Under the pieces are notes generated by a model, which worked only from the letters and a program-made list of their open reading frames with translations, was not told the origin of the DNA and did not search any database. From Bradyrhizobium sp. JYMT SZCCT0428 (GTDB lineage: Bacteria > Pseudomonadota > Alphaproteobacteria > Rhizobiales > Xanthobacteraceae), in NCBI RefSeq assembly GCF_018131075.1, contig NZ_JAFCLS010000043.1, positions 1 to 64,000 on the forward strand: 64,000 bases of DNA. Direction: 5' to 3'. A program made the translations under genes and the position numbers. Positions 1 to 64,000 of the stretch are shown one piece after another (the stretch's first letter is position 1; every line of letters begins with the position of its first letter).

Positions 1-59
1 TGTCAAGCCCCGGAATAAAAAATATTTCGCTTTCGCCGTCGGGCAAATCATCTCTACGA

Positions 60-420
60 GTTTGCGTTATCCCGTCCCACTCAGAGGGGCGTCGGCCGTC
101 GTCACGACGAGGGGCGGGTTGCGGTGGACGTAACAGTTGCGATGGACGGTCGCGGCTGAAGCGTACGGCGAAAGCGTGTGGTCCTGGCGCCCGTAACGGC
201 GTTAAGTCCTGCGGGAGCTAACGCTTCCGAGGGGCGACGGTGGCAATAGAGGCCGTCTCACCGGGGAGAGCGCGTCATAAGCCGTAAAGCCATTGCGCAG
301 GGAATGTCGGATGTTCTCCGCTGCCCTGTATGCTCATGTGCAGCATACTTATGCACAATCGCACATGAGACCGCGGGTGCAGCGCGCATCCGGCATTCCC
401 TGCGCCCTCTGAATTGAGAG
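60..420. repeat. Dispersed intergenic repeat block (probable)
   Basis: No reading frame here looks like a gene. The stretch has the texture of a long intergenic repeat that I remember as widespread in Bradyrhizobium and its relatives: a GGGCG-rich start, a GTGTGGTCCTGGCGCCCG segment near 176-193, and a stretch around 285-410 flanked by GCAGGGAATG near 297 and its near inverse CATTCCCTGCGCCC near 393. The identification rests on memory, since a second copy is not present in this window. The first 60 bases show nothing recognisable. Confidence 0.4.
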
Positions 421-484
421 GGCGGAGAATTTCTAGACAAAGCTCGGGCGCAACGCGTCGCGAGATCGCGAAGTTGCGTTTAAC

Positions 485-613
485 CGTCATCCCCGCGCAA
501 CGGCTTCGCCGTTGTCGCTGGAGGTGCGAGCGCAGCGAGCCTCGAAGGATGAATCGGCCACAGACGGGCCGTCGTCCTTCGAGGCGCGCAAGAGCGCGCA
601 CCTCAGGATGACG
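485..613. repeat. Long imperfect palindrome, REP-like
   Basis: Nested inverted repeats are visible: CGTCATCC at 485-492 pairs with GGATGACG at 606-613, AGGTGCG at 522-528 with CGCACCT at 597-603, and CCTCGAAGGA at 540-549 with TCCTTCGAGG at 575-584. Such elements usually lie between genes as mobile or structural palindromes. No protein is encoded. Confidence 0.6.
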
Positions 614-667
614 GGTCTTGGAGTGAACGCGGGGGGTCGACAGCAATGTGTGGCGCTGCACCATCCC

Positions 668-752
668 CGTCATTGCGAGGAGCGCTTGCGACGAAGCAAT
701 CCATGCCTCAGCAAGCGGAAATGTGGATTGCTTCGCTACGCTCGCAATGACG
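668..752. repeat. Palindromic element, REP-like
   Basis: CGTCATTGCGAG at 668-679 is inverted as CTCGCAATGACG at 741-752. Inner GAAGCAATCCA near 693 is matched by TGGATTGCTTC near 724. It sits just beyond the 3' end of glmU, a usual place for a dispersed palindrome, and may help end transcription. Confidence 0.65.
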
Positions 753-776
753 TGGAAAGAGCTCGTGCCCTCGCCC

Positions 777-2135
777 TCAACCTTCCTTCTTCGCCTTCGC
801 GCGCAGCTTCATCTCGCGGTAGCGCGCTGCGCCGCCGTCGCGGTTGTTCTGCGGGCTGCGCTCGACGGCCAGCGCATCGTCGGGCACGTCCTTGGTGATG
901 ACGGAGCCCGAGCCGATATAGGCGCCCTTGCCGATTTTCACCGGCGCCACCAGCGACGAATTGGTGCCGACGAAAGCGCCCTCGCCGATAACAGTCTTGT
1001 GCTTGAAAAAGCCGTCATAGTTGCAGGTGATGGTGCCGGCGCCGATGTTGGAATTGGCGCCGACATGGGCATCGCCGATGTAGGAGAGATGGTTGACCTT
1101 GACGCCGGCTTCGAGGTGAGCGGCCTTGGTCTCGACGAAATTTCCGATCCGCGCGCCATCGCCGAGCGAGGTGCCGGGCCGCAGCCGCGCATACGGGCCG
1201 ACGGACGCCTTCTTGCCGATCGAGGCCTGTACGATGTGCGAGAACGAATGGATCACCGCGCCGTCGGCGATGGTGACGCCGGGGCCGATCACCACGAACG
1301 GCTCGATGGTGACGTCGTTGCCGAAGGTGGTGTCGGCGGCAAGATGCACGGTTTCCGGCGCGATCAGCGTCACGCCGGCGTCGAGCGCTGCCTTGCGCAG
1401 CCGCGCCTGCATCACAGCTTCGGCTTCGGCGAGCTGCGCCTTGGTGTTGATTCCGCGCACTTCATCCTCGCTGGTTTCAATCACGACGGCCTCCAATCCC
1501 ATGTCCCTGACGAGTGCAACCGCATCGACGAGATAATACTCACCCTTGCTGTTGGCATTGCCGATCCGCTCGAGGATCGAGAGCGCCTTCTTGCCGTCGA
1601 ACGCCATCACCCCGGCATTGCACAGCGTGACCTTGCGCTCCTCGGCGCTGGCATCCGCATGCTCGCGGATCGCCACCAGCTGATCACCCTCGACGAGCAG
1701 CCGGCCGTAACCGGTGGGGTCGGCAGCGCGGAAGCCAAGTACGGCGATCGCGGCCCCCTTCTCCAGCGGCGCGCGCATTCGCGCAAACGTCTCGGCCGAT
1801 ATCAAAGGCGTATCGCCGAAGGCGACGATCAGGTCATCGGCGCCGCGCGCCAGCGCCTCGCGGGCCGCCAGCACCGCATGCGCGGTGCCGAGCCGTTCGC
1901 GCTGGATGAAGGTCGCGGCATCGGGACGTATCCGCGCAACCTCGTCGGCGACCGCCTTGTGATCGGGGCCGATCACGACGGCGAGCGAGGCGCCCGCGCC
2001 GTTCGGGGCGGCATCCAGCACATGCGCCAGCAGCGACTGGCCGGCCACCGGGTGCAGCACTTTCGGCAGCGAGGACCGCATCCGCGTCCCCTCGCCGGCC
2101 GCAAGCACCACCGTCAGGCTGGATCGAGCAGTCAT
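777..2135 (-). CDS. glmU: Bifunctional GlmU: GlcNAc-1-P uridyltransferase / GlcN-1-P acetyltransferase
   Basis: GlmU makes UDP-N-acetylglucosamine, the precursor of peptidoglycan and lipid A. It acetylates glucosamine-1-phosphate with acetyl-CoA and then couples the product to UTP in the cytoplasm. The protein has 452 residues, close to the usual 450-460. The N-terminal half opens with the nucleotidyltransferase signature [19 protein letters not shown] (residues ~11-29). From about residue 250 it becomes a left-handed beta-helix of hexapeptide repeats, including the acetyltransferase stretch [18 protein letters not shown]. It is transcribed alone, away from the next gene at 2306, and palindromes follow its 3' end. 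Nothing is odd about it. Confidence 0.97.
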
Positions 2136-2305
2136 GAGAAGTCCTCAAATATCAGGGCCAAAGGCAACGGCGCCGTCTTTAGGTGTTTTCGCTGTGAGAG
2201 GAAACCCGATTCGCCGTCCCGCAAAGTTCCGGATTCAAGATCATGGCAGAATTCCTGTTAATGTTTGACCTGTGATTCGGCGGGCCTCGGGAGGGCCAAA
2301 GACGT

Positions 2306-3706
2306 TTGGCCAAGAATTCCGACCATCGCGCTGGCGGCCTCGAGACGGACGATACCGGCGGCGTGCTGAGCGGTTTTCTGGCCGAGGAAGAGGATCTCGA
2401 CCGCCGCGCGCTGTGGCGGCTCGGATCGTGGGGCGTCGGTGCGGTGGCCGCGGTCGTCGTCGCCGTGATGGCGAACCAGACCCAGTTTGGATGGAAGCGC
2501 GACCAGATGGCCGCGACCGATCTCGGCCAGCGAGCGCAGCAGATCCAGAATGTTGCCAATCAAACGGAACGCGAGGCGCGACGGCTCGCCGCGGCCATCG
2601 ATACGCTCAACAGCGATCGCGACCGGCTCTATGCCCGCGTCACCGGCCTGGAACGCGGGCTGGACTCCGTGACCGGGTCCATCGCCCGCCAGAATTCCGC
2701 CGCGGCATCGCCTGCCCCGGCAGCGCCTTCGCCTGCCGAGCCCCAAGCTACCCAAGCCGCGCAAACTCCCGCTCCCGCCGTGGCGCCGGTGGCGACACAG
2801 ACGGCCGCGGCAACGCCTGAGAAATCCGTCGCCAATCCAGTCCCGACCGAACCCGGCTCGGCGGCGGCTTCATCCGTTGCCAAGGATCCGGCCAAAGAAT
2901 CTGGCAAGGAAACAGCCAAGGAAACGATCAAGACCGAGTTGCCGAAGGTCGAAGCAAGGAAGACCGACCTGGCAAGGTCTGAAGCCGCCAAAGCTGAAGC
3001 GGCGAAGCCTGAAGCGGTAAAGTCCGACACGGCGAAAATCGATACCGTGAAGATCGAAGTTGCGAAGGCCGACGCGGCGACGCCGGCGACGCCGCTGGTC
3101 GCCTCACAGTCCTTCATGGCGCCGCCCGATCCATCCGCCACCAAACTGGTCGAACCCACCAAGCCCCTGAGTTCGGTGATCGCGAGCCCGATCCCGGAAG
3201 TGGTGGCGGCCGCACCGGCAACGGACGCCGAGGCGGACGAGGAAACCGGTCCGAAGGTTGCGATCCAACGCACCCAATTCGGGGTCGATCTCGGCACCGC
3301 CAATTCGGTCCCCGGCCTGCGCGCGCTGTGGCGCGGGCTGTTGAAATCGAGATCGAACGCGCCGCTCGCCGCGCTCCGCCCGATCATCGTGATCAAGGAA
3401 AGCACCAACGGGCTCGGCATGCAGCTTCGGCTGGTGGCAGGTCCCATCAACGACGCCGGAGCTGCCGCCCGGATCTGCGCCGTCCTGGCCGAAAACAAGC
3501 GGAACTGCGAGACGGCGATCTTCGACGGCCAACGGCTGTCGCTGACTGGCGACAGCCCCGCGCCTGCACCGGGCGCAAAACCCGCGCCGCGCCGGCGGGG
3601 TGCGGTGGCGAAACGAGCGGCCGTGGTCGCGGAGGACCCGGCAAAGAAGCCGGAAACAGCGGCAACGACCGCGGTCTCGTCCTGGTTCGGCAAGCGAGGC
3701 CAATAG
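2306..3706 (+). CDS. Membrane-anchored coiled-coil protein with SPOR-like C-terminus
   Basis: This is a protein of 466 residues of unknown function. A cytoplasmic N-terminus of about 35 residues is followed by one membrane segment (about 38-56, GVGAVAAVVVAVM). Next come a coiled coil (about 65-115), a long Ala/Pro/Lys low-complexity linker (about 125-280) with many alternating Ala-Lys units, and a compact C-terminal domain (about 360-420). The segment LRLVAGPINDAGAAARIC in that domain resembles a SPOR peptidoglycan-binding fold. The inferred layout is a periplasm-spanning, septum-directed protein. The start is a TTG at 2306 behind GGGAGG at 2289-2294; no in-frame ATG or GTG precedes it. The function is inferred from architecture only. 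Confidence 0.7.
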   Translation: MAKNSDHRAGGLETDDTGGVLSGFLAEEEDLDRRALWRLGSWGVGAVAAVVVAVMANQTQFGWKRDQMAATDLGQRAQQIQNVANQTEREARRLAAAIDTLNSDRDRLYARVTGLERGLDSVTGSIARQNSAAASPAPAAPSPAEPQATQAAQTPAPAVAPVATQTAAATPEKSVANPVPTEPGSAAASSVAKDPAKESGKETAKETIKTELPKVEARKTDLARSEAAKAEAAKPEAVKSDTAKIDTVKIEVAKADAATPATPLVASQSFMAPPDPSATKLVEPTKPLSSVIASPIPEVVAAAPATDAEADEETGPKVAIQRTQFGVDLGTANSVPGLRALWRGLLKSRSNAPLAALRPIIVIKESTNGLGMQLRLVAGPINDAGAAARICAVLAENKRNCETAIFDGQRLSLTGDSPAPAPGAKPAPRRRGAVAKRAAVVAEDPAKKPETAATTAVSSWFGKRGQ

Positions 3707-3847
3707 ATATTTCATTGTAGTACAAGGGGTTGCGGCCAGACTCTGATCCGTTTTTGCCGCCCCTTAATGTCCTGTGGTGGCTTGTCCCGCCGGCCATTCC
3801 CGACCATATTCGCCCCGCCATCCATCCAAGCCCGAGAAAATGCCGCT

Positions 3848-4228
3848 GTGAAAAAAATTCCGTTCCGGCTGACGCCCTATCAGGTGCAGTTCCTGTTGGT
3901 GGTCGGCTTCGTCACCGTCGGCTACGCGCTCTATCTGCGCTATCTCGCGGTCGAGTTCTCCACCGTCGCGCTGGCGTGCGACGCCGGCCTGCAGACGATG
4001 ATCTGCAAGGCCCGCACGCTCGCCACCACGCTGTTCAAGAATTCGGTGTTCGGCATCGTGGCGCTGATCATCGCGGTGCTTCACGTGATGCGGCCGTCGA
4101 TCGTACTGCTGACCGGTGGGCTGATCGCGGCCGGGCTTGGGATCGTGCTCTATAATGTGGTGCTGTCGGGGATCGCGATCGGGCTGCTTATTTTGGGGTT
4201 TGCACGGCCCGCGCCCGCCACAGCGTAA
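3848..4228 (+). CDS. Small integral membrane protein
   Basis: This protein of 126 residues is mostly hydrophobic, with about three to four membrane segments (FLLVVGFVTVGYALYL, FGIVALIIAVLHVM, IVLLTGGLIAAGLGIVLY, IAIGLLILGF) and no recognised domain. I chose the GTG at 3848 because the protein then begins with a basic cap, VKKIPFR, directly before the first helix; an in-frame start at 3767 would add a non-hydrophobic tail. Its last 41 bases overlap the 3' end of ndvC on the other strand. Whether it serves glucan synthesis is unknown. Confidence 0.6.
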   Translation: MKKIPFRLTPYQVQFLLVVGFVTVGYALYLRYLAVEFSTVALACDAGLQTMICKARTLATTLFKNSVFGIVALIIAVLHVMRPSIVLLTGGLIAAGLGIVLYNVVLSGIAIGLLILGFARPAPATA

Positions 4229-5813
4229 GCGCGAGCAGGAAGTAGATCGCGCAGGTCCACATCGCCTGCCAGTTCTGCGCGCCTTCGTTGAACCCGATAT
4301 AGAGCATGGCCAGCACGAGCAGTCCGGCAAAGGCCGATTCGGCGATCGGGCGCGTGCCCTCCTTCGGCCGGTTGACCAGCATCAAGGCGGCAAACGGCAC
4401 CACGGCCATGGTCAGCGAAGCGAACGGAAAATCGCGATAGCGCGGATCGAACGCAAAACCGAGCGCGGTCTCCGCGCCGATCACCGTGGCGACAACCAGC
4501 GTCAGGCCGAGCAGCACTGAGAGCACCGATCCGGTCCGGCCATCGCGCGGGCCGAGCAATTCGAGGAAGGTCGGCAGCGGCCGTCCCGACATCACAGCGT
4601 TGGCGCAGAGCATCGGCGACGCGATCGCGGCCGCCAACAGCGCCCCCCATTGCAGCCAGCCGCCGGTCCCGTAGCTCTCGTAGAACATCTTGTCGGCGGC
4701 GACGCCGAGCAGCATGCCGGAAATCGTCGCGGACGTGCCGACCGCAAGCCAGGCGGCCAGCCGCGGCTGCCACGGCCGCCGCCGCAACGTCAGCCAGCCC
4801 GCGAGAAACACGAAGAAGCTGAGCGCCATGCCGCATCCCATCTGCAGCTTCCAGAACGGGAAATTGCTGATCTCCTGGCCGGGCGGATATTTCACCGCCC
4901 GCTGGGCGGCATCGATCAGGCCCCAATAGCCGCCGACGGTGCCCTCGAGCTGGCGCTTCCACGGCTGGTCATAGGCCTCGATCAGGTTGACGCGAAAGCC
5001 TTCGCGCTTGGCGAGATCGAGAATTTCGGAAACGACGCGCGCCTGGTTGGTGCGCGACGGCAGCGCGCCCTCGCGCATCCGCCCGGCGCTGGGCCAGCCG
5101 GTCTCGCCGATCAGGATCTCCTTGCCCGGAAAGGCGACCGCGATCCGCTTGCGGATCGAATCGACATGGGAGGCGGCAAACTTCGCGCGCACCGGCATGT
5201 CTTCCCAGTACGGCAGGATATGAATCGTGACGAAGTCGACGGCATCGTAGATCTCACGGTTGCGCAGCCAGAATTCCCAGACATCGGCATAGGTGACGGG
5301 AATGGAGACCTGTGCCCTGACCGAGCGGATATGGGCGGCGAGATCGGACGCCGTCATTTCACCGCGCAGCAGCACCTCATTGCCGACCACCAGAGCAGTA
5401 ATGACACCGGGATATTGCTTGGTCAGGCCGACCGTGATCGCGATCTGGGAAGCGTTCTTGATCTGGTTGCTGGAGAGCCAGATGCCCTGAATGACCTTCA
5501 GCCCGACCTTGGCGGCAAGGGCCGGAACCTGATCGAGCCCGTTCTCGATCGAATAGGTGCGCACGCAATCGGTGATCTTGGCGAGCTGCGCCAGATCCTG
5601 CGCGATCTGGTCGGCACCGATATGGGTGGTCGGAATCAGCGGCGTCTGCGCGTCGCGGAACGGCGCGTAGGAAACGCATTGCAGTTTCGCGTTGGGATCG
5701 ATCGGGGCGCGCACAAGCATGATCGGTGTGGCCAGCCACCACCACACGGCCGCGATCATACCAAGCGATGTCAGGAGAAGCGCCAGCGGCGTACGAAGAG
5801 AAATCAGTTCCAT
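4188..5813 (-). CDS. ndvC: NdvC-like membrane GH17 protein for cyclic beta-(1,3),(1,6)-glucan
   Basis: NdvC of Bradyrhizobium is needed for beta-1,6 linkages of the periplasmic cyclic beta-(1,3),(1,6)-glucans that support osmotic adaptation and nodulation. This protein of 541 residues has an N-terminal membrane helix (about 10-30), a GH17 glycosyl-hydrolase fold (about 40-310) with the acid/base motif VVGNEVLLRGE (~143) and the nucleophile motif GETGWPSAG (~236), then six or seven C-terminal membrane helices. It is divergent from ndvD and ndvB, the order described for Bradyrhizobium. An AGG lies directly against the ATG, an unusually short ribosome-site spacing. Assignment rests on fold and gene order. 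Confidence 0.85.
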   Translation of the reverse strand: MELISLRTPLALLLTSLGMIAAVWWWLATPIMLVRAPIDPNAKLQCVSYAPFRDAQTPLIPTTHIGADQIAQDLAQLAKITDCVRTYSIENGLDQVPALAAKVGLKVIQGIWLSSNQIKNASQIAITVGLTKQYPGVITALVVGNEVLLRGEMTASDLAAHIRSVRAQVSIPVTYADVWEFWLRNREIYDAVDFVTIHILPYWEDMPVRAKFAASHVDSIRKRIAVAFPGKEILIGETGWPSAGRMREGALPSRTNQARVVSEILDLAKREGFRVNLIEAYDQPWKRQLEGTVGGYWGLIDAAQRAVKYPPGQEISNFPFWKLQMGCGMALSFFVFLAGWLTLRRRPWQPRLAAWLAVGTSATISGMLLGVAADKMFYESYGTGGWLQWGALLAAAIASPMLCANAVMSGRPLPTFLELLGPRDGRTGSVLSVLLGLTLVVATVIGAETALGFAFDPRYRDFPFASLTMAVVPFAALMLVNRPKEGTRPIAESAFAGLLVLAMLYIGFNEGAQNWQAMWTCAIYFLLALTLWRARAVQTPK

Positions 5814-6094
5814 CCTCCGGGCGGGGCCCGTCGATTAGCTGGTCACCGGCGTTCTGCCAAGAGTGATATGCCGGCAGGATAGACCTAATCCAGCCAATCC
5901 CCTGCGACGATTTTACCACGCCGCGATAAAGTTGTGAGTTTGCTGGACAAAATCCGAAATAACCGTCATGGGAATCCGGCAGCGTCTCCGCCGCATTGGG
6001 GACCAATTTGGACGGCAACTAGCCAAGCCATCACGAGCCGCCGGAATTGCCATTTCGGGCATCTCCTGCGGGCATGAAACAAGTCGGGGAATGT

Positions 6095-6679
6095 ATGCGT
6101 CGAAGTGGGCCTGATCTCAAAAATGCGGTTTTGCGCCACCTTGCCGTTGCCGGCCTTGTTGCAGGCTTGGCCCTCCTGACCGGATCGGGCGGGGCGTTCG
6201 CCCAGAGCGGCACGCCCGCCCCGGACCAGCCCGGCAAGCCGCCGGCGGCCAATGCGGCCGACCCGACCAAGGATAATCAGCGGAAAACCGACGAATTCGT
6301 CGAGGCTACCCAGGCCATCAACGGCCCCGGCGGGAACCCGGAATGCGTCTGGCTCGGCCGGCGCGTGGTCCGCCTGATGTGGCGCGACGACCTCGATACC
6401 GCATTCCGGCATCTCGACCTCTACGACCGGTTCGGCTGCCCCGGCGGCCATGTCCAGGCGACCTTCCGCTGCCTGACCCGATTCGGCGGACAGATCGACG
6501 ACAAGGTGCCGAGGAGCCTGGACGACAGGGTTCACGCCTGCTGGATCAATCCGGCCGCACAGCCGCAGGCCGCCGTCGCGGCCAACCCGGCCGCGCCTGC
6601 CCCCGCAACCGCCGGCAACGCGGCACCCGCCCCAGCTCCCTCGCCCGCTCCCAGCGCCAGCCCGACGCCAGCGAAGTAA
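6095..6679 (+). CDS. ndvD: NdvD-like periplasmic protein of the beta-glucan locus
   Basis: A third gene, ndvD, is reported between ndvB and ndvC in Bradyrhizobium japonicum and needed for normal cyclic glucan synthesis; this gene has that position. The product has a signal peptide (basic start, hydrophobic LAVAGLVAGLALLTG, cleavage near AFAQ), a central domain with four cysteines (ECVW, RFGCPGG, FRCLT, HACWI) that could form two disulfides, and a Pro/Ala-rich tail. I prefer ATG 6095, preceded by CGGGGA, over in-frame ATGs at 6047 and 6074, because it puts the signal peptide at the N-terminus. The biochemical role is unknown. The symbol rests on position rather than on a compared sequence. Confidence 0.65.
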   Translation: MRRSGPDLKNAVLRHLAVAGLVAGLALLTGSGGAFAQSGTPAPDQPGKPPAANAADPTKDNQRKTDEFVEATQAINGPGGNPECVWLGRRVVRLMWRDDLDTAFRHLDLYDRFGCPGGHVQATFRCLTRFGGQIDDKVPRSLDDRVHACWINPAAQPQAAVAANPAAPAPATAGNAAPAPAPSPAPSASPTPAK

Positions 6680-6898
6680 GCGCCCAAGGCCTTGCAATTA
6701 AGGCCTGCAATATCGGCTCGAACGGAACGAACGTGATTATTCAGCGTTTGTTCAACTCCGCGCCCTTAAAACGCCATGGCGTCATATCAGTTGAGAATTC
6801 GCACGGCAGGACTATTCTTAAACCTGCCGCCGTGTCGGTCGAACCTAGGGGACGGGTTCGCTTTCCCCTTTCTAGGCCCCGTTATGGTTTAGCCGCCG

Positions 6899-9715
6899 AT
6901 GCGCGCCGTCGTCGCCGTTCTGCTGTTTGTGACCGCAGCTCACGCTGCGTTGTGGGGTCTGTTCCAGGACAAGCAGCCGGCACCCGATTTCCGTGGAATT
7001 TTGCCGAGCCTTTCCTATACGCCGTTTGAGCCGGGGCACACCGTCGTTGAGGATGACGCGGAGAAGATTCGCGCCGATATGAAAAAGCTCTCGACGCTGA
7101 CGCGGGCAATTCGCCTGTACGCGTCGACGGAAGGCAACGAACTGGTGCCGGCAATCGCCGCGGAATTTGGCCTCAAGGTTACGGTGGGCGCCTGGATCGA
7201 CAAGGACAAGGACCGCAACAAGCGCGAGATCGAGGCGGTCATCAATCTCGCGCGAAAAAACAGCAACGTCATCGGGGTGGTCGTCGGCAACGAAACCATC
7301 TACCGGGGCGAACAAGTCCCGATCGAGAATCTTGTCGCTCTGCCGGACCTTGACTCCGAAGGTGCACGCATCCAACGCGAAGAGGTACAGCGGCTGCAGG
7401 AAGCGGAAGCCCAGCCTGAAGACAAGCGGGCTGAAGCGATAAAATGGACGACTGCACAAAACAACGTGTTTCGTCTGGGGCGGCTGATCCAGCGGATCAA
7501 GAAATCCGTCAACGTTCCCGTGACGACAGGCGAGATCTGGAACATCTGGCGCGATTATCCGCAGTTGGCCAACTCCGCTGACTTCATTGGCGCGCACGTG
7601 CTGCCCTATTGGGAAAACTTCACGGACAAGCAGGCGGTCGATCAGGCCGTCGCGATGTACCAGCTGTTGCGCGACCAGTTCCCGGGCAAACGGATCGTAA
7701 TTGCCGAGTTCGGCTGGCCGAGCGCCGGTTACAATCTGCGCAATGCCGAGCCCGGCCCATTCGAGCAGGCTGCGGTGCTGCGCAATTTCGTCGCGCGTGC
7801 CGACGCCATCGGCATGGACTACAACATCGTCGAGGCGATCGATAAGCCCTGGAAATTCAACGAAGGCGGCGTCGGACCCTATTGGGGCATTCTGGATGCT
7901 TCCCGCGAACCCAAATTCAGCTGGACCGGCCCGATCGTCAATCTGAACTACTGGAAGCTGGCGCTGATCGCGCTCCTGGTCGGCATCCTGTTGTCGCTGC
8001 CGATCCTGCGGCTTGAAAAGCCCACCGTGATGCAGGCGCTGGTGCTGTCAGCGGCCGCCAACGGCGTCGGCGCCTGGGCCGCCACCGTGTTCGCTTACTG
8101 GGACGGGCACTATTTCGTGCTCGGCTCGGCCTTCGCGCTGACGCTCGGCCTGATCCTGCTGGTGCCGCTGGTGCTGATCGCGATGGCCCGGATCGAGGAA
8201 ATCGCGGCGGTCGCCTTCGGGCACGGCCCGCGCCGGCTGATCACCAAGAGCGCGCCGCTGGCGCCCGCCACCATCGGCGAGAACGTTGCCTTCCCGAAAG
8301 TGTCGATCCACATCCCCGCCTATTTCGAACCCGTCGAGATGCTCAAGCAGACGCTCGATGCGGTGTCGCGGCTCGACTATCCGAACTTCGAATGCGTCTG
8401 CATCATCAACAACACGCCGGATCCGGCATTCTGGCAGCCGATCCAGGATCATTGCCGCTCGCTCGGCGAGCGCTTCAAGTTCATCAACGCCGAGAAGGTG
8501 CAGGGCTTCAAGGCAGGCGCGCTGCGCATCGCGATGGAGCGCACCGCGACCGACGCCGAGATCATCGGCATCATCGACGCCGACTATGTCGTGCATCCGG
8601 ACTGGCTGAAGGATCTCGTTCCGGTCTTCGCCGACCCCCGCGTCGGCCTGGTGCAGGCGCCGCAGGAGCATCGCGACGGCGACCTGTCATTGATGCACTA
8701 CATCATGAACGGCGAATATGCCGGCTTCTTCGACATCGGCATGGTCCAGCGCAACGAGTTCAACGCGATCATCGTGCACGGCACGATGTGCCTGATCCGC
8801 CGTTCCGCGATGGATATGGCCGGCGGATGGTCCAGCGACACCATTTGCGAGGACACCGATCTCGGCCTGACCATCCAGCAGCAGGGCTGGCTGACGCACT
8901 ACACCAACGTCCGCTATGGCGAGGGCCTGCTGCCCGACACCTATGAGGCGTTCAAGAAACAGCGTCACCGCTGGGCCTATGGCGGCTTCCAGATCGTCAA
9001 GAAGCACTGGCGGCGCTTCCTGCCCGGCGGGAGCCGGCTTTCACCGGATCAACGCCGCGAATTCTCGCTGGGCTGGCTGAACTGGCTCGGCGCCGAGAGC
9101 CTCGGCGTGGTCGTGGCGATCCTCAATCTGATCTGGGTGCCGATCGTGGCGTTTGCCGACATCGCGATTCCCGACAAGATTCTGACGCTGCCGATTATTG
9201 GCGCCTTTGTCGTCTCGCTGGTGCATTTCATCTCGCTCTATCGCCTGCGGGTGAAGATCAAGGCCGGGCAGATGCTGGGCGCCATGATCGCGGCGATGAG
9301 CGTGCAGTGGACGGTGTCGCGTGCCGTGGCCCAGGGCCTGATCACCGAGCATCTCGCCTTCGCCCGCACTTCCAAGGGCGGGCTATCGCGGATGTCGATC
9401 GAATTCCAGGCGTTCTGGGAGGCCGTGATCGGCGTGCTGCTGCTGGTCGGCGCCACCGTGCTGGTGGTCATGAACGGCTACAAGCAGGTACGCGAGATCT
9501 ACATCTTTGCGGGCGTGCTGGTGCTGCAAAGCCTGCCGTTCCTCGCGGCGGTCGCGATCGCGCTGCTGGAGAACTCCCGGATCAACTCGTTCGCCTTCTG
9601 GCGCGACGGCGCGGTGCGCACGGCGGAACTGATCGGGATCCGTCCGGTCCGGCTGCCGACGGTCGCGCGCCCCTCCCAGCCGGTCGCATCCGAGATTCGC
9701 CGGGAAGCCAATTAA
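6899..9715 (+). CDS. ndvB: NdvB-like beta-(1,3)-glucosyltransferase, GH17 + GT2 fusion
   Basis: NdvB polymerises glucose from UDP-glucose into the beta-1,3 backbone of cyclic glucans at the inner membrane. The 938 residues contain an N-terminal membrane anchor, a GH17-like periplasmic domain (about 30-330; VVVGNETIYRG and IAEFGWPSAGY, ~270), membrane helices (about 355-440), and a processive GT2 domain. The GT2 motifs are in order: HIPAYFEP (~470), IIDADY (~558), ICEDTDLGL (~650) and KQRHRW (~686). More membrane helices follow to about 900. The GH17 part may remodel or cyclise the chain. The 219 bases before it contain a small hairpin (6687-6706) and no gene. Confidence 0.88.
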   Translation: MRAVVAVLLFVTAAHAALWGLFQDKQPAPDFRGILPSLSYTPFEPGHTVVEDDAEKIRADMKKLSTLTRAIRLYASTEGNELVPAIAAEFGLKVTVGAWIDKDKDRNKREIEAVINLARKNSNVIGVVVGNETIYRGEQVPIENLVALPDLDSEGARIQREEVQRLQEAEAQPEDKRAEAIKWTTAQNNVFRLGRLIQRIKKSVNVPVTTGEIWNIWRDYPQLANSADFIGAHVLPYWENFTDKQAVDQAVAMYQLLRDQFPGKRIVIAEFGWPSAGYNLRNAEPGPFEQAAVLRNFVARADAIGMDYNIVEAIDKPWKFNEGGVGPYWGILDASREPKFSWTGPIVNLNYWKLALIALLVGILLSLPILRLEKPTVMQALVLSAAANGVGAWAATVFAYWDGHYFVLGSAFALTLGLILLVPLVLIAMARIEEIAAVAFGHGPRRLITKSAPLAPATIGENVAFPKVSIHIPAYFEPVEMLKQTLDAVSRLDYPNFECVCIINNTPDPAFWQPIQDHCRSLGERFKFINAEKVQGFKAGALRIAMERTATDAEIIGIIDADYVVHPDWLKDLVPVFADPRVGLVQAPQEHRDGDLSLMHYIMNGEYAGFFDIGMVQRNEFNAIIVHGTMCLIRRSAMDMAGGWSSDTICEDTDLGLTIQQQGWLTHYTNVRYGEGLLPDTYEAFKKQRHRWAYGGFQIVKKHWRRFLPGGSRLSPDQRREFSLGWLNWLGAESLGVVVAILNLIWVPIVAFADIAIPDKILTLPIIGAFVVSLVHFISLYRLRVKIKAGQMLGAMIAAMSVQWTVSRAVAQGLITEHLAFARTSKGGLSRMSIEFQAFWEAVIGVLLLVGATVLVVMNGYKQVREIYIFAGVLVLQSLPFLAAVAIALLENSRINSFAFWRDGAVRTAELIGIRPVRLPTVARPSQPVASEIRREAN

Positions 9716-9823
9716 CGGACGGTGAACCGATCGGCGCTGCCCGCTTGAAGAAGCCGGACTAACCGCAAGCCGAACCTCAGGAATCTGGATCGGGCGGCCT
9801 AGCATTTTCTGGCGCCGGCGCTA

Positions 9824-9852
9824 TTGACCCGCAGGGGTCCGCCCCCTACACA
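9824..9852 (+). promoter_or_regulatory. Sigma-70-type promoter of tRNA-Lys
   Basis: TTGACC at 9824-9829 and TACACA at 9847-9852 are separated by 17 bases. The predicted start lies a few bases before the tRNA 5' end at 9864. Confidence 0.6.
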
Positions 9853-9863
9853 GCGCGTCGAGT

Positions 9864-9939
9864 GAGCGCGTAGCTCAGGCGGTAGAGCACGTGACTTTTA
9901 ATCATGGGGTCGAGGGTTCGAGTCCCTCCGCGCTCACCA
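9864..9939 (+). tRNA. tRNA-Lys (anticodon TTT)
   Basis: This is a complete 76-nt cloverleaf. The acceptor GAGCGCG (9864-9870) pairs with CGCGCTC (9929-9935), followed by A73 and an encoded CCA. The anticodon loop reads CTTTTAA, so the anticodon is TTT. The T-loop GGTTCGAGTCC is standard. tRNA 3' ends are common integration sites and the DNA after this one is sparse in genes, but no integrase gene was found. Confidence 0.97.
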
Positions 9940-10156
9940 ATGAAATCAATCTCTTACTGACTAAATGCCTGCTACGGTCTAGCAAGTCTTTCTCTTGTGC
10001 ACACACCCTGCACACATTCGGGGACGTAGATGGAGCGCACAAGAATGAGCCCAGCTTCTGGGCGTGCTTATCCATCTGAAATTAACAACACGATTGGTCA
10101 GCCGGCATTACGGCGGGCTGACAATCCCTGCAGCAGACTGCGAACGCGAGCGTGCG

Positions 10157-10366
10157 CTAACCCCCTTGGGTCAGTTGCTGCATAATCTGTTGAAACATTT
10201 GGGCCGGATCGTTCTGACCACCCTGACCACCCTCACCACCGCCCGTTCCTCCGCCTTTGATTTCCAGCACTTTGACCGCCACCAAGGGGAGCCGCATAAA
10301 GCCGCCAGACACCACATCGAGTTCCTGCGCATTCAGAACGTCGCTCGCATTGATTGCTTCGGTCAT
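10157..10366 (-). CDS. Double-glycine-leader peptide precursor (bacteriocin type)
   Basis: This is a peptide of 69 residues with an acidic leader ending in QELDVVSGG (about residues 14-22), the form of leader cut after Gly-Gly by C39-peptidase ABC exporters. The proposed core has a hydrophobic start (RLPLVAVKVLEIKGG), a glycine-rich middle (GGGTGGGEGGQGG) and a Gln-rich tail. ATG 10366 is preferred to the adjoining GTG because AGGGGAA sits at the right spacing upstream. No exporter or modifying enzyme is in the window, so whether the product is a bacteriocin, a signal or something else cannot be said. It belongs with the peptides at 10682, 11252 and 21683. Confidence 0.65.
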   Translation of the reverse strand: MTEAINASDVLNAQELDVVSGGFMRLPLVAVKVLEIKGGGTGGGEGGQGGQNDPAQMFQQIMQQLTQGG

Positions 10367-10504
10367 CACAGTTCCCCTTTGATTAAACCAGCGCGATCAT
10401 CCGGGCTGGTGCGGCCAAATTTAGCGACACTGCTCTCGTCGCGATGTGACGGCGATCACGGAGGTGTCTGAACTCTGGCGTGGGCGCACATTCTGGAATG
10501 AGAA

Positions 10505-10543
10505 CCCCGCCCCCAGCCGGCCAGCTTGGGCGGGATTTTTTCG
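10505..10543 (+). terminator. Rho-independent terminator with no clear upstream gene
   Basis: CCCGCCC and GGGCGGG enclose a short loop and are followed by ATTTTTTCG. No gene on this strand lies between the tRNA and this point, so it may end tRNA read-through or an unannotated small RNA from about 10380-10505. The rest of 10367-10681 shows no gene. Confidence 0.55.
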
Positions 10544-10681
10544 TTAGGTTGGCGACCTCAATTAATTGCAAAACCCGCCGGAGTGAACGGCAGAGCATCA
10601 GTCGCCTTTTGCCTCAAGGGAAATCGGGCAAGAGAGAGCGCCAGTTTGAAGCGGCCTCCCCAGGTTGCGGCGGCTTCGGGA

Positions 10682-10828
10682 TCAAAGGCTATAGCTCGCC
10701 ACGAAAGCCTCTTTCATTTTCACAACGAGGAAGTCCTTCTGTCCTTCGCCGGCCTTGCGCCCTCCGGTGACGTTTTCGAGTTCTTTGTCGCGGATTTTGT
10801 CGCTCAATTGAGCCTGCTCGGTCTTCAT
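10682..10828 (-). CDS. Short double-glycine-leader peptide precursor (48 aa)
   Basis: A precursor of 48 residues: a charged leader with KELENVTGG ending about residue 21, then a short core starting RKAGEGQKDFLVVKMKEAF. The ribosome site GGAGCGGG is 4-5 bases before ATG 10828. The leader matches its neighbours at 10157 and 11252 (L-x-x-V-x-G-G type), and the core segment FLVVKM recalls PLVAVKV of the 10157 peptide, which suggests related paralogues. No maturation gene is nearby. Confidence 0.55.
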   Translation of the reverse strand: MKTEQAQLSDKIRDKELENVTGGRKAGEGQKDFLVVKMKEAFVASYSL

Positions 10829-10921
10829 TGTCCCGCTCCGTGTTGTGGCGCTGTGCCGTTGATGTCGAGCGAGTATGAGGGCAGCGGGCGGTCTAAACCG
10901 TGAGACGGCTCACATAAGAAC

Positions 10922-11010
10922 GAGCCGCCTGGGTGAACCGGCGGCCTCTCTTCAAGCCGACAGGTCGTCCCGAACGGGAATGCCCCGTCCGCGCTAGCCC
11001 CCGGGCGGGG
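10922..11010. other. Two GC-rich hairpins in a 420-base gene-free stretch
   Basis: GAGCCGCC (10922-10929) pairs with GGCGGC (10940-10945), and CCCCGTCCG (10983-10991) with CGGGCGGGG (11002-11010). Each has only a weak T-run. No gene was seen between 10829 and 11251; the hairpins may be degenerate terminators. Confidence 0.35.
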
Positions 11011-11251
11011 GATTTCATGTCATCTGAAGGCCTGGAGTTTCAATTCGTAATTACTGCGCATCAATCGCTATTCGATTGACGAGTTTTCATCGATGCTCGC
11101 CAACGTTAGAAACGGCCATAGTGCTTAGTCTAACCGAATTCGCGCGACCCAGCCTGTACCGTTGGGAACAGCGTCACGAGAATTTATCCGTCAATGTCGC
11201 AAAAGCCGAGGGCAATGGTGCATCGGGAGAAAAAGGAACTAGGAGAGCGAC

Positions 11252-11437
11252 ATGAAATCGGATTATCAGATTGAGACAACCGAAATGACGGGCGAGCAGC
11301 TTGACGCTGCAAGCGGCGGTGCCGGTGTCATTGCTGGCTTCGGGGTGCGGACGGATCAGCGGATTGCGTTGCAGCAACAGCTTACCGCGGCGTATGCCCG
11401 CAACAATCCAACTGATTACTACGGGTATTTTGGCTGA
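11252..11437 (+). CDS. Double-glycine-leader peptide precursor (61 aa)
   Basis: A 61-residue peptide whose leader ends EQLDAASGG (about residue 24). The core is short and aromatic at its end (AGVIAGFGVRT early, YYGYFG at the C-terminus). Start ATG 11252 has a strong AGGAGAG site five bases upstream, and a clear terminator follows, so this is a self-contained transcription unit. No exporter, immunity or modification gene adjoins it. Class II bacteriocin or signalling peptide is the nearest analogy; the real role is unknown. Confidence 0.7.
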   Translation: MKSDYQIETTEMTGEQLDAASGGAGVIAGFGVRTDQRIALQQQLTAAYARNNPTDYYGYFG

Positions 11438-11455
11438 CCGTTTGAGTTTTATGAG

Positions 11456-11482
11456 GAGGCCGCCCCGCTGGCGGCCTCTTTC
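11456..11482 (+). terminator. Terminator of the 11252 peptide gene
   Basis: GAGGCCGCC (11456-11464) and GGCGGCCTC (11470-11478) form a nine-base stem with a five-base loop, followed by TTTC. Confidence 0.7.
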
Positions 11483-11512
11483 GATAATCAGGACGCGGCT
11501 TTTTGCGCGCCT

Positions 11513-11812
11513 TTAGAGCGTTCGCCAAATCTCATCATGGAACGTGTTGGGTACAAAGAGGCCGGCTGCCTTCTTGATCAGCTCCAGGTATTTTTGATCC
11601 GCAAGAAGCTTCAGCCCCATAGCCTCGTACTGGGCCAAGTTCTCGTAGTTGGCAATCCAAGCCATGCGAGCAGCATTACCTCCAACCGGAACGGCTATTT
11701 TTAGATCGATGCCCGTAGTTGTTTTTACTTGGGTACTGATCTCGCTTGCAAATGCCATTGCTGCCGACAACATCCCAGGCGCGACGCTAACACTCCTCTG
11801 AACCAAAATCAT
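11513..11812 (-). CDS. NIPSNAP-like small protein (probable alpha-beta barrel)
   Basis: A 99-residue soluble protein with alternating strands and helices. WIANYENLAQYEAM in the middle and LFVPNTFHDEIWRTL at the end resemble the dimeric alpha-beta barrel of NIPSNAP or monooxygenase-like families. No catalytic residue can be named. A FixK/FNR-type box lies about 87 bases upstream of its start, so induction at low oxygen is likely. It stands alone between the peptide genes and the fds operon. The family call is tentative. Confidence 0.6.
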   Translation of the reverse strand: MILVQRSVSVAPGMLSAAMAFASEISTQVKTTTGIDLKIAVPVGGNAARMAWIANYENLAQYEAMGLKLLADQKYLELIKKAAGLFVPNTFHDEIWRTL

Positions 11813-11898
11813 CGAAACCTCCCTTAGGATTTATTTTGGAATGGTGAAAAGCACGAATGCATTGCAGTGCAATGCTGACCCCAAAAACTCCGCAAACT

Positions 11899-11912
11899 TT
11901 GATCTAGGTCAA
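11899..11912 (-). promoter_or_regulatory. FixK/FNR-type box upstream of the NIPSNAP-like gene
   Basis: TTGATCTAGGTCAA fits the TTGA-N6-TCAA dyad bound by FixK2 and FNR proteins of rhizobia. The only gene start it can serve closely is the one at 11812. The rest of 11813-12195 holds no gene I can support. Confidence 0.55.
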
Positions 11913-12195
11913 GAAGGCCGGCCCGTTGCCGCTTTTTCCGGAATTCGCTCCGCCTACATACGCCACGAAATGCGTACAACTACCAAGTTTTCCCGATTCT
12001 ACTTTTCTGCAATCTGACCGTGTCCGTTTGTCCTCACAGCATGTCTGTGGCGCCACTTTTCGAGTACACCCAGCGCCGGGTGGCACCACCGCTGCCCTAC
12101 GCACCAGCTGCAACAGGTCGCATCACCAAGCGGTGGCGCGTTTACGTACAGGTGGTGTCCTTCATCGTCCCGGTTACCCAAGGGCGCGAAGCCAG

Positions 12196-12414
12196 TCAGG
12201 ATCGCGTTGTCTTCAGCGCCTCGATCGCCTTCATCACGTCCGGATCCAGTCCTGTTCCTCCCGTGTCGAGATGGGCCAGGATCGCGCTACGCATCCTCGG
12301 ATCCCAGAACTTCCTGATATGATCGGCAATGCCCGGCACCGCCTTGTCGTGGCCCTGGCTCTGGAAGAATTTGCCAATCTGGTTGGCCATGTAGATCAGC
12401 CGGTCAGGCGACAT
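12196..12414 (-). CDS. fdsD: Formate dehydrogenase delta subunit
   Basis: FdsD is a small subunit or assembly factor of soluble NAD-dependent molybdenum formate dehydrogenases, needed for full activity. At 72 residues it has the family length and typical features: MANQIGKFFQSQG near the N-terminus and the helix HIRKFWDPRMR (about 33-43). The start ATG 12414 overlaps the end of fdhD by 11 bases, implying translational coupling. It is the last gene of the fds operon; no obvious terminator follows. Confidence 0.88.
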   Translation of the reverse strand: MSPDRLIYMANQIGKFFQSQGHDKAVPGIADHIRKFWDPRMRSAILAHLDTGGTGLDPDVMKAIEALKTTRS

Positions 12415-13234
12415 GGGCGGCTCCCTCGGCGGCGACGCCGGCGCTGATCCGGCCGGGATGGGTGAAGACTTCGAACCCGTCGCTCCGGGCAATAGCGGCA
12501 AGCGTGATGCCGGCGGCATCCGCCGTCCGCACCGCCAGCGCCGTCGGCGCGGAGACGGCAACCATCAGCGGCGCGCCCATCGCTGCAGCCTTCTGCACCA
12601 TCTCGACCGAGACGCGGCTGGTCAGCAGCACGATGCCTTCGTCCGCGGCAATCCCATCCTGCGCGAGTGCGCCGACGAGCTTGTCGAGCGCGTTGTGGCG
12701 GCCGACATCCTCACGCAGCGCAACATTGCCGCGTGCCGGCGTCCAGAACGCTGCGGCATGTACCGCGCGGGTCTCGACATTGATCCTCTGCAAGGGCGGC
12801 AAGCTCTGCATCGCCGCCATGATCTGTTGTGGCGAGAATGATCGGCCTTGCGGGACGACGGCCGCCGGACGGACCGCCTCCGCGATGGAATCGATGCCGC
12901 ACAATCCACAGCCGGTGGGCCCTGCAATATGCCGCCGCCGTTCGCTGAGCTGGTCCGCTTTCGATTGCGCGAGCCACATTCGCAGCTCGATACCGTCGTC
13001 AAGGGAAACGATGTCGAGGGATTCGATCTCTCGAGGCGATCGCACGATCCCCTCGCTGAGGCTGAAGCCAACGGCGAAATCCGCAAGATCCTGCGGCGTC
13101 CCCATCATGACGGCATAAGTTCCGCCATTATAGGTCAGCGCGAGCGCGGTTTCCTCCGGAATGATCCTCGCGCCCTCACTCCGGCCACTGTCGCGCCAGA
13201 CCAGACGATCCACCATGCGAACCGGCTCGTGCAT
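12404..13234 (-). CDS. fdhD: FdhD/FdsC formate dehydrogenase sulfurtransferase
   Basis: FdhD delivers sulfur from a cysteine desulfurase to the molybdenum cofactor before insertion into formate dehydrogenase; in fdsGBACD operons it is also called FdsC. The protein of 276 residues carries the GPTGCGLCGIDS loop (~105-116), with the two cysteines that carry the persulfide, and the C-terminal segment DGFEVFTHPGRI. It starts two bases after fdsA ends and overlaps fdsD by 11 bases, so the four genes are co-translated. Nothing is unusual. Confidence 0.93.
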   Translation of the reverse strand: MHEPVRMVDRLVWRDSGRSEGARIIPEETALALTYNGGTYAVMMGTPQDLADFAVGFSLSEGIVRSPREIESLDIVSLDDGIELRMWLAQSKADQLSERRRHIAGPTGCGLCGIDSIAEAVRPAAVVPQGRSFSPQQIMAAMQSLPPLQRINVETRAVHAAAFWTPARGNVALREDVGRHNALDKLVGALAQDGIAADEGIVLLTSRVSVEMVQKAAAMGAPLMVAVSAPTALAVRTADAAGITLAAIARSDGFEVFTHPGRISAGVAAEGAAHVA

Positions 13235-13236
13235 GG

Positions 13237-16116
13237 TTACTCCGCGGCTTCCACGACGGGCGCAATGCGACGCGAGTGACGGGCCTGCTCGTCATAGGCT
13301 TTTTGCCAGTCCGACGGACCATTCGACGGCGAGATCTGCACCGCCGTGACCTTGTATTCAGGGCAATTTGTCGCCCAGTCCGAATAGTCCGTCGTGATGA
13401 CGTTGGCCTGCGTGTCCGGGTGATGGAAGGTGGTGTAGACCACGCCCGGCGCTACCCGATCGGTGATCTCCGCCCGCAGCGTGGTCTCGCCGGCACGGCT
13501 CTTGAGCCGCACCCAGTCGCCGTCGCGCACGCCACGCTGTTCGGCGTCGTGCGGATGAATTTCCAGCAGGTCCTCGCTGTGCCAGACGACGTTGTCCGTG
13601 CGGCGCGTCTGCGCACCGACATTGTACTGGCTGAGGATGCGGCCCGTGGTCAGCAGCAGCGGGAAACGCGGCCCGGTGCGCTCGTCGGTCGGGATGTATT
13701 CGGTGATGACGAATTTGCCCTTGCCGCGGACGAAGCCGTCGATATTCATGACCGGCGTGCCCTCCGGCGCCTTGTCGTTGCAGGGCCACTGCACCGAACC
13801 GAGTTCTTCAAGCCTGGCGTAGGATACGCCGGCGAAGGTCGGCGTCAGCGCCGCGATCTCGTCCATGATCTGCGACGGGTGATCATAGTGCATCTCATAG
13901 CCCATCGCCTTGGCGAGGCCGATTGTGACTTCCCAGTCGGCAAGGCCGTTGCGCGGCGTCATCACCTTGCGGACGCGCTGGATGCGCCGCTCGGCGTTGG
14001 TGAAGGTGCCGTCCTTCTCGAGGAAGGTCGATCCCGGCAAAAACACATGAGCGTAGTTCGCGGTCTCGTTGAGGAAGAGATCGTGCACGATGACGCATTC
14101 CATCGACGACAGCGCCGCCACCACATGCTTGGTGTTGGGGTCGGACTGCAGGATGTCCTCCCCCTGCACATAGAGGCCCATGAAAGTGCCTTCGATCGCG
14201 GCGTCGAACATATTGGGAATGCGCAGGCCCGGTTCGGGATTGAGCTTGACGTTCCACATCGCCTCGAACTGGTCACGCACCGCCTCGCCGGAGATATGGC
14301 GATAGCCGGGCAATTCGTGCGGGAATGAACCCATGTCGCAGGAACCCTGCACGTTATTCTGGCCGCGCAGCGGGTTCACGCCGACGCCGGGCCGGCCGAT
14401 ATTGCCGGTCGCCATCGCAAGATTGGCGATGGCGATCACGGTGGTGGAGCCCTGGCTGTGTTCGGTGACGCCGAGACCGTAATAGATCGCGCCATTGCCG
14501 CCGGTGGCGAATAGCCGCGCCGCGGCGCGCAACTCCTTGGGATCGACGCCGGTCATGATCGCGGTTGCTTCCGGGGAGTTCTTCGGCTGGGCGACGAAGG
14601 CGGCCCAATCCTCGAACTCGCTCCAGTTGCAACGCTCGCGCACGAAGGCTTCATCGGCGAGGCCCTCGGTCACGATGACATGCGCCAGCGCGGTCAGCAC
14701 GGCGACGTTGGTACCGGGCATCAACGGCAGATGGTGTACCGCCTTGAGATGGGGAGCCTCGACCATTTCGGTGCGCCTGGGATCGATCACGATCAGCTTC
14801 GCACCCTGACGCAGCCGCTTCTTCATGCGCGAGGCGAACACGGGATGCGCGGCCGCCGGATTGGCGCCAATCACGATGATCACATCACTATGTTCGACCG
14901 AATCGAAGTCCTGCGTCCCGGCGGAGGTGCCGAACGTCGTCGACAGGCCGTATCCGGTCGGCGAATGGCAGACGCGGGCGCAGGTATCGACATTGTTGTT
15001 GCCGAAACCGCCGCGGATCAGCTTTTGTACGACGTACACATCTTCATTGGTGCAGCGGGATGAAGTGATACCGCCGACGGCGTCGCGGCCGTACTTCTGC
15101 TGGATGCCCTTGAACTTGGCGGCAGCGAAGTTGAACGCTTCGTCCCACGACACCTCTTGCCAGGGATCGTCGATACTTTCGCGGATCATCGGCTTGAGAA
15201 TGCGTTCCTTGTGGGTGGTGTAGCCCCAGGCGAAGCGGCCCTTGACGCAGGAATGGCCGCGGTTCGCCTTGCCGTCCTTGTATGGCACCATGCGCACGAC
15301 TTCCTCGCCGCGCATTTCCGCCTTGAAGGTGCAGCCGACACCGCAATAGGCGCAGGTGGTTACGACCGAATGTTCGGGCTGGCCGATCTCGATCACGGAT
15401 TTTTCCGTGAGCGTCGCGGTCGGGCAAGCCTGCACGCAGGCGCCACAGGACACGCATTCGGAGCCGAGGAAACTTTCGCTCATGCCGGGCGACACCCGGC
15501 TGTCGAAGCCGCGGCCGGAGATCGTCAGCGCGAAGGCGCCCTGCACTTCCTCGCAGGCCCGGACGCAGCGCGAGCATACGATGCACTTCGACGGATCGTA
15601 GGTGAAGTACGGGTTGGACTCATCCTTCGGCATCCATGCGTCGTTATCGCAGCCATGCGACCTGGCGAACACATGGTTCTCGCCTTCATAGCCGTAGCGC
15701 ACGTCGCGCAGGCCGACGGCGCCCGCCATGTCCTGCAATTCGCAATCGCCATTGGCGGCGCAGGTCAGGCAATCCAGCGGATGGTCGGAGATATAGAGCT
15801 CCATCACGCCCTTGCGGAGCTTCTTCAGCCGCTCGGTCTGGGTGTGGACCACAAGGCCGTTCATGACAGGCGTGGTGCAGGATGCCGGCGTGCCGGCACG
15901 GCCATCGATCTCGATCAGGCACAGCCGGCAGGAGCCGAAGGCGTCGACCATGTCGGTGGCGCAAAGTTTCGGGATCTGCGTGCCGACCTCCATCGCCGCG
16001 CGCATGATCGAAGTGCCCTCTGGCACAGTGACGCTGTTGCCGTCGATGGTCAGCGTGACCATCGTCTCGGATCTGGAGCGCGGTGTTCCAAAGTCGGTTT
16101 CATGGATCAATGACAT
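13237..16116 (-). CDS. fdsA: Formate dehydrogenase alpha subunit, molybdenum catalytic
   Basis: FdsA oxidises formate to CO2 at a molybdenum bis-MGD centre and passes electrons through iron-sulfur clusters to FdsB. The 959 residues show a [2Fe-2S] domain (C52, C63, C66, C80), a NuoG-type His-Cys cluster (H112, C116, C119, C125), two [4Fe-4S] clusters (C178-C188 and C221-C231), a further cluster at the start of the molybdopterin domain (C255, C258, C262, C290), and the Mo-ligand cysteine C383 in RVCHSPTGYG. A cofactor-binding domain ends the protein. The first ATG (16116) is used; a second at 16062 would remove an 18-residue extension. Eleven bases separate it from fdsB. Confidence 0.96.
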   Translation of the reverse strand: MSLIHETDFGTPRSRSETMVTLTIDGNSVTVPEGTSIMRAAMEVGTQIPKLCATDMVDAFGSCRLCLIEIDGRAGTPASCTTPVMNGLVVHTQTERLKKLRKGVMELYISDHPLDCLTCAANGDCELQDMAGAVGLRDVRYGYEGENHVFARSHGCDNDAWMPKDESNPYFTYDPSKCIVCSRCVRACEEVQGAFALTISGRGFDSRVSPGMSESFLGSECVSCGACVQACPTATLTEKSVIEIGQPEHSVVTTCAYCGVGCTFKAEMRGEEVVRMVPYKDGKANRGHSCVKGRFAWGYTTHKERILKPMIRESIDDPWQEVSWDEAFNFAAAKFKGIQQKYGRDAVGGITSSRCTNEDVYVVQKLIRGGFGNNNVDTCARVCHSPTGYGLSTTFGTSAGTQDFDSVEHSDVIIVIGANPAAAHPVFASRMKKRLRQGAKLIVIDPRRTEMVEAPHLKAVHHLPLMPGTNVAVLTALAHVIVTEGLADEAFVRERCNWSEFEDWAAFVAQPKNSPEATAIMTGVDPKELRAAARLFATGGNGAIYYGLGVTEHSQGSTTVIAIANLAMATGNIGRPGVGVNPLRGQNNVQGSCDMGSFPHELPGYRHISGEAVRDQFEAMWNVKLNPEPGLRIPNMFDAAIEGTFMGLYVQGEDILQSDPNTKHVVAALSSMECVIVHDLFLNETANYAHVFLPGSTFLEKDGTFTNAERRIQRVRKVMTPRNGLADWEVTIGLAKAMGYEMHYDHPSQIMDEIAALTPTFAGVSYARLEELGSVQWPCNDKAPEGTPVMNIDGFVRGKGKFVITEYIPTDERTGPRFPLLLTTGRILSQYNVGAQTRRTDNVVWHSEDLLEIHPHDAEQRGVRDGDWVRLKSRAGETTLRAEITDRVAPGVVYTTFHHPDTQANVITTDYSDWATNCPEYKVTAVQISPSNGPSDWQKAYDEQARHSRRIAPVVEAAE

Positions 16117-16127
16117 TGCGCCCTCTC

Positions 16128-17684
16128 CTATTCCGCGGCCTGCAAGCGGGCCGGTGCCGGGTCAAAATCTTCCCGGAAATGCTTCAACGCGCTCATGACG
16201 GGATACGGCGTGAAACCGCCCAGGGCGCAGAGCGAACCGAATTTCATGGTGTTGCAGAGATCCTCGACCACGGCGATGTTTTCCGCCACGCGCTCGCCCG
16301 ACCTGATCTTGTCGATCGTCTCGACGCCGCGCGTGGAGCCGATCCGGCACGGCGTGCACTTGCCGCAGGATTCGACGGCGCAGAACTCCATCGCAAAGCG
16401 CGCCTGTTTGGACATGTCCACGCTGTCGTCGAACACCACGATGCCGCCGTGGCCAATCAGGCCGTCCCGTGCCGCAAAGGCTTCGTAATCGAACGGGGTG
16501 TCGAACAGTTCGCGGGGAAAATACGCGCCGAGAGGTCCACCGACCTGCACGGCGCGCACCGGGCGGCCACTCGCGGTGCCTCCGCCGACGTCGTCGATCA
16601 GTTCGCCAAGGGTGATGCCGAATGCGACCTCGAACAATCCGCCGTGCTTGATGTTGCCGGCGAGCTGGATCGGCATCGTACCGCGCGAACGGCCCATACC
16701 GAAATCGGCATAGGCTTTGGCCCCGCCGGCCAGGATGAAGGGAATCGCCGCAAACGACAGCACGTTGTTGATCACGGTCGGCTTGCCGAACAGGCCCTTG
16801 TGCGCCGGCAATGGTGGCTTGGCGCGCACGATGCCGCGGCGTCCTTCCAGGCTTTCCAGCAGCGCGGTTTCCTCGCCGCAGACATAGGCGCCGGCGCCTA
16901 CGCGAACTTCGAGGTCGAAGCTGTGGTCAGAGCCACCGACGCGCGCGCCGAGAAAGCCGGCGCGCCTGGCGGCGGCTATTGCCGCATTCATCGCCTCGAC
17001 CGCGTGCGGATATTCCGAGCGGATGTAGATGTAGCCATAGGTGGCGCCGACCGCGACGCCTGCGATCGTCATGCCCTCGATCACCACGAAGGGATCGCCT
17101 TCCATGATCATGCGGTCGGCAAACGTACCGCTATCGCCTTCGTCGGCGTTGCAGACGATGAATTTGCGGTCGGCGCTAGCCTGCGCCACCGTCTTCCATT
17201 TGATTCCGGTTGGAAATCCCGCGCCACCACGGCCACGCAAGCCCGAGGTCGTGACGTCGGCGAGGATCCCGTCGGAGCCAAGCTTCAGCGCGCGCTCGAG
17301 CCCCTTGTAGCCGTCGTGGGCGCGATAATCCTCGACCGAGCGCGGATCGATCACGCCGCAGCGCGCAAAGGTCAAACGGGTCTGCCGTTTCAACCAGGGG
17401 ATTTCGTCGGCGATACCGAGCCGCAGGACATGCGGACCGTCTGCCGCCATCGCATCGAGCACGGAGGGTACATCGACCTCCGTCACCGGCCCAAAGGCGA
17501 CTCGGCCCTGCGCGGAGGCGACCTCGAGCATCGGCTCCAGCCAATACAGCCCGCGCGAGCCGGTCCTGACGATTTCGATCGCCAAGCCGCGGCTGGCGGC
17601 GCCGCGTTCCAGCACTTCCGCCACGTCGTCGGCGCCGACCGCGACCGCGCCAGCATCGCGCGAAACGTAAATGCGAAGCGTCAT
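16128..17684 (-). CDS. fdsB: Formate dehydrogenase beta subunit, NADH-binding
   Basis: FdsB is the NuoF-like diaphorase subunit that transfers electrons from formate oxidation to NAD+. Its 518 residues contain an N-terminal thioredoxin-fold region (about 1-90), the FMN/NADH domain with GLRGRGGAGFPTGIKW (~150) and CNADEGDSGTF, and a C-terminal [4Fe-4S] site ESCGKCTPCRIGSTRG (~430). The start overlaps the fdsG stop by four bases (ATGA). Typical of the fds family. Confidence 0.95.
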   Translation of the reverse strand: MTLRIYVSRDAGAVAVGADDVAEVLERGAASRGLAIEIVRTGSRGLYWLEPMLEVASAQGRVAFGPVTEVDVPSVLDAMAADGPHVLRLGIADEIPWLKRQTRLTFARCGVIDPRSVEDYRAHDGYKGLERALKLGSDGILADVTTSGLRGRGGAGFPTGIKWKTVAQASADRKFIVCNADEGDSGTFADRMIMEGDPFVVIEGMTIAGVAVGATYGYIYIRSEYPHAVEAMNAAIAAARRAGFLGARVGGSDHSFDLEVRVGAGAYVCGEETALLESLEGRRGIVRAKPPLPAHKGLFGKPTVINNVLSFAAIPFILAGGAKAYADFGMGRSRGTMPIQLAGNIKHGGLFEVAFGITLGELIDDVGGGTASGRPVRAVQVGGPLGAYFPRELFDTPFDYEAFAARDGLIGHGGIVVFDDSVDMSKQARFAMEFCAVESCGKCTPCRIGSTRGVETIDKIRSGERVAENIAVVEDLCNTMKFGSLCALGGFTPYPVMSALKHFREDFDPAPARLQAAE

Positions 17685-18163
17685 CGCTGCGCCTCCGCGA
17701 CCAGTGCATCCATACGCGCTTCGTCAAGCCGGCCAACCACGCGGCCATCCAGCATCGCCGACGGCGCGGTTGCGCACAGGCCAAGGCAGTAGATCGGCGC
17801 CAGTGTGACGCGCTCGTCGGCGGTGGTATGGCCCAGTGCAATCCCGAGTTTCGCCTCGGCGCGCGCGGCGAGCGCGTCGCCGCCGGCGGCCTGGCAGGCT
17901 TCGGCGCGGCAGAGTTTCAGAACATGCCGGCCGGCAGGCTCGCGGCGGAAATCATGGTAAAAGGTAAACACGCCGTGAACCTCGGCGCGCGACAGGTTGA
18001 GCGCCGATGCCACCATCGGGATCGCCGGCTCCGGCACGTAACCGAATGCTTCCTGCAGCGCATGCAGGATCACCAGCGTCGCACCCTCGAGGTGGGAATG
18101 CTCCGCGATGATTTCAGCGCCGCGTACCGCGGTCCATGGGTCGTAAGCAGGTGTCATCCACAT
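17681..18163 (-). CDS. fdsG: Formate dehydrogenase gamma subunit, NuoE-like
   Basis: FdsG carries one [2Fe-2S] cluster and pairs with FdsB in the diaphorase arm. The 160 residues show the NuoE ligand pattern: CRAEAC (~85-90) and CLGLC (~127-131). It is the first gene of the operon fdsG-fdsB-fdsA-fdhD-fdsD. ATG 18163 is given; ATG 18157, two codons in, has better spacing from AGAGAA and may be the true start. The upstream region (18164-18300) should contain the promoter, but I found no convincing sigma-54 or FixK site. Confidence 0.93.
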   Translation of the reverse strand: MWMTPAYDPWTAVRGAEIIAEHSHLEGATLVILHALQEAFGYVPEPAIPMVASALNLSRAEVHGVFTFYHDFRREPAGRHVLKLCRAEACQAAGGDALAARAEAKLGIALGHTTADERVTLAPIYCLGLCATAPSAMLDGRVVGRLDEARMDALVAEAQR

Positions 18164-18334
18164 TCTCTGTCGGCGATTTGCTATCCGCCCAAGAGAATTG
18201 GAATCGATCCAGGAATCAATAAAGCTGTCTCATGTTGCGATACGGAAACGCGATCGATAGGAAGCCGCAATTAAACGATATCAAAAAGCAATAAATGTAA
18301 GTCTGCGTTCTTCGACGTGTTGGTCTGGAGCGGT

Positions 18335-18370
18335 GGAGTCGAGCGTTCGAGCCGCCCCTCCGTACTCGCA
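18335..18370 (+). other. Degenerate tRNA-3'-end-like fragment (tentative)
   Basis: GGAGTCGAGCGTTCGAG followed by CCCCTCCGTACTCGCA resembles the T-arm and acceptor end of the tRNA-Lys at 9864 (GGGGTCGAGGGTTCGAG, then CCCTCCGCGCTCACCA). It could be a decayed attachment site or a chance match. The rest of 18164-18655 shows no supported gene. Confidence 0.2.
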
Positions 18371-18676
18371 GCCGTTTCTATAATTTTCAGGATCTCGGAT
18401 TTTATCCGAGAAACCCGCCGGTAGGTGCAACCATGCTGGGTAAGCGCTCGCCCTCGGCGGCCTCCGGTGGCTATCAGCCGATCCAGTCAGACCAACGGCG
18501 GATGGATGTGTGGCGTCGAAAACCAAGTCATTGGCGGGCAGTAACAAGACCGGGCGTCGGTGGTTCGGGTAGAGGTCAGCGGTCCACCAAAGTTCGAGGG
18601 CGGGCGGCCGCTACCAAACCAGCAACTGGCTGGAAACTCGTTCAACCGCCTTAGAATGCGCGCGGAAAACTCTTTC

Positions 18677-18973
18677 ATGACTTTATCGCTTGATCAGCGT
18701 CATGCCTTGCTCATCGCCGAGCGCTCGCGCGATATCGACGTTATCACCGCGGCCGTCACCGCGGTTCTGGCGACGAACCGAGGGGCAACCCTTCTCGATG
18801 TCGAAATGGCTTTCCGCGAGGGCGGCTCGCCCGTCTATCTGATCGCCAGCCCCACCCTTTCAGTCGTAATCGGCATGCCGGCATGGCGCGCCGCACTTGA
18901 CCGCGCCGGGCTCACCCCGGAAGCAAACCAGATCGCGCTGGCAGACAAGGCCGGAGCGCCGCGCCGCCCTTGA
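18677..18973 (+). CDS. Hypothetical protein, 98 aa
   Basis: Not recognised. A soluble protein with a helical N-terminal half (DQRHALLIAERSRDIDVITAA) and a mixed second half ending in basic residues. ATG 18677 is preferred; ATG 18656 would add seven residues. No signal peptide or metal-binding motif is seen. It stands alone on the plus strand between the fds operon and the FixK-box gene. Confidence 0.5.
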   Translation: MTLSLDQRHALLIAERSRDIDVITAAVTAVLATNRGATLLDVEMAFREGGSPVYLIASPTLSVVIGMPAWRAALDRAGLTPEANQIALADKAGAPRRP

Positions 18974-19042
18974 CCCACCGCTTGCATTCCAGCCCCGCCA
19001 GCACCCGACAGCTCGCCACATGAATTTTAGGCACGAGTTCCG

Positions 19043-19056
19043 TTGATCTACATCAA
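19043..19056 (+). promoter_or_regulatory. FixK/FNR box before the Gly-rich protein gene
   Basis: TTGATCTACATCAA is a perfect TTGAT-N4-ATCAA dyad. It ends 62 bases before ATG 19119, a normal activator distance, so low-oxygen induction of that gene is predicted. Confidence 0.7.
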
Positions 19057-19118
19057 TGCCCCGCACTGACAGCGCCGCAATTTCCTGTCCGGCAGGGTTT
19101 GTAGAAAGAGGTTCGGCC

Positions 19119-19460
19119 ATGCTTCGCTATGTTCTTGCTGCTTTTGCGGCACTTGTTCTGCTCGCCGCCAGTTTGCTCCCAGACGATGCCTATGCCCGCG
19201 GTCGCGGCGGTGGCGCTTATCGCGGTGGCGGATTTCACGGTGGTGGCTACCGCGGCGGCGCGGTCGCAGTTCGAGGCGCTCGGGGTGGCGCTGTCGCAGT
19301 GCGCGGCGGTCGCTACGGTTATGCTGGCTACGGGTATCGTCGGGGCTACGGTGCGGCAGCGGTCGGCGCGGCTGCTGTTGGCGCTGCGGCGGCAGGAGCC
19401 TATTACGGCGGCGGCTGCGGCTACGATACCTACGGCAACTGGGTTTGCCCGCGCTACTAA
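19119..19460 (+). CDS. Gly/Tyr/Arg-rich secreted protein
   Basis: A 113-residue protein with a signal peptide (LRYVLAAFAALVLLAASLL, cleavage near AYA-RG). A low-complexity Gly-Arg-Tyr domain with GGGY and RGG units follows, then an alanine-rich stretch (AAAVGAAAVGAAAAGAYYGG, ~80-98), and a short tail with two cysteines (GGGCGYD and WVCPRY). Such proteins are common in Bradyrhizobium and have no assigned role; an envelope location is inferred. A perfect FixK/FNR-type box upstream is the best functional clue. Confidence 0.75.
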   Translation: MLRYVLAAFAALVLLAASLLPDDAYARGRGGGAYRGGGFHGGGYRGGAVAVRGARGGAVAVRGGRYGYAGYGYRRGYGAAAVGAAAVGAAAAGAYYGGGCGYDTYGNWVCPRY

Positions 19461-19626
19461 TCCGTGTTGAGGCGGCCGTGCGCCAGTGGCACGGCGCTCG
19501 GCTGCCAGCGGTAAGTCAGGCACATATCCCAGACGCTGCCCATGGCGGCGGCCGTTTAGTGCACTGGGCGTTATGAGCGGGTGCATCCGGCGATGAGCCG
19601 CGAGTTTCAAATCGTCGCCTGCGGCT

Positions 19627-19719
19627 TTAGCGGCCTGCAAACAATAGGACAGCAACCAGCCCGACGTTCATCAGGCCAAGGGCGATGATGCCTGCGCGAT
19701 AGAGGAATTCGATTGCCAT
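19627..19719 (-). CDS. Membrane micro-protein, 30 aa (candidate)
   Basis: A 30-residue reading frame starting MAIEFLYRAG and consisting mostly of one membrane helix (IIALGLMNVGLVAVLLFAG). GAGAG lies about ten bases upstream of the ATG. The hydrophobicity pattern supports it; its small size makes it uncertain. Confidence 0.4.
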   Translation of the reverse strand: MAIEFLYRAGIIALGLMNVGLVAVLLFAGR

Positions 19720-19725
19720 GGCGCG

Positions 19726-19935
19726 GTGCTCTCACGGGGCATTGTTCGTGAATTCAACACGATACACCCGCGGGCATCTCCTGGCTTGTGCAGTTTGTGC
19801 CATTCGCTATTGAGGCAAAACAACAAAACGTTGGCGCACTTTAACGACACGTATGACCGGCTTCGTCGTCATTTCGAACGGCTTGCCGACGAAGTTGAAC
19901 AGGCGATGATGGAAGGACGCGTGCAGACCTTTTGA
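19726..19935 (+). CDS. Hypothetical small helical protein
   Basis: Up to 69 residues, with a GTG start at 19726 that is not certain. The C-terminal part is a charged helix (YDRLRRHFERLADEVEQAM) and looks protein-like, whereas the first 30 residues do not; the true start may be internal. No family recognised. Confidence 0.4.
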   Translation: MLSRGIVREFNTIHPRASPGLCSLCHSLLRQNNKTLAHFNDTYDRLRRHFERLADEVEQAMMEGRVQTF

Positions 19936-19960
19936 CGCGTTGACGGTAGTACCGACGAGC

Positions 19961-20080
19961 CTAATCTAGAATGTAGAAGAACACGGCAAACAAAAAGGGC
20001 GTCGAGACTACGGATGCCCAGAACAGCCAATCGAAACGCGGGCGCTTCAAGGGCAAGATTGACGGGTCGAATTTCGGCAT
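19961..20080 (-). CDS. Membrane micro-protein, 39 aa
   Basis: A 39-residue reading frame with a basic N-terminal stretch (PLKRPRFDW) followed by one membrane helix (LFWASVVSTPFLFAVFFYIL) and a stop. The positive-inside layout favours a real single-span protein. No partner gene is evident. Confidence 0.5.
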   Translation of the reverse strand: MPKFDPSILPLKRPRFDWLFWASVVSTPFLFAVFFYILD

Positions 20081-20426
20081 GTGCTGCGTCCCTGAAACAG
20101 GCGGGAGCACTACACTCTCAGTCATCGGCAATTGCCAAACTCATTCCGATGATGACCGAATCTATCACTTAAGTCCGGTTCCCGACATAGAAAATTAGGG
20201 CGACTATGAAGCAGCCGGCGGTTGCCGGCCGTCTGACGGAAAAAGGCGTTGCGGTGGCTTTCCTTCGGCAGGAAGGTTGATGACCCGAGTGGCGGCGCGC
20301 GCCGGCGGATTGCTGTGGACAACTGACCTTCATCTTTAACTTTGTCGCCCGGGGCAAGACTTGTTGCCCAATTACGCCTCACGAAACCGGCGCTCCGTAC
20401 CCTAACCTTTGTGGGAAGGGGGCGTC

Positions 20427-20600
20427 ATGGAGCTATTTCGAGCTGAGAAGATTGCCACTGCTCGGGATCAATCAAACCATGACTGCCGCTTCTGCGCAGG
20501 AAGACTCACTCTTCTCAAAACGATCATGGAATCCGAGAGCGGAGTTGTCATTCATATGTTTGAATGCAAGCAGTGCGGAGAGCGCATCTGGACCGAATAG
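20427..20600 (+). CDS. Small zinc-ribbon-like protein
   Basis: A 57-residue soluble protein with two CxxC pairs, DCRFCAG (~20) and ECKQCGE (~47), spaced as in a zinc ribbon. GTGGGAAGGGGGCGTC gives a ribosome site for ATG 20427. Similar tiny proteins occur in several copies in Bradyrhizobium. The function is unknown; zinc binding is inferred. Confidence 0.6.
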   Translation: MELFRAEKIATARDQSNHDCRFCAGRLTLLKTIMESESGVVIHMFECKQCGERIWTE

Positions 20601-20734
20601 GCCGGCAGGCACGGGCACATAGCCAATAGCCCGACAACTCACAGGCGCCCCTCGGGCATGATAACATCCGCATTTTGCGCCGACCACAATTTGTAGACGC
20701 TTAGCCGCGCGGGCGTATGGCTGATCGATCAGAA

Positions 20735-20812
20735 TTAACCGAAGTTGCGGAATCCCCACATCAAGATTCCCAACGTCACTACGAGAATGCACAGGCTGCC
20801 GACTGCAACCAT
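20735..20812 (-). CDS. Membrane micro-protein, 25 aa (third of a trio)
   Basis: A 25-residue frame, almost all one membrane helix (SLCILVVTLGILMWGF). GGGAGG sits seven or eight bases upstream of ATG 20812, a very good ribosome site. It starts inside the 38-residue frame at 20779-20895, so the two overlap out of frame. Confidence 0.45.
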   Translation of the reverse strand: MVAVGSLCILVVTLGILMWGFRNFG

Positions 20813-20895
20813 GAGGAAGACCTCCCAGCCGGTTTGGCTTTGACAGCTCCGACGCCCAGCAAGACAAACAACAGTGGGGCGACGAGCAGTGTCAT
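20779..20895 (-). CDS. Membrane micro-protein, 38 aa (second of a trio)
   Basis: A 38-residue frame starting with a hydrophobic helix (TLLVAPLLFVLLGVGAV) and then a basic/polar tail. Its ATG overlaps the stop of the preceding 34-residue frame in ATGA, implying translational coupling. Its second half overlaps the 25-residue frame out of phase, so only part of it may matter. Confidence 0.4.
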   Translation of the reverse strand: MTLLVAPLLFVLLGVGAVKAKPAGRSSSWLQSAACAFS

Positions 20896-20996
20896 TTGCG
20901 CTTCTTGGGCGCCTGTACCGGCAGATCGAGCACGCCAAACAATGCGAGCAGCAGGGCAACTTCTTCCTTCGAGCCAACTTTAATCATCGTCATCAT
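20892..20996 (-). CDS. Micro-protein, 34 aa or 31 aa (first of a trio)
   Basis: A short frame with a helix (KEEVALLLALFGVLDLPV) and a basic end (APKKRK). Three in-frame ATGs stand close together (20996, 20993, 20987). AGGAG is immediately before the first, so ATG 20987, nine bases downstream of it, is the best-placed start. It overlaps the next frame by four bases. Confidence 0.45.
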   Translation of the reverse strand: MMTMIKVGSKEEVALLLALFGVLDLPVQAPKKRK

Positions 20997-21206
20997 CTCC
21001 TGTTCGATGGTTAGTCGGCCTAAGATTTCGGGGGGTTCATGGCGATTTGGTTTCGCGATTGTTTCAAACTTGTTTCGTCGGCAGAATTCTGAACAACCGG
21101 TAATGTGCCTGGATGGCAGGCCCTCAATAAAGAAAGGGGGACTCGGGGCCCGTTGAGTTGGTGGAACGGTTTATTCAGAAGCGGGTTCTCCGAACGGAGG
21201 CCCAAC

Positions 21207-21524
21207 ATGACCAAACCTCAGATCGCCCGCGTTTGGCGCGGGAGGACCAATCCAGATGTGGCGGACGAGTACGAGGCCTACAATTACGAGGTCGGCATCA
21301 AGCCGCTGATCGAGAAGGCCCTTGCCGTCCAGACGTTCCGCGAGGACCGGCAAAACGAGACCGAGTTCGTCACCATCTCGTACTGGGAAAGCCTGGAATC
21401 GATGAGCAGTTTCACGGGCGGAGACCCATCCAGGATCCATCACCTGGAGCGCGACAAGGATTTTCTGATCGAGCTTCCGAAGTCAGTTCAGATTCTGAAG
21501 ATACGGCATAGCCACGCAATCTAG
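21207..21524 (+). CDS. Antibiotic-biosynthesis-monooxygenase-like (ABM fold) protein
   Basis: A 105-residue protein with the dimeric alpha-beta barrel pattern of the ABM/heme-degrading-monooxygenase-like families: early IARVWRGRT, the strand segment EFVTISYWESLESM (~52-65) and a final strand. The catalytic residues of IsdG-type enzymes cannot be matched with confidence, so a substrate is not proposed. ATG 21207 follows ACGGAGG. It stands alone. Confidence 0.65.
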   Translation: MTKPQIARVWRGRTNPDVADEYEAYNYEVGIKPLIEKALAVQTFREDRQNETEFVTISYWESLESMSSFTGGDPSRIHHLERDKDFLIELPKSVQILKIRHSHAI

Positions 21525-21604
21525 CGCCCGTCCTGCGGTCCCCTTCAGAACAACCGAGCAAGAACCGTGAAACAAGCCACCACTCCGGCGACATCCTTCG
21601 TTTC

Positions 21605-21618
21605 GTGATTTACGTCAC
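21605..21618 (+). promoter_or_regulatory. CRP/FNR-type dyad before the fourth double-glycine peptide
   Basis: GTGATTTACGTCAC is a GTGA-N6-TCAC dyad 64 bases before ATG 21683, the same placement as the FixK/FNR box before 19119. The outer bases fit CRP-like proteins better than FixK. Confidence 0.35.
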
Positions 21619-21682
21619 ATCTCCGTCGATTGTAATCCGCCATGATCGCAGCCTGCGAAACGTCGCAAAATGGTGCGAGACA

Positions 21683-21877
21683 ATGACCAGCGAAAATCGC
21701 GAACTGAGCGTTGAGGAACTAGGGTCCGTTGCGGGTGGCGGCCTCGTGGACAATGTCTTGCCCGAAGCCGAGGCGAGCACGGCCGAGTTTCTGAAGAGAT
21801 TTGCCGAGGGCGCCCTGCGGTTCAATGCTTTCATCGCCAGCGCCACAAGTCAGAGCCCCGCCGCAAATCAAGGGTAG
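21683..21877 (+). CDS. Double-glycine-leader peptide precursor (64 aa)
   Basis: A 64-residue precursor whose leader ends SVEELGSVAGGG (about residue 20). The core is acidic then hydrophobic (LKRFAEGALRFNAFIASA). ATG 21683 is preferred because upstream in-frame residues do not resemble a leader, although the ribosome site is weak. A hairpin without a T-run (21895-21921) follows. It shares the leader type of the peptides at 10157, 10682 and 11252, but lies 10 kb away. Confidence 0.6.
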   Translation: MTSENRELSVEELGSVAGGGLVDNVLPEAEASTAEFLKRFAEGALRFNAFIASATSQSPAANQG

Positions 21878-21957
21878 TACCCAGCACGAAAATGGGCTCA
21901 CCGGCATGGCCGGCGAGCCCAGGACAACCGCGCGACGCGCTGGCTGATCGAATCAGA

Positions 21958-22104
21958 TTAGCATTTTTGCCCGTTTGAAAGCCGGCACTGGCCACTACCG
22001 GGCTGGCTCTTTGGGTCTGAGGCCTTCTGGGCCTGCGCAAGCGATCCCCCGACGAAAACAGCGAGCGCGAACGCAATTGCAACGATAGCTGAAAAACGGA
22101 TCAT
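21958..22104 (-). CDS. Small secreted peptide, 48 aa
   Basis: A signal peptide (IRFSAIVAIAFALAVFVGG, cleavage near LAQAQ) followed by a mature part of about 24 residues with two cysteines near the end (QCRLSNGQKC). AGGGAGG precedes ATG 22104. No function is known. Confidence 0.6.
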   Translation of the reverse strand: MIRFSAIVAIAFALAVFVGGSLAQAQKASDPKSQPGSGQCRLSNGQKC

Positions 22105-22286
22105 CAAAACCTCCCTATTGGAAATGCCACCTCCGCCCCCGCGGAGACTGGCAATCCGAAGTGTCACGATAATCGTGAGCCCGGTCAAGCCGGGCGTCTT
22201 CCTTCAAGGAGCGGCGGGAAGCCCACCTGCCGAAGTAGAGGGCGCATTGTTAAACCGGAAAGCGAACGGCACTTGCGAACCAGCAA

Positions 22287-22898
22287 TCACCACATCGTCT
22301 GACGCGCGCGCTCCGGCCATTCACGGTCGTATTTCTCGCCGCCCACGGTGTTGTTGCTCATCTCGGCCAGAATATCGCCTGGTGTCGGCAAGGTCATCGG
22401 ATCGACGCGCTTGTCGGGATTCCAGAGATCGGCGCGGACGATGGCGCGGGCGCACTGGAAATAGATCTCGTCCACCGTCATGACGATCACGGTGCGCGGC
22501 GCCTTGCCGTCCATCTTGAACGACGCCAGCAGCTCGGGCTCGGCGGAAACATGCGCGCGGCCGTTGACGCGCAGCGTGCTGCCCGAGCCCGGGATCAGGA
22601 ACAGCAGCGCTACCCTGGGGTCTCGCACGATATTGCGCAGGGAATCGCAGCGGTTGTTGCCGCGGCGATCCGGCATCATCAGCGTCTTTTCATCATGGAA
22701 ACGCACGAAGCCGGGCAGATCGCCGCGGGGCGAACAATCCAGCCCCTCCGGTCCGCAGGTCGCCAGCGCCACAAAGGGCGACTGATCCATCAGCGCCCGG
22801 TAGGACGGGGTGACGCGGTCCGCGACCTTGACCGTCGAAGCATCGTTGGGAAAGCCATAGATGGCCTCGAGTTGTTCAATCGTCGAGACTACGGTCAT
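22287..22898 (-). CDS. Pyridoxamine-5'-phosphate-oxidase-family flavoprotein
   Basis: A 203-residue protein of the PPOX split-barrel family, which bind FMN or F420 and reduce small molecules. Visible features are SPFVALATCGPEGLDCSPRGD (broken by the fold's first strand pair, ~38-58), the loop MPDRRGNNRCDSLRNI, and LRVNGRAHV. These fit the subgroup that is often annotated MSMEG_1061-like. ATG 22898 is chosen; the in-frame sequence upstream is polar and unlikely. The substrate is unknown. It lies between small-gene patchwork and the phn cluster and is separated from phnN by a palindromic repeat. Confidence 0.8.
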   Translation of the reverse strand: MTVVSTIEQLEAIYGFPNDASTVKVADRVTPSYRALMDQSPFVALATCGPEGLDCSPRGDLPGFVRFHDEKTLMMPDRRGNNRCDSLRNIVRDPRVALLFLIPGSGSTLRVNGRAHVSAEPELLASFKMDGKAPRTVIVMTVDEIYFQCARAIVRADLWNPDKRVDPMTLPTPGDILAEMSNNTVGGEKYDREWPERARQTMW

Positions 22899-22920
22899 TG
22901 CTTCTCCGGATTCTCTTTTT

Positions 22921-22968
22921 GACGCGTTTTCTTCACGCGAACCGCTATCCACTTCGCTTGAAAACGCT
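22921..22968. repeat. Dispersed palindrome, copy 1 (GACGCGTTTTCTTC type)
   Basis: GACGCGTTTTCTTC begins the element and CTTCGCTTGAAAACGCT ends it, with inverted GCGTTTTC/GAAAACGC arms. A second copy of the same design lies at 56234-56302. It sits between two genes on the same strand. Confidence 0.7.
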
Positions 22969-22970
22969 AT

Positions 22971-23561
22971 CTACTCGTCCCACTTCTCGCCCTTGATCGC
23001 CCGCACCAGCTGACGCGCGTGAAACTCGGCGCTGCCGGTGTTGACGATGGTGACGTCAGGCGCGGCCTCGTCCACCGTGCGGCTCAGCCGGTGCTCGATC
23101 TTGCCGTCACTGCTGCGGCTTCGCATCGCCAGGCGCTCCGCCAGAACGTTCGGCGGCGCGGTGATCGAGATCACCGTGACGTCGGCGTAGGCGCGGCGCA
23201 TCGCTGAAATGATGGTGCGCGAAACATTGGCGACAACGGTGTGCCCGGCGCGGATTTCGTTGTCGATGGCGCGCGATATCGCGTAGCGGTGGCCGTGCGC
23301 TTCCCAATGCATGGCGTATTCGTCACGCGCCAGCGCCGCCTCGAACGTGCCGGCGCTGACCTCTTCATTGTCCTCGGAGGCCGAGGCTTGCCGCGTGATC
23401 ACGCGGCGCGGGAATGCGATGGCGCCATCATCGGCGCAGGCCGCCTTGGCAAGCCCAAGCAGCGTATCCTTGCCGGCGCCGCTCGGCCCGACCACCAGGA
23501 TGAGCCGGCCCGGCCCGATCGCGTCCGCATGGCCCGTTGATGTCGCGAGTATGTCTGTCAT
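22971..23561 (-). CDS. phnN: Ribose 1,5-bisphosphate phosphokinase PhnN
   Basis: PhnN phosphorylates ribose 1,5-bisphosphate to PRPP, the last step of the C-P lyase route. The 196-residue P-loop kinase has Walker A GPSGAGKDTL (~25-34) and a guanylate-kinase-like layout (TRQASASEDNEEVS). Its ATG overlaps the phnM stop by four bases. It is the last gene of the phnGHIJKLMN operon. Confidence 0.93.
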   Translation of the reverse strand: MTDILATSTGHADAIGPGRLILVVGPSGAGKDTLLGLAKAACADDGAIAFPRRVITRQASASEDNEEVSAGTFEAALARDEYAMHWEAHGHRYAISRAIDNEIRAGHTVVANVSRTIISAMRRAYADVTVISITAPPNVLAERLAMRSRSSDGKIEHRLSRTVDEAAPDVTIVNTGSAEFHARQLVRAIKGEKWDE

Positions 23562-24715
23562 GCCACACGCTGCCCTTCCCGCCAGACGCTGCGCACCACC
23601 GGGATGTCGCGCGCCACGTGTACCCTGATCAGGTCGGCGCGCTTGCCGACCGCGATTTCGCCGCGGTCCGAAAGCCCCACCGCCTCGGCCGGCGTCTTGG
23701 TGACGGTGCGGACGGCAGAAGCGAGATCAATGGCAGGAACATGCCGCGGCAGTTGCAGGGCGGCCATCAACAGGCTCGAGGGAATGTAGTCGGACGACAG
23801 GATGTCCAAGAGCCCCTCGCGGGCGAGATCGACGGCGGCGATGTTGCCGGAATGCGAGCCGCCGCGCACCACGTTCGGCGCGCCCATCAGGATGCCGATG
23901 CCGGCCTGGTGCAGACCGCGCGCGGCCTCCATCGTGGTCGGAAACTCGGCCACCGCGACGCGGTCGCGCACAGCGTCGATGACGTTTTCCTCGGTCGTGT
24001 CGTCATGGCTGGCAAGCGGTATCGCGTATTGATGCGCCAGGGCCACGATCTCGCGCATATTGGCCGCGGCATAGGTCTTCTGGTACACAAAGCGCCGCTC
24101 GAACAGCACGTCGAGCTCGGCGTCGGTCTTGCCGCCGTTCTTGCCGCGGTAATAGTCGCGCAGCTTTCCTTCATCGCGGAACTGGCGCTGTCCCGGCGTG
24201 TGGTCCATCAGCGACATCAGCCGGATGTCCGGCCGGTCGATCAGTTCCTTGGCTTCCTCGACGACGCTCGGCATTGGGATCTCGCAGCGCAGATGCAGGA
24301 AGTGATCGGCGCGCAGCAGGTTTTCCTCACGCGCCGTTGTGATCGCCTTCGCGAGCACGCCTGCCCTGCCATCGACCTCCTCGGCGCCGTCCTCGCGCCA
24401 GACCCGCAGCGAGTCCAACACGGTGGTGATGCCCGAAGTGGCCAGTTGCCCGTCGTAGGAGACAACGGCGGCGATCGGATCCCAAAACACCTTTGGCCGC
24501 GGCACGTAGTGTGCTTCGAGATGGTCGGTGTGCAGTTCGATCAGGCCGGGCATGATGAGGTCGCCGGCGGCGTCCTCGGCTCGGCCGGGGGCATCGCCCT
24601 GACCGAATTCGGCGATGCGGCCATCTGATATGGCGACCCAGCCGCGCTCGATCACGCGATCGGCGAGGATGATGCCGGCATTGCCCAAAATGGTCTCGTG
24701 CTTCGTTGCGCTCAT
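23558..24715 (-). CDS. phnM: PhnM, ribose-1-methylphosphonate 5-triphosphate diphosphatase
   Basis: PhnM removes pyrophosphate from alpha-D-ribose 1-methylphosphonate 5-triphosphate, giving the substrate of C-P lyase. The 385-residue amidohydrolase-fold protein shows the metal site MPGLIELHTDHLE (~55-67), MDHTPGQRQF (~171-180), SHDDTTEEN (~220) and [14 protein letters not shown] (~255-268). It starts 14 bases after phnL. A second, divergent phnM lies at 34623. Confidence 0.95.
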   Translation of the reverse strand: MSATKHETILGNAGIILADRVIERGWVAISDGRIAEFGQGDAPGRAEDAAGDLIMPGLIELHTDHLEAHYVPRPKVFWDPIAAVVSYDGQLATSGITTVLDSLRVWREDGAEEVDGRAGVLAKAITTAREENLLRADHFLHLRCEIPMPSVVEEAKELIDRPDIRLMSLMDHTPGQRQFRDEGKLRDYYRGKNGGKTDAELDVLFERRFVYQKTYAAANMREIVALAHQYAIPLASHDDTTEENVIDAVRDRVAVAEFPTTMEAARGLHQAGIGILMGAPNVVRGGSHSGNIAAVDLAREGLLDILSSDYIPSSLLMAALQLPRHVPAIDLASAVRTVTKTPAEAVGLSDRGEIAVGKRADLIRVHVARDIPVVRSVWREGQRVA

Positions 24716-24729
24716 CTCACTTCTCTTCC

Positions 24730-25428
24730 CTATGCCGCCGAGGCAAACGACGTCACATCGACGATCCGGTCCGCGATCAAATGGCGGATCTCGTCGTCAT
24801 GGACGATCGCCACCATCGCCACCCCCTGACGTTTATTCTGATCGATCAATTCAACCACGACAGCGCGGTTGGCGGCGTCGAGCGATGCCGTCGGCTCGTC
24901 CAGCAGCAGGATCGGCAGATCGGAAATGAAGCCGCGGGCGATATTGACGCGCTGCTGTTCGCCGCCCGAGAACGTCGAGGGCGGCAGCGCCCACAGCCGT
25001 TCGGGGATATTGAGCCGGCGCAACAGCGTGCCGGCCTGCTCGCGCGCCTCTGCACGGGCGATCCCGTTCACGATCAGGGGCTCGGCCACCACGTCGATGG
25101 TCGCCACCCGCGGCACCGCCCGCAGGAACTGGCTGACATAACCGATGGTGGACCGGCGCACGCTCAGTACCTGCCGCGGTTCGGCGGTGGCGAGATCGAT
25201 CACGGTGCCCTGGTGGCGGATGCCGATCCGCCCGCCGTCGCAGCGGTAGTTGCCGAAGATCATCTTCAGGATCGAGGATTTGCCGGCGCCTGACGGGCCC
25301 GACAGCACCACGCATTCGCCCGGCGCGACGTGAAACGAGACCCCGCGCACGACTGGCAGTTCGACGCCGCCCTGCAGATGCATGGTGAAGGTTTTTTCGG
25401 CGTTGGTTATGTCGATCATCGCGGTCAT
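24730..25428 (-). CDS. phnL: PhnL, ABC-type C-P lyase system ATPase
   Basis: PhnL is one of two ABC-ATPase-like proteins that associate with the C-P lyase complex; it is not a transporter subunit. The 232 residues carry Walker A SGPSGAGKSSIL (~42-53), the signature FSGGEQQRVNIARG (~150-163) and Walker B ILLLDEPTASLD. It starts nine bases after phnK. Confidence 0.94.
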   Translation of the reverse strand: MTAMIDITNAEKTFTMHLQGGVELPVVRGVSFHVAPGECVVLSGPSGAGKSSILKMIFGNYRCDGGRIGIRHQGTVIDLATAEPRQVLSVRRSTIGYVSQFLRAVPRVATIDVVAEPLIVNGIARAEAREQAGTLLRRLNIPERLWALPPSTFSGGEQQRVNIARGFISDLPILLLDEPTASLDAANRAVVVELIDQNKRQGVAMVAIVHDDEIRHLIADRIVDVTSFASAA

Positions 25429-25437
25429 TGGCCTAAC

Positions 25438-26229
25438 TCATGCCGGCAAAATCGAGGAGACGAGCAACTGGGTGTAGGGTTCGCGGGGATCGTCGAGCAC
25501 CTGATCGGTCAATCCGGTTTCAATGACCCGGCCGCCCTTCATCACCATCACGCGGTGCGACAGCAGCCTCGCCACCGCAAGATCGTGGGTGACGACGATG
25601 GCCGCAAGGCCGAGTTCGCTGACCAGGTTGCGCATCAGGTCGAGCAGCCGCGCCTGCACCGATACGTCGAGGCCGCCGGTCGGCTCGTCCATGAACACCA
25701 GCCGCGGCTCGGTGACGAGGTTGCGCGCGATCTGCAACCGCTGACGCATGCCGCCGGAGTAGGTCCGCGGCGCGTCGTCGATACGGTCGGTGTCGATCTC
25801 CACCCGCTCCAGCCAGGACGACGCGGTGTCGCGGATGCGGCCGTAGTGATTCCAGCCCACCGCCATCAGCCGCTCGCCGACATTGGCCCCCGCCGAGACC
25901 GCCATCCGCAGGCCCTGCGCGGGATCCTGGTGCACAAAGCCCCAGTCGGTACGGAACAGGAAACGCCGCTCGGCTTCGCCCAACGCCGCCAGATCGCGCA
26001 GCACGCCATCGCGCATCCGGTACGAGACACTGCCGGCGCTCGGCGCCAGCTGGGCCGACAGCAGTTGCAGCAGCGTCGACTTGCCCGACCCGGACTCGCC
26101 GACGACAGCCAGCACCTCGCCGGGATAGAGCGCAAAGGAGACGTCGCGGCAGGCGATCAGCTTCCCATAGGTCTTGCCGAGGTTTTCGGCGACCAGCAGC
26201 GGTTGATCGTCGAGGGTTTGCTCAGCCAT
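25438..26229 (-). CDS. phnK: PhnK, ABC-type C-P lyase complex ATPase
   Basis: PhnK docks onto the PhnGHIJ core of C-P lyase and couples ATP hydrolysis to turnover. The 263 residues contain Walker A GESGSGKSTLLQ, signature YSGGMRQRLQIARN and Walker B VFMDEPTGGLDVS. ATG 26229 is chosen; it overlaps phnJ by eight bases, and an upstream extension to 26400 is antisense-like and lies inside phnJ. Confidence 0.94.
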   Translation of the reverse strand: MAEQTLDDQPLLVAENLGKTYGKLIACRDVSFALYPGEVLAVVGESGSGKSTLLQLLSAQLAPSAGSVSYRMRDGVLRDLAALGEAERRFLFRTDWGFVHQDPAQGLRMAVSAGANVGERLMAVGWNHYGRIRDTASSWLERVEIDTDRIDDAPRTYSGGMRQRLQIARNLVTEPRLVFMDEPTGGLDVSVQARLLDLMRNLVSELGLAAIVVTHDLAVARLLSHRVMVMKGGRVIETGLTDQVLDDPREPYTQLLVSSILPA

Positions 26230-27106
26230 GCGCCCTCTCCTTGTGCGGCGCCGCGCTTTCGCTGCCGCGATGCCCGGCCAATTGGCGGCTCTCGCAATAA
26301 TCGGTATCGGAACAGACGAACATCCGGCCGCCCTTGTCGTCGGTGACGATTTCATCGAGGTAGGAATCCCCGGCCCCGCACAGTGCGCAGGGCGCGTCAA
26401 AACGGTACCGCGTGAAGGGATGATCCTCGAAATCGAGCGAGACCACTGACGTATGCGGCGGGATCGCGTAGATCCGCTTCTCGCGCCCGGCGCCGAACAA
26501 TTGCAGCGCCGGGCAATTGTCCATCTTGGGATTGTCGAATTTCGGCGTCGGCGACGGGTCCATGACGTAACGCGCGTTCACCTTCACCGGATAGGCATAG
26601 GACGTCGCGATATGGCCGAAGCGCGCGATGTCCTCATACAGCTTGACATGCATCAGGCCGTATTCGCCGAGCGCATGCATGCGCCTCGTCTCGGTCTCGC
26701 GCGGCTCGAGAAAGCGCAGCGGCTCGGGGATCGGCACCTGATAGACCAACACCTGCCCGCCATGCAGCGGCGCTTCGGGAATCCGGTGCCGGGTCTGGAT
26801 CACGGTGGCGTCCGCGGTCGCGGTCGTCGTCGCAACGCCGGCGGTCTTGCCGAAGAACTTTCGGATCGAGATCGCATTCGTGGTGTCGTCAGACCCCTGG
26901 TCGATCACCTTCAGCACATCGTCGGGCCCGAGGATCGCCGCGGTCACCTGCACGCCGCCGGTACCCCAGCCATAAGGCATCGGCATTTCCCGGCTGGCGA
27001 ACGGCACCTGATAGCCGGGGATCGCGATCGCTTTCAGGATCGCGCGGCGGATCATCCGTTTGGTCTGTTCGTCGAGATAGGCGAAATTATACGTCGGCGC
27101 GTTCAT
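26222..27106 (-). CDS. phnJ: PhnJ, radical-SAM C-P lyase
   Basis: PhnJ breaks the carbon-phosphorus bond of ribose-1-alkylphosphonate 5-phosphate by radical SAM chemistry, releasing alkane and a cyclic 1,2-phosphate. The 294 residues carry the non-canonical cluster CX2CX21C at C240, C243 and C265, plus the fourth conserved cysteine C271, one position off the E. coli numbering. IPPHTSVVSLDFEDHPF precedes the cluster. Its ATG overlaps the phnI stop by four bases. Confidence 0.97.
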   Translation of the reverse strand: MNAPTYNFAYLDEQTKRMIRRAILKAIAIPGYQVPFASREMPMPYGWGTGGVQVTAAILGPDDVLKVIDQGSDDTTNAISIRKFFGKTAGVATTTATADATVIQTRHRIPEAPLHGGQVLVYQVPIPEPLRFLEPRETETRRMHALGEYGLMHVKLYEDIARFGHIATSYAYPVKVNARYVMDPSPTPKFDNPKMDNCPALQLFGAGREKRIYAIPPHTSVVSLDFEDHPFTRYRFDAPCALCGAGDSYLDEIVTDDKGGRMFVCSDTDYCESRQLAGHRGSESAAPHKERAHG

Positions 27107-28206
27107 TCCGCGGCCTCCTGCATCGGCGGCGCTTCCGTGGCTTCCGCGAACTCCTTGCGCAACTTGCGCAGCAGACCGAGTTCGGACTGGAAGTCGACGT
27201 AATGCGGCAGCTTGAGATGTTCGACGAAACCGGTCGCCTGCACATTGTCAGAATGCGACATCACGAACTCTTCGTCCTGGGCGGGTGCGATCGCTTCCTC
27301 GCCGAGTTCGCGGGCGCGCAGCGTGCGGTCGACCAGCGCCATCGACATGGTCTTGCGCTCGCTCTGCCCGAAGGCGAGCCCGTAGCCGCGGGTAAAACAC
27401 GGCGCTTCGGTGGCCGAGCCCTTAAACTGGTTGACCATCTGGCATTCGGTCATCGCGATCGCGCCGAGCGGCACGGCGAAACCGACGTCCTCGGCCATGA
27501 ATTCGATCTCGACTTCGCCGAACCGGATTTCGCCGGCAAACGGATGGTTGCGGCCATAGCCGCGCTGCGAGGAATAGCCCAGCGCCAGCAGAAAGCCTTC
27601 GTCGGCGCGCGCCAGGTTCTGCAGGCGCAGGTCGCGATCCGCCGGGAAGCTGAGCGGCTCGCGTGTGAGGTCGCCGACCGGCGTCTCCGCATCCGCTGCC
27701 GGCGACGGCTCGATCAGGCCGTCCCGGCCGAGAATGTCGGTGACGCGCGGCGTCGCCGCGAGCGAGGCTTCGCTCGTCTCCGGTGTTTCCGGAGAAAATC
27801 CCTCCGCGAGCTGCGGATCGAGCAGCCGATGGGTGTAATCGAAGGTGGGTCCCAGAATTTGTCCGCCCGGAATATCCTTGAAGGTCGAGGAAATCCGCCG
27901 CCGCACCTGCATCGCGCCGGTATCGACCGGCTCAGTGGCGCCGAAGCGCGGCAGGGTGGCGCGGAACGCGCGCACCAGGAAGATTGCCTCGATCATGTCG
28001 CCGCGCGCCTGCTTGATCGCCAGCGCCGCAAGCTCGCGATCGTACAGTGCGCCCTCGGTCATGACCCGGTCGACGCCGAGCGACAACTGCTCGGAAATCT
28101 GGGACAGCGAGACCTCGGGAACGTCACGGTCGCCGCGCCGCTCATGCGCCAGCAGCCGATGGGCGTTCTCGATGGCGCGTTCGCCTCCCTTGACGGCAAC
28201 GTACAT
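27103..28206 (-). CDS. phnI: PhnI, C-P lyase core nucleosidase subunit
   Basis: PhnI, with PhnG, PhnH and PhnL, links phosphonate to ribose triphosphate by displacing the base of ATP or GTP. The 367-residue protein opens with MYVAVKGGERAIENAH, as usual, and contains YSSQRGYGRNHPF and FTRGYGLAFGQSERK (~300). phnH ends two bases upstream and phnJ overlaps it by four, so the operon is tightly coupled. Confidence 0.95.
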   Translation of the reverse strand: MYVAVKGGERAIENAHRLLAHERRGDRDVPEVSLSQISEQLSLGVDRVMTEGALYDRELAALAIKQARGDMIEAIFLVRAFRATLPRFGATEPVDTGAMQVRRRISSTFKDIPGGQILGPTFDYTHRLLDPQLAEGFSPETPETSEASLAATPRVTDILGRDGLIEPSPAADAETPVGDLTREPLSFPADRDLRLQNLARADEGFLLALGYSSQRGYGRNHPFAGEIRFGEVEIEFMAEDVGFAVPLGAIAMTECQMVNQFKGSATEAPCFTRGYGLAFGQSERKTMSMALVDRTLRARELGEEAIAPAQDEEFVMSHSDNVQATGFVEHLKLPHYVDFQSELGLLRKLRKEFAEATEAPPMQEAAE

Positions 28207-28208
28207 AA

Positions 28209-28817
28209 CTAGCCTCCCCTCGCGACCAGCCGCGTGGTGCGCGGTATCGCGACAATCGCATCGTCATGGACCAGCACGACATCGATGCCGCGCGGAAACA
28301 GCGCCACGTTGACTTCAAGCCGCTCGAACAGATCATGCGGCTGGATCGCTGCCTGCAGGATCGCGGTGCCGTCGATGCCGGGGCCGCGCAGCTCGAGGGC
28401 GGGCCCCTGCGTCAGGCTGTCGACCTGCAGGATCAGCGTCGTCGAACGATCCGGGTATTCATTGCTGCCGAACGCAAAACGATCGAGCGCCGGAAGCTCG
28501 CGGGGGCTGCCGATCAGGGCAAAGCTTCTGATCGAAGAATCCGCGATCACAGGCGCGCTGGTGTGGAATTTGAGCCATTTGGCAACGTCCGTCGTTGCCG
28601 ACATCCGGCTGTCGAGCCAGATCGGCGTATCATGGTCGAACAGCGTCAGCGCAATGGCCGCGGTGCCGCGCATCATGGCGGCGGGCGTGCCGGCGACGGC
28701 CGCGATGCGCTGCACGCTGCCGGGACGCGCCATCGCATCCATCACCGAGCGGAAGGTCGATTGCGCCGACAGCACCTTGTCGGCAAATCCTGCGGGCAGT
28801 TCGGCAACCGTCGTCAT
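28209..28817 (-). CDS. phnH: PhnH, C-P lyase core subunit
   Basis: PhnH is a structural subunit of the PhnGHIJ complex. The 202 residues include PAGFADKVLSAQSTFRSVMDAMARPG near the start (given here as residues 7-32: key pieces FRSVMDAMARPG), PRELPALDRFAFGSNEYPD (~105-123) and ELRGPGIDG. ATG 28817 shares one base with the phnG stop (TGATG). Confidence 0.94.
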   Translation of the reverse strand: MTTVAELPAGFADKVLSAQSTFRSVMDAMARPGSVQRIAAVAGTPAAMMRGTAAIALTLFDHDTPIWLDSRMSATTDVAKWLKFHTSAPVIADSSIRSFALIGSPRELPALDRFAFGSNEYPDRSTTLILQVDSLTQGPALELRGPGIDGTAILQAAIQPHDLFERLEVNVALFPRGIDVVLVHDDAIVAIPRTTRLVARGG

Positions 28818-29275
28818 CAACCCTCTCCCCGCACCAAGGTGTAGAAATCGACCCGCGTCGCCGCGGCTTCCGCCGCCTTGCGGTTCCGCGTGGCGGTCAT
28901 TGCCGCGCGCAGCGGAGCGATCACCTTTGTCTCAATGAGGTCGGCGAATTCATCCGACTGCACCATGGCGTCGCACAGCGCGATCATCCGTGCTTTCTCA
29001 CCGTCCCGGCTGAGCGTGTAGCCGAAGCCGACTTCGCCGGTCGAAAGCCGCACCGCCGCCCGCGATACCGTGGCTTCGCCGAGGTTGAAGGCAGCCCCAT
29101 CGCCGCCGATACGGCCGCGCACCATCACAAGGCCGTTCTCCGGCTCGCGCAGATTCTCGTGATCAGGCAGCGTGATTGTGCCCAGACGGCCGGATATCTC
29201 GGATGGATCGGAATGCGCCAGCACCGCCATGACTGTCTTGCGCTGCGCCTGCTTGTCGTTCTCGGTTGCCGTCAT
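28817..29275 (-). CDS. phnG: PhnG, C-P lyase core subunit
   Basis: PhnG is the small subunit of the C-P lyase core and the first gene of phnGHIJKLMN. The 152 residues include RKTVMAVLAHSDPSEI near the N-terminus and ATVSRAAVRLSTGEVGFGY (~67-85). ATG 29275 is preferred to GTG 29281 because AAGG at 29283-29286 has correct spacing only for the ATG. The promoter region holds a perfect palindrome and a Pho-box-like pair. Confidence 0.94.
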   Translation of the reverse strand: MTATENDKQAQRKTVMAVLAHSDPSEISGRLGTITLPDHENLREPENGLVMVRGRIGGDGAAFNLGEATVSRAAVRLSTGEVGFGYTLSRDGEKARMIALCDAMVQSDEFADLIETKVIAPLRAAMTATRNRKAAEAAATRVDFYTLVRGEG

Positions 29276-29293
29276 ATCCACCTTGCCGGAATC

Positions 29294-29319
29294 AAGTTGT
29301 CTATGCTAATAGACAACTT
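29294..29319. promoter_or_regulatory. Probable PhnF operator palindrome
   Basis: AAGTTGTCTAT (29294-29304) and ATAGACAACTT (29309-29319) are exact inverted repeats around GCTA. GntR/HutC-family regulators bind such dyads. It lies between phnG and phnF, 19 bases before the phnG ATG and 76 before phnF, so it could repress both. Confidence 0.75.
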
Positions 29320-29333
29320 CATAACCAAACGCC

Positions 29334-29351
29334 ATGACTGTTTGGTGACAA
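29334..29351 (-). promoter_or_regulatory. Pho-box-like repeat for phnG
   Basis: On the minus strand TTGTCAC-CAAA-CAGTCAT forms two seven-base units spaced by four, each one mismatch from CTGTCAT/C. It lies 59 bases before the phnG ATG, with the palindrome between. Confidence 0.55.
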
Positions 29352-29394
29352 CAGGGTTGTTTTTTCGGATGGCCGTTCCGGGTAGTTTCACACC

Positions 29395-30123
29395 ATGAGC
29401 ATGCAGGATGCGGCCACCGGTGTGGCGTTGTGGCGGCAGGTCGCCGACGGGATCGAACGCGGCATTGCCGAGGGCCGCTTCGCCGCGGGCGAAAAGCTGC
29501 CGGGCGAGATGGAGATCGCCGAGACCTACCGGGTCAACCGCCATACCGTGCGCCGGGCGCTGGCGACGCTCGCCGAACGCGGGCTGGTGCGCGCCGAGCG
29601 CGGCAGCGGCACCTATGTCGAGACCCAGCGCCTCGCCTATCCCTTGCGCTCGCGGACGCGGTTTTCCGAAATCGTCGGTGCCGGCGGCCATGAACCGCGC
29701 GGCCAGTTGATCGAAGCGTCCGACGATGTCGCTACCCGCGAACTGGCGCGGGAACTCGGGCTGAAGACGGGCGCACCCCTGGTCCGGATCGAGGCGCTTC
29801 GGCTGGCCGACCGGACGCCGATCTGCGTCAGCACCTCATGGCTCTCCGCCGAGCGCTTCCCCGACGCGGGACAGGTCTTCGCCAGCGTACGCTCGATGAC
29901 CAAGCTGGTCGCGCATTACGGCATCCGCGATTACCGCAGGTCTTCCACCCGGATCACCGCCGCCATAGCCGACGCCAGCGACGCCGCACGGCTCGATCTC
30001 GCGCTCGGTCGCCCGGTGCTGGTGGTCGACAGCACCGACGTCGATCCCGACGGGAAGCCGATCGTGACCAAGCGCTCGCGCTTCGCCGCCGAACGTGTCG
30101 AGTTCATCGTCGAAAGCGATTAG
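29395..30123 (+). CDS. phnF: PhnF, GntR/HutC-family regulator of phosphonate genes
   Basis: PhnF represses phosphonate genes and senses a ligand through a UTRA domain. The 242 residues have an N-terminal winged helix (about 15-75; GEKLPGEMEIAETYRVNRHT, then VRRALATLAERGLV) and a C-terminal UTRA domain (about 90-235). It is divergent from phnG and convergent with phnE. The palindrome at 29294 is its likely operator, so autoregulation is probable. Confidence 0.93.
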   Translation: MSMQDAATGVALWRQVADGIERGIAEGRFAAGEKLPGEMEIAETYRVNRHTVRRALATLAERGLVRAERGSGTYVETQRLAYPLRSRTRFSEIVGAGGHEPRGQLIEASDDVATRELARELGLKTGAPLVRIEALRLADRTPICVSTSWLSAERFPDAGQVFASVRSMTKLVAHYGIRDYRRSSTRITAAIADASDAARLDLALGRPVLVVDSTDVDPDGKPIVTKRSRFAAERVEFIVESD

Positions 30124-30132
30124 ATAGCTGGA

Positions 30133-30981
30133 TCAAACCACCGCGCGCTGGCCGATGATCGCAAACCGCAGCTTGCCTGAAATCCAGTCGATCGCAGCCA
30201 CCGCGACCAGGATCATCAGGATCAGGAACGACACCTTCTGCCACTCCAGCACCCGGATCTGCTCGGCCAGCTGCAATCCAATGCCGCCGGCGCCGACGAT
30301 GCCGATGATGGTGGCCGAGCGGGTGTTCGATTCGATGAAATAGAGCACCTGCCCTGCGATCACAGGCAGCACCTGCGGCATCAGCCCGAACCGTATTTCG
30401 TGCAGCGCATTGCCGCCGGAGGCCCGGATGCCCTCGACCTGCTTCTTGTCGGCGGCCTCGATCGCTTCGGAGAACAATTTGCCGAACGCGCCAAAGTCCG
30501 CCACCGCGATCGCCAGCACGCCCGCGAACGGCCCAAGCCCGACAACGTTGATCCAGACCAGCGCCCAGATCAGCGTGTCGACGCCGCGGATCGAATCGAG
30601 AAAGCGGCGGACCGGGAACCGGAAGATACCCGACGGCACGATGTTCCTTGCCGCCAGCAGACTGACCGGCAGCGCGAGCAACGCGGCAAGGGTCGTGCCC
30701 AGCATCGCGATCGACAGGGTTTCACCGAGCGCAACGAGATAGACCGGGAGCGAACCGCCGGGATCGGGCGGGATCATCATCATCGTGATCCAGCCGAGTT
30801 GGCTCAACCCGGCCAGCATCCGCGCCGGCGAAAACTCCAGCTCGACCAGCCCGAACACGAAGATCCCGAACGCAGCGAGCAGCATCGCGGGGATCGCGAG
30901 ACGGGAGGAAACCGGCCGGTCAAAAACTTCGGGATAGCGGCCGCGCAGATCGCCGGAGTCCGGTGCAGGCAACCGTGTCAT
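30133..30981 (-). CDS. phnE: Phosphonate ABC transporter permease PhnE, second copy
   Basis: A 282-residue permease with about five or six membrane helices and the family loop EAIEADKKQ-type EAA motif (FSEAIEAADKKQVEGIRASGG, residues ~165-185: key EAIEAADK and GIRASGG). With PhnC, PhnD and the first PhnE it imports phosphonates. ATG 30981 overlaps the preceding phnE stop by four bases. The two permeases are diverged paralogues and probably form a heterodimer. Confidence 0.92.
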   Translation of the reverse strand: MTRLPAPDSGDLRGRYPEVFDRPVSSRLAIPAMLLAAFGIFVFGLVELEFSPARMLAGLSQLGWITMMMIPPDPGGSLPVYLVALGETLSIAMLGTTLAALLALPVSLLAARNIVPSGIFRFPVRRFLDSIRGVDTLIWALVWINVVGLGPFAGVLAIAVADFGAFGKLFSEAIEAADKKQVEGIRASGGNALHEIRFGLMPQVLPVIAGQVLYFIESNTRSATIIGIVGAGGIGLQLAEQIRVLEWQKVSFLILMILVAVAAIDWISGKLRFAIIGQRAVV

Positions 30982-31862
30982 GCCCGTGCCTCCTTGCCGA
31001 ACAGCCGCCCGCGCGCCCATCCGGTGCCGATATCGATCAGGAACACGGTGACAATGATCATCAGCAGGATCGCGCTGACGTCGGAATAAAAGAACTTCCT
31101 GACGGCGACGACGAGTTCCTGGCCGATGCCGCCGGCGCCCACGAAACCCATCACCGAAGCGCCGCGCACATTGATCTCAAAGCGCAGCAGCGTGTAGCTG
31201 GCAAAGCCCGCCGCGACCTGCGGCACGACCGCAAAGCGTATGCACGAGATCCAGCTCGCGCCGGTCGATCGCACCCCCTCGACCGGCTTCATGTCGATGT
31301 TCTCGACGATTTCGGAAAACAGTTTTCCTAGCGCGCCAACCGAATGGATCATGATGGCGATAACCCCGGCCATCGGCCCGAGACCGAACGCAATCACGAA
31401 GATCAGCGCAAACACGATGTCCGGAACGGTACGGCAGAACTCCATCAGGCGGCGGATCGTAAACCGCAGCCATGGCGCCGGCGAGGTATTTTCAGCAGCG
31501 AGAAAATTTAGCCCAAAAGCAAGAATCGCCCCGGCCAGGGTGCCGACGTAACTGATCAGGACGGTCTCGCCGAGCAGCGCCAGCCATTTTTTCCAGCCCC
31601 AGAACCACTCGCCGATATCGGACCAGACCCGCGCGCCACTCTCCAGCGTGCCGATGCGATCGAAATAGCTGACGAAATTTCCGATCTTGTTGACGAACGT
31701 GACCGGATTCACCTCGGCGCCGATCGCGGCGATGACCAGAACCGCGAAGAATACCGCCGTTGCCAGCGTCATCCGCAGCCGCTTGCGCGCCACCGCCGCA
31801 CGATAAGCGTCGTTGAGCACCGCGAGTTGCTGGGCCGGAAGGATGGATACGGCAGATGTCAT
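30978..31862 (-). CDS. phnE: Phosphonate ABC transporter permease PhnE, first copy
   Basis: A 294-residue permease. A membrane helix at about 30-50 is followed by the transport domain with helices to about 280 and the EAA-type loop FSEIVENIDMKPVEGVRSTG (~190-209). It starts 82 bases after phnD ends and overlaps the second permease gene by four bases. Substrate is phosphonate by operon context. Confidence 0.92.
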   Translation of the reverse strand: MTSAVSILPAQQLAVLNDAYRAAVARKRLRMTLATAVFFAVLVIAAIGAEVNPVTFVNKIGNFVSYFDRIGTLESGARVWSDIGEWFWGWKKWLALLGETVLISYVGTLAGAILAFGLNFLAAENTSPAPWLRFTIRRLMEFCRTVPDIVFALIFVIAFGLGPMAGVIAIMIHSVGALGKLFSEIVENIDMKPVEGVRSTGASWISCIRFAVVPQVAAGFASYTLLRFEINVRGASVMGFVGAGGIGQELVVAVRKFFYSDVSAILLMIIVTVFLIDIGTGWARGRLFGKEARA

Positions 31863-31944
31863 GGAACGCTGCTGTGCCGGTTATGTCCTGAACGGAAAAA
31901 GGCCGGGTCGCATGAACCCGGCCTGGTCTCGCTCCGCCGATCGA

Positions 31945-32883
31945 TCAGGACGCCTTCTTCTTGCGAAGATTGTCCACGAACTTGATCAGGTCGATCATGC
32001 CGTCCCAATCCTTTGTCGTGGCGGGGTTGAATGCCTTCTTCTGGCCGTCGGAAAGACGGTCGAAGGCAGCCTTGTCCTTGGCCGGTGCATCCGCAAACGC
32101 CTTGGCGATGGCGGCCTTCAGGCCGTCCGGAAGGTCCGAGTTGTAAGCATAGGGCCCATTGAGAATGGGCGCGGACTTGTGGACGATCCGGAAATCCTCC
32201 TTCTTCATCGCTGTGCCGTCGGCGTTCTTCAGCATGCCTTTGGTCAGCATCTGGGCCAGCGTGGAGTCGTTGTCGGTGGTCCATTGATTGGCGGCGACTT
32301 CGACGGTGCCCTGCGTGAGCGCCAGGATGGCGTTCTCGTGGCTGCCGCTGAACACGACCTTGCCAAAATACGTGTCGGCATCGGAGATGCCCAGCTTGTC
32401 GAGCTCGAAGCGCGGCACGTTGTTGCCCGACGTCGAATTCGGATCGACCAAAGCGAGATTCTTGCCCTTCAGCTGGTCGATGTTCTTGTACGGGCTCGAC
32501 GCCTTGACGAAGAACACCGAGTAATAACCCGTCGAGCCATCGGCATTGATGTCATTGGCGAACGCGTCGGTCTTGACGCCGGTCATCCGCGCGCGCGCGA
32601 ACGACGCCGAGCCGTAGCTGGCGATATGGATGTTGCCGGAGCGCTGGCCTTCGATGACGGCGGCGTAATCGTTGGCAATGCGCAGCGTGACCTTCACGCC
32701 GAGCTCCTTGGAGAGATAGGCGACGAACGGCGCCCAGCGCTCGGTCACGCCAGAGGCGTTTTCCGCCGGCACGACGGCGAAGGTCAGTTCCGGATATTTG
32801 CCCTTCCAGTCCTGCGCAGAAGCGCTGGAGGCCGAAAACGCCAGCGCGGCTGCGCCGGCCAGAACGATACGACGATTGATCAT
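31945..32883 (-). CDS. phnD: Phosphonate-binding periplasmic protein PhnD
   Basis: PhnD captures phosphonates in the periplasm for PhnE. The 312-residue protein has a signal peptide (INRRIVLAGAAALAFSASSASAQ split after residue ~24) and the PBP-II fold: LTFAVVPAENASGVTERW (~36-53), SYGSASFARARM, LALVDPNSTSGNNVPR and FSGSHENAILAL. ATG 32883 is chosen because the signal peptide starts there. It is 61 bases downstream of phnC. Confidence 0.95.
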   Translation of the reverse strand: MINRRIVLAGAAALAFSASSASAQDWKGKYPELTFAVVPAENASGVTERWAPFVAYLSKELGVKVTLRIANDYAAVIEGQRSGNIHIASYGSASFARARMTGVKTDAFANDINADGSTGYYSVFFVKASSPYKNIDQLKGKNLALVDPNSTSGNNVPRFELDKLGISDADTYFGKVVFSGSHENAILALTQGTVEVAANQWTTDNDSTLAQMLTKGMLKNADGTAMKKEDFRIVHKSAPILNGPYAYNSDLPDGLKAAIAKAFADAPAKDKAAFDRLSDGQKKAFNPATTKDWDGMIDLIKFVDNLRKKKAS

Positions 32884-32944
32884 GGTGTGCCCTCTTGTTG
32901 TGTTACGCTTTTTTCGGCCGTTTGCAGGCTTACAGAAGAAACGC

Positions 32945-33760
32945 TCAGGCCGCCGCCGCAGTGCCCAGCTCAGGAACGGCAGCACCGCCAGGCGCATGTG
33001 CGGGTGCTGCGCCCATGACGTCGTTGGCTTCGAGATCGTAAAGCTCGCGCGCGATGAGGTCGGTCAGCGTCGCCGGCGCCCCGTCGAACACGATGCGGCC
33101 CGCGGACATGCCGATCAGGCGGTCGCAATAGGTTCGCGCCAGGTCCAGCGAATGCAGATTGCAGATCACGGTAATGCCGAAATGCTTGTTGATGCGCAGC
33201 AGCGCATCCATCACGATCCTCGTGTTGCGTGGATCGAGCGAAGCGATCGGCTCGTCGGCGAGAATGATATCCGGCTCCTGCACCAGCGCACGCGCGATCG
33301 CGACCCGCTGCTGTTGACCTCCGGAGAGTTGGTCGGCGCGCTGGGCTGCAAGCGAAGCCATGTCGAATTGCTCAAGCGCCGACATCGCCAGCGCCTTGTC
33401 CCGTTCGGGCCAAGTTTGCGTCAGCGAACGCCAGGACGGGATTTCGGCGAGCCGCCCCATCAGCACATTGGTCAGCACATCGAGCCGGCCGACCAGATTG
33501 AACTGCTGAAAGATCATCGCCGAGCGGGCGCGCCACTGCCGCAAATCCTTGCCGCGCAGCGCGGTCACGTCGACGCCTTCGAACATGATGCGGCCTTCGG
33601 AAGGCTCAGCGAGACGGTTGATCATCCGCAGCAGCGTCGACTTGCCGGCGCCGGAGCGGCCGATCACGCCGACGAAGCTGCCGGGCGCGATTGAGAATGA
33701 CGCATCATCCACTGCGGCTTTTGTGCCGAAACGGCACGTCAAACCTTCCACTACCAGCAT
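32945..33760 (-). CDS. phnC: Phosphonate ABC transporter ATPase PhnC
   Basis: PhnC powers phosphonate import. The 271 residues have Walker [13 protein letters not shown] (~34-45), signature [15 protein letters not shown] (~145) and Walker [14 protein letters not shown] family-typical [15 protein letters not shown] segment precedes the signature. First gene of phnC-phnD-phnE-phnE; a Pho-box-like pair lies about 47 bases upstream. Confidence 0.95.
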
Positions 33761-33806
33761 GCAATGCTCCAGAATCCCACTCGTGGATCATCGCTATCGA
33801 TTGGAC

Positions 33807-33824
33807 TTTACAGTTGTGTGACAA
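33807..33824 (-). promoter_or_regulatory. Pho-box-like repeat for phnC
   Basis: On the minus strand TTGTCAC-ACAA-CTGTAAA gives two seven-base units spaced by four. It lies 47 bases before the phnC ATG. Confidence 0.5.
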
Positions 33825-33872
33825 TCACGCTGCGGTGCGGCGGCGTCCACACCCTCATCGCTCGCGCGATAT

Positions 33873-33901
33873 CCGTCATGCAACCGTCACGAAGATGTCA
33901 T
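33873..33901 (+). promoter_or_regulatory. Triple Pho-box-like repeat for the plus-strand phosphonate genes
   Basis: CCGTCAT, CCGTCAC and ATGTCAT follow each other with four-base spacers, an exact 11-base period as in PhoB sites. It ends 57 bases before ATG 33959. Confidence 0.65.
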
Positions 33902-33958
33902 CATGCCCGTTGATGACGTGCCATCGTGACACCATCTTTGTCGCGGAGAGACGCCCGT

Positions 33959-34626
33959 ATGGCCGGCAAAATGCTTTCAGTCGACCCGACCGTCGATCCC
34001 ACGGCGAAATTGCACGAGACCCGGCTCGGTGCCTATTGCGAAGTCGGCGCGCGCACGATCCTGCATGAAGTGTCGATGGACGACTATTCCTACGTCGTCA
34101 ACGACGCCCAGATCACCTACACTTCCATCGGCAAATTCTGTTCGATCGCGGCGATGACCAGGATCAATCCGGGCAATCACCCGATGCACCGCGCGACGCA
34201 GGCGCACTTCACGTACCGGGCCAGCGCCTATTTTCCCGGCGAGAGCGACGACGCCGAGTTCTTCGAATGGCGGCGCGCACACCACATCCATATCGGCCAT
34301 GCGTCTGGATCGGGCATGGCGCGATCATCCTGCCCGGCCGCAGCATCGGCACCGGCGCGGTGATCGCCGCCGGCGCGATCGTGACCAAGGACGTGCCGGC
34401 CTACACCATCGTCGGTGGCAATCCGGCACGGCCGATCAAGCGGCGGTTTTCGGAAGAGGTCGCCGGCCGCCTCGCCGAGCTCGCCTGGTGGAATTGGGAC
34501 CATGAGACGCTGCGATGCGCCCTGCCCGATTTTCGCAAGCTCACGGTCGAGGATTTTCTGGCAAAATACGCAGCAGGCACGGGCTCCGTCCGCGCGCAGA
34601 TCAGGCATCAGGGTGCAGCATCGTGA
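33959..34626 (+). pseudogene. Phosphonate-cluster hexapeptide acyltransferase, frameshifted
   Basis: The two halves encode a left-handed beta-helix acyltransferase of the type found in phosphonate operons. The first half (from ATG 33959) runs through [20 protein letters not shown] to HHIHIGH; the second resumes one frame over with [20 protein letters not shown] and ends IRHQGAAS at 34626. Joining them needs one extra base near 34302-34304: GGCCATGCGTCTGG reads correctly if it is GGCCATGACGTCTGG (G-H-D-V-W). The rest of both halves is intact, so this is either a recent mutation or a sequencing error. If whole, it would be about 222 residues. The acceptor is unknown. Confidence 0.8.
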
Positions 34627-35816
34627 CTGACATTTTCATCGAAGGCGGCCGGGCCCTGCTCGGCCACGAAATCCACGAGACCTCGCTACGGATCGCAGGC
34701 CGTGACATCAGCGCCATCGGCGCCGACCAGGGCCGCGCTTCGCTGGGCATCGACGCCGGCGGCTTGCTGGTCCTGCCGGGGATCGTCGATCTTCATGGCG
34801 ATGCGTTCGAACGGCAGATGATGCCGCGCCCGGGCGTCGACTTCCCTATCGACGTGGCGCTTGGTGACAGCGACCGGCAGGCGATCAGCAACGGGATCAC
34901 CACGGTCTATCATGGCACGACCTGGTCGTGGGAGCCGGGCCTGCGCTCCGGCGACAATGCAAGGCGGCTCTTGGAAGCGATCGAGTCGATGCGGCCGCAG
35001 CTTTCGGCCGACACCCGCTTCCATCTGCGTCACGAAACCTACAATCTCGACGCCGAAGCCGAAATCATCGAATGGCTGTCGGACGGGCGCATCGACCTGT
35101 TCGCGTTCAACGACCACATGGACGGGACGGTCGCCAACCTCGACAAGCCGCAAAAGCGCAGCCGCATGGTCGAGCGCACCGGGCTTTCGAACGAGGCGTT
35201 CGATTTGCTGGTGGCGAGCGTCGTTGGCCGCGCACACGAGGTGCCGGCCTCGATCGCCCGGCTGGCGAAAGCGGCGCGTGACGCCAGTGTGCGCATGCTG
35301 TCGCATGACGACGAAAGCCCCGAGATGCGGAAGGCGTTTCGGGCGCAGGGCGTCGGCATTGCCGAGTTTCCGGTCAATGAGGAAACCGCGCGCGAGGCGG
35401 CAGAGGCCGGCGACTTCATCGTGTTCGGCGCGCCCAATGTCGTCCGCGGCGGCAGCCATACCGGCTGGACCAAGGCGTCCGACATGATCGCCAAGGGCTT
35501 ATGCTCGGTGCTGGCGTCGGATTACTATTATCCGGCGCAGCTATTGGCAGCGTTCCGTCTCGCTGCCGACGGCGTGCTGCCGCTGGCGCAAGGCTGGCAG
35601 CTGATATCGTCAGCCCCCGCCCGCGCCGCCGGCCTCACCGATCGCGGCGTTCTCGCCACCGGCCAGCGTGCCGACATCATCTTCGTTGATGACAAGGTGC
35701 CGCTGCGGCCGCGTGTCGTCGCCGTCATGGCCGCGGGCCGCCTGGTGCATCTGGCAGAGGCTGGCCGCCTGCGCAACTCGACCCTTACCCCGCGCAAGGC
35801 GATTGCAGCCGCCTGA
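34623..35816 (+). CDS. phnM: Second PhnM-type amidohydrolase
   Basis: A 397-residue paralogue of the phnM at 23558. It has the metal site [13 protein letters not shown] (~46-58), where the other copy has HTDHLE, then FNDHMDGT (~163), [10 protein letters not shown] (~222), and [14 protein letters not shown] (~265). The GTG at 34623 overlaps the TGA of the preceding gene (GTGA), implying coupling. It may act on a different ribose-phosphonate triphosphate or be regulated separately; that is inference. Confidence 0.85.
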
Positions 35817-35843
35817 CACGCCTCTATCCTGTATCCTGTGCCA

Positions 35844-36551
35844 ATGTCGAATTATCCGCGCTACGCGATCTACTACGCCCCTGAGCAGGCCAGCGACCTC
35901 AATCGCTTCGGCGCGCAATTGCTTGGCTATGACGCCTTCGGCGGCGAAGACCTGCCGTTTCCGGAAGACGTCGTCAGCGCTGCGCCGGATTGGCGTGACC
36001 TGACGGCCGATCCCCGCAAATACGGCTTTCACGCCACGCTGAAGGCGCCCTTTTCGCTGGCGCAAGGCAGGACGGAAGCCGAACTCCTCGCGGCCTGTGC
36101 CGCGTTCGCCGCAACGCCCCGGGCGATTCCGGTGATCAGGCCGGTGGTCGGTTCGATCAGTGGCTTCATCGCCGTGATCCCGGCTGATCCACCGACGGAA
36201 CTGATCCGCCTTGCGGCCGACTGCGTCAGCGAATTCGATACGTTCCGCGCGCCGCTCACCGAAGCGGACCGTGTGCGCCGCAATCCTTCCCGCCTGACAT
36301 CGGCGCAGCGCGACCATCTCGACCGCTGGGGCTATCCCTACGTGATGGAAGAGTTTCGTTTCCACATGACGCTAACCGGCAGGCTCGACGCAAGCCGGCT
36401 GGAGTCCGTTCTGGCGATGCTGAGCAATCGTTTCTCCACGCTCGGCCTCGAGACGCTCGCAATCGACCGGCTCGCGTTATTCCGTCAGGACAGCGCGGAT
36501 TCCCGCTTCCGGGTCGTCAGGCAATACGTCCTGATGCCAGGCCAGGGTTAG
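35844..36551 (+). CDS. DUF1045 phosphonate-operon protein, 2H-phosphoesterase-like
   Basis: A 235-residue protein of the DUF1045 family found in C-P lyase operons. Two H-x-T-L motifs are visible: YGFHATLKAPF (~58-68) and FRFHMTLTGR (~173-182). Paired HxT/S motifs are the hallmark of 2H phosphoesterases, which open cyclic phosphates. The window has no recognisable phnP, the enzyme that opens ribose 1,2-cyclic phosphate, so this protein is a candidate to do that step. It follows the second phnM by 27 bases in the same unit. ATG 35844 is preferred to GTG 35838. Confidence 0.8.
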   Translation: MSNYPRYAIYYAPEQASDLNRFGAQLLGYDAFGGEDLPFPEDVVSAAPDWRDLTADPRKYGFHATLKAPFSLAQGRTEAELLAACAAFAATPRAIPVIRPVVGSISGFIAVIPADPPTELIRLAADCVSEFDTFRAPLTEADRVRRNPSRLTSAQRDHLDRWGYPYVMEEFRFHMTLTGRLDASRLESVLAMLSNRFSTLGLETLAIDRLALFRQDSADSRFRVVRQYVLMPGQG

Positions 36552-36574
36552 ACGCATCCACGTTTGCCGCTGCG

Positions 36575-38176
36575 TCAGATGTGTTGCGACAGCACTTGCT
36601 TCTGCCGTCCATCCGGCCGCGGTTCGATATCCACCGACCATAGATCCCGATTGTCGACATCCTTCAAGGTCACCGTCATGACCTCCGATTGGCCATCGAT
36701 ATCGACGCGGCCGAAGAACTGCAGTCCGAAACATGGCGCGAGGTTTTCGCCCTGCTCCGCGCTGCAGCCTTTCTGGAACGCCACCGCCGGTCCGAACGTA
36801 TTGTCCAGCGGCGCGGGCGCCCAGGTCCCCGCATGCAGCGGCCCGGAGACGAACTCCCAGAACGGCTCGAAATCCTGGAATACCGCGCGGTTCGGATGGT
36901 AGCGATGTGCGGCCGTGTAATGCATGTCGGCTGTCAGCCACACCGTGTTGCTGATACCCATGCGCTTCATGAAGGACAGCAGATCGGCAATCTCGCATTC
37001 GCGCCGCTCCGGCGGGCCATCGCCGAGCGCAATCGCATCCTCGCTGATCAGTCCGATCGGCATGTCGGCGGCGATGACCTTCCAGGTCGCATCGGATGCC
37101 GTGAGTTCACGCTTCAGCCAGGCCAATTGCGCCGGGCCGAGAATGCAGGTGTCGCTGCGGTCGTCGCGATTATTCCCTGTCGAATCGCGATAACTGCGCA
37201 TGTCGATCAGAAAGACATCGAGCAGCGGCCCATAGGCGACCTTGCGATAGATCCGTCCCGCCTGCCCAGCCAGGTTGCGGATCGGCATGAATTCATGAAA
37301 CGCGCGGGCCGCCCGCGCCACCAGGCGGGAGCTGCCGTCTTCGGCGTAGCCGGTCTCGTCGGCGGTGCCGATCGGTGCCCAGTCATTGGTGACTTCATGG
37401 TCGTCCCACTGCGCGAGCATCGGCACTTGCGCGTTGAAGGCGCGCAGGTTCTCGTCGAGCAAATTGTATTTGTAGTTGGCGCGATACTGCGCGAGGCTGT
37501 GGGCAACGACGGATTTGTCTTCGGTGACGATGTTCCGCCACAGGCCTCCGTCCGGCAGCTTCAATTCGGCTTCGATCGGACAGTCGGCGTAGATGTGATC
37601 GCCGGAATGAATGAAGAAGTCCGGGCGATTTTCGAGCATGGTTTTGTAAGTCCGCATGCCGCCGCGGGCGGGATCGATGCCCCAGCCCTGGCCGGCAGTG
37701 TCACCCGACCAGACGAACGAGATCGCCTGTCGCGCCACCGGTGCGGTACGGAAATGGCCGACCTGTGCTTCTCCCGAAATCCCGGACTCGCCGATATCAT
37801 CGAAACGCACCCGATAGAAAATATCCTGCCCCGGCGGAAGGCCCTCGAGCAAAAGCTTCGAGGTGAAGTCATGCTCGGGCAGCGCTTCCGACGATGCGAC
37901 GCGAAGGATGGACTTGAAGCTCTCGTCGGTCGAGCACTCCACCTGCATGCGCGCGGCCCGATCGGCCCTTGCCCATATCACCGCGGAATCGGCCGAGACG
38001 TCGCCTGACGCGATCCCGCTGGCGATGTGCGGACGATCCGCGGCGCGGCTCAGATAGGGTCTGGCAACACTTCCCAATGCTGCGACCGCTGCGGTGGATG
38101 CGGACCGAACCAGCAATTGACGTCTGGTCAAGCCTTGTCCAGGCAGGTCTTGCTTCGCGCGTATTCCAATCGGCAT
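36575..38176 (-). CDS. phoD: PhoD-type alkaline phosphatase, Tat-exported
   Basis: PhoD enzymes release phosphate from mono- and diesters outside the cytoplasm, usually with Ca and Fe. The 533 residues start with a twin-arginine signal (LTRRQLLVRSASTAAVAALG, ~16-35), followed by an N-terminal beta domain and the metallophosphatase core: VWSGDTAGQGWG (~154), FIHSGDHIYAD (~187), LAQWDDHEVTNDW (~255) and LTADMHYTAAHRY (~428). It is convergent with the DUF1045 gene, 23 bases apart, placing it with the phosphorus-scavenging block. I found no clear Pho box upstream. Confidence 0.9.
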   Translation of the reverse strand: MPIGIRAKQDLPGQGLTRRQLLVRSASTAAVAALGSVARPYLSRAADRPHIASGIASGDVSADSAVIWARADRAARMQVECSTDESFKSILRVASSEALPEHDFTSKLLLEGLPPGQDIFYRVRFDDIGESGISGEAQVGHFRTAPVARQAISFVWSGDTAGQGWGIDPARGGMRTYKTMLENRPDFFIHSGDHIYADCPIEAELKLPDGGLWRNIVTEDKSVVAHSLAQYRANYKYNLLDENLRAFNAQVPMLAQWDDHEVTNDWAPIGTADETGYAEDGSSRLVARAARAFHEFMPIRNLAGQAGRIYRKVAYGPLLDVFLIDMRSYRDSTGNNRDDRSDTCILGPAQLAWLKRELTASDATWKVIAADMPIGLISEDAIALGDGPPERRECEIADLLSFMKRMGISNTVWLTADMHYTAAHRYHPNRAVFQDFEPFWEFVSGPLHAGTWAPAPLDNTFGPAVAFQKGCSAEQGENLAPCFGLQFFGRVDIDGQSEVMTVTLKDVDNRDLWSVDIEPRPDGRQKQVLSQHI

Positions 38177-38345
38177 TCAAGGCATCCTCGTCGAATCGCG
38201 ACGAAGGGTGCCCGTCCAAATTGACCGCAGCCCGAAGGTTTTGCGACAGTCGGATGAACCGCGCGGCAGCTGCAGAATGAAGGTGTTCGCAATCTCAGCA
38301 GTGAACAGATCGCCGTCGGTTGCTGAGCGGATGTGTGGGAGGTAG

Positions 38346-38422
38346 ACGAGGCCCGGAGTGCCTAGGAGTCCGGGCCTCGTGAGCCTCCAGTGGAAAGGCG
38401 TTCACTGTGATGAGCGAACGCC
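38346..38422. other. Two strong hairpins in a 415-base gene-free stretch
   Basis: ACGAGGCCCGGA (38346-38357) pairs exactly with TCCGGGCCTCGT (38369-38380), and GGCGTTC (38398-38404) with GAACGCC (38416-38422). Neither has a T-run. No gene is seen between 38177 and 38591; a structured RNA or a repeat is possible. Confidence 0.4.
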
Positions 38423-38591
38423 CTGCCCCCCGCTGTTAGCGACGCCGTTATAGATTGCGAAGCCGCGTGCCGCTAACCCGGACGAATACGGATGTCCGGA
38501 TTACGACCATCGTGCGCTGCGTGAGAGGACCGCCAACGCAAAGGTTGCTAAACGCATCGCCGCACGCCTTGTGCCACCAGGAGCATTTCAA

Positions 38592-38966
38592 ATGAAAACG
38601 ATTTTATCCGCGTTGATTGTGCTTGGACTATCGCTCGCCGCCACGCCCGCCTTGGCCGCCGACAACCGCAATGTTTCGGTCATCAACGAGACCGGCTATG
38701 CGATCAAGTTTTTGGGTTTCAATTCGCCCGATGACGGCCTCGACGAATGGGAGAACGAACTCGACAAGACCCTGAAGAACCAGGACACCGCCTACGTTGA
38801 ATTCGATGAGGACGAGGACGAAGACGGCTGCGTTTGGAACATCAAGGTGGATTGGGCGAACTATGATGAATCGGTGCTCTGGAAGAACGTCAATCTGTGC
38901 AAATTCAACGTGCTCAGGCTGCGCTACGATTCCGGGACCAAGACGACGTCATTCATCGCGGAGTAA
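38592..38966 (+). CDS. Acidic periplasmic protein, 124 aa
   Basis: A signal peptide (TILSALIVLGLSLAATPALAA) precedes a 102-residue mature domain starting with NVSVINETGYAIKFLGF, which looks like an immunoglobulin- or thaumatin-like beta fold. An Asp/Glu run (FDEDEDEDG, ~77) could bind calcium, and two cysteines (GCVW, NLCKF) could form a disulfide. AGGAG precedes ATG 38592. Function unknown. Confidence 0.75.
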   Translation: MKTILSALIVLGLSLAATPALAADNRNVSVINETGYAIKFLGFNSPDDGLDEWENELDKTLKNQDTAYVEFDEDEDEDGCVWNIKVDWANYDESVLWKNVNLCKFNVLRLRYDSGTKTTSFIAE

Positions 38967-39349
38967 TCGATTAGTCGAGTGATGCCGCCAAGATCGCGCG
39001 CAAAAATCGCGCGCTGGCGCAACGTGCACGAAACGCAGGCAGCATTGCTTACAAAATCGCCTTGCCCGAAACTGTTCGATAGGGCTGATTTCACGCGGGT
39101 CCTTGGCGCGACACCTGGGCAACCCCCAGCCTCGCACCATCTTTCCCATTCGCCCCCGCCGATCCTCAGGGACGGCGGGGGTTTCATTCTTGGAATCGCT
39201 GGAATCCGCACCGGGCGGCCAATGATACCGTGCCCCTTGGGCCAGCCCCCACGACCCGCCATCAACCCCTGCGACCCGTACATTTTGGAAGAGAATCGGC
39301 CATAACGCGTTGAACGTTCCTCCCGCTCACAATCGGAGCAGCGCACGCC

Positions 39350-39601
39350 ATGAACCGAAACATGCATTGCCCGCATTTTCTTTGGAATAATGGGCCCCGC
39401 GCGGTGTTCCGGGCTCCGATGCTGCAATTTGTCATCTTCAAGCGCCGCCGGAACTTTTGCTGGCAAGTGCGCGATCAGAGCGGGAAAATGATTGCAGGCG
39501 GACGGGAGAAAACCCGGCCCGCCGCCCGATATCACGCGTATCGCGCCTTGTTCCTCGTGCTTTCCACCGGCTGGAAAGCGAACGATCTGCAACCGCATTA
39601 G
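39350..39601 (+). CDS. Hypothetical small basic protein, 83 aa
   Basis: Not recognised with confidence. The middle (FVIFKRRRNFCWQVRD, then SGKMIAGG) resembles the one-repeat DUF1508/YegP pattern, and the C-terminal helix is YHAYRALFLVL. No clear ribosome site is seen. It stands alone. Confidence 0.5.
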   Translation: MNRNMHCPHFLWNNGPRAVFRAPMLQFVIFKRRRNFCWQVRDQSGKMIAGGREKTRPAARYHAYRALFLVLSTGWKANDLQPH

Positions 39602-39661
39602 GCAGGGCTCCTGCGGATCGCATCGCCTTGTCCCAAGGCAGCGTCCCGAGGTAACGCACAG

Positions 39662-40066
39662 CTAGCAGCCCCGACAGATCCCAGTGAACGTGCTGGTCTC
39701 AACCCGGCCGCGCGGGCGCACGGGCGGCCTCTTTGACCTTGCCTGGCGTGGAACGGTAATCCGTTGTGACGCACCCGCATAGGGCGGCACGAACACGCGC
39801 GAGCCCGAGGGCGACGCGTTGACCGAACCGGAGCCGGTGATCGGCACCATCGTGTTGGTGCCGGGCGGCGGAATCCGGGAGGCGTTTCCGATACCGCTGG
39901 GGTCGCCGACCACGCTGGGATTGGCCGGACCGTAAGGTATGCCGCTGATCGCGGAATTGCCCGCTCCGGCCGAGCCGGCGGGCGGCGGGAACTGCGCGAA
40001 CGCGCTGCCGGGCAAGCTCAGGCTGACCAGCATTGCGAAGCCAACAAGCGCCGAATGGCCGGACAT
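39662..40066 (-). CDS. Pro/Gly/Ser-rich secreted protein
   Basis: A 134-residue protein with a signal peptide (ALVGFAMLVSLSLPGSAFAQ) and a disordered mature part rich in Pro, Gly, Ser and Asn, ending in two cysteines (GICRGC). ATG 40066 gives the signal peptide the N-terminus. No domain or function is recognised. Confidence 0.6.
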   Translation of the reverse strand: MSGHSALVGFAMLVSLSLPGSAFAQFPPPAGSAGAGNSAISGIPYGPANPSVVGDPSGIGNASRIPPPGTNTMVPITGSGSVNASPSGSRVFVPPYAGASQRITVPRQARSKRPPVRPRGRVETSTFTGICRGC

Positions 40067-40213
40067 TGAATCTCCAGGGGAAAGCCGCGGACCCAACGTT
40101 TATGTGGGGCGCTCGTTCCCAAGGGTAAAGGTCGCGCCGTCATTTACCGGAGTAGGCATCTGTAAACGAATCAGACCTAATTTGGCGGCGATCACATCCG
40201 GAGATTCGGCGGC

Positions 40214-40456
40214 ATGAACCAGCCCGTAATCCTTGATAATGATATCCGCGCCCTGCAGGAATGGCTGCGCTCGGCCTGGCAGCAACTGGCCGATCCCTCC
40301 CTCACCACCTTTACGCGCCGCGAACTGCGCAATCAGATGAAGCAATGCAGCGCCGACCTGCGAACCCAGCTTCAACTGGCGGCGGCGCGTCTGTCACAGC
40401 CGGTCAAGGACCAGCCCCGCACCCCCGGTAGGCCGGAGCTTCGCATCCTGACTTGA
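40214..40456 (+). CDS. Hypothetical helical protein, 80 aa
   Basis: A soluble, mostly helical protein: DIRALQEWLRSAWQQLAD, then TRRELRNQMKQCSADLRT. No signal peptide or motif. Its stop is close to the next gene's leader region. Probably conserved among Bradyrhizobium but of unknown role. Confidence 0.55.
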   Translation: MNQPVILDNDIRALQEWLRSAWQQLADPSLTTFTRRELRNQMKQCSADLRTQLQLAAARLSQPVKDQPRTPGRPELRILT

Positions 40457-40560
40457 CCCTCGAAGATTCCTTGGGGATCACGCGCCAACCGGCGGCGCGC
40501 CGTCGCGGGCCTGTGATCGGACGCGCGGATGGCACGGCGAAGTCGGCCAGGAAGCTGCCA

Positions 40561-41199
40561 ATGACGAGAGTGACGGTTTTCGCGGCGGCCTTGTCCGCGC
40601 TGCTCGCGACGTCGGCATCGGCCCAAAGTCCGGCCCCCACGGCGTTCAAGGTGATCTCGCCGATCTTCGGTCAACTCGTCATGTTCAGCTTGCCTGCCAG
40701 TTTCACCACGGTGTTCGAGAACACCAAAGGGACGAACTATGTCCGCGAGGCTGTGCTGAAGGGCGAGACGGTCAAGAGCTGGACCCAGATGATCACGGTG
40801 ACCGGCGCCAAGGGCGCTGCCGGCAACGCCGGGGTTTCGCCGGAGAGCTTTGCGGGCTCGATCGTCGGTGGGTTCAAGTCGGCCTGTCCCGACACCTTCG
40901 CAGCGCAAGGATTTGGCGCGACCAGATTCGGCGATCAAGATGCATATGTCGCGGTGGCAAGCTGCGGCCGGGTCGAAACCAGCGCCGACAAGCACAGCGA
41001 AACCACGCTCATCGTCGCCGTCAAAGGCAGCGCCGATTACTATACGGTGCAATGGGCCGAACGCGCGCCGGCGACAGGGCGAAGCGCAATTGACGAGACC
41101 AAATGGCTGGCGCGGTTGCGCCAATTGCAGCCGATTCGTGTCTGTCCGATCGTGCCCGGCGAGCCCGCGCCCTACCCGAGCTGCGCCAGCAGGAACTAA
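40561..41199 (+). CDS. Secreted protein, 212 aa, unknown function
   Basis: A signal peptide (RVTVFAAALSALLATSASAQ) precedes a domain of about 190 residues with ISPIFGQLVMFSLPASF (~31-47), a SPESFAG segment and three or four cysteines (SACPDTF, ASCGR, RVCPIV, PSCAS), probably two disulfides. ATG 40561 is chosen for the signal peptide; an upstream in-frame start at 40453 overlaps the previous gene by four bases and gives a polar extension. No family recognised. Confidence 0.7.
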   Translation: MTRVTVFAAALSALLATSASAQSPAPTAFKVISPIFGQLVMFSLPASFTTVFENTKGTNYVREAVLKGETVKSWTQMITVTGAKGAAGNAGVSPESFAGSIVGGFKSACPDTFAAQGFGATRFGDQDAYVAVASCGRVETSADKHSETTLIVAVKGSADYYTVQWAERAPATGRSAIDETKWLARLRQLQPIRVCPIVPGEPAPYPSCASRN

Positions 41200-41348
41200 C
41201 CGCGGCGCCGGCACGCCGACTTGCCCGGCGCGCCCTTTGCATTGATAACCCTGACTGTTGATAACCTGGCCTCGCCGACCCCGGCGGCGAGTCTGACGGC
41301 TGTGGTGTGCTATCCGCATATCGGCCTGACTAACGACGGACAGAACAT

Positions 41349-41948
41349 ATGCGGATCACCCTCGTCGGTTCCCGCCATTTCGGCGTGACGACCTTCACCA
41401 TGCTGCGCGAACACGGGGTCGAAATCGCGAGGATCGTCGTCCACGATAACGAAGACCGGTTGGCAGCCGCAGCGAGGGCCGCTGGCGTTGAGGTCGTCGT
41501 GCAGGCCGACGCCAGATTCGTCACCGCGGCGGAAATCGCCCCCGACAGCGACCTGATCGTGACCGCCCACAGCCACGCCCGTATCACCCGGGAGGCGCTT
41601 GCCGCCGCCAAACTTGGCGGTATCGGCTATCACCCCTCGCTGCTGCCCCGGCACCGCGGCATCGCCGCGGTCGAATGGACCATCAAGGAAGGCGATCCGA
41701 TCGCCGGCGGCACCATCTATCACCTCGCCGACCGGATGGACGCCGGCGCGATCGCGGCGCAGGAGTGGGTTTTCGTCAAGAAAGGCGAGACCGCACGCGA
41801 ACTCTGGGAGCGCGCGCTGGCTCCCCTCGGCCAAAAGCTGCTCGGCGAAGTCATCGATTACGCCAGGATCCACAAGACCCTGCCAGCGAGACCCCAGGAC
41901 GAGCAATTCGCCACCCTTGCGCCAAAGCTTTCCGACGCCAAGCACTGA
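41349..41948 (+). CDS. Formyltransferase-fold protein lacking the usual catalytic Asn
   Basis: A 199-residue protein with the formyl_transferase N-domain fold (purN/fmt type). It starts with the Rossmann strand RITLVGSRHFG, has the loop GYHPSLLPRHRG (~93-104) and the acidic motif DRMDAG (~128-133). In PurN and Fmt the histidine of that loop is preceded two residues earlier by a catalytic asparagine; here H95 has G93 at that place. The histidine and D131 are kept. It could be a formyl hydrolase-like or sugar-formyltransferase relative, or use another substrate. No neighbour helps. Confidence 0.75.
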   Translation: MRITLVGSRHFGVTTFTMLREHGVEIARIVVHDNEDRLAAAARAAGVEVVVQADARFVTAAEIAPDSDLIVTAHSHARITREALAAAKLGGIGYHPSLLPRHRGIAAVEWTIKEGDPIAGGTIYHLADRMDAGAIAAQEWVFVKKGETARELWERALAPLGQKLLGEVIDYARIHKTLPARPQDEQFATLAPKLSDAKH

Positions 41949-42173
41949 CCGAAACGGGGAATATCCGGCAGTTTCAGCCAGTTAAGCATCCCGGACCCGA
42001 ATCATGACCCGAATAAGAGCCCATCGCGCATTTATCCGTTCCGAGGCCGGAACCGGATTCACCTTGATGTGTTTGAGTCCACAGGAACTTTCCGCGTTAT
42101 TGCGGCGCACCAAAGTTTGAACACATTGTGACCGGATAACGCGCTCATCACACACAATTCGGGGAATTGATCC

Positions 42174-42530
42174 ATGCGTTCCAACCGCATCAGCAAGCTG
42201 TTTTTGACTTCGTTTCTTGCCACCGCTGCCTTCGCGGCCGCTCCCGCCGCCGCCCAGCAGCCCTATGACGGGCTTTGGCAGGTTACCGTCGTCACCAAAA
42301 CCGGCAGCTGCGATGCGCGCACCGCCTCAACCGTGACTGTCAGCGACGGCAAGGTAACTGGGTCCGGCGCTCCGGTTTCCGGCACCGTGAGTTCCGGGGG
42401 ACTTGTGCGAGTCTCGATCAATGGTGCATATGCGAACGGTCAACTCAGTGGCAACTCCGGATCGGGGAAATGGAATGGGGCATCAGCTGGTGTACCGTGT
42501 AGCGGTCGATGGGAAGCGTCCCGTCAGTAA
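42174..42530 (+). CDS. Small secreted protein, 118 aa
   Basis: A signal peptide (LFLTSFLATAAFAAAPAAAQ) is followed by a beta-rich domain: YDGLWQVTVVTKTGSC near its start and GVPCSGRWEASRQ at the end, with a conserved cysteine pair. Repeating Gly-Ser-Val strands suggest a small barrel. It is followed by a gene of similar type at 42475, suggesting a duplicated family. Function unknown. Confidence 0.75.
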   Translation: MRSNRISKLFLTSFLATAAFAAAPAAAQQPYDGLWQVTVVTKTGSCDARTASTVTVSDGKVTGSGAPVSGTVSSGGLVRVSINGAYANGQLSGNSGSGKWNGASAGVPCSGRWEASRQ

Positions 42531-43032
42531 GACAAGCCGAACATCAGAATTCTTCGCCTACCCGCGGCGGCTGACATTTGCAGCCGTCGCGTTTTTTATG
42601 ACTTCGCTTGCAGTCCCATCAAGTTATGCCCAGTCCTCCGGGCCTTACGCCGGCATGGCCGGCAAGTGGGCGGGCGGCGGCACCGTCACGCTGGACGACG
42701 GATCGAACGAACGCATCCGTTGCCGCGCGGTCTATGATGTTGCGGGCGCCAAGATGGACATGAGCCTCACCTGCGCGAGCGACGCCTACAGGTTCAATCT
42801 GACGGCCAACGTGGTCGACCAGGGCGGCGCGATTGTCGGGCAGTGGAGCGAAACCAGCCGCGGCATCACCGGTAGCCTGCAGGGCCGCGGCGGCGGCGGC
42901 AACTTCCAGGTCACGGCCGCCACCGTCGGCTTCAACGCCAACATCGCGCTCAAGACAGCCGGCAACAAGCAGTCCGTCAGCATCCGGGCCGACAGCCAGT
43001 TCCGCGCCGCCAACATTTCGCTTACGAAGTAA
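42475..43032 (+). CDS. Secreted protein related to the preceding one
   Basis: The mature part (from about SSGPYAGMAGKWAGGG) is a beta-rich domain like that of the preceding gene. A hydrophobic stretch (LTFAAVAFFMTSLAVPSSYAQ, about residues 33-53) is a clear signal peptide, but no start lies just before it: ATG 42475 overlaps the previous gene by 56 bases and adds about 30 residues, while ATG 42598 cuts the signal peptide. The start is therefore uncertain. A strong terminator follows. Confidence 0.6.
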   Translation: MGHQLVYRVAVDGKRPVSKTSRTSEFFAYPRRLTFAAVAFFMTSLAVPSSYAQSSGPYAGMAGKWAGGGTVTLDDGSNERIRCRAVYDVAGAKMDMSLTCASDAYRFNLTANVVDQGGAIVGQWSETSRGITGSLQGRGGGGNFQVTAATVGFNANIALKTAGNKQSVSIRADSQFRAANISLTK

Positions 43033-43067
43033 AACCGCAGCGGTCCGCCCGCCCTGCCCCGAATACC

Positions 43068-43098
43068 AAATCGCCCGCTGTGAAGAGCGGGCGATTTT
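43068..43098 (+). terminator. Rho-independent terminator
   Basis: AATCGCCCGCT and AGCGGGCGATT form an 11-base stem with a six-base loop (GTGAAG), followed by a T-run. It ends the two secreted-protein genes. Confidence 0.8.
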
Positions 43099-43122
43099 CG
43101 TTGTGAGCGGTATTTGCGGTTA

Positions 43123-43341
43123 CTAGCCGGTTTTGGGCGTCCCCAGCTTCGCAGCCGTCTCCTTGATGGTCTTTGCGATCAGCAGGGCCTGCTCCTTGTT
43201 GAAGGCAAAATCCTGCACCCCGTTATGGGTCGTGAGCGACAGCACCATGATGTCGGGTTGGGCTTCGGGCCAGCCGGTAGCGAAGGCCGTCACGAAGCTC
43301 GCTGAAGTCGATCGGGCTTCTGAAGTCGAGCGGTTGGTCAT
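43123..43341 (-). CDS. Hypothetical protein, 72 aa
   Basis: A small soluble protein with a strand (DIMVLSLTTHNGVQDFAF) and a helix (KEQALLIAKTIKETAAKL), as in single-domain proteins that modulate enzymes. It is 45 bases downstream of the RidA gene on the same strand and may be co-transcribed with it. Family unknown. Confidence 0.55.
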   Translation of the reverse strand: MTNRSTSEARSTSASFVTAFATGWPEAQPDIMVLSLTTHNGVQDFAFNKEQALLIAKTIKETAAKLGTPKTG

Positions 43342-43386
43342 GGTCTATGTTTCCTGTGTTGTTCGAGCGCGCGCCAGAAGTCCAAT

Positions 43387-43785
43387 TCAGGACTTGGGCA
43401 CGTAAGCGGTGACTTCGAGTTCGACCTTGGCCCTGACATCGACGAGCCCGTCGATATAGAGCAGCGTCGATGGCGGGAAGTTGCGCCCGAGCGTTTCTTT
43501 CCAGGCCGCCCCAATCCCGGCGCCCGCCGCCTCATATTCGCTACGGCTGGTCAGGTACCAGGTCAGGCGTACGATGTGTTCGGGACCAGCCCCTGCCTCG
43601 CCGAGCAGCTTGATGATCCGCTTCAGCGCGGTGCCGACCTGGGCGGCCATGTCGGGGTGATAATCGCCCTTCTCGTCGCCGCCGGTCTGGCCGGCCAGCA
43701 CGATCCACTTGCCGGGACCATCGACCTCGACACCATGTGAAAAGCCGCGGGGTTTCGACCATTCGGCCGGGTGTAGGATACGCAT
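43387..43785 (-). CDS. RidA-family protein
   Basis: RidA proteins hydrolyse reactive enamines and imines formed by PLP enzymes. The 132 residues show the YjgF fold: FSHGVEVDG, WIVLAGQTGGDEKG (~36-49), the helix ALKRIIKLLGEAGAG, and the strand FPPSTLLYIDGLVDV, PRAK-like AKVELEVTA. The classical arginine of the active site is replaced here by a divergent ending, so it may be a RidA subfamily member without imine deaminase activity. ATG 43785 is chosen; a palindrome lies upstream. Confidence 0.85.
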   Translation of the reverse strand: MRILHPAEWSKPRGFSHGVEVDGPGKWIVLAGQTGGDEKGDYHPDMAAQVGTALKRIIKLLGEAGAGPEHIVRLTWYLTSRSEYEAAGAGIGAAWKETLGRNFPPSTLLYIDGLVDVRAKVELEVTAYVPKS

Positions 43786-43810
43786 GGATAAGGTCCTCAC
43801 AATTATGATC

Positions 43811-43884
43811 GTCATTCCGGGGCGCGAAGCGAACCCGGAATCTCGCGGTTCCGGGTTCGATGCTTCGCATCGCCCCGGAACGAC
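43811..43884. repeat. Palindromic intergenic element
   Basis: GTCATTCCGGGGCG (43811-43824) faces CGCCCCGGAACGAC (43871-43884), and CGAACCCGGAA faces TTCCGGGTTCG inside. Typical dispersed palindrome between genes. Confidence 0.7.
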
Positions 43885-44028
43885 AAGTAGCACCGATCCG
43901 GCGCTGCCTCCCACAGCGAAATTGGCGCCCGCGCATCGCTGCGTCCGCAGATTTGCACGTTGCAAATCGCCGAGCGCTCGCCGATACCCGCCTGCCCCTC
44001 TAAGTCAGCCCAACTCAGCCGCTAGCGC

Positions 44029-44907
44029 ATGGACCACACACCTTCCAAATCACTGGCTGCACTGTGGATGTCGGGCTGGCTCGCCTTGATGCTGATCGTG
44101 GTGGTCGCCGGCCGCGAAGGCATGCGCGAGCTGAACGTGTTCCAGCTGATGGAAATGCGCACGATCATCGGCTTCTTTCTGCTGTATCCGATGATCCGAG
44201 CCAATGGCGGATTTGCCATCCTGAAAACCGCGCGGCTGCACATGCACATCTCGCGCAACCTCATTCACTACGGCGCGCAGCTCGGCTGGTTTTTCGCGCT
44301 GACGCTGATTCCGATCGGTCAGGTGGTGGCGATCGAATTCACGATGCCGATCTGGACCGCGATCCTGGCCGCGATGTTTCTCGGCGAGCGGATGACGGTC
44401 TGGAAGGTCGCGGCCATCGTGCTCGGCATCGTCGGCGTCATTGTCATCGTTCGCCCGGCGACCGGCGAGGTCAATCCCGGACAGTTGATTGCGCTGGGGG
44501 CCGCGGTCGGCTTCGGCATCTCGATCGCGATGGTCAAATCGCTGACCCGGACCGAACATTCGGTCGCGATCATCTTCTGGATGCTGGCGATACAATCTGT
44601 GGCCGGCTTTTTTCCCGCGCTCTACGTCTGGACGTGGCCGCCGGCTTACGCCTGGGGCTGGGTCGTCGTGATCGCTTTCTGCGGCACGTTCTCCCACTAC
44701 TGCATGGCACGCGCGTTGCTGCATGCCGATGCGACTGTCGTGATCCCGATGGATTTCCTGCGGGTTCCCTTAACCGCCACCGCGGGCTGGCTGATCTATG
44801 CTGAGCGGCTCGACCTGTTCACCGTGCTCGGCGCGATCCTGATCCTGGCCGGCAATCTGCTGAACTTGCGCGCGATCAATCCGGTTCCCGCGCGGGCAGC
44901 AACTTGA
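44029..44907 (+). CDS. EamA/DMT-family transporter
   Basis: A 292-residue membrane protein with ten predicted helices in two EamA repeats (about 15-150 and 160-285). Typical motifs are EMRTIIGFFLLYPMIRANGG, FTMPIWTAILAAMFLGERM (~104-122) and the second-repeat MDFLRVPLTATAGWLIYAERL. Such proteins export or import metabolites such as amino acids; the substrate cannot be named. It stands alone. Confidence 0.88.
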   Translation: MDHTPSKSLAALWMSGWLALMLIVVVAGREGMRELNVFQLMEMRTIIGFFLLYPMIRANGGFAILKTARLHMHISRNLIHYGAQLGWFFALTLIPIGQVVAIEFTMPIWTAILAAMFLGERMTVWKVAAIVLGIVGVIVIVRPATGEVNPGQLIALGAAVGFGISIAMVKSLTRTEHSVAIIFWMLAIQSVAGFFPALYVWTWPPAYAWGWVVVIAFCGTFSHYCMARALLHADATVVIPMDFLRVPLTATAGWLIYAERLDLFTVLGAILILAGNLLNLRAINPVPARAAT

Positions 44908-44929
44908 ATACGGATTTTACCCACCAAAT

Positions 44930-44945
44930 TGTGATCTGGATCGCA
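44930..44945 (+). promoter_or_regulatory. CRP-like dyad upstream of the caspase-like gene
   Basis: TGTGATCTGGATCGCA is one base from the TGTGA-N6-TCACA dyad of CRP-type regulators. It lies 161 bases before ATG 45107, rather far, so the link is weak. Confidence 0.25.
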
Positions 44946-45106
44946 CGAGGTCTCGGGTAAATTTAATAGGTTAACAGCGAATCGCACGGCTCCAGGACCT
45001 GGGCAAGCTCCCCATTTTTCTGGCGCGGTGTGTGTTTTTTTCGTGTAGCCTGCGGCCAACGTTGCCGCCGAAATCTTTTTTCGATTCTGCCAGGGGGATT
45101 TTTCTG

Positions 45107-46522
45107 ATGCGCTTCCCAACCCTTGTCCTTTCCCTGATCTGCATGGTCTTCACCGCCGGCGCCGCCAGCGCCGAAAGGCGGGTTGCCTTCGTGGTCGGGA
45201 ACGGCACCTACAAGAACGTCGCCGCGTTACCCAATCCGTCGATCGACGCGAAGGCGATGGCGGCCGCCTTGCGCAACGTCGGTTTTGAAGTGGTGGAAGG
45301 CTCCAACCTGACCCGCGACAAGATGACGGAAAAGCTGCTCGACTTCGGCAAGAAGGCGCAGGGCGCCGACGTGGCCGTGTTCTTCTACGCCGGCCACGGC
45401 ATCGCTATCGGCGGCACCAATTATCTGCTGCCGATCGACGCCGACATCAAATCGGAAATGGACGTCAAGCTCGGCGCAGCCATCAATATCGATCTCACGC
45501 TCGACCAGACCATGAGCGACGCCAAGGTCAAGCTGGTGCTGCTCGATGCCTGCCGCGACAATCCGTTCGCCGCCAAGATCAAGTCAAACGCGCCGTCGAC
45601 CCGCAGCGTGTCGGTGCAGACGGGCCTTGCCGAAATGAAATCCGGCGAAGGCACGCTGATCGCGTTTGCGACCGGCCCCGGCCAGACCGCGCTTGACGGC
45701 AAGGAAGGCGGCAACAGCCCGTTCACGCGCGCGCTGCTCGCCAACCTCACCCAGCCCGGCGTCGAGCTTCAGCAGGCGATGACCAAGGTCCGCGCTCAGG
45801 TCCAGGAGGAAACCAACAAGGGTCAATTGCCCTGGGGTAACACCAATCTGACCGGTGCGGTTTACCTGAACGGTGCGCCCGCGCCTGCCGCGCCCGGAAC
45901 CGCGCCGGCGGTGGCCGCTGCTGCACCGGGCAACGACGTCGAGCTCGAGTTCTGGCGCTCGATCAAGGATTCCAACAAGCCGGAAGAGCTCAACGCCTAC
46001 GTGTCGAGCTATCCCAACGGTCAGTTCAAATCGCTGGCGCTGGCACGGATCGCCTCCCTTGAGAGCAAACCGGACAATGCCACGCGCAACCTGACCGCCG
46101 GCATCGATCCGGCGACGTTCAAGGACGAAGCGAACCAGACCACCGAGGACCAGATTGGCCTCGACAAGGGCCAGCGCCGCGACGTGCAGCGCCGCCTGAA
46201 CGGTCTCGGCTTCGACACCAAGATGTCCGGTACCTTCGATGCACCGACCCGGGCCGTGATCACGCGATGGCAGGCCGCCCGCGGCTACCCCAAGAGCGGC
46301 TACCTCAACAGGCTGCAGCACAAGGCCCTGTTGACCGAGATCGTGGCGGCACCGCCGACCGCAAGCGCCAGCGACGAGGAAAAGCCGCGCCGCCGCGCCA
46401 ACAGCGGCGGCGGCGGCGGTGGCCAGCCCCAACCGCAGCGTCAGCACAGCGGCGGCGGCGGCCCGGATCCGGCCGGTGCCGGCCGGTTCATCGGCGGCGT
46501 CGTTGGCGGCATGCTGCGCTAG
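45107..46522 (+). CDS. Secreted caspase-like (C14) peptidase with peptidoglycan-binding domain
   Basis: A 471-residue protein. A signal peptide (LVLSLICMVFTAGAASA) is followed by a p20 caspase fold (about 25-250) starting RRVAFVVGNGTYKNV, with the catalytic His in VFFYAGHGIAIGG (~95) and the catalytic Cys in VLLDACRDNPF (~150). A linker, a peptidoglycan-binding helical domain (about 355-415; RRDVQRRLNGLGFDTKMSG, TRAVITRWQAARGY) and a Gly-rich tail end the protein. Both catalytic residues are present. Periplasmic cleavage of unknown substrates is inferred. ATG 45107 is the first start that exposes the signal peptide. A terminator follows. Confidence 0.85.
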   Translation: MRFPTLVLSLICMVFTAGAASAERRVAFVVGNGTYKNVAALPNPSIDAKAMAAALRNVGFEVVEGSNLTRDKMTEKLLDFGKKAQGADVAVFFYAGHGIAIGGTNYLLPIDADIKSEMDVKLGAAINIDLTLDQTMSDAKVKLVLLDACRDNPFAAKIKSNAPSTRSVSVQTGLAEMKSGEGTLIAFATGPGQTALDGKEGGNSPFTRALLANLTQPGVELQQAMTKVRAQVQEETNKGQLPWGNTNLTGAVYLNGAPAPAAPGTAPAVAAAAPGNDVELEFWRSIKDSNKPEELNAYVSSYPNGQFKSLALARIASLESKPDNATRNLTAGIDPATFKDEANQTTEDQIGLDKGQRRDVQRRLNGLGFDTKMSGTFDAPTRAVITRWQAARGYPKSGYLNRLQHKALLTEIVAAPPTASASDEEKPRRRANSGGGGGGQPQPQRQHSGGGGPDPAGAGRFIGGVVGGMLR

Positions 46523-46544
46523 GCGCTCAAAGACAATTCACGGC

Positions 46545-46573
46545 AAAAAGCCCGGGACCATCCCGGGCTTTTT
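46545..46573. terminator. Bidirectional terminator
   Basis: AAAAAGCCCGGGA and TCCCGGGCTTTTT are exact inverse copies around CCA. It serves the caspase-like gene on the plus strand and the 46573 gene on the minus strand. Confidence 0.85.
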
Positions 46574-46935
46574 CATTCAGAGCTGGGGTTGGACAGCCCC
46601 AGGCAGTCCGCGTGGCCGTCGGCAAGCTTGACGAATTTGTCGCCGCCCGACGTCAGCCGGCACATCTCCACTTCCTTGCCCGCGGGCACCGACTTGGCAC
46701 AGGTGATCTGCGGATTGTTGTCGTATTTGGTGGTCGAGAATCTGCACGTCACGATGCAGGAAGCGTGGCTGGCGAGCGGGTTCGTCATCGCGATGCTGGC
46801 GATCTCCTCGCCCGGCAGGATCGTGCAGGTGAACGGCGCCTGATCCGCCCTCGCCGGATCGGCGAGGCAGCCGCCGATCGCCAATCCGAAGCAGCTCAGG
46901 ACAACCAGCCGGAATCGGGCCAGGACGGGACGCAT
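46573..46935 (-). CDS. Small secreted or lipoprotein-like protein
   Basis: A 120-residue protein whose N-terminal hydrophobic segment (VLSCFGLAIGGC) ends in a lipobox-like IGGC. The mature part has six cysteines (FTCTI, SCIVTC, ITCAK, EMCRL, DCLGL), probably disulfide-linked. It follows the BrnA-like gene by 23 bases on the same strand and may belong to the cysK transcript. Function unknown. Confidence 0.65.
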   Translation of the reverse strand: MRPVLARFRLVVLSCFGLAIGGCLADPARADQAPFTCTILPGEEIASIAMTNPLASHASCIVTCRFSTTKYDNNPQITCAKSVPAGKEVEMCRLTSGGDKFVKLADGHADCLGLSNPSSE

Positions 46936-46958
46936 TCGCGCGTATCTGTTTCGAGGGG

Positions 46959-47198
46959 CTATTTGCCGGCGGCCTTGCGCAACGCCGCGTTGATCCGGTC
47001 CTGCCAGCCGGCGCCGCCTTCCTGGAAATATTCGAGCACATCCTGGTCGATGCGCAGCGACACCAGTTCCTTCACGCCGGGAAGCGCCGCCTGTTTCGGT
47101 GGCGCCTCCACCACCTTGGTGGTGGTGCGCTTGAACGCCGCCTCGGCCTCGCTGCGGGCGTCGTTCAGGGTCCTCGGCCGTCTCGGCTGGTCCGCCAT
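46959..47198 (-). CDS. BrnA-type antitoxin-like protein, solitary
   Basis: BrnA antitoxins bind BrnT toxins and their own promoter through a ribbon-helix-helix domain. The 79-residue protein has the DUF4415/BrnA C-terminal signature VSLRIDQDVLEYFQEGG (~46-62) followed by GWQDRINAALRKAAG. No brnT toxin gene adjoins it: upstream is cysK, ending two bases before its start, and downstream is a secreted protein gene. It may be an orphan antitoxin or a regulator. Confidence 0.8.
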   Translation of the reverse strand: MADQPRRPRTLNDARSEAEAAFKRTTTKVVEAPPKQAALPGVKELVSLRIDQDVLEYFQEGGAGWQDRINAALRKAAGK

Positions 47199-47200
47199 CG

Positions 47201-48178
<978 letters not shown>

Positions 48179-48408
48179 CACAACGCTCCTATAGTGATTT
48201 ATGCCCGGAATTCGGGGCTCTCTTACTTAGGAGGTGGCCGAGCTGATGCGCAAGTCCGAAACGTCAGAGTCAAAATTCGCTGCATCGCAAAATCGAAAGT
48301 TCGCCGATAACGTCGTTCCAACGCATTTGTGTTGCGACAACGTCAAATAAATCGGTTTATACTTTCGTCGTGAGTTGAGCTTCCGCTTCAGATCGCCAGG
48401 AGGTCACG

Positions 48409-48621
48409 ATGCCAGCAGTTGCTGAAGTCCTGTCCGTCGCGTCTAGGCCCGACCCGCGTGGCTGTGATTTACCGACCTGCCCGGTGTGTGCGGACTCCAT
48501 GGTGGCGGCAGAAGCTTCCGCCTACATGTATGACAACGTCATCGGTTATCTCTGGACCTGTGACACCTGCGGTTACGGCTTCGTGACCAAGCATTCGATC
48601 CGGAGGTTCGCCTGTAACTGA
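48409..48621 (+). CDS. Small zinc-ribbon-like protein, 70 aa
   Basis: A soluble protein with two CxxC pairs (TCPVC ~25, TCDTCGYGF ~55), as in a zinc ribbon, and further cysteines near the ends. CAGGAGG precedes ATG 48409 by seven bases. It recalls the 57-residue protein at 20427. No partner is evident. Zinc binding is inferred. Confidence 0.65.
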   Translation: MPAVAEVLSVASRPDPRGCDLPTCPVCADSMVAAEASAYMYDNVIGYLWTCDTCGYGFVTKHSIRRFACN

Positions 48622-48627
48622 GATCCA

Positions 48628-49761
48628 TTACCTCGGAGCAATGTCACCGCGCGCCCATCCGGCGCGCGTTTGTTTTTTGAACGCTTGAAAGCTGCCGTCG
48701 CCGATCGCGTCCCGCATGCCCTGCATCAGGCTCTGATAGTACGCGATATTGATTTCCGACAGCAGCATCGCGCCCAGCGTCTCTCCTGATCGCACCAGAT
48801 GATGCAGGTAGGCGCGCGAGTATTCGCGCGTCGCCGGCCACGTGCTCTCCTCGTCCAGCGGCCTCGGATCGTCGGCATGGCGGGCATTGCGCAGATTGAT
48901 CTGGCCGAAGCGCGTAAATGCCATGCCGTGCCGGCCGTTACGGGTCGGCATCACGCAGTCGAACATGTCGATGCCGCGCGCTACCGCCTCCAGCAGATCC
49001 TCGGGCGTGCCGACGCCCATCAGATACCGCGGCCGATCTTGCGGCAGCCGGGGCGCGGTCTCCTCGATCATGGCAAGCATCACCGCCTGGGGTTCGCCGA
49101 CCGCAAGGCCGCCGATCGCGTAGCCGTGGAACCCGATCTCGACCAGCCCGCGCGCGCTGGTGTGGCGCAGTTCGGGCACGTCGCCGCCCTGCACGATGCC
49201 GAACAGCATGTAGCCGGGAGGCGCGCTCTCGAAGGCGAGTTTTGAGCGCTCGGCCCAGCGCAACGAGAGCTGCATCGCGCGTTCGATGTCGGCGCGTTCA
49301 GTCGGCAGCCGCACGCATTCGTCCATCTGCATGGCGATATCGGAGCCGAGCAGCCGCTGCACCTCGATCGATCGTTCCGGCGACAGTTCGACTTTGGCGC
49401 CGTCGATATGCGAGCGAAAGGTCACGGCGTGCTCGGTCACCTTGCGCAGCTCCGAAAGCGACATCACCTGGAAGCCGCCGGAATCGGTCAGCATCGGCCC
49501 CTGCCAGCCGGTGAACTTCTGCAAGCCGCCAAGGGCTGCGATCCGCTCGGCCCCCGGCCGCAGCATCAGATGGTAGGTATTGCCGAGCACGATATCGGCG
49601 CCGGCATCGCGCACCTCGCGCCAGTGCATGCCCTTCATCGCGCCCGCGGTGCCGACCGGCATGAAGGCCGGCGTCCGCACCACGCCGTGGGGGGTGGAGA
49701 GCCGGCCGAGCCGGGCCTGGCCGCAGGTGATGAGCAGCTCGAAATGATTGGGAACGTCCAT
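48628..49761 (-). CDS. tgt: tRNA-guanine transglycosylase, zinc ligands missing
   Basis: Tgt exchanges guanine 34 of GUN-anticodon tRNAs for preQ1, the key step of queuosine synthesis. The 377 residues keep the fold and active site: [12 protein letters not shown] with Asp93 (~91-102), FGIVQGG (~187) and the nucleophile Asp268 in [14 protein letters not shown]. Bacterial Tgt normally binds zinc through C-x-C-x2-C and a histidine near the C-terminus. Here the aligned stretch is [15 protein letters not shown] (305-319), with Ser306, Trp308 and Thr311 in place of cysteines, and SEINIAYYQ has Ile337 in place of the histidine. All four ligands are lost, so the fold must be held another way. Confidence 0.93.
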
Positions 49762-49833
49762 GGGTGAGCTTATGGCGTAACAGGCGCGCCCTGTTCAACA
49801 GGCCATTAGGCCTCTTTTTCCCTCCAAAACCCG

Positions 49834-49862
49834 TTGACGACGACAAAAGTCTCCCGCATAAG
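49834..49862 (+). promoter_or_regulatory. Sigma-70-type promoter for the asd leader
   Basis: TTGACG at 49834-49839 and CATAAG at 49857-49862 are 17 bases apart. Transcription should begin about 49868-49870, at the leader-peptide ATG (49871). Confidence 0.6.
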
Positions 49863-49870
49863 TCGGCGCC

Positions 49871-49942
49871 ATGAACGCGACCACCAAACGTACCGCGAAA
49901 ACCAAAGCACCCTTGGGGGGCTCGGGAGCCGTGCGCGCGTAG
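49871..49942 (+). CDS. Putative Thr/Lys-rich leader peptide of asd
   Basis: A 23-residue frame beginning MNATTKRTAKTK, with four threonine and three lysine codons among the first twelve, then APLGGSGAVRA and a TAG stop. Threonine and lysine are both end products of the pathway that asd feeds. No ribosome site precedes the ATG and the predicted transcript starts at or just before it, as in leaderless rhizobial leader peptides such as trpL. The GGGGGGCTC at 49915-49923 inside it can pair with the 5' arm of the terminator. The role as attenuator is inferred. Confidence 0.55.
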   Translation: MNATTKRTAKTKAPLGGSGAVRA

Positions 49943-49967
49943 TCGAACGATCGCATCATCTGAACCG

Positions 49968-49999
49968 AAGCCCCGCCTGAAAAGGACCGGGGCTTTTTT
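49968..49999 (+). terminator. Attenuator-type terminator before asd
   Basis: AAGCCCCG (49968-49975) and CGGGGCTT (49988-49995) form a stem followed by TTTTTATT. It lies on the asd strand between promoter and gene. AGCCCC of its 5' arm (49969-49974) is complementary to GGGGCT at 49917-49922, so an antiterminator is possible. Confidence 0.75.
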
Positions 50000-50036
50000 A
50001 TTGCCTGCAGCACACTCTAACCAAAGGAAGACGAAC

Positions 50037-51062
50037 GTGAGCAACGATCCTGTAGTGGCCATTGTCGGCGTGACCGGCGCCGTCGGGGCCGAATTCATCG
50101 CCACCATGGACAAGCGCAATTTCCGCGTCGGCAAGCTGAAGGCGCTGGCGAGCGCGCGCTCGGCCGGCCAGACCATTAACTTCCGCGGCGAGCAGGTGGT
50201 GATCGAAGAGCTCACCCCACACTCCTTCCACGGCGTCGACATCGCCCTGTTCTCGGCCGGAGGCAGCATTTCGAAGAAGTATGCGCCGATCGCGGTGAAG
50301 TCGGGCGCCGTCGTGGTCGACAATTCGTCCGCCTTCCGGATGGACCCGGACGTGCCGCTGGTCATTCCCGAGATCAACGCCGGCCGCATCCGCGACCACA
50401 AGGGCATCATCGCCAACCCCAACTGCTCGGCGATCACGGCGCTGGTGCCGCTGTGGCCGATCCACAGCCAGAACCGCATCAAGCGCATGATCATCTCGAC
50501 CTATCAGGCCGCCAGCGGCGCCGGTGCGGCGGCGATGGAGGAACTGAAGGAATCGACCCGCGCCAGCCTCGAGGGGCGGCCGTTTACGCCGAAGGTGATC
50601 CCGCTCCCCTACGCCTTCAACGTGTTCAGCCACAACACCGCGATCGATCCTGCGACCGGCTACAACGACGAAGAAACCAAGGTCATCAAGGAGACCCGCA
50701 AGATCTTCGAGGACGAGAAGATCGCGATCGGCGTCACCTGCGTCCGGGTGCCGGTGCTGCGCGCGCATTGCGAGGCCATCACTTTCGAATGCGAGCGCCC
50801 GATCTCGGAGGACGAGGTGCGCGCGATCCTGTCGAAGGCGCCGGGTGTCAGAGTCGTCGATGATCGGGCGAAGAACTACTTCCCGATGCCGATCGACGCG
50901 TCAGGCCAGGACGACGTGCTGGTCGGCCGCATCCGCAAGGATCTCAGCGATCCCACAGGCCACTCGATCGCGATGTTCGTCTCGGCGGACCAGCTGTTGA
51001 AGGGCGCCGCGCTGAACGCGGTCCAGATTGCGGAGCTGCTGCCGCAGCGCGCGATGGCGTGA
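50037..51062 (+). CDS. asd: Aspartate-semialdehyde dehydrogenase
   Basis: Asd reduces aspartyl phosphate to aspartate semialdehyde with NADPH, the branch point to lysine/diaminopimelate, threonine and methionine. The 341 residues have the Rossmann loop VAIVGVTGAVGAEF (~6-19), the catalytic cysteine in NPNCSAI (~128) and VPVLRAHCEAITFE with the active-site histidine. The start is GTG 50037 behind AAAGGAAG. A leader peptide and terminator precede it. A stem-loop (51070-51107) lies just past the stop. Confidence 0.95.
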   Translation: MSNDPVVAIVGVTGAVGAEFIATMDKRNFRVGKLKALASARSAGQTINFRGEQVVIEELTPHSFHGVDIALFSAGGSISKKYAPIAVKSGAVVVDNSSAFRMDPDVPLVIPEINAGRIRDHKGIIANPNCSAITALVPLWPIHSQNRIKRMIISTYQAASGAGAAAMEELKESTRASLEGRPFTPKVIPLPYAFNVFSHNTAIDPATGYNDEETKVIKETRKIFEDEKIAIGVTCVRVPVLRAHCEAITFECERPISEDEVRAILSKAPGVRVVDDRAKNYFPMPIDASGQDDVLVGRIRKDLSDPTGHSIAMFVSADQLLKGAALNAVQIAELLPQRAMA

Positions 51063-51069
51063 GGTGAAC

Positions 51070-51107
51070 GCGTGGGGTAGGCTAGACGTCGCTGACCAAC
51101 CCCACGC
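51070..51107 (+). terminator. Stem-loop after asd, possible terminator
   Basis: GCGTGGGGT (51070-51078) pairs with ACCCCACGC (51099-51107). The loop is long and no T-run follows, so it may be a processing or stability element. Confidence 0.4.
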
Positions 51108-51165
51108 TTCGCGCATCATTTTATGCGGCGAAGCATGCTCGCTCTTGTTCGCGAGGAGATCGCTG

Positions 51166-51807
51166 ATGATACGGCTTTATTACTATCCCGGATTCATCAG
51201 CCTCGTTCCGCATGTGTTGCTGGAAGAAATCGGGGCTCCGTACCAACTCGTCTTTGTCAATCTAAGCGGCGGCGCGCACAAGGGACCCTATCATCTCCGA
51301 CTGAATCCAAATGGTTTGATCCCGGTCCTCGTGCAGGATGACCTGGTCTTGTACGAATCCGCAGCCATCTGCCTGCATTTGGTCGATACTCATCCGGGCT
51401 GTGAGCTGGCTCCGGCCATAGGGACTGGCGAACGCGCGCACTTTTATAAGTGGCTGATGTGGTCCTCAAGTACGTTACAGCCTGCGTTGTCGATGTATTT
51501 GCATCCCCATAAATGGGCCAACGATCCAGCCATGTTTCCCGAGTTGCGAGCGTGTGCCGAACAGAAGGTGTATGGCTTATTCGATATGCTCGACAGTGCG
51601 CTCGAATTTCACGGTGGCCCGTGGCTGTTGGGTGATACTTACTCGGCAGTTGACGCTTGTGCGCTTACCCTGTGTCGATGGTCACGCGGAATGCCGCGTC
51701 CGGGAGCAAGCTGGGCCCATATCGGTCCGTACTTGAATCGCATTCTGGCCAGACCGGCGGTTCAACACGCGCTGCAACAGGAGCATTTGCCAGAACCCTG
51801 GATTTGA
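51166..51807 (+). CDS. Glutathione S-transferase-family protein
   Basis: A 213-residue protein of GST type: an N-terminal thioredoxin domain (IRLYYYPGFISLVPHVLLEE, then NPNGLIPVLVQDDLVLYESAAI ~44-65 in pieces NGLIPVL and YESAAI) and a helical C-terminal domain with GGPWLLGDTYSAVDAC (~150-165). The cis-Pro and the Glu-Ser glutathione loop are present. The substrate is unknown. GAGGAG precedes ATG 51166. GC looks somewhat lower than in asd. Confidence 0.87.
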   Translation: MIRLYYYPGFISLVPHVLLEEIGAPYQLVFVNLSGGAHKGPYHLRLNPNGLIPVLVQDDLVLYESAAICLHLVDTHPGCELAPAIGTGERAHFYKWLMWSSSTLQPALSMYLHPHKWANDPAMFPELRACAEQKVYGLFDMLDSALEFHGGPWLLGDTYSAVDACALTLCRWSRGMPRPGASWAHIGPYLNRILARPAVQHALQQEHLPEPWI

Positions 51808-51956
51808 CCGGTCGCGTGCCGTCGAGCTGAAGCGCCTTCGTTGTGTCGCCGGGAATGAAAAATTCCTGACATCGATGAAGGGCGCCGCCGCGCCTGCTGG
51901 CTTCACGGCGAATCGTTGGTTAAGTTCGCGATCGCTACCGAACTTGAAGGCTAACG

Positions 51957-52118
51957 ATGCCGAAGCGAAGCTGGGCGTATCTCCTCGGGCTGGTCTTGAT
52001 CTGCGCGATAGCCGGATCGTGGTACTATTATTACAAGAGCAAGTGCCACGGCATGGATGAATGCGCCGCTCAAGCCGCCGAAGGTCGGGAGCGGGACAAG
52101 CCGAGCGAGCCGCGTTGA
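51957..52118 (+). CDS. Small single-span membrane protein, 53 aa
   Basis: A 53-residue frame with a basic N-terminus (PKRSW), one membrane helix (AYLLGLVLICAIAGSWYYYY) and a charged tail with two cysteines (KCHGMDEC). GAAGG precedes ATG 51957 by a few bases. The positive-inside pattern and helix make it credible. Function unknown. Confidence 0.6.
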   Translation: MPKRSWAYLLGLVLICAIAGSWYYYYKSKCHGMDECAAQAAEGRERDKPSEPR

Positions 52119-52320
52119 TCGACCTAGGAAAGGCCGACAGACCGCCGTTGTAGCGCGTTTCCTGCCCCCCTAGCACCCGACAGCGCACATGTGTTGGTGG
52201 GTACGCTGCGTTCTGGCCACCCGCGCCCTGCGCGAATATGCCCATAAACCCAGCCTGCCTTTTGCTTTCAAATACCCAGGCCGCGTAGTAGCGTTCGCCC
52301 TGGTCCCCCGGCGACAGGAC

Positions 52321-52947
52321 GTGTCACCGGGGGATAGTCGTCAAAGCGGGGCTGATTTGCTGTTTCCGACCGATCTCGCATCGTTTCTCGATCAGATACG
52401 CCAGCACGGCGATGCGGCCTACAGCCTCATGTTTGCTTATGCGGCCTCGCACAGCCTGCTGCTAACGCTGTTCGCGGGCTACGCCGCGCACGCGGGCGCA
52501 CTGAATTTCGTCACGCTGATCATGGTTTGCTGGCTCGGCACCTTCACCGGTGACGTGATCCGGTTCTGGATCGGGCGGCGTTATGGCACACGCTGGCTCG
52601 GATCCTTTCCGAGGCTGGAACGTGCCGTCCAGATCGCAGCCCGGCTGGCCGACCGTCACTATGCCTGGATGATCCTGTTCCATCGGTTTCCGCACGGCAT
52701 TCGCGGTGTCGCCGGGTTCGCATACGGGATATCGCAACTGCCCTGGTCCACTTTCCTGGCGTTCAATTTCGTCGCGGCGGGCCTGTGGTCCTGCACGGTG
52801 GTCTCGGCCGGCTACGCTTTTGGTCAGGTCTCGGAGAAAATGATGAGCGATGCTTCCTCCGGCATGGCTTTCGCGCTGCTGGTCGTGTTCCTCGGCCTGT
52901 CCTGGTTCTTGAGCAAGAAGCTCGAACGCGCCGTCGAACGAAACTAG
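52321..52947 (+). CDS. DedA-family (VTT domain) membrane protein
   Basis: About 208 residues with the DedA fold: an entry helix near DLASFL, the motif FAGYAAHAGALNF with CWLGTFTGDVIRFWIGRRYG (~75-95), then FHRFPHGIRGVAGFAYGIS (~120-138) holding the conserved arginines, and C-terminal helices. DedA proteins transport lipid carriers or protons. GTG 52321 is a reasonable start; the in-frame start at 52189 adds 44 residues without a helix. Confidence 0.8.
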   Translation: MSPGDSRQSGADLLFPTDLASFLDQIRQHGDAAYSLMFAYAASHSLLLTLFAGYAAHAGALNFVTLIMVCWLGTFTGDVIRFWIGRRYGTRWLGSFPRLERAVQIAARLADRHYAWMILFHRFPHGIRGVAGFAYGISQLPWSTFLAFNFVAAGLWSCTVVSAGYAFGQVSEKMMSDASSGMAFALLVVFLGLSWFLSKKLERAVERN

Positions 52948-52963
52948 CAGGCGCGTCAGTCAC

Positions 52964-54040
52964 TCACTTCCGCGCGCGGAACAATAAACACGCATCGCCA
53001 TAGGAATAGAACCGGTAGCCGCCGGCGATGGCGTGCGCATAGGCCTGCTTCATCGTCTCTAAGCCGCTGAACGCCGACACCAGCATGAACAGTGTCGAGC
53101 GCGGCAAGTGGAAGTTGGTCAGCAATATATCGACCGCGCGAAAGCGATAGCCCGGCGTGATGAAGATCGCGGTCTCCGCGCCAAACGGCTGGATGGTGCC
53201 GTCCTCGGCGGCCGCGCTTTCGAGCAGCCGCAACGATGTGGTCCCGACCGCAACGATGCGGCCACCTTTGGCACGAGCCGCATTCAAGGCCGCTGCGGTC
53301 TCGGCCGAAATCGAGCCCCATTCGGCATGCATCCGGTGTTCCGACGTTTCTTCCGCCTTGACCGGCAGGAAGGTCCCTGCCCCGACATGCAGCGTTATCC
53401 GGTGCAGTCCGACGCCGCGCGCGCGCAGCGCCGCCTCCAGCGCCGGCGTGAAATGCAACCCTGCGGTGGGCGCCGCGACCGCCCCCTCATTGGCCGCGAA
53501 CATGGTCTGGTAATCGGCGGCATCGCGATCGTCAGGCGTGCGCTTGGAGGCGATGTAGGGCGGCAATGGCGGCGTGCCGAGGTCGGCGATGGCCTGGTCG
53601 AGCGCTGGTCCATGAAACGAGAACGACAGCGTGATCTCGCCCTCTTCGCCTTTGGCCTCGACCTCGGCGTCGAGATGGCCAAGCAGGCAGACCTTGCCTT
53701 CATTGCCGAAGCGCACCACGTCGCCGGGCGCCAGCTTCTTGGCCGGCTTGACAAGCGCCTGCCAGCGCGAGCCGTCGAGCCGCTTGATCAAGGTCGCTTC
53801 GATCTTCGGTTCGGTCTCGCGGCCGATGCGGCGTCCCTTGAGCTGGGCTGAAATGACCTTGGTATCGTTTACGACGAGCTGGTCGCCAGGCTGCAACCAG
53901 TCCGGCAGTTCGGCGACGCTGCGGTCCTGCAGCGCGCCATCCGGCTGCACGACGAGCATCTTCGCGGAATCGCGCGGGCTCGCCGGTCGCAGCGCGATGT
54001 TGGCGGGGGGCAGTTCGAAGTCAAACAGATCGGTGCGCAT
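52964..54040 (-). CDS. queA: QueA, S-adenosylmethionine:tRNA ribosyltransferase-isomerase
   Basis: QueA converts preQ1-tRNA to epoxyqueuosine-tRNA by transferring ribose from SAM. The 358 residues begin with [19 protein letters not shown], include [26 protein letters not shown] (~185) and [11 protein letters not shown] (~236), and end with a conserved [13 protein letters not shown] 54040 is preferred over 54064. With tgt at 48628 it shows that the queuosine pathway is used. The next gene, DedA, converges on it. Confidence 0.94.
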
Positions 54041-54049
54041 GCTATCACC

Positions 54050-54174
54050 GTCATTGCCGGGCATAGGCGTCCGAAGGACGGCGTCGCTTCCGCTCGCCTA
54101 TGACCCGGCAATCCATCACCTACGAAAAACTCTTCTGAAGATTGATGGATGCCCGGGTCAAGCCCGGGCATGAC
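54050..54174. repeat. Compound palindromic element
   Basis: ATTGCCGGG-CATAGGCG (54053-54069) faces CGCCTAT-GA-CCCGGCAAT (54095-54112), and TGCCCGGG (54150-54157) faces CCCGGGCA (54163-54170). It lies between queA and ppi and is of the dispersed type. Confidence 0.65.
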
Positions 54175-54183
54175 AATCGAAAA

Positions 54184-54648
54184 TCAGCCCGCGTCAGCGG
54201 CCATATGCGCCTTGACGATCTTGTCCGGGTTCTGCACCGGCTCTCCGCGCTTGATCTTGTCGACGTTCTCCATGCCGTCCGTGACCTTGCCCCAGACCGT
54301 GTACTGGCCGTTGAGGAAGGAGGCGTCGTCGAAGCAGATGAAGAACTGGCTGTCGCCGGAATCCGGGCTCGCCGCGCGCGCCATCGAGGTGGTGCCGCGC
54401 ACGTGCGGCTCCTTGTTGAATTCGGCCTTCAGCTTCTTGCCGGAACCGCCGGTGCCGGTGCCCTGCGGGCAACCGGTCTGCGCCATGAAGCCGTCGATCA
54501 CGCGATGGAACACGATGCCGTCGTAAAACCCTTCGCGCACCAGTTCCTTGATGCGGGCGACATGGCCCGGCGCCAGATCCGGGCGCATCTCGATGGTGAC
54601 GGGACCCTGCGTGGTCTCAAGGATCAAAGTATTTTCTGTGGCTGCCAT
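54184..54648 (-). CDS. Cytoplasmic cyclophilin-type peptidyl-prolyl isomerase
   Basis: This 154-residue enzyme speeds cis-trans isomerisation of proline bonds. It has the cyclophilin core: GFYDGIVFHRVIDGFMAQTGCPQ (pieces FHRVIDGFMAQTG, ~48-60), GTTSMARA (~90) and SQFFICFDD (~103). No signal peptide is present, so it is cytoplasmic. Its first 25 bases overlap the stop region of the upstream gene at 54624-55064. Confidence 0.92.
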   Translation of the reverse strand: MAATENTLILETTQGPVTIEMRPDLAPGHVARIKELVREGFYDGIVFHRVIDGFMAQTGCPQGTGTGGSGKKLKAEFNKEPHVRGTTSMARAASPDSGDSQFFICFDDASFLNGQYTVWGKVTDGMENVDKIKRGEPVQNPDKIVKAHMAADAG

Positions 54649-55064
54649 GCTCTTCTCTCATCAGGTTTGGGTGGACGTTTACGGGTTCGAAAAGGGATCG
54701 CGAGCGGCCGGCCTGCAACGGCGCCGCCGAGTCCCTCGGTAAATGGCAACGGCGTGCAACGTTGCAATGCTTCCATCACCGCAACGCGGTATTTGAGCCG
54801 GTCGTTATCGCTGGCGTGTTCCGATTCATAGGTAATCCTGGGCTGACCGATAATGGCGCCCGCGCGGTTGAAGCTGACGACCACAGTGATATCGATCGGG
54901 TTGGCTTGCGACAGCGGCGGCGGCTTCCAGCACGAATGCAGCCGCACAAAGATTTCCTTGAGCGTGTCGAGTTGCACCGGTTGCGCCGAGGCCTGCACCG
55001 TCGATACCAGGCACAACAGCAGCGCGGCAAGTCCGAGGAACGGCTTGCTGCGTGACGTTGTCAT
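54624..55064 (-). CDS. Secreted TonB-C-terminus-like protein
   Basis: A signal peptide (FLGLAALLLCLVSTVQASAQ) precedes a domain of about 120 residues with HSCWKPPPLSQANPIDITVVVSFNRAG (pieces SCWKPPP and ITVVVSFNRAG, ~44-70) and ALQRCTPLPF, the layout of TonB C-terminal or TolA-like domains. It sits between two cyclophilin genes on the same strand and overlaps the downstream one, so they are probably co-expressed. Function unknown. Confidence 0.65.
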   Translation of the reverse strand: MTTSRSKPFLGLAALLLCLVSTVQASAQPVQLDTLKEIFVRLHSCWKPPPLSQANPIDITVVVSFNRAGAIIGQPRITYESEHASDNDRLKYRVAVMEALQRCTPLPFTEGLGGAVAGRPLAIPFRTRKRPPKPDERRAWQPQKIL

Positions 55065-55067
55065 CGC

Positions 55068-55631
55068 TCACTTGATATCGGATGCGACTTGCACCTTCAC
55101 CATCTTGTCAGGGTCAGTGACCTGTCCACCGGACGATCCCGGCGGCGCCTTTTTCAGCTTGTCGACCACATCCATGCCGGACACGACCTCGCCGATCACG
55201 GTGTACTGGCCGTTCAGGCTCGAGCCTTCCGCGAACATGATGAAGAACTGCGAGTTCGCGGTATCGACGCTGTCACCGCGCCGCGCCATGCCGACGACGC
55301 CGCGGGTGAACGGCACCTTGGAGAACTCCTGCTTCAGGTTCGGATATTTCGAGCCGCCGGTGCCGTTGAAGTTCTGGCCGTCGCCGGTCTGCGCCATGAA
55401 GCCGTCCATCACGCGATGGAACGGCACGTTGTTGTAATAGCCCTCGCGTGCCAGCTGCTTGATGCGCTCGGCATGCTGGGGCGCGAGGTCGGCCCGCAGC
55501 TTGATCACGATGCGGCCTTTCGTCGTGTCGATCACGACCGCATTGGCCTTGTCGAGATTGGCCGGCAGCGGCTGGGCGATCGCGGGAGCCGCGCAAATCA
55601 GCGCGACGACAAAAGCGAGAATGCGGATCAT
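55068..55631 (-). CDS. Periplasmic cyclophilin-type peptidyl-prolyl isomerase
   Basis: A 187-residue isomerase with a signal peptide (IRILAFVVALICAAPAIAQP) and the cyclophilin core: VPFHRVMDGFMAQTGDGQN (~78-96), RGVVGMARRGD, SQFFIMFAEG (~130). It differs from the 54184 gene in being exported, so the two cover cytoplasm and periplasm. It starts 49 bases downstream of coaD. Confidence 0.92.
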   Translation of the reverse strand: MIRILAFVVALICAAPAIAQPLPANLDKANAVVIDTTKGRIVIKLRADLAPQHAERIKQLAREGYYNNVPFHRVMDGFMAQTGDGQNFNGTGGSKYPNLKQEFSKVPFTRGVVGMARRGDSVDTANSQFFIMFAEGSSLNGQYTVIGEVVSGMDVVDKLKKAPPGSSGGQVTDPDKMVKVQVASDIK

Positions 55632-55680
55632 GAAAACTCCGGGATCGAGAGAGTAAGGCGTTGCGAGCGCAGGACAGGCG

Positions 55681-56178
55681 CTAGCTGGCGAATTTGGCCT
55701 TGAGTTTGGCTGCGATCGAGGGCGGCACGAACGCGGAGAAGTCGCCGCCCATGCCCGCGATTTGGCGCACCAGTGTGGCGGTGATCGGGCGGACCGCGGG
55801 GGACGCCGGGACGAACACCGTATGCACCTCAGGCGCCATGGTCTGGTTCATGCCGGCCAGTTGCATCTCGTAGTCCAGATCGGTGCCGTCGCGCAGGCCC
55901 CTGATCATGATGGTGGCGCCGGCCACCCGGGCCGCCGTGACCGTCAGATTGTCGTAGGTGGAGGCCTCAAAGGCGCAACCGGCGCTCTTCGCGATGGGCG
56001 CGCATACCTCCTTGAGCATCTCCAGGCGTTCATCGGTCGAAAACAGCGACTTTTTGCCGGGATGGACCGCAACGGCGACGATCAGGCGGTCGCACAGGCT
56101 CACAGCGTGCTGGACCACGTCCAGATGGCCGTTGGTGACGGGGTCAAAAGAGCCGGGATAGAGCGCGATACGGGGCAT
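55681..56178 (-). CDS. coaD: Phosphopantetheine adenylyltransferase
   Basis: CoaD adenylates 4'-phosphopantetheine, the penultimate step of coenzyme A synthesis. The 165 residues have the TxGH-type nucleotide site [13 protein letters not shown] (~8-20), [18 protein letters not shown] (~92-109) and [12 protein letters not shown] in place of the more usual ISSTLVR motif near residue 130. First gene of the minus-strand run coaD, ppi, TonB-like, ppi. Confidence 0.94.
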
Positions 56179-56233
56179 AGAACCCTCCTAACCCGCCCCG
56201 GGCGGCCCGGCAAGCGGGCCAGTTTCTTGTTTT

Positions 56234-56302
56234 GACGCGTTTTCTTCGCGCGACCGCTCACCACCCGGATCAAGCCCGGGGCGGGCTTCGCTCGAAAACG
56301 CT
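56234..56302. repeat. Dispersed palindrome, copy 2 (GACGCGTTTTCTTC type)
   Basis: GACGCGTTTTCTTC, then CGACCGCTCACC, and CTTCGCTCGAAAACGCT at the end: the same design as 22921-22968 with an inserted CCCGGATCAAGCCCGGG stem in the middle. It lies upstream of coaD. Confidence 0.7.
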
Positions 56303-56533
56303 CCGGTTCCCCGCAGACCCGCCTTTTTATTTGAAATCGGCCAATGAACCACTTCCGGGGTCGGCGCGTCTGCTTAGGCGAGCCGGCAATGTTTCGTCCC
56401 TCCGGGGCGACGAAACAAAACTCGGCCCCGACGAAACCATTTTCGGGCTTGGCGAAGACACCCGGAAACGCCGCCTGGGTAGACATCCATCCAACGAAAC
56501 GACGGGCCGAACGGCCCATGACAGGGGACCGTC

Positions 56534-56791
56534 ATGATCAAGGCACTTACCGCAATCACCTTTGCCGCGCTCATCGCCACCGCACTGACCATTTTGCCCG
56601 GCTTTGCCCCCTCGGTTGAAGCCAGCGTGCCGCAGGCGCTTGCCAAGGGTGACCGCCTCGACATCCGCACCGTCGGCAAGGATTGCTCGCAACAGGCTTG
56701 GCCGAATTTCGAGGCCTCCTGCCTCCGCGCCGCCGGTTCCAAGTCCTTGATCCGCGAAGCGCGCCTGGTGACCGCGGACCGCACCCCATAA
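56534..56791 (+). CDS. Small secreted protein, 85 aa
   Basis: A signal peptide (ALTAITFAALIATALTILPGF) precedes a short mature domain with two cysteines (KDCSQQAWPNFEASCLRAAG, ~55-74), a spacing seen in many rhizobial envelope proteins. A GACC-type context precedes ATG 56534. Function unknown. Confidence 0.7.
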   Translation: MIKALTAITFAALIATALTILPGFAPSVEASVPQALAKGDRLDIRTVGKDCSQQAWPNFEASCLRAAGSKSLIREARLVTADRTP

Positions 56792-56902
56792 CGGTCGCCG
56801 ACCCCACTAATTAGCCGTCAGATTGCTCTGATTTGAAGTCCTCGGGATGCCCCCCGGGGACTTCGGCGTTTCAGGCAACAGCAGCGTCCATTTCCACGAG
56901 GA

Positions 56903-57145
56903 TCATTGCTGCGATCGACGTGCTCGGGCCCTGTCATCCCAGCGGCTCAGCATTTGAGCGAGATCGCCATGCGCCTGTTTGGCGGGAGCCTGGTTGGTAT
57001 TCGCGGGCCGCGGCCGTCCCTGCTCTACGTAGTTCTTCCATCTGCGGGCGCTCTCACGCCGTTTTCGGGACATGCGGTCACGCGTGTAATATCCAGCGGC
57101 GTAAGCCACCCCGAGCAAAACCAGAATAGCAAGGACGTCCAGCAT
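56903..57145 (-). CDS. Small membrane-anchored basic protein
   Basis: An 80-residue protein: an N-terminal helix (LDVLAILVLLGVAYAAGYY) then a basic, mostly helical cytoplasmic tail (RDRMSRKRRESARRWKNYV). No domain is recognised. Neighbouring genes are also small membrane proteins. Confidence 0.55.
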   Translation of the reverse strand: MLDVLAILVLLGVAYAAGYYTRDRMSRKRRESARRWKNYVEQGRPRPANTNQAPAKQAHGDLAQMLSRWDDRARARRSQQ

Positions 57146-57199
57146 CTCATGTGCTCCGCGCGCAGGGCCTGAGGGGGCCGGACAGACAATCGGACATGA

Positions 57200-57406
57200 T
57201 CAAGCAATCATCCAGATCATGAGCTTCCAGAACGACAGGCCGAGCAAGTACAACCACCCCGTCATCAAGGGAACGACGAGCGCAGCGTACAGTGCGGCGA
57301 CGAAGACGTGGCCGAGATCGGATCGGCCCGCCGTCTCTACACGACTTTCCTCGACGCCTGGATGACGCGGGTCTCTATCAATTGTGACGCTCGGGTATGC
57401 CGACAT
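57200..57406 (-). CDS. Small membrane protein, 68 aa
   Basis: A polar N-terminus (about 1-30) and two hydrophobic helices (HVFVAALYAALVVPLMTGWL and LLGLSFWKLMIWMIA). ATG 57406 is preferred; ATG 57424 would add six residues. Family unknown. Confidence 0.5.
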   Translation of the reverse strand: MSAYPSVTIDRDPRHPGVEESRVETAGRSDLGHVFVAALYAALVVPLMTGWLYLLGLSFWKLMIWMIA

Positions 57407-57622
57407 GATTGAGTTCCACAACATGATCGCGACCGCCAGCCGGCGGTCGAGGTAGCGATGACGTTTGGCAAAAGTTTGATTGCGTGGAACCAGGCTCTCA
57501 AATGTCACCGCGTTACTAGGGCTGCACACGCTTTCGTGCGTGCCGGCCCGATGCCGCGAGAGTTTTCCCCGGTTGTGCTTCACTTCACGCGTGCTATTCG
57601 CTTGGCAAAGAAGTTGCTGGAA

Positions 57623-58606
57623 ATGTCCATGCCGGATAACGCACCAACGCAGCTAAAGCCCCGGCTGGCAATCTCGATCAACCAGGCGCAGGCGATCACG
57701 GGTCGCCTCGCTCCCCATTCATCCGTCGTCGGCGCCACCGAACTGCGCGGCGGAGAAATCAGCGCGATATTCGAGATCACGCTGACAGATTCCTCTTCCT
57801 ACATTCTCAAAGTCTATCCGGCATCGATGGCGTGGAAGATGGCGAAAGAGGTCTACGTCCTGGGCCTTCTGCTCGATATCAAGACGCCCGTTCCCCGCAT
57901 CCTCATTGCCGACGATACGCGGTCGGTCATCGACCTCAACTTCGTCCTGATGAACAGGCTCGACGGACTGGTGTTGGGCAGGCACGAGGCGGAACTGCCG
58001 GACGTCGAGCTGTTTGCGATCTACGCCGAGATGGGCGCGAGCCTGCGCGAGATCAACGACATCACGCTCGACAGCTTCGGCTATATCGGCCCGAACGGCG
58101 TCTGGACGCCTCACGCCACCAACCGCAACTACATGTCCTCCCAGTTCGAGCGCAAGCTGACGGAGTTTGGCGAGCGCGGCGGCGATCCCGCGCTGGCCGA
58201 GCGGCTCAGGGTCAGCATTGCCGCGCGCCGGCACCTGCTCGACGGAGCGGTCGTCCCTCGCCTTTGTCACTACGATCTTCACGCCGGAAACGTGTTGGTG
58301 ACGTCGAGCCGCGCACCGCTTCTGTCCGGGATCGTCGATTTCGAAAACGCCACAGCCGGCGATCCGCTGATGGATATTGCCAAGGCGCTCTATTACTTCA
58401 AACCGCAACAAAAGCCGCAGGACGCACTGAAGCAGTCGGGATTGCTTGCCGGATATGGCGTCATCGAGCGCCCGGACTGCCAGGACACAATCGACCTCTA
58501 CCGGCTCGGCTGCACGCTGGAATTACGGTGCTGGAAGGCGCAGCTCGGCATCCGCGAAGGGCTTGCCGAACTCACCCGGGAGTTGGAGAGCGTCGATTGG
58601 CGCTAG
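57623..58606 (+). CDS. Aminoglycoside-phosphotransferase-fold kinase
   Basis: A 327-residue kinase-fold protein of the APH family. Nucleotide-binding residues lie in SSYILKVYP (~60), the hinge is LMNRLDGLVLG, the catalytic loop is LCHYDLHAGNVLV (~216) and the metal motif is GIVDFENATAGDPLMDIAK (~237). The substrate cannot be told; relatives phosphorylate antibiotics, sugars or amino alcohols. ATG 57623 (or 57629) is the first start with a plausible ribosome site. It stands alone. Confidence 0.82.
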   Translation: MSMPDNAPTQLKPRLAISINQAQAITGRLAPHSSVVGATELRGGEISAIFEITLTDSSSYILKVYPASMAWKMAKEVYVLGLLLDIKTPVPRILIADDTRSVIDLNFVLMNRLDGLVLGRHEAELPDVELFAIYAEMGASLREINDITLDSFGYIGPNGVWTPHATNRNYMSSQFERKLTEFGERGGDPALAERLRVSIAARRHLLDGAVVPRLCHYDLHAGNVLVTSSRAPLLSGIVDFENATAGDPLMDIAKALYYFKPQQKPQDALKQSGLLAGYGVIERPDCQDTIDLYRLGCTLELRCWKAQLGIREGLAELTRELESVDWR

Positions 58607-58812
58607 CCGCCCGTTTGCGTCATGAGCATCGAAGAACGCCGCCAGCGTCGCCGTTGAGCGGAAGAACTTGCGCAACGTATTGGTCCGCTCGCACAACCTC
58701 CGGGCAGTGCATCCCGCTCCACCATCGCACAAGACCGCACCCACATTGAAACAAAAATTGATCGAATAAGGCAAAATAACGGGGATATTTCCCAAAAGCG
58801 TCTTGATTTCTC

Positions 58813-58845
58813 GCTCCGCTTTCGGCGGGGCGCATTTTGTTTGAT
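58813..58845 (+). terminator. Probable terminator after the kinase-fold gene
   Basis: CGCTCCGC and GCGGGGCG form a stem with one G-T pair, followed by CATTTTGTTT. The stretch 58607-58857 holds no gene. Confidence 0.45.
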
Positions 58846-58857
58846 GGGTAAGAACAC

Positions 58858-59034
58858 ATGACCGATCAACAATTGACTGTTCAAGCGATTAGCGAAGCGC
58901 AACGCATATTGGAAGATTACCTTCGGCCCTGGCCGCAGAACAATGAAACTATCCTCGACAGCCTGGTGGAAGTTCTCGGCCGCCCCGATTTGGTGGTCGC
59001 TGTCAGCCGCTTGCAGCAACAAGTGCGCAAATGA
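58858..59034 (+). CDS. Small helical protein, 58 aa
   Basis: A 58-residue frame, largely helical: QQLTVQAISEAQRILEDYL, then ILDSLVEVLGRPDLVVAV. Its TGA overlaps the ATG of the next gene by four bases, so the two are translationally coupled. No family is recognised. Confidence 0.6.
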   Translation: MTDQQLTVQAISEAQRILEDYLRPWPQNNETILDSLVEVLGRPDLVVAVSRLQQQVRK

Positions 59035-59387
59035 GGAAACTCCCACCAATCGCCTTGGTCGCCTGGATTGCTACGCTCTTGCCAGTTGGGATGCCAGACG
59101 CCCAGGCCAAACAACAATGCAGCGCCGCGACGCCATCAAATACGCACGGGCGCTGGTGGTCTTATCGTCTGATCGATGGACGAAAGTGCTGGTACGAAGG
59201 CAAGCCCATGCTGTCGAAAGCGTTGCTGGAATGGCCCACGGAAGCATCCCCGCAACCCGTTTCCACCGGAAAAGTTACAACCGCGGTCACAGAGAAGTCT
59301 GGCAATCCATTGGACTCCCAAGCCTGGGCACTGAAGGACTTTGATACTTTCGAAGCGCGATGGCGCGAAAGGGTGACGATGCAATAG
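59031..59387 (+). CDS. Secreted protein, 118 aa
   Basis: A signal peptide (KLPPIALVAWIATLLPVGM, cleavage near AQA) precedes a Trp-rich domain: HGRWWSYRLIDGRKCWYEG (~39-57) with a second cysteine in QQCSAA, then a disordered tail. Similar small WW-containing envelope proteins occur in Bradyrhizobium. It is coupled to the preceding 58-residue gene. Function unknown. Confidence 0.65.
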   Translation: MRKLPPIALVAWIATLLPVGMPDAQAKQQCSAATPSNTHGRWWSYRLIDGRKCWYEGKPMLSKALLEWPTEASPQPVSTGKVTTAVTEKSGNPLDSQAWALKDFDTFEARWRERVTMQ

Positions 59388-59508
59388 GCGTTGCCTCAAC
59401 GGCACGTCTCGAAGCGCCGGGATCTCGCCAACGAGCCACCGGCAATTGGTTTTTGACGACTGGGAAAGATCGCTTGTTGTTCAACCAAGAGCGCAGCGGA
59501 AACCAGCC

Positions 59509-60150
59509 ATGCGAACGGCTGCAGATTTCAATCTCTATTACGCGACCCCTGACCCCTGGCATATTTCCCACGCCCAATTCAGGGACAAGGTGTTGCGCCG
59601 ATGCCTGAAGCCATTGATCCGGGACAAATCGGTTCTTGAACTCGGCTGCGGCGAAGGCCACTTGACCCAAGCTATCTTTGACAAGGCACGATCGGTGGTT
59701 GGCGTCGACATCAGCGATGTAGCAATTGCTCGCGCCAAATCGCTAAACCTGCCAAATGCCCGATTTGAAAGCGGTGATTTTCTACAGACCTCATTCGAGC
59801 GGTACGACGTGATCGCAGCCCTCGAATGCGTCTACTATCTATCCCTGCCCGAGCGGGAAGCGTTCCTGGAGAAGGTCGCCAGAGAGCATTCTGGCAAGAT
59901 ACTTTTGCTTTCGGGTCCAATCGTCGACTTCCGAAGACGCTTTGGTCATAAACGATTGATGTACGAGTTCACGACTCTGGGGTTCGCTCCCCTTAAGTTT
60001 CATAACCTGTCCGTTTACTGGCATCCGCCTTCATCTCGAATTATTGCCAGCCTGATCAAGCTGCCACTTGGATACACCGTGCTTGATTGGATACCAGAGC
60101 CGATGATCTATCAAAGGCTATACGTACTTCGAGCACCGAAGCAGCGCTGA
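59509..60150 (+). CDS. NodS-like SAM-dependent methyltransferase
   Basis: A 213-residue class I methyltransferase. The N-terminus contains FNLYYATPDPWHI (~6-18), recalling NodS and related proteins, motif I is VLELGCGEGHLT (~42-53), and VVGVDISDVAI and YDVIAALECVYYL follow. NodS methylates the amino group of Nod-factor backbones, but no nod genes are near, so the substrate is left open. ATG 59509 is preferred to the in-frame 59446, which extends into polar sequence. Confidence 0.78.
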   Translation: MRTAADFNLYYATPDPWHISHAQFRDKVLRRCLKPLIRDKSVLELGCGEGHLTQAIFDKARSVVGVDISDVAIARAKSLNLPNARFESGDFLQTSFERYDVIAALECVYYLSLPEREAFLEKVAREHSGKILLLSGPIVDFRRRFGHKRLMYEFTTLGFAPLKFHNLSVYWHPPSSRIIASLIKLPLGYTVLDWIPEPMIYQRLYVLRAPKQR

Positions 60151-60336
60151 CTGGGTTGTTCGATAACCCGACAACGCGCCTTCGTGTGGTCTCCGCCGGA
60201 ACAAGCGACTCGTCGACGCAGGCGTGCAGTGTCCAAGTTGGGTCATTGGCGCACGGACATCCATAGGATGGTCGGCGCATCCGCCAAGTGCGAGAAGCGA
60301 TCATTCCAACCACTCATACCACTCATCGGCACAGAG

Positions 60337-62091
60337 CTACTCGGGCAACCCCGCTTTTCGAAGGCCCTCAATCAACAACTTCGAGTTTGATTGCCCGCCC
60401 CGAGCGACATACCCAGATATTGTAAAAGCGGGATCGGTCTCGAGCAGGTGCGCCACCGCCTCACGCGCCTCCTCGTCACGTCCGAGATGGGTGAAGGCGG
60501 ACGCGAGACAGCGGTAAGCTGTCGAAAAGGAGGGGTTCTGACGTAGGGCTTTCTTCCCTGCGGCGATGGCCTCGTCAAACCGACCGAGCTCGATGAGGGC
60601 ATACCCCATCCCAGTAAGTGACCGGTGGAGCAGCGGGTCAACCGGGCTCATGCGAATGGCGCGTTCGAAGCTCCGGATCGCCTCCTCCGGTAGCCCCGCA
60701 ACTTTATAGACCCAACCTCTACAGAACCATGCGTCAAATAAGTTTGGGTTTAGCGCGACCGCCCGATCCGCCATTTCGGTCTCACTTTCATAATCGCCAA
60801 TCATATGCGCCGAAGCTATGGAAACCCATGCCAACGTTTGCGCATCCCCCTCATCGACGCTCAATGCCAAGTGAAGAAGCCTAACCGCTTCCTTGCGGTC
60901 GAATTGAGGATCGACAGCATGGCCCCAAACGACGTTACGCATATGACAGAGGCCTGCGAGAGCAGCGACAGGGCCGAACCGCGGGTCCAGCTCCAACGCA
61001 CGATGCGCCAGCCTTAACGCCTCGGCTACCCCTTCGCGGGTCGTTAGGTAAGACTGTTGCATGGCTCGGAGATGAAAATCATAGGCGGTGAGGCTCTCCG
61101 GTCGCCGCCGCGTTGCCATTGCAATTTCTGTTTGAAGCAATTTTGGCTGAATGGCTGAGACAACCGCGACAGTGACTTCGTCCTGGAGAGCAAAAACGTC
61201 TGTCAGGTCACGCTCGAATCTGTCCGCCCAAATGTGTGCCCCTGTAATCGCATCGATCAATTGCCCTGTGATGCGAACTTTCCCTGCCGCCTTGCGCACG
61301 GCCCCCTCAAGGACATAGCGGACGCCAAGCCTGCGTCCGACCTCCTTGATGTCAACGGCTTTGCCTTTGAACGTAAAGCTCGAATTGCGAGCGATGACGA
61401 ACAACCATTTGAACCGCGAAAGCGCGGTGATAATCTCCTCAACCATTCCGTCCGAGAAGTATTCCTGCTCGGGATCGCCGCTCATGTTATCGAACGGCAG
61501 CACGGCGATAGAGGGCTTGTCGGGAAGTGGCGGGGCCGCACTCAGCCTATCGCTCAGTGCGCTAAACGCTCCCGCGCGTACAGCAAAAGCGCGGACAGGC
61601 TTGGAGATGTTCTTGAGCTGCTGTTCGCCCCGGTCCTCGAAGCCAATCTCCAGCTTGCCTTCCACCTCGCTGTAGACCTTCTCCGAAATCAGGATGCCGC
61701 CCGGATCGGCGACGCCCTCCAGCCGGACCGCAATGTTGATCCCGTCCCCAAAAAGATCGCCGTCAGCCCCGACGATAACCTCCCCGAGATTGACCCCGAT
61801 ACGAAGTTTAAGGGAGCTTCGGCCTGACGCGATGCCTTCCTGTATCTCCACCGCGCATCGCACCGCAGCCGACGGACTTGCGAACTCCGCCAACGCGCCG
61901 TCACCCGTGGTCTTGATCAGGCGCCCGTCGTGGCCGGAAAGGCCAGGCTCGATTATCTCGCGCTTCAGCCGCTCGAACTCGGCGTAGGTGGCCTCCTCAG
62001 CGCGTTGCATCAATGCAGAGTAACCGACCACGTCGGCAGCCAGGATCGCCGCTAATCGCCTTTGAACCCGCTGCTCTGTCACAACGCGCAC
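60337..62091 (-). CDS. Adenylate/guanylate cyclase domain + TolB-like + TPR protein
   Basis: A 584-residue protein of a type multiplied in Bradyrhizobium. A class III cyclase domain (about 10-175) has ILAADVVGYSALM and IKTTGDGALAEF, with both metal-binding aspartates, and INIAVRLEGVADPGG. A TolB-like region follows (about 190-330; IAVLPFDNMSGDPEQEYFSDG), then TPR repeats (about 345-575; FDAWFCRGWVYKVAG, ALIELGRFDEAIAAGKKA). It starts with GTG at 62091. The signal and output are unknown. No partner gene adjoins. Confidence 0.85.
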   Translation of the reverse strand: MRVVTEQRVQRRLAAILAADVVGYSALMQRAEEATYAEFERLKREIIEPGLSGHDGRLIKTTGDGALAEFASPSAAVRCAVEIQEGIASGRSSLKLRIGVNLGEVIVGADGDLFGDGINIAVRLEGVADPGGILISEKVYSEVEGKLEIGFEDRGEQQLKNISKPVRAFAVRAGAFSALSDRLSAAPPLPDKPSIAVLPFDNMSGDPEQEYFSDGMVEEIITALSRFKWLFVIARNSSFTFKGKAVDIKEVGRRLGVRYVLEGAVRKAAGKVRITGQLIDAITGAHIWADRFERDLTDVFALQDEVTVAVVSAIQPKLLQTEIAMATRRRPESLTAYDFHLRAMQQSYLTTREGVAEALRLAHRALELDPRFGPVAALAGLCHMRNVVWGHAVDPQFDRKEAVRLLHLALSVDEGDAQTLAWVSIASAHMIGDYESETEMADRAVALNPNLFDAWFCRGWVYKVAGLPEEAIRSFERAIRMSPVDPLLHRSLTGMGYALIELGRFDEAIAAGKKALRQNPSFSTAYRCLASAFTHLGRDEEAREAVAHLLETDPAFTISGYVARGGQSNSKLLIEGLRKAGLPE

Positions 62092-62230
62092 TCCGAACGA
62101 CCAAACTAGCCACGGCAGTGGACACGGAAAAGTCTAGCACTTTGCTGAGGACCCGTGAGCGGTAATTGCCGGGGAGCCCCAACTGCCTCAAGTGGCATTT
62201 TGCGGGCCCGTGGCATGACAGCAATGAGCG

Positions 62231-63064
62231 CTACTTTGAAGCAACGATCCGGACGCCACCAAGCCTGCGCTGCTGAACAAGCTCCACAAATCGAATGTAG
62301 GACTGATGAAACGCATCATGTCCCATGGGTGTCCCAGCTTGTCGGGCTTCCTCGCGAAGCCGTTGATACATCGCCAGCCGCTCTTTAAGGATTGGTCCCC
62401 ACTCGTCGGTCAAATCAGTTGCCGAGAGCACCCTTAGGCCGCTGCTCTCAACCAGTCGACGGTATTCCGTGATCGAGCGGAGGGGTTGGATGGCCATGCC
62501 ATCCCACATAAGTTGCGCATCTTCGGCTGACAAAGGTTCGTTGGCGACCCAATCCGTGAAGGCCAATCTCCCGCCTTCCCGCAAAATCCTGGCAGCCTCG
62601 ACCAACGCTTTTCGCAGTTCGGGTACGTGACAGAACGCTTCTTGGCTGATGACAGCATCCACGCTGGTATCGGGCAGCGGGACCTCCAATACATTTCCTT
62701 CAATGACACGGGCCGTATCCTGAAGGCCAACAAGCTTGGTGAGTTCCTGAGCTCCGACGACGCGGGATGGAGTCAGTTCAATTCCAACAACATTGGCTCC
62801 GTACCGATGGGCGAGATATCGCACCGTGCCGCCAAGCCCCGCGCAGAAATCGGCAACGCGAGACCCGTTCTCAATCTGCGTCCCTCTGGCCAACTCGTCT
62901 GTCGCAGCCGTACCGCCGTAATGATCCTGGTCATGTGGAAACAATTCTTCTGGACGCACCGCGTCGAGGTGGCCGCGTCTAGCCCGTAGCTTCGCCATGA
63001 TGATGTCGCAAGAAATCGGATGCCGATTGAAGAAATAGGTCGTCTGCGAAGTTGCGTCACTCAT
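62231..63064 (-). CDS. SAM-dependent methyltransferase
   Basis: A 277-residue class I methyltransferase. Motif I is VADFCAGLGGTVRYL (~75-89), then VVGIELTPSRVVGA, VIEGNVLEVPLPD and the post-motif DAVISQEAFCHVPE (~137-150). A YHGGTA-like DHYGGTAATDELA segment in the N-terminus recalls sarcosine/dimethylglycine methyltransferases. The substrate is unknown. ATG 63064 is chosen; the frame upstream to 63118 is less likely. 63065-63302 shows no gene. Confidence 0.78.
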   Translation of the reverse strand: MSDATSQTTYFFNRHPISCDIIMAKLRARRGHLDAVRPEELFPHDQDHYGGTAATDELARGTQIENGSRVADFCAGLGGTVRYLAHRYGANVVGIELTPSRVVGAQELTKLVGLQDTARVIEGNVLEVPLPDTSVDAVISQEAFCHVPELRKALVEAARILREGGRLAFTDWVANEPLSAEDAQLMWDGMAIQPLRSITEYRRLVESSGLRVLSATDLTDEWGPILKERLAMYQRLREEARQAGTPMGHDAFHQSYIRFVELVQQRRLGGVRIVASK

Positions 63065-63302
63065 GGCGTCCTCCCCACGGCGCAGAACTACACCAAACGG
63101 TACTTTGCAATGAGGCAAGCAAAGCAGGAAATTCGAACCAATGGAATGGGACCCGAGTGCCGTATTGCGCTGAGCAGCCTGACTCTCACCGTGTCACAGG
63201 TGGGTCAATCGCGTCGATTGGCCGCCTGCCGGTCACCTCCGGTCGCCCCGAGCAACGGACATACGCAGGCTCGGCAGGTCTGCTTCGTGCCACCAAGCGA
63301 CA

Positions 63303-64000
63303 TCACTCGATCACCTCGTCGGCGCGGGCGAGCAGGGTCGGCGGAATGATCAGGCCAAGTGCTTTTGCAGTCTTAAGGTTGATGACTAGTACGTATTTTG
63401 ACGCTTGCTCCACGGGAAGGTCTGCCGGTTTCGTGCCTTTGAGAATCTTGTCAATGTAGGTTGCCGCGCGTCGGTAGAGGTCGTTGAAATCCGCGCCATA
63501 ACTCATGAGACCACCCGCGTCCACGTTTGGTCTGTACGCAAATATCGCGGGCAGCTGATACTTCAATTGCAATTCGGCCAAGAGTGGCCCCTGTGCGTTG
63601 AAGATCGGGGAACCCAGGACGAGAACACCACGGACGCTTTCTCGTGTCATTGTCGAGAATGCTCTCTCGATTTCCGTGATAGTTTTAGCGGGAGTTATGA
63701 CTAGCTCGACGCCGAGTTTTTCGCTCGCAGCTTTAATCGCCTTGATAGCGGTTGGATGAGAGGGGGTCGTGGGATTCCAGAGAACACCAATTCTCGTTGC
63801 GTGCGGCAAGGCTTCTCTCAAAATCTCCAGCTCTTTGACGGAGAGTTCAGTGAGAAGCATCGACAGTCCGGTGATATTGCCGCCCGGCCGTGAGAGACTC
63901 GCCACATCGCCAAGCCCGACCGGGTCTGCATGTGTTGCGAAGACAATCGGGATCGTTGTGGTCACCTGTCGGGCAGATTCAACGTGGGTTGAGGCAGGTG
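63303..64000 (-). CDS. ABC transporter substrate-binding protein, partial (cut by the window end)
   Basis: The visible 232 residues are the C-terminal part of an ABC_sub_bind-type protein (the family of TrpX-like and rhizobial amino-acid-binding proteins): TIPIVFATHADPVG, SRPGGNITGLSMLLTEL, RIGVLWNPTTPSH, GVLVLGSPIF and PAIFAYRPNVDAGGLMSYGAD. It ends INLKTAKALGLIIPPTLLARADEVIE-type, as the family does. The frame stays open to base 64000, so the start lies outside. The ligand is unknown. Confidence 0.85.
   Translation of the reverse strand, partial: PASTHVESARQVTTTIPIVFATHADPVGLGDVASLSRPGGNITGLSMLLTELSVKELEILREALPHATRIGVLWNPTTPSHPTAIKAIKAASEKLGVELVITPAKTITEIERAFSTMTRESVRGVLVLGSPIFNAQGPLLAELQLKYQLPAIFAYRPNVDAGGLMSYGADFNDLYRRAATYIDKILKGTKPADLPVEQASKYVLVINLKTAKALGLIIPPTLLARADEVIE

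Follow-up and report, generated by a model that had tools for sequence, protein, structure and literature searches.

A candidate threonine- and lysine-sensing attenuator ahead of a second asd gene in Bradyrhizobium

The window, a stretch of 64,000 nucleotides from Bradyrhizobium sp. JYMT SZCCT0428 (contig NZ_JAFCLS010000043.1, positions 1 to 64,000), carries at 50037-51062 a gene for aspartate-semialdehyde dehydrogenase (asd), for which the NCBIfam models NF011456 and TIGR01296 both score above cut-off. It is one of two Asd genes in this genome; the other, here called the ordinary asd, is 45% identical to it, and its upstream region (L096) lacks a leader of the kind described below. The upstream neighbour of the leader, frame 48628-49761, lies on the other strand and is divergent, so no other gene on the asd strand needs the terminator described below. 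The following features, all on the forward strand, make up the locus.

49834-49862, forward strand: promoter, TTGACG (49834-49839), 17 nt, CATAAG (49857-49862), from sequence reading
49871-49942, forward strand: leader peptide frame MNATTKRTAKTKAPLGGSGAVRA, 23 codons, ATG at 49871 and TAG at 49940-49942, from sequence reading
49880-49906, forward strand: putative regulatory Thr/Lys codons T4, T5, K6, T8, K10, T11 and K12, conserved among 55 aligned leaders
49906-49912, forward strand: segment 1, for which a weak protector hairpin with segment 2 is possible in the fold of 49871-49935
49917-49927, forward strand: segment 2 (GGGGCTCGGGA), 5' strand of the antiterminator, from folding and from duplex and covariation tests
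49931-49937, forward strand: conserved GTGCGCG just 5' of the leader stop; on folding, GUGCG pairs with 49952-49956 inside the antiterminator fold
49965-49975, forward strand: segment 3, partner of segment 2 (antiterminator) or of segment 4 (terminator), from folding and alignment
49967-49999, forward strand: intrinsic terminator, stem 49967-49996 and U-run 49994-49999, from folding and alignment
50037-51062, forward strand: asd, second isozyme of aspartate-semialdehyde dehydrogenase, 341 aa, GTG start

The first-pass annotation had placed a promoter, a Thr/Lys-rich frame of 23 codons and a terminator ahead of the asd GTG, together with a complementarity between GGGGCT (49917-49922) and AGCCCC (49969-49974), and all of these lie where it put them. 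Folding likewise bears out its proposal that the antiterminator excludes the terminator, segment 3 being common to both. The -10 box is 8 nt from the leader ATG, a spacing that fits a transcript start at the ATG itself, and the frame is thus probably leaderless. The accessible part of PMC4842269 describes start sites exactly at start codons as common in Bradyrhizobium, with 192 mapped.

Among the 1,864 short frames of the window (12-45 codons, both strands, nested starts counted), the leader has the highest density of Thr plus Lys, with 7 in 12 codons, the next best frame having 6; it contains no Ile codons. A Thr/Lys score of at least 6 was reached by 5/554 windows of 454 nt taken from the window sequence outside the leader and by 11/960 control segments from other loci, a control rate of about 1% of segments, with segment lengths and frame limits differing slightly between comparisons. 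A consensus promoter/terminator scan lists neither the promoter of the asd leader nor its terminator, and as a whole the leader folds with no more than ordinary stability (z 0.47; 126/200 shuffles are equally stable). Therefore, the case rests on conservation and not on energy.

Comparison with relatives had been named beforehand as a test able to overturn the attenuator reading, and both the peptide and the pairing proved to be conserved. A scan of bacterial and archaeal genomes with the Asd of the window gave 580 loci, the best 80 of which were kept, 51/80 being named Bradyrhizobium (L084 and L054 refer to one record). The window and 59 of these 80 loci form a set of 60 leaders, all of which (60/60) have promoter, Thr/Lys frame and U-tailed terminator in the same order, with a frame of 22-24 codons followed by a GGGGCTTTTTT terminator. 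TTGAC stands 36-39 nt 5' of the leader ATG in 60/60 and CATAAG at the matching offset in 52/60; a T-run of 6-7 is present in every leader, and the terminator stem is 99.4% paired over the 48 leaders of alignment A1 (47 of the 60 plus L083). Most of the conservation falls in the coding run and the complementary segments. In 55 aligned leaders of 23 codons, T5 is kept in 53, K6 in 53, T8 in 51, K10 in 51 and T11 in 54, while the Thr codons vary synonymously among ACC, ACG and ACT. Pairwise differences over codons 2-13 number 3186, 2941 and 5090 at the first, second and third codon positions, and the sole length change in Bradyrhizobium-type Thr/Lys runs amounts to three bases (L025). Differences that pile up at the third position and a single length change of three bases indicate that the leader reading frame is kept.

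The other 21 loci were left out of the set. In 11 of them there is a leader of similar design (Thr/Lys scores 5-11, L072 lowest), in records named Reyranella, Rhodospirillaceae, Parvibaculaceae, Acetobacteraceae, Asaia, Pseudoroseomonas and Acidisphaera and, in one case, in a MAG labelled Marinimicrobia. The remaining 10/21 have no recognised leader (L061, L064, L067, L069, L071, L073, L074, L076, L080 and L081), and for six of them (L067, L069, L071, L076, L080 and L081) only the script's best frame was considered; in L073 and L074 the layout is retained and Thr/Lys codons are few. Five of these loci (L067, L069, L076, L080 and L081) encode Asd proteins 60-64% identical to that of the window and come from MAGs of Planctomycetota, Phycisphaerae and Omnitrophota; no leader was recognised there.

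Several other features of these upstream regions deserve mention. GTGCGCG is kept as nucleotides and read in different frames among relatives, as VRA-stop or CAR-stop; G49933, G49935 and C49936 are invariant in 48/48 aligned leaders, and the motif is also present in the dapA leaders described below. Its TGCG resembles the elemental pause consensus. In six Bradyrhizobium loci (L006, L012, L017, L018, L022 and L025), attenuator and asd are separated by a palindromic repeat (GCATGATCCGGAAAAGTG...CCGGTTTTCCG...ATCATGC). Upstream of asd in L059, L062, L066, L077, L082, L087 and L090 there is a hairpin without a clear U-run, and some of these U-run-poor relatives show GTCTCC/GGAGAC complementarity near the asd ribosome site. 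In such relatives, translation may possibly be controlled instead of transcription, to judge from the sequence.

Support for the antiterminator comes mainly from comparing cognate with swapped strands. Over 31 leaders, which were chosen for carrying a leader and include some close relatives, the cognate antiterminator duplex has a mean of -27.3 kcal/mol vs -23.9 kcal/mol for swapped strands, and 0/20,000 permutations were as good. The window taken alone is unremarkable in this test (12/200 shuffles and 19/30 swaps pair as well). Such a result is not trivially obtained, since a similar test on another candidate pairing failed (1402/10,000). The two strands also change together between species: L060 has GGGCCU/AGGCCC vs GGGGCU/AGCCCC in the window, and L039 and L083 carry GGGCUUCGG with CCGAAGCCC. 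Counts over fixed alignment columns are hard to judge because the G-run shifts between groups, which is why the per-species duplex test was used. In the register of the window, the antiterminator is 77.3% paired with no clear covariation excess (192/500 shuffles reach its doubly changed pairs and 36/500 its covariation score). In the majority register, it is 84.2% paired with three doubly changed pairs, a number reached by 3/500 shuffles; there, a control slid by -2 has a higher covariation score (0.095) than the true pairing (0.033).

A folding walk, in which only the RNA beyond a ribosome with its A-site at codon n was freed and the transcript ended at 49985, relates these structures to the codons of the leader. 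In the window, any A-site position from codon 4 through codon 12 allows the antiterminator to form (-27.2 kcal/mol at codon 12); the structure weakens to -19.8 at codon 13 and -15.8 at codon 14, and is lost from codon 15 on. Codon 12 is the last Thr/Lys codon of the leader. Across the set, the last antiterminator-permitting codon on folding has, in 60/60 leaders, an offset of -1 to +5 codons relative to the last Thr/Lys codon, this boundary being the last codon with pairing, in some leaders after a gap. Once segment 4 is present, no other fold is ever as stable as the terminator, and antitermination must therefore be kinetic. A hairpin of 49906-49912 with 49917-49922 is possible; nonetheless, the untranslated leader up to 49985 folds into the antiterminator. 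Segment 1 would thus be a weak protector, and the ribosome itself must mask segment 2, so that termination at asd seems, in these folding models, to need a ribosome near the stop codon. Because it is the antiterminator that the untranslated leader prefers, a block of translation is expected to produce read-through into asd, the opposite of classical trp superattenuation; this is an equilibrium prediction that may fail kinetically.

We consider it highly probable that the asd leader is a ribosome-mediated transcription attenuator that senses the supply of threonine and lysine. RNA polymerase would start at or beside the leader ATG, where a ribosome would load directly. With charged Thr-tRNA and Lys-tRNA plentiful, this ribosome would run toward the stop codon and mask segment 2 (49917-49927), leaving segment 3 to pair with segment 4 and transcription to end at 49994-49999. 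A ribosome held up at any Thr or Lys codon as far as K12 would instead leave segment 2 free to pair with segment 3; the terminator could then not form and asd would be transcribed. The switch would control the extra Asd isozyme of the JYMT SZCCT0428 genome, the ordinary asd being without such a leader.

A sister leader in the same genome fits the attenuator reading, which the conserved peptide and pairing already support. A covariance model of the asd leaders matches C137:24137-24259 (L145, L232) with an E value of 1.3e-5. This element comprises a leaderless-looking frame, MITNSCAALSSKKGPHPGTRDRRAR, with Lys-Lys, a TTGAC 35 nt 5' of the ATG and a U-tailed terminator, and the gene directly 3' of it is dapA by TIGR00674, with 208.7 bits vs a cut-off of 206.15, a narrow margin. 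This gene is present in 13 of 80 genomes of the family, 3 of the 13 (that of the window included) belonging to the same genus. A leader of the same layout precedes dapA in 12/13 loci (L232-L243), L244 being the dapA locus without one; a further leader ahead of a dapA-like gene (L159) brings the total to 13 dapA leaders. The Thr run is absent from all 13. At least two Lys codons occur in 9/13 (SKK, KVKK, SKSK and KAKAK), and 4/13 have a single Lys codon; the Lys codons of the dapA leaders are mostly AAA. In L232, L233, L235 and L236, the 1:2 hairpin is strong and the antiterminator forms mainly while the Ser-Lys-Lys codons occupy the A-site, as in classical attenuators. Cognate strands have a mean of -25.2 vs -22.8 kcal/mol for swapped ones (38/20,000 permutations as good) over the 13 dapA leaders, which were chosen for carrying a leader and include some close relatives. 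The codon content thus tracks the pathway, with Thr and Lys at the shared step and Lys at the lysine step, which strengthens the attenuator reading and weakens the notion that threonine alone is sensed. The upstream sequences of hom and thrC of this genome were also read, and no such leader was seen there.

The covariance model returned 28 matches in this genome at E values up to 10 (the window, L144-L150 and L245-L264), all of which were read. Apart from the window, L145 and L144, these fall at the ends of longer frames or within such frames, or are bare hairpins. L146, and likewise L158 from outside these 28, were rejected as leaders because they are 3' ends of longer frames. L144 (C90:62407-62527) is a third leader-like frame, MINVVCTANRKNMTRSRWAVEGVAR, alike in promoter-to-ATG layout and terminator and without obvious codon bias, and it precedes a 97-residue DUF1127 protein (Pfam PF06568). 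In the family, matches to the model at E values of at most 0.01 were found in 53/149 genomes, 8/149 of them strong (E at most 1.5e-20; G264 and seven genomes of the window's genus); the genomes lacking a match are incompletely listed, and misses within the genus are possible. Of the weak matches, a minority of which was read, those in G254, G194, G239, G217 and G324 lie directly 5' of dapA-like genes and that in G234 ahead of a second asd.

Identity was the sole basis for separating the two kinds of Asd. Of 190 genomes sampled across the class, 14, counting this one, encode an Asd at least 56% identical to that of the window, and two Asd matches occur in each of the 14. The upstream regions of the 13 other such genes include 8 with a Thr/Lys score of at least 6 and one (L090) with the same layout and a score of 4; no such frame was found upstream of the remaining 4 (L085, L086, L089 and L095). 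For the ordinary asd, scores of at least 6 were obtained upstream of 5/47 genes in the class sample and 3/29 in the family, compared with the control rate of about 1%. The split by identity is not clean, since L110 and L131, counted as ordinary at 48-49% identity, carry leaders like those of the window's kind.

Ordinary asd genes in other genomes of the order are preceded by Thr/Lys-rich leader frames of another design, with scores of at least 6, in 23/38 cases (e.g., L181, L183 and L195; the order set is L160-L199, in which the script missed L179, a locus that has a leader when read as L157). These frames end about 80-140 nt 5' of asd; their Thr and Lys codons mostly cluster close to the stop, and a U-tailed terminator was not seen. 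A pairing between the sequence after the leader and the asd ribosome site, the candidate that failed the strand test mentioned above, is unsupported in these 23 leaders (mean z -0.75).

The chief known examples of RNA-level control in the aspartate family are the Thr/Ile thr leader and the lysine riboswitches of other groups. Enterobacterial thrL senses Thr and Ile and controls thrABC by ribosome-mediated transcription attenuation. The asd leader shares with it the threonine codons, the proposed ribosome-mediated attenuation and an aspartate-family gene; it differs in having Lys and no Ile codons and in preceding asd instead of thrABC.

Closer to Bradyrhizobium, rhizobial trpL/rnTrpL is described in the accessible part of PMC7298713 as a leaderless small frame with codons for the product amino acid and terminator/antiterminator alternatives. 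The asd leader has the same order of product codons followed by alternative structures, with Thr/Lys codons and asd in place of Trp codons and trpE. A second parallel is SEP5 of Sinorhizobium meliloti, which, in the available text of PMC10117765, is translated, carries six codons for Thr and three for Lys toward its 3' end, lies in the 5'-UTR of a gene called aspartate dehydrogenase and is suggested to act as a leader peptide. Like the asd leader, SEP5 is a Thr/Lys-rich small frame in front of a gene; unlike it, SEP5 comes with no terminator or antiterminator in that text, and its conservation is reported only in Sinorhizobium (PMC10117765). Small frames similar to SEP5 are the ones found ahead of the ordinary asd genes of the order. 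The first-pass annotation knew of no described asd attenuator. None was found in the titles and opening lines of abstracts on attenuators and leader peptides, and a term search of the available text of PMC2965389, PMC1273637 and PMC2573895 gave no mention of asd; a 2004 comparative survey of proteobacterial attenuators could contain one. A Thr/Lys leader peptide in front of an aspartate dehydrogenase gene had already been suggested for Sinorhizobium.

Other explanations of the asd leader deserve consideration. Only threonine, or only lysine, might be sensed, the other codons serving composition or an unstructured RNA. We regard this as unlikely, though it is the least unlikely of the alternatives. 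Thr codons do outnumber Lys codons (4-9 vs 1-4 per leader in the 60 leaders), and the Lys codons of Bradyrhizobium-type asd leaders comprise 116 AAA and 9 AAG, vs 98 AAA and 224 AAG in the long frames of the window, a preference that could serve A-richness. However, K6 and K10 are kept in 53/55 and 51/55 leaders, Lys codons stand alone, mostly as AAA, in the dapA leaders at places where stalling would matter, and they recur in the differently designed leaders ahead of the ordinary asd; Thr and Lys are, moreover, both end products of Asd. Slightly less likely still is that the terminated RNA (49871 to about 49999) or the basic peptide acts in trans like rnTrpL/peTrpL, with attenuation as part of the job. 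A terminated leaderless mini-mRNA of like form does arise from rhizobial trpL (the accessible part of PMC7298713), and the last residues of the peptide are conserved along with GTGCGCG; the retention of this motif in nucleotides while its frame differs nevertheless speaks for an RNA structure over a peptide function.

It is improbable that the terminator belongs to an unrelated small gene and that asd is transcribed from a separate promoter farther downstream. The 37 nt between T-run and GTG, where several relatives have extra sequence, would have to accommodate it, but they hardly leave room for a separate -35/-10 promoter and a start; the scan lists no promoter-like site there, though it also missed the proposed promoter, and the leader stays ahead of asd in other genera. 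More improbable again is a metabolite-binding riboswitch or a protein-binding leader. This would suit a structured, conserved RNA ahead of a biosynthetic gene, but conservation is centred on the coding run and the complementary segments, and the sole match of the Rfam 15 covariance models in the window at gathering score is a tRNA; the same models gave no riboswitch match in 20 related leader regions and none in the 13 dapA loci.

Returning to ribosome-mediated attenuation at asd, we incline, by a modest margin, to a wider view in which Bradyrhizobium has a pair of attenuators, with Thr and Lys codons for Asd and Lys alone for DapA, both on extra copies or variants of these enzymes; the ordinary asd would be unattenuated, Thr/Lys asd leaders would recur in other forms across Alphaproteobacteria, ordinary asd genes in much of the order among them, and a block of translation would lead to asd read-through. 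While this kind of switch is known, the Thr/Lys specificity, the matching lysine leader of dapA, the placement on a second isozyme and the recurrence in Alphaproteobacteria are predicted to be its new parts. The asd leader is a compact element of about 130 nt whose codon content would predict its signal, and it adds a case beside trpL of a terminated RNA, probably leaderless, that could act elsewhere together with its peptide. An attenuated second isozyme would suggest why these genomes keep two Asd enzymes. Together, a Thr/Lys leader at asd and a Lys leader at dapA would give these symbionts and related bacteria a control at the branch point of lysine, threonine and methionine synthesis.
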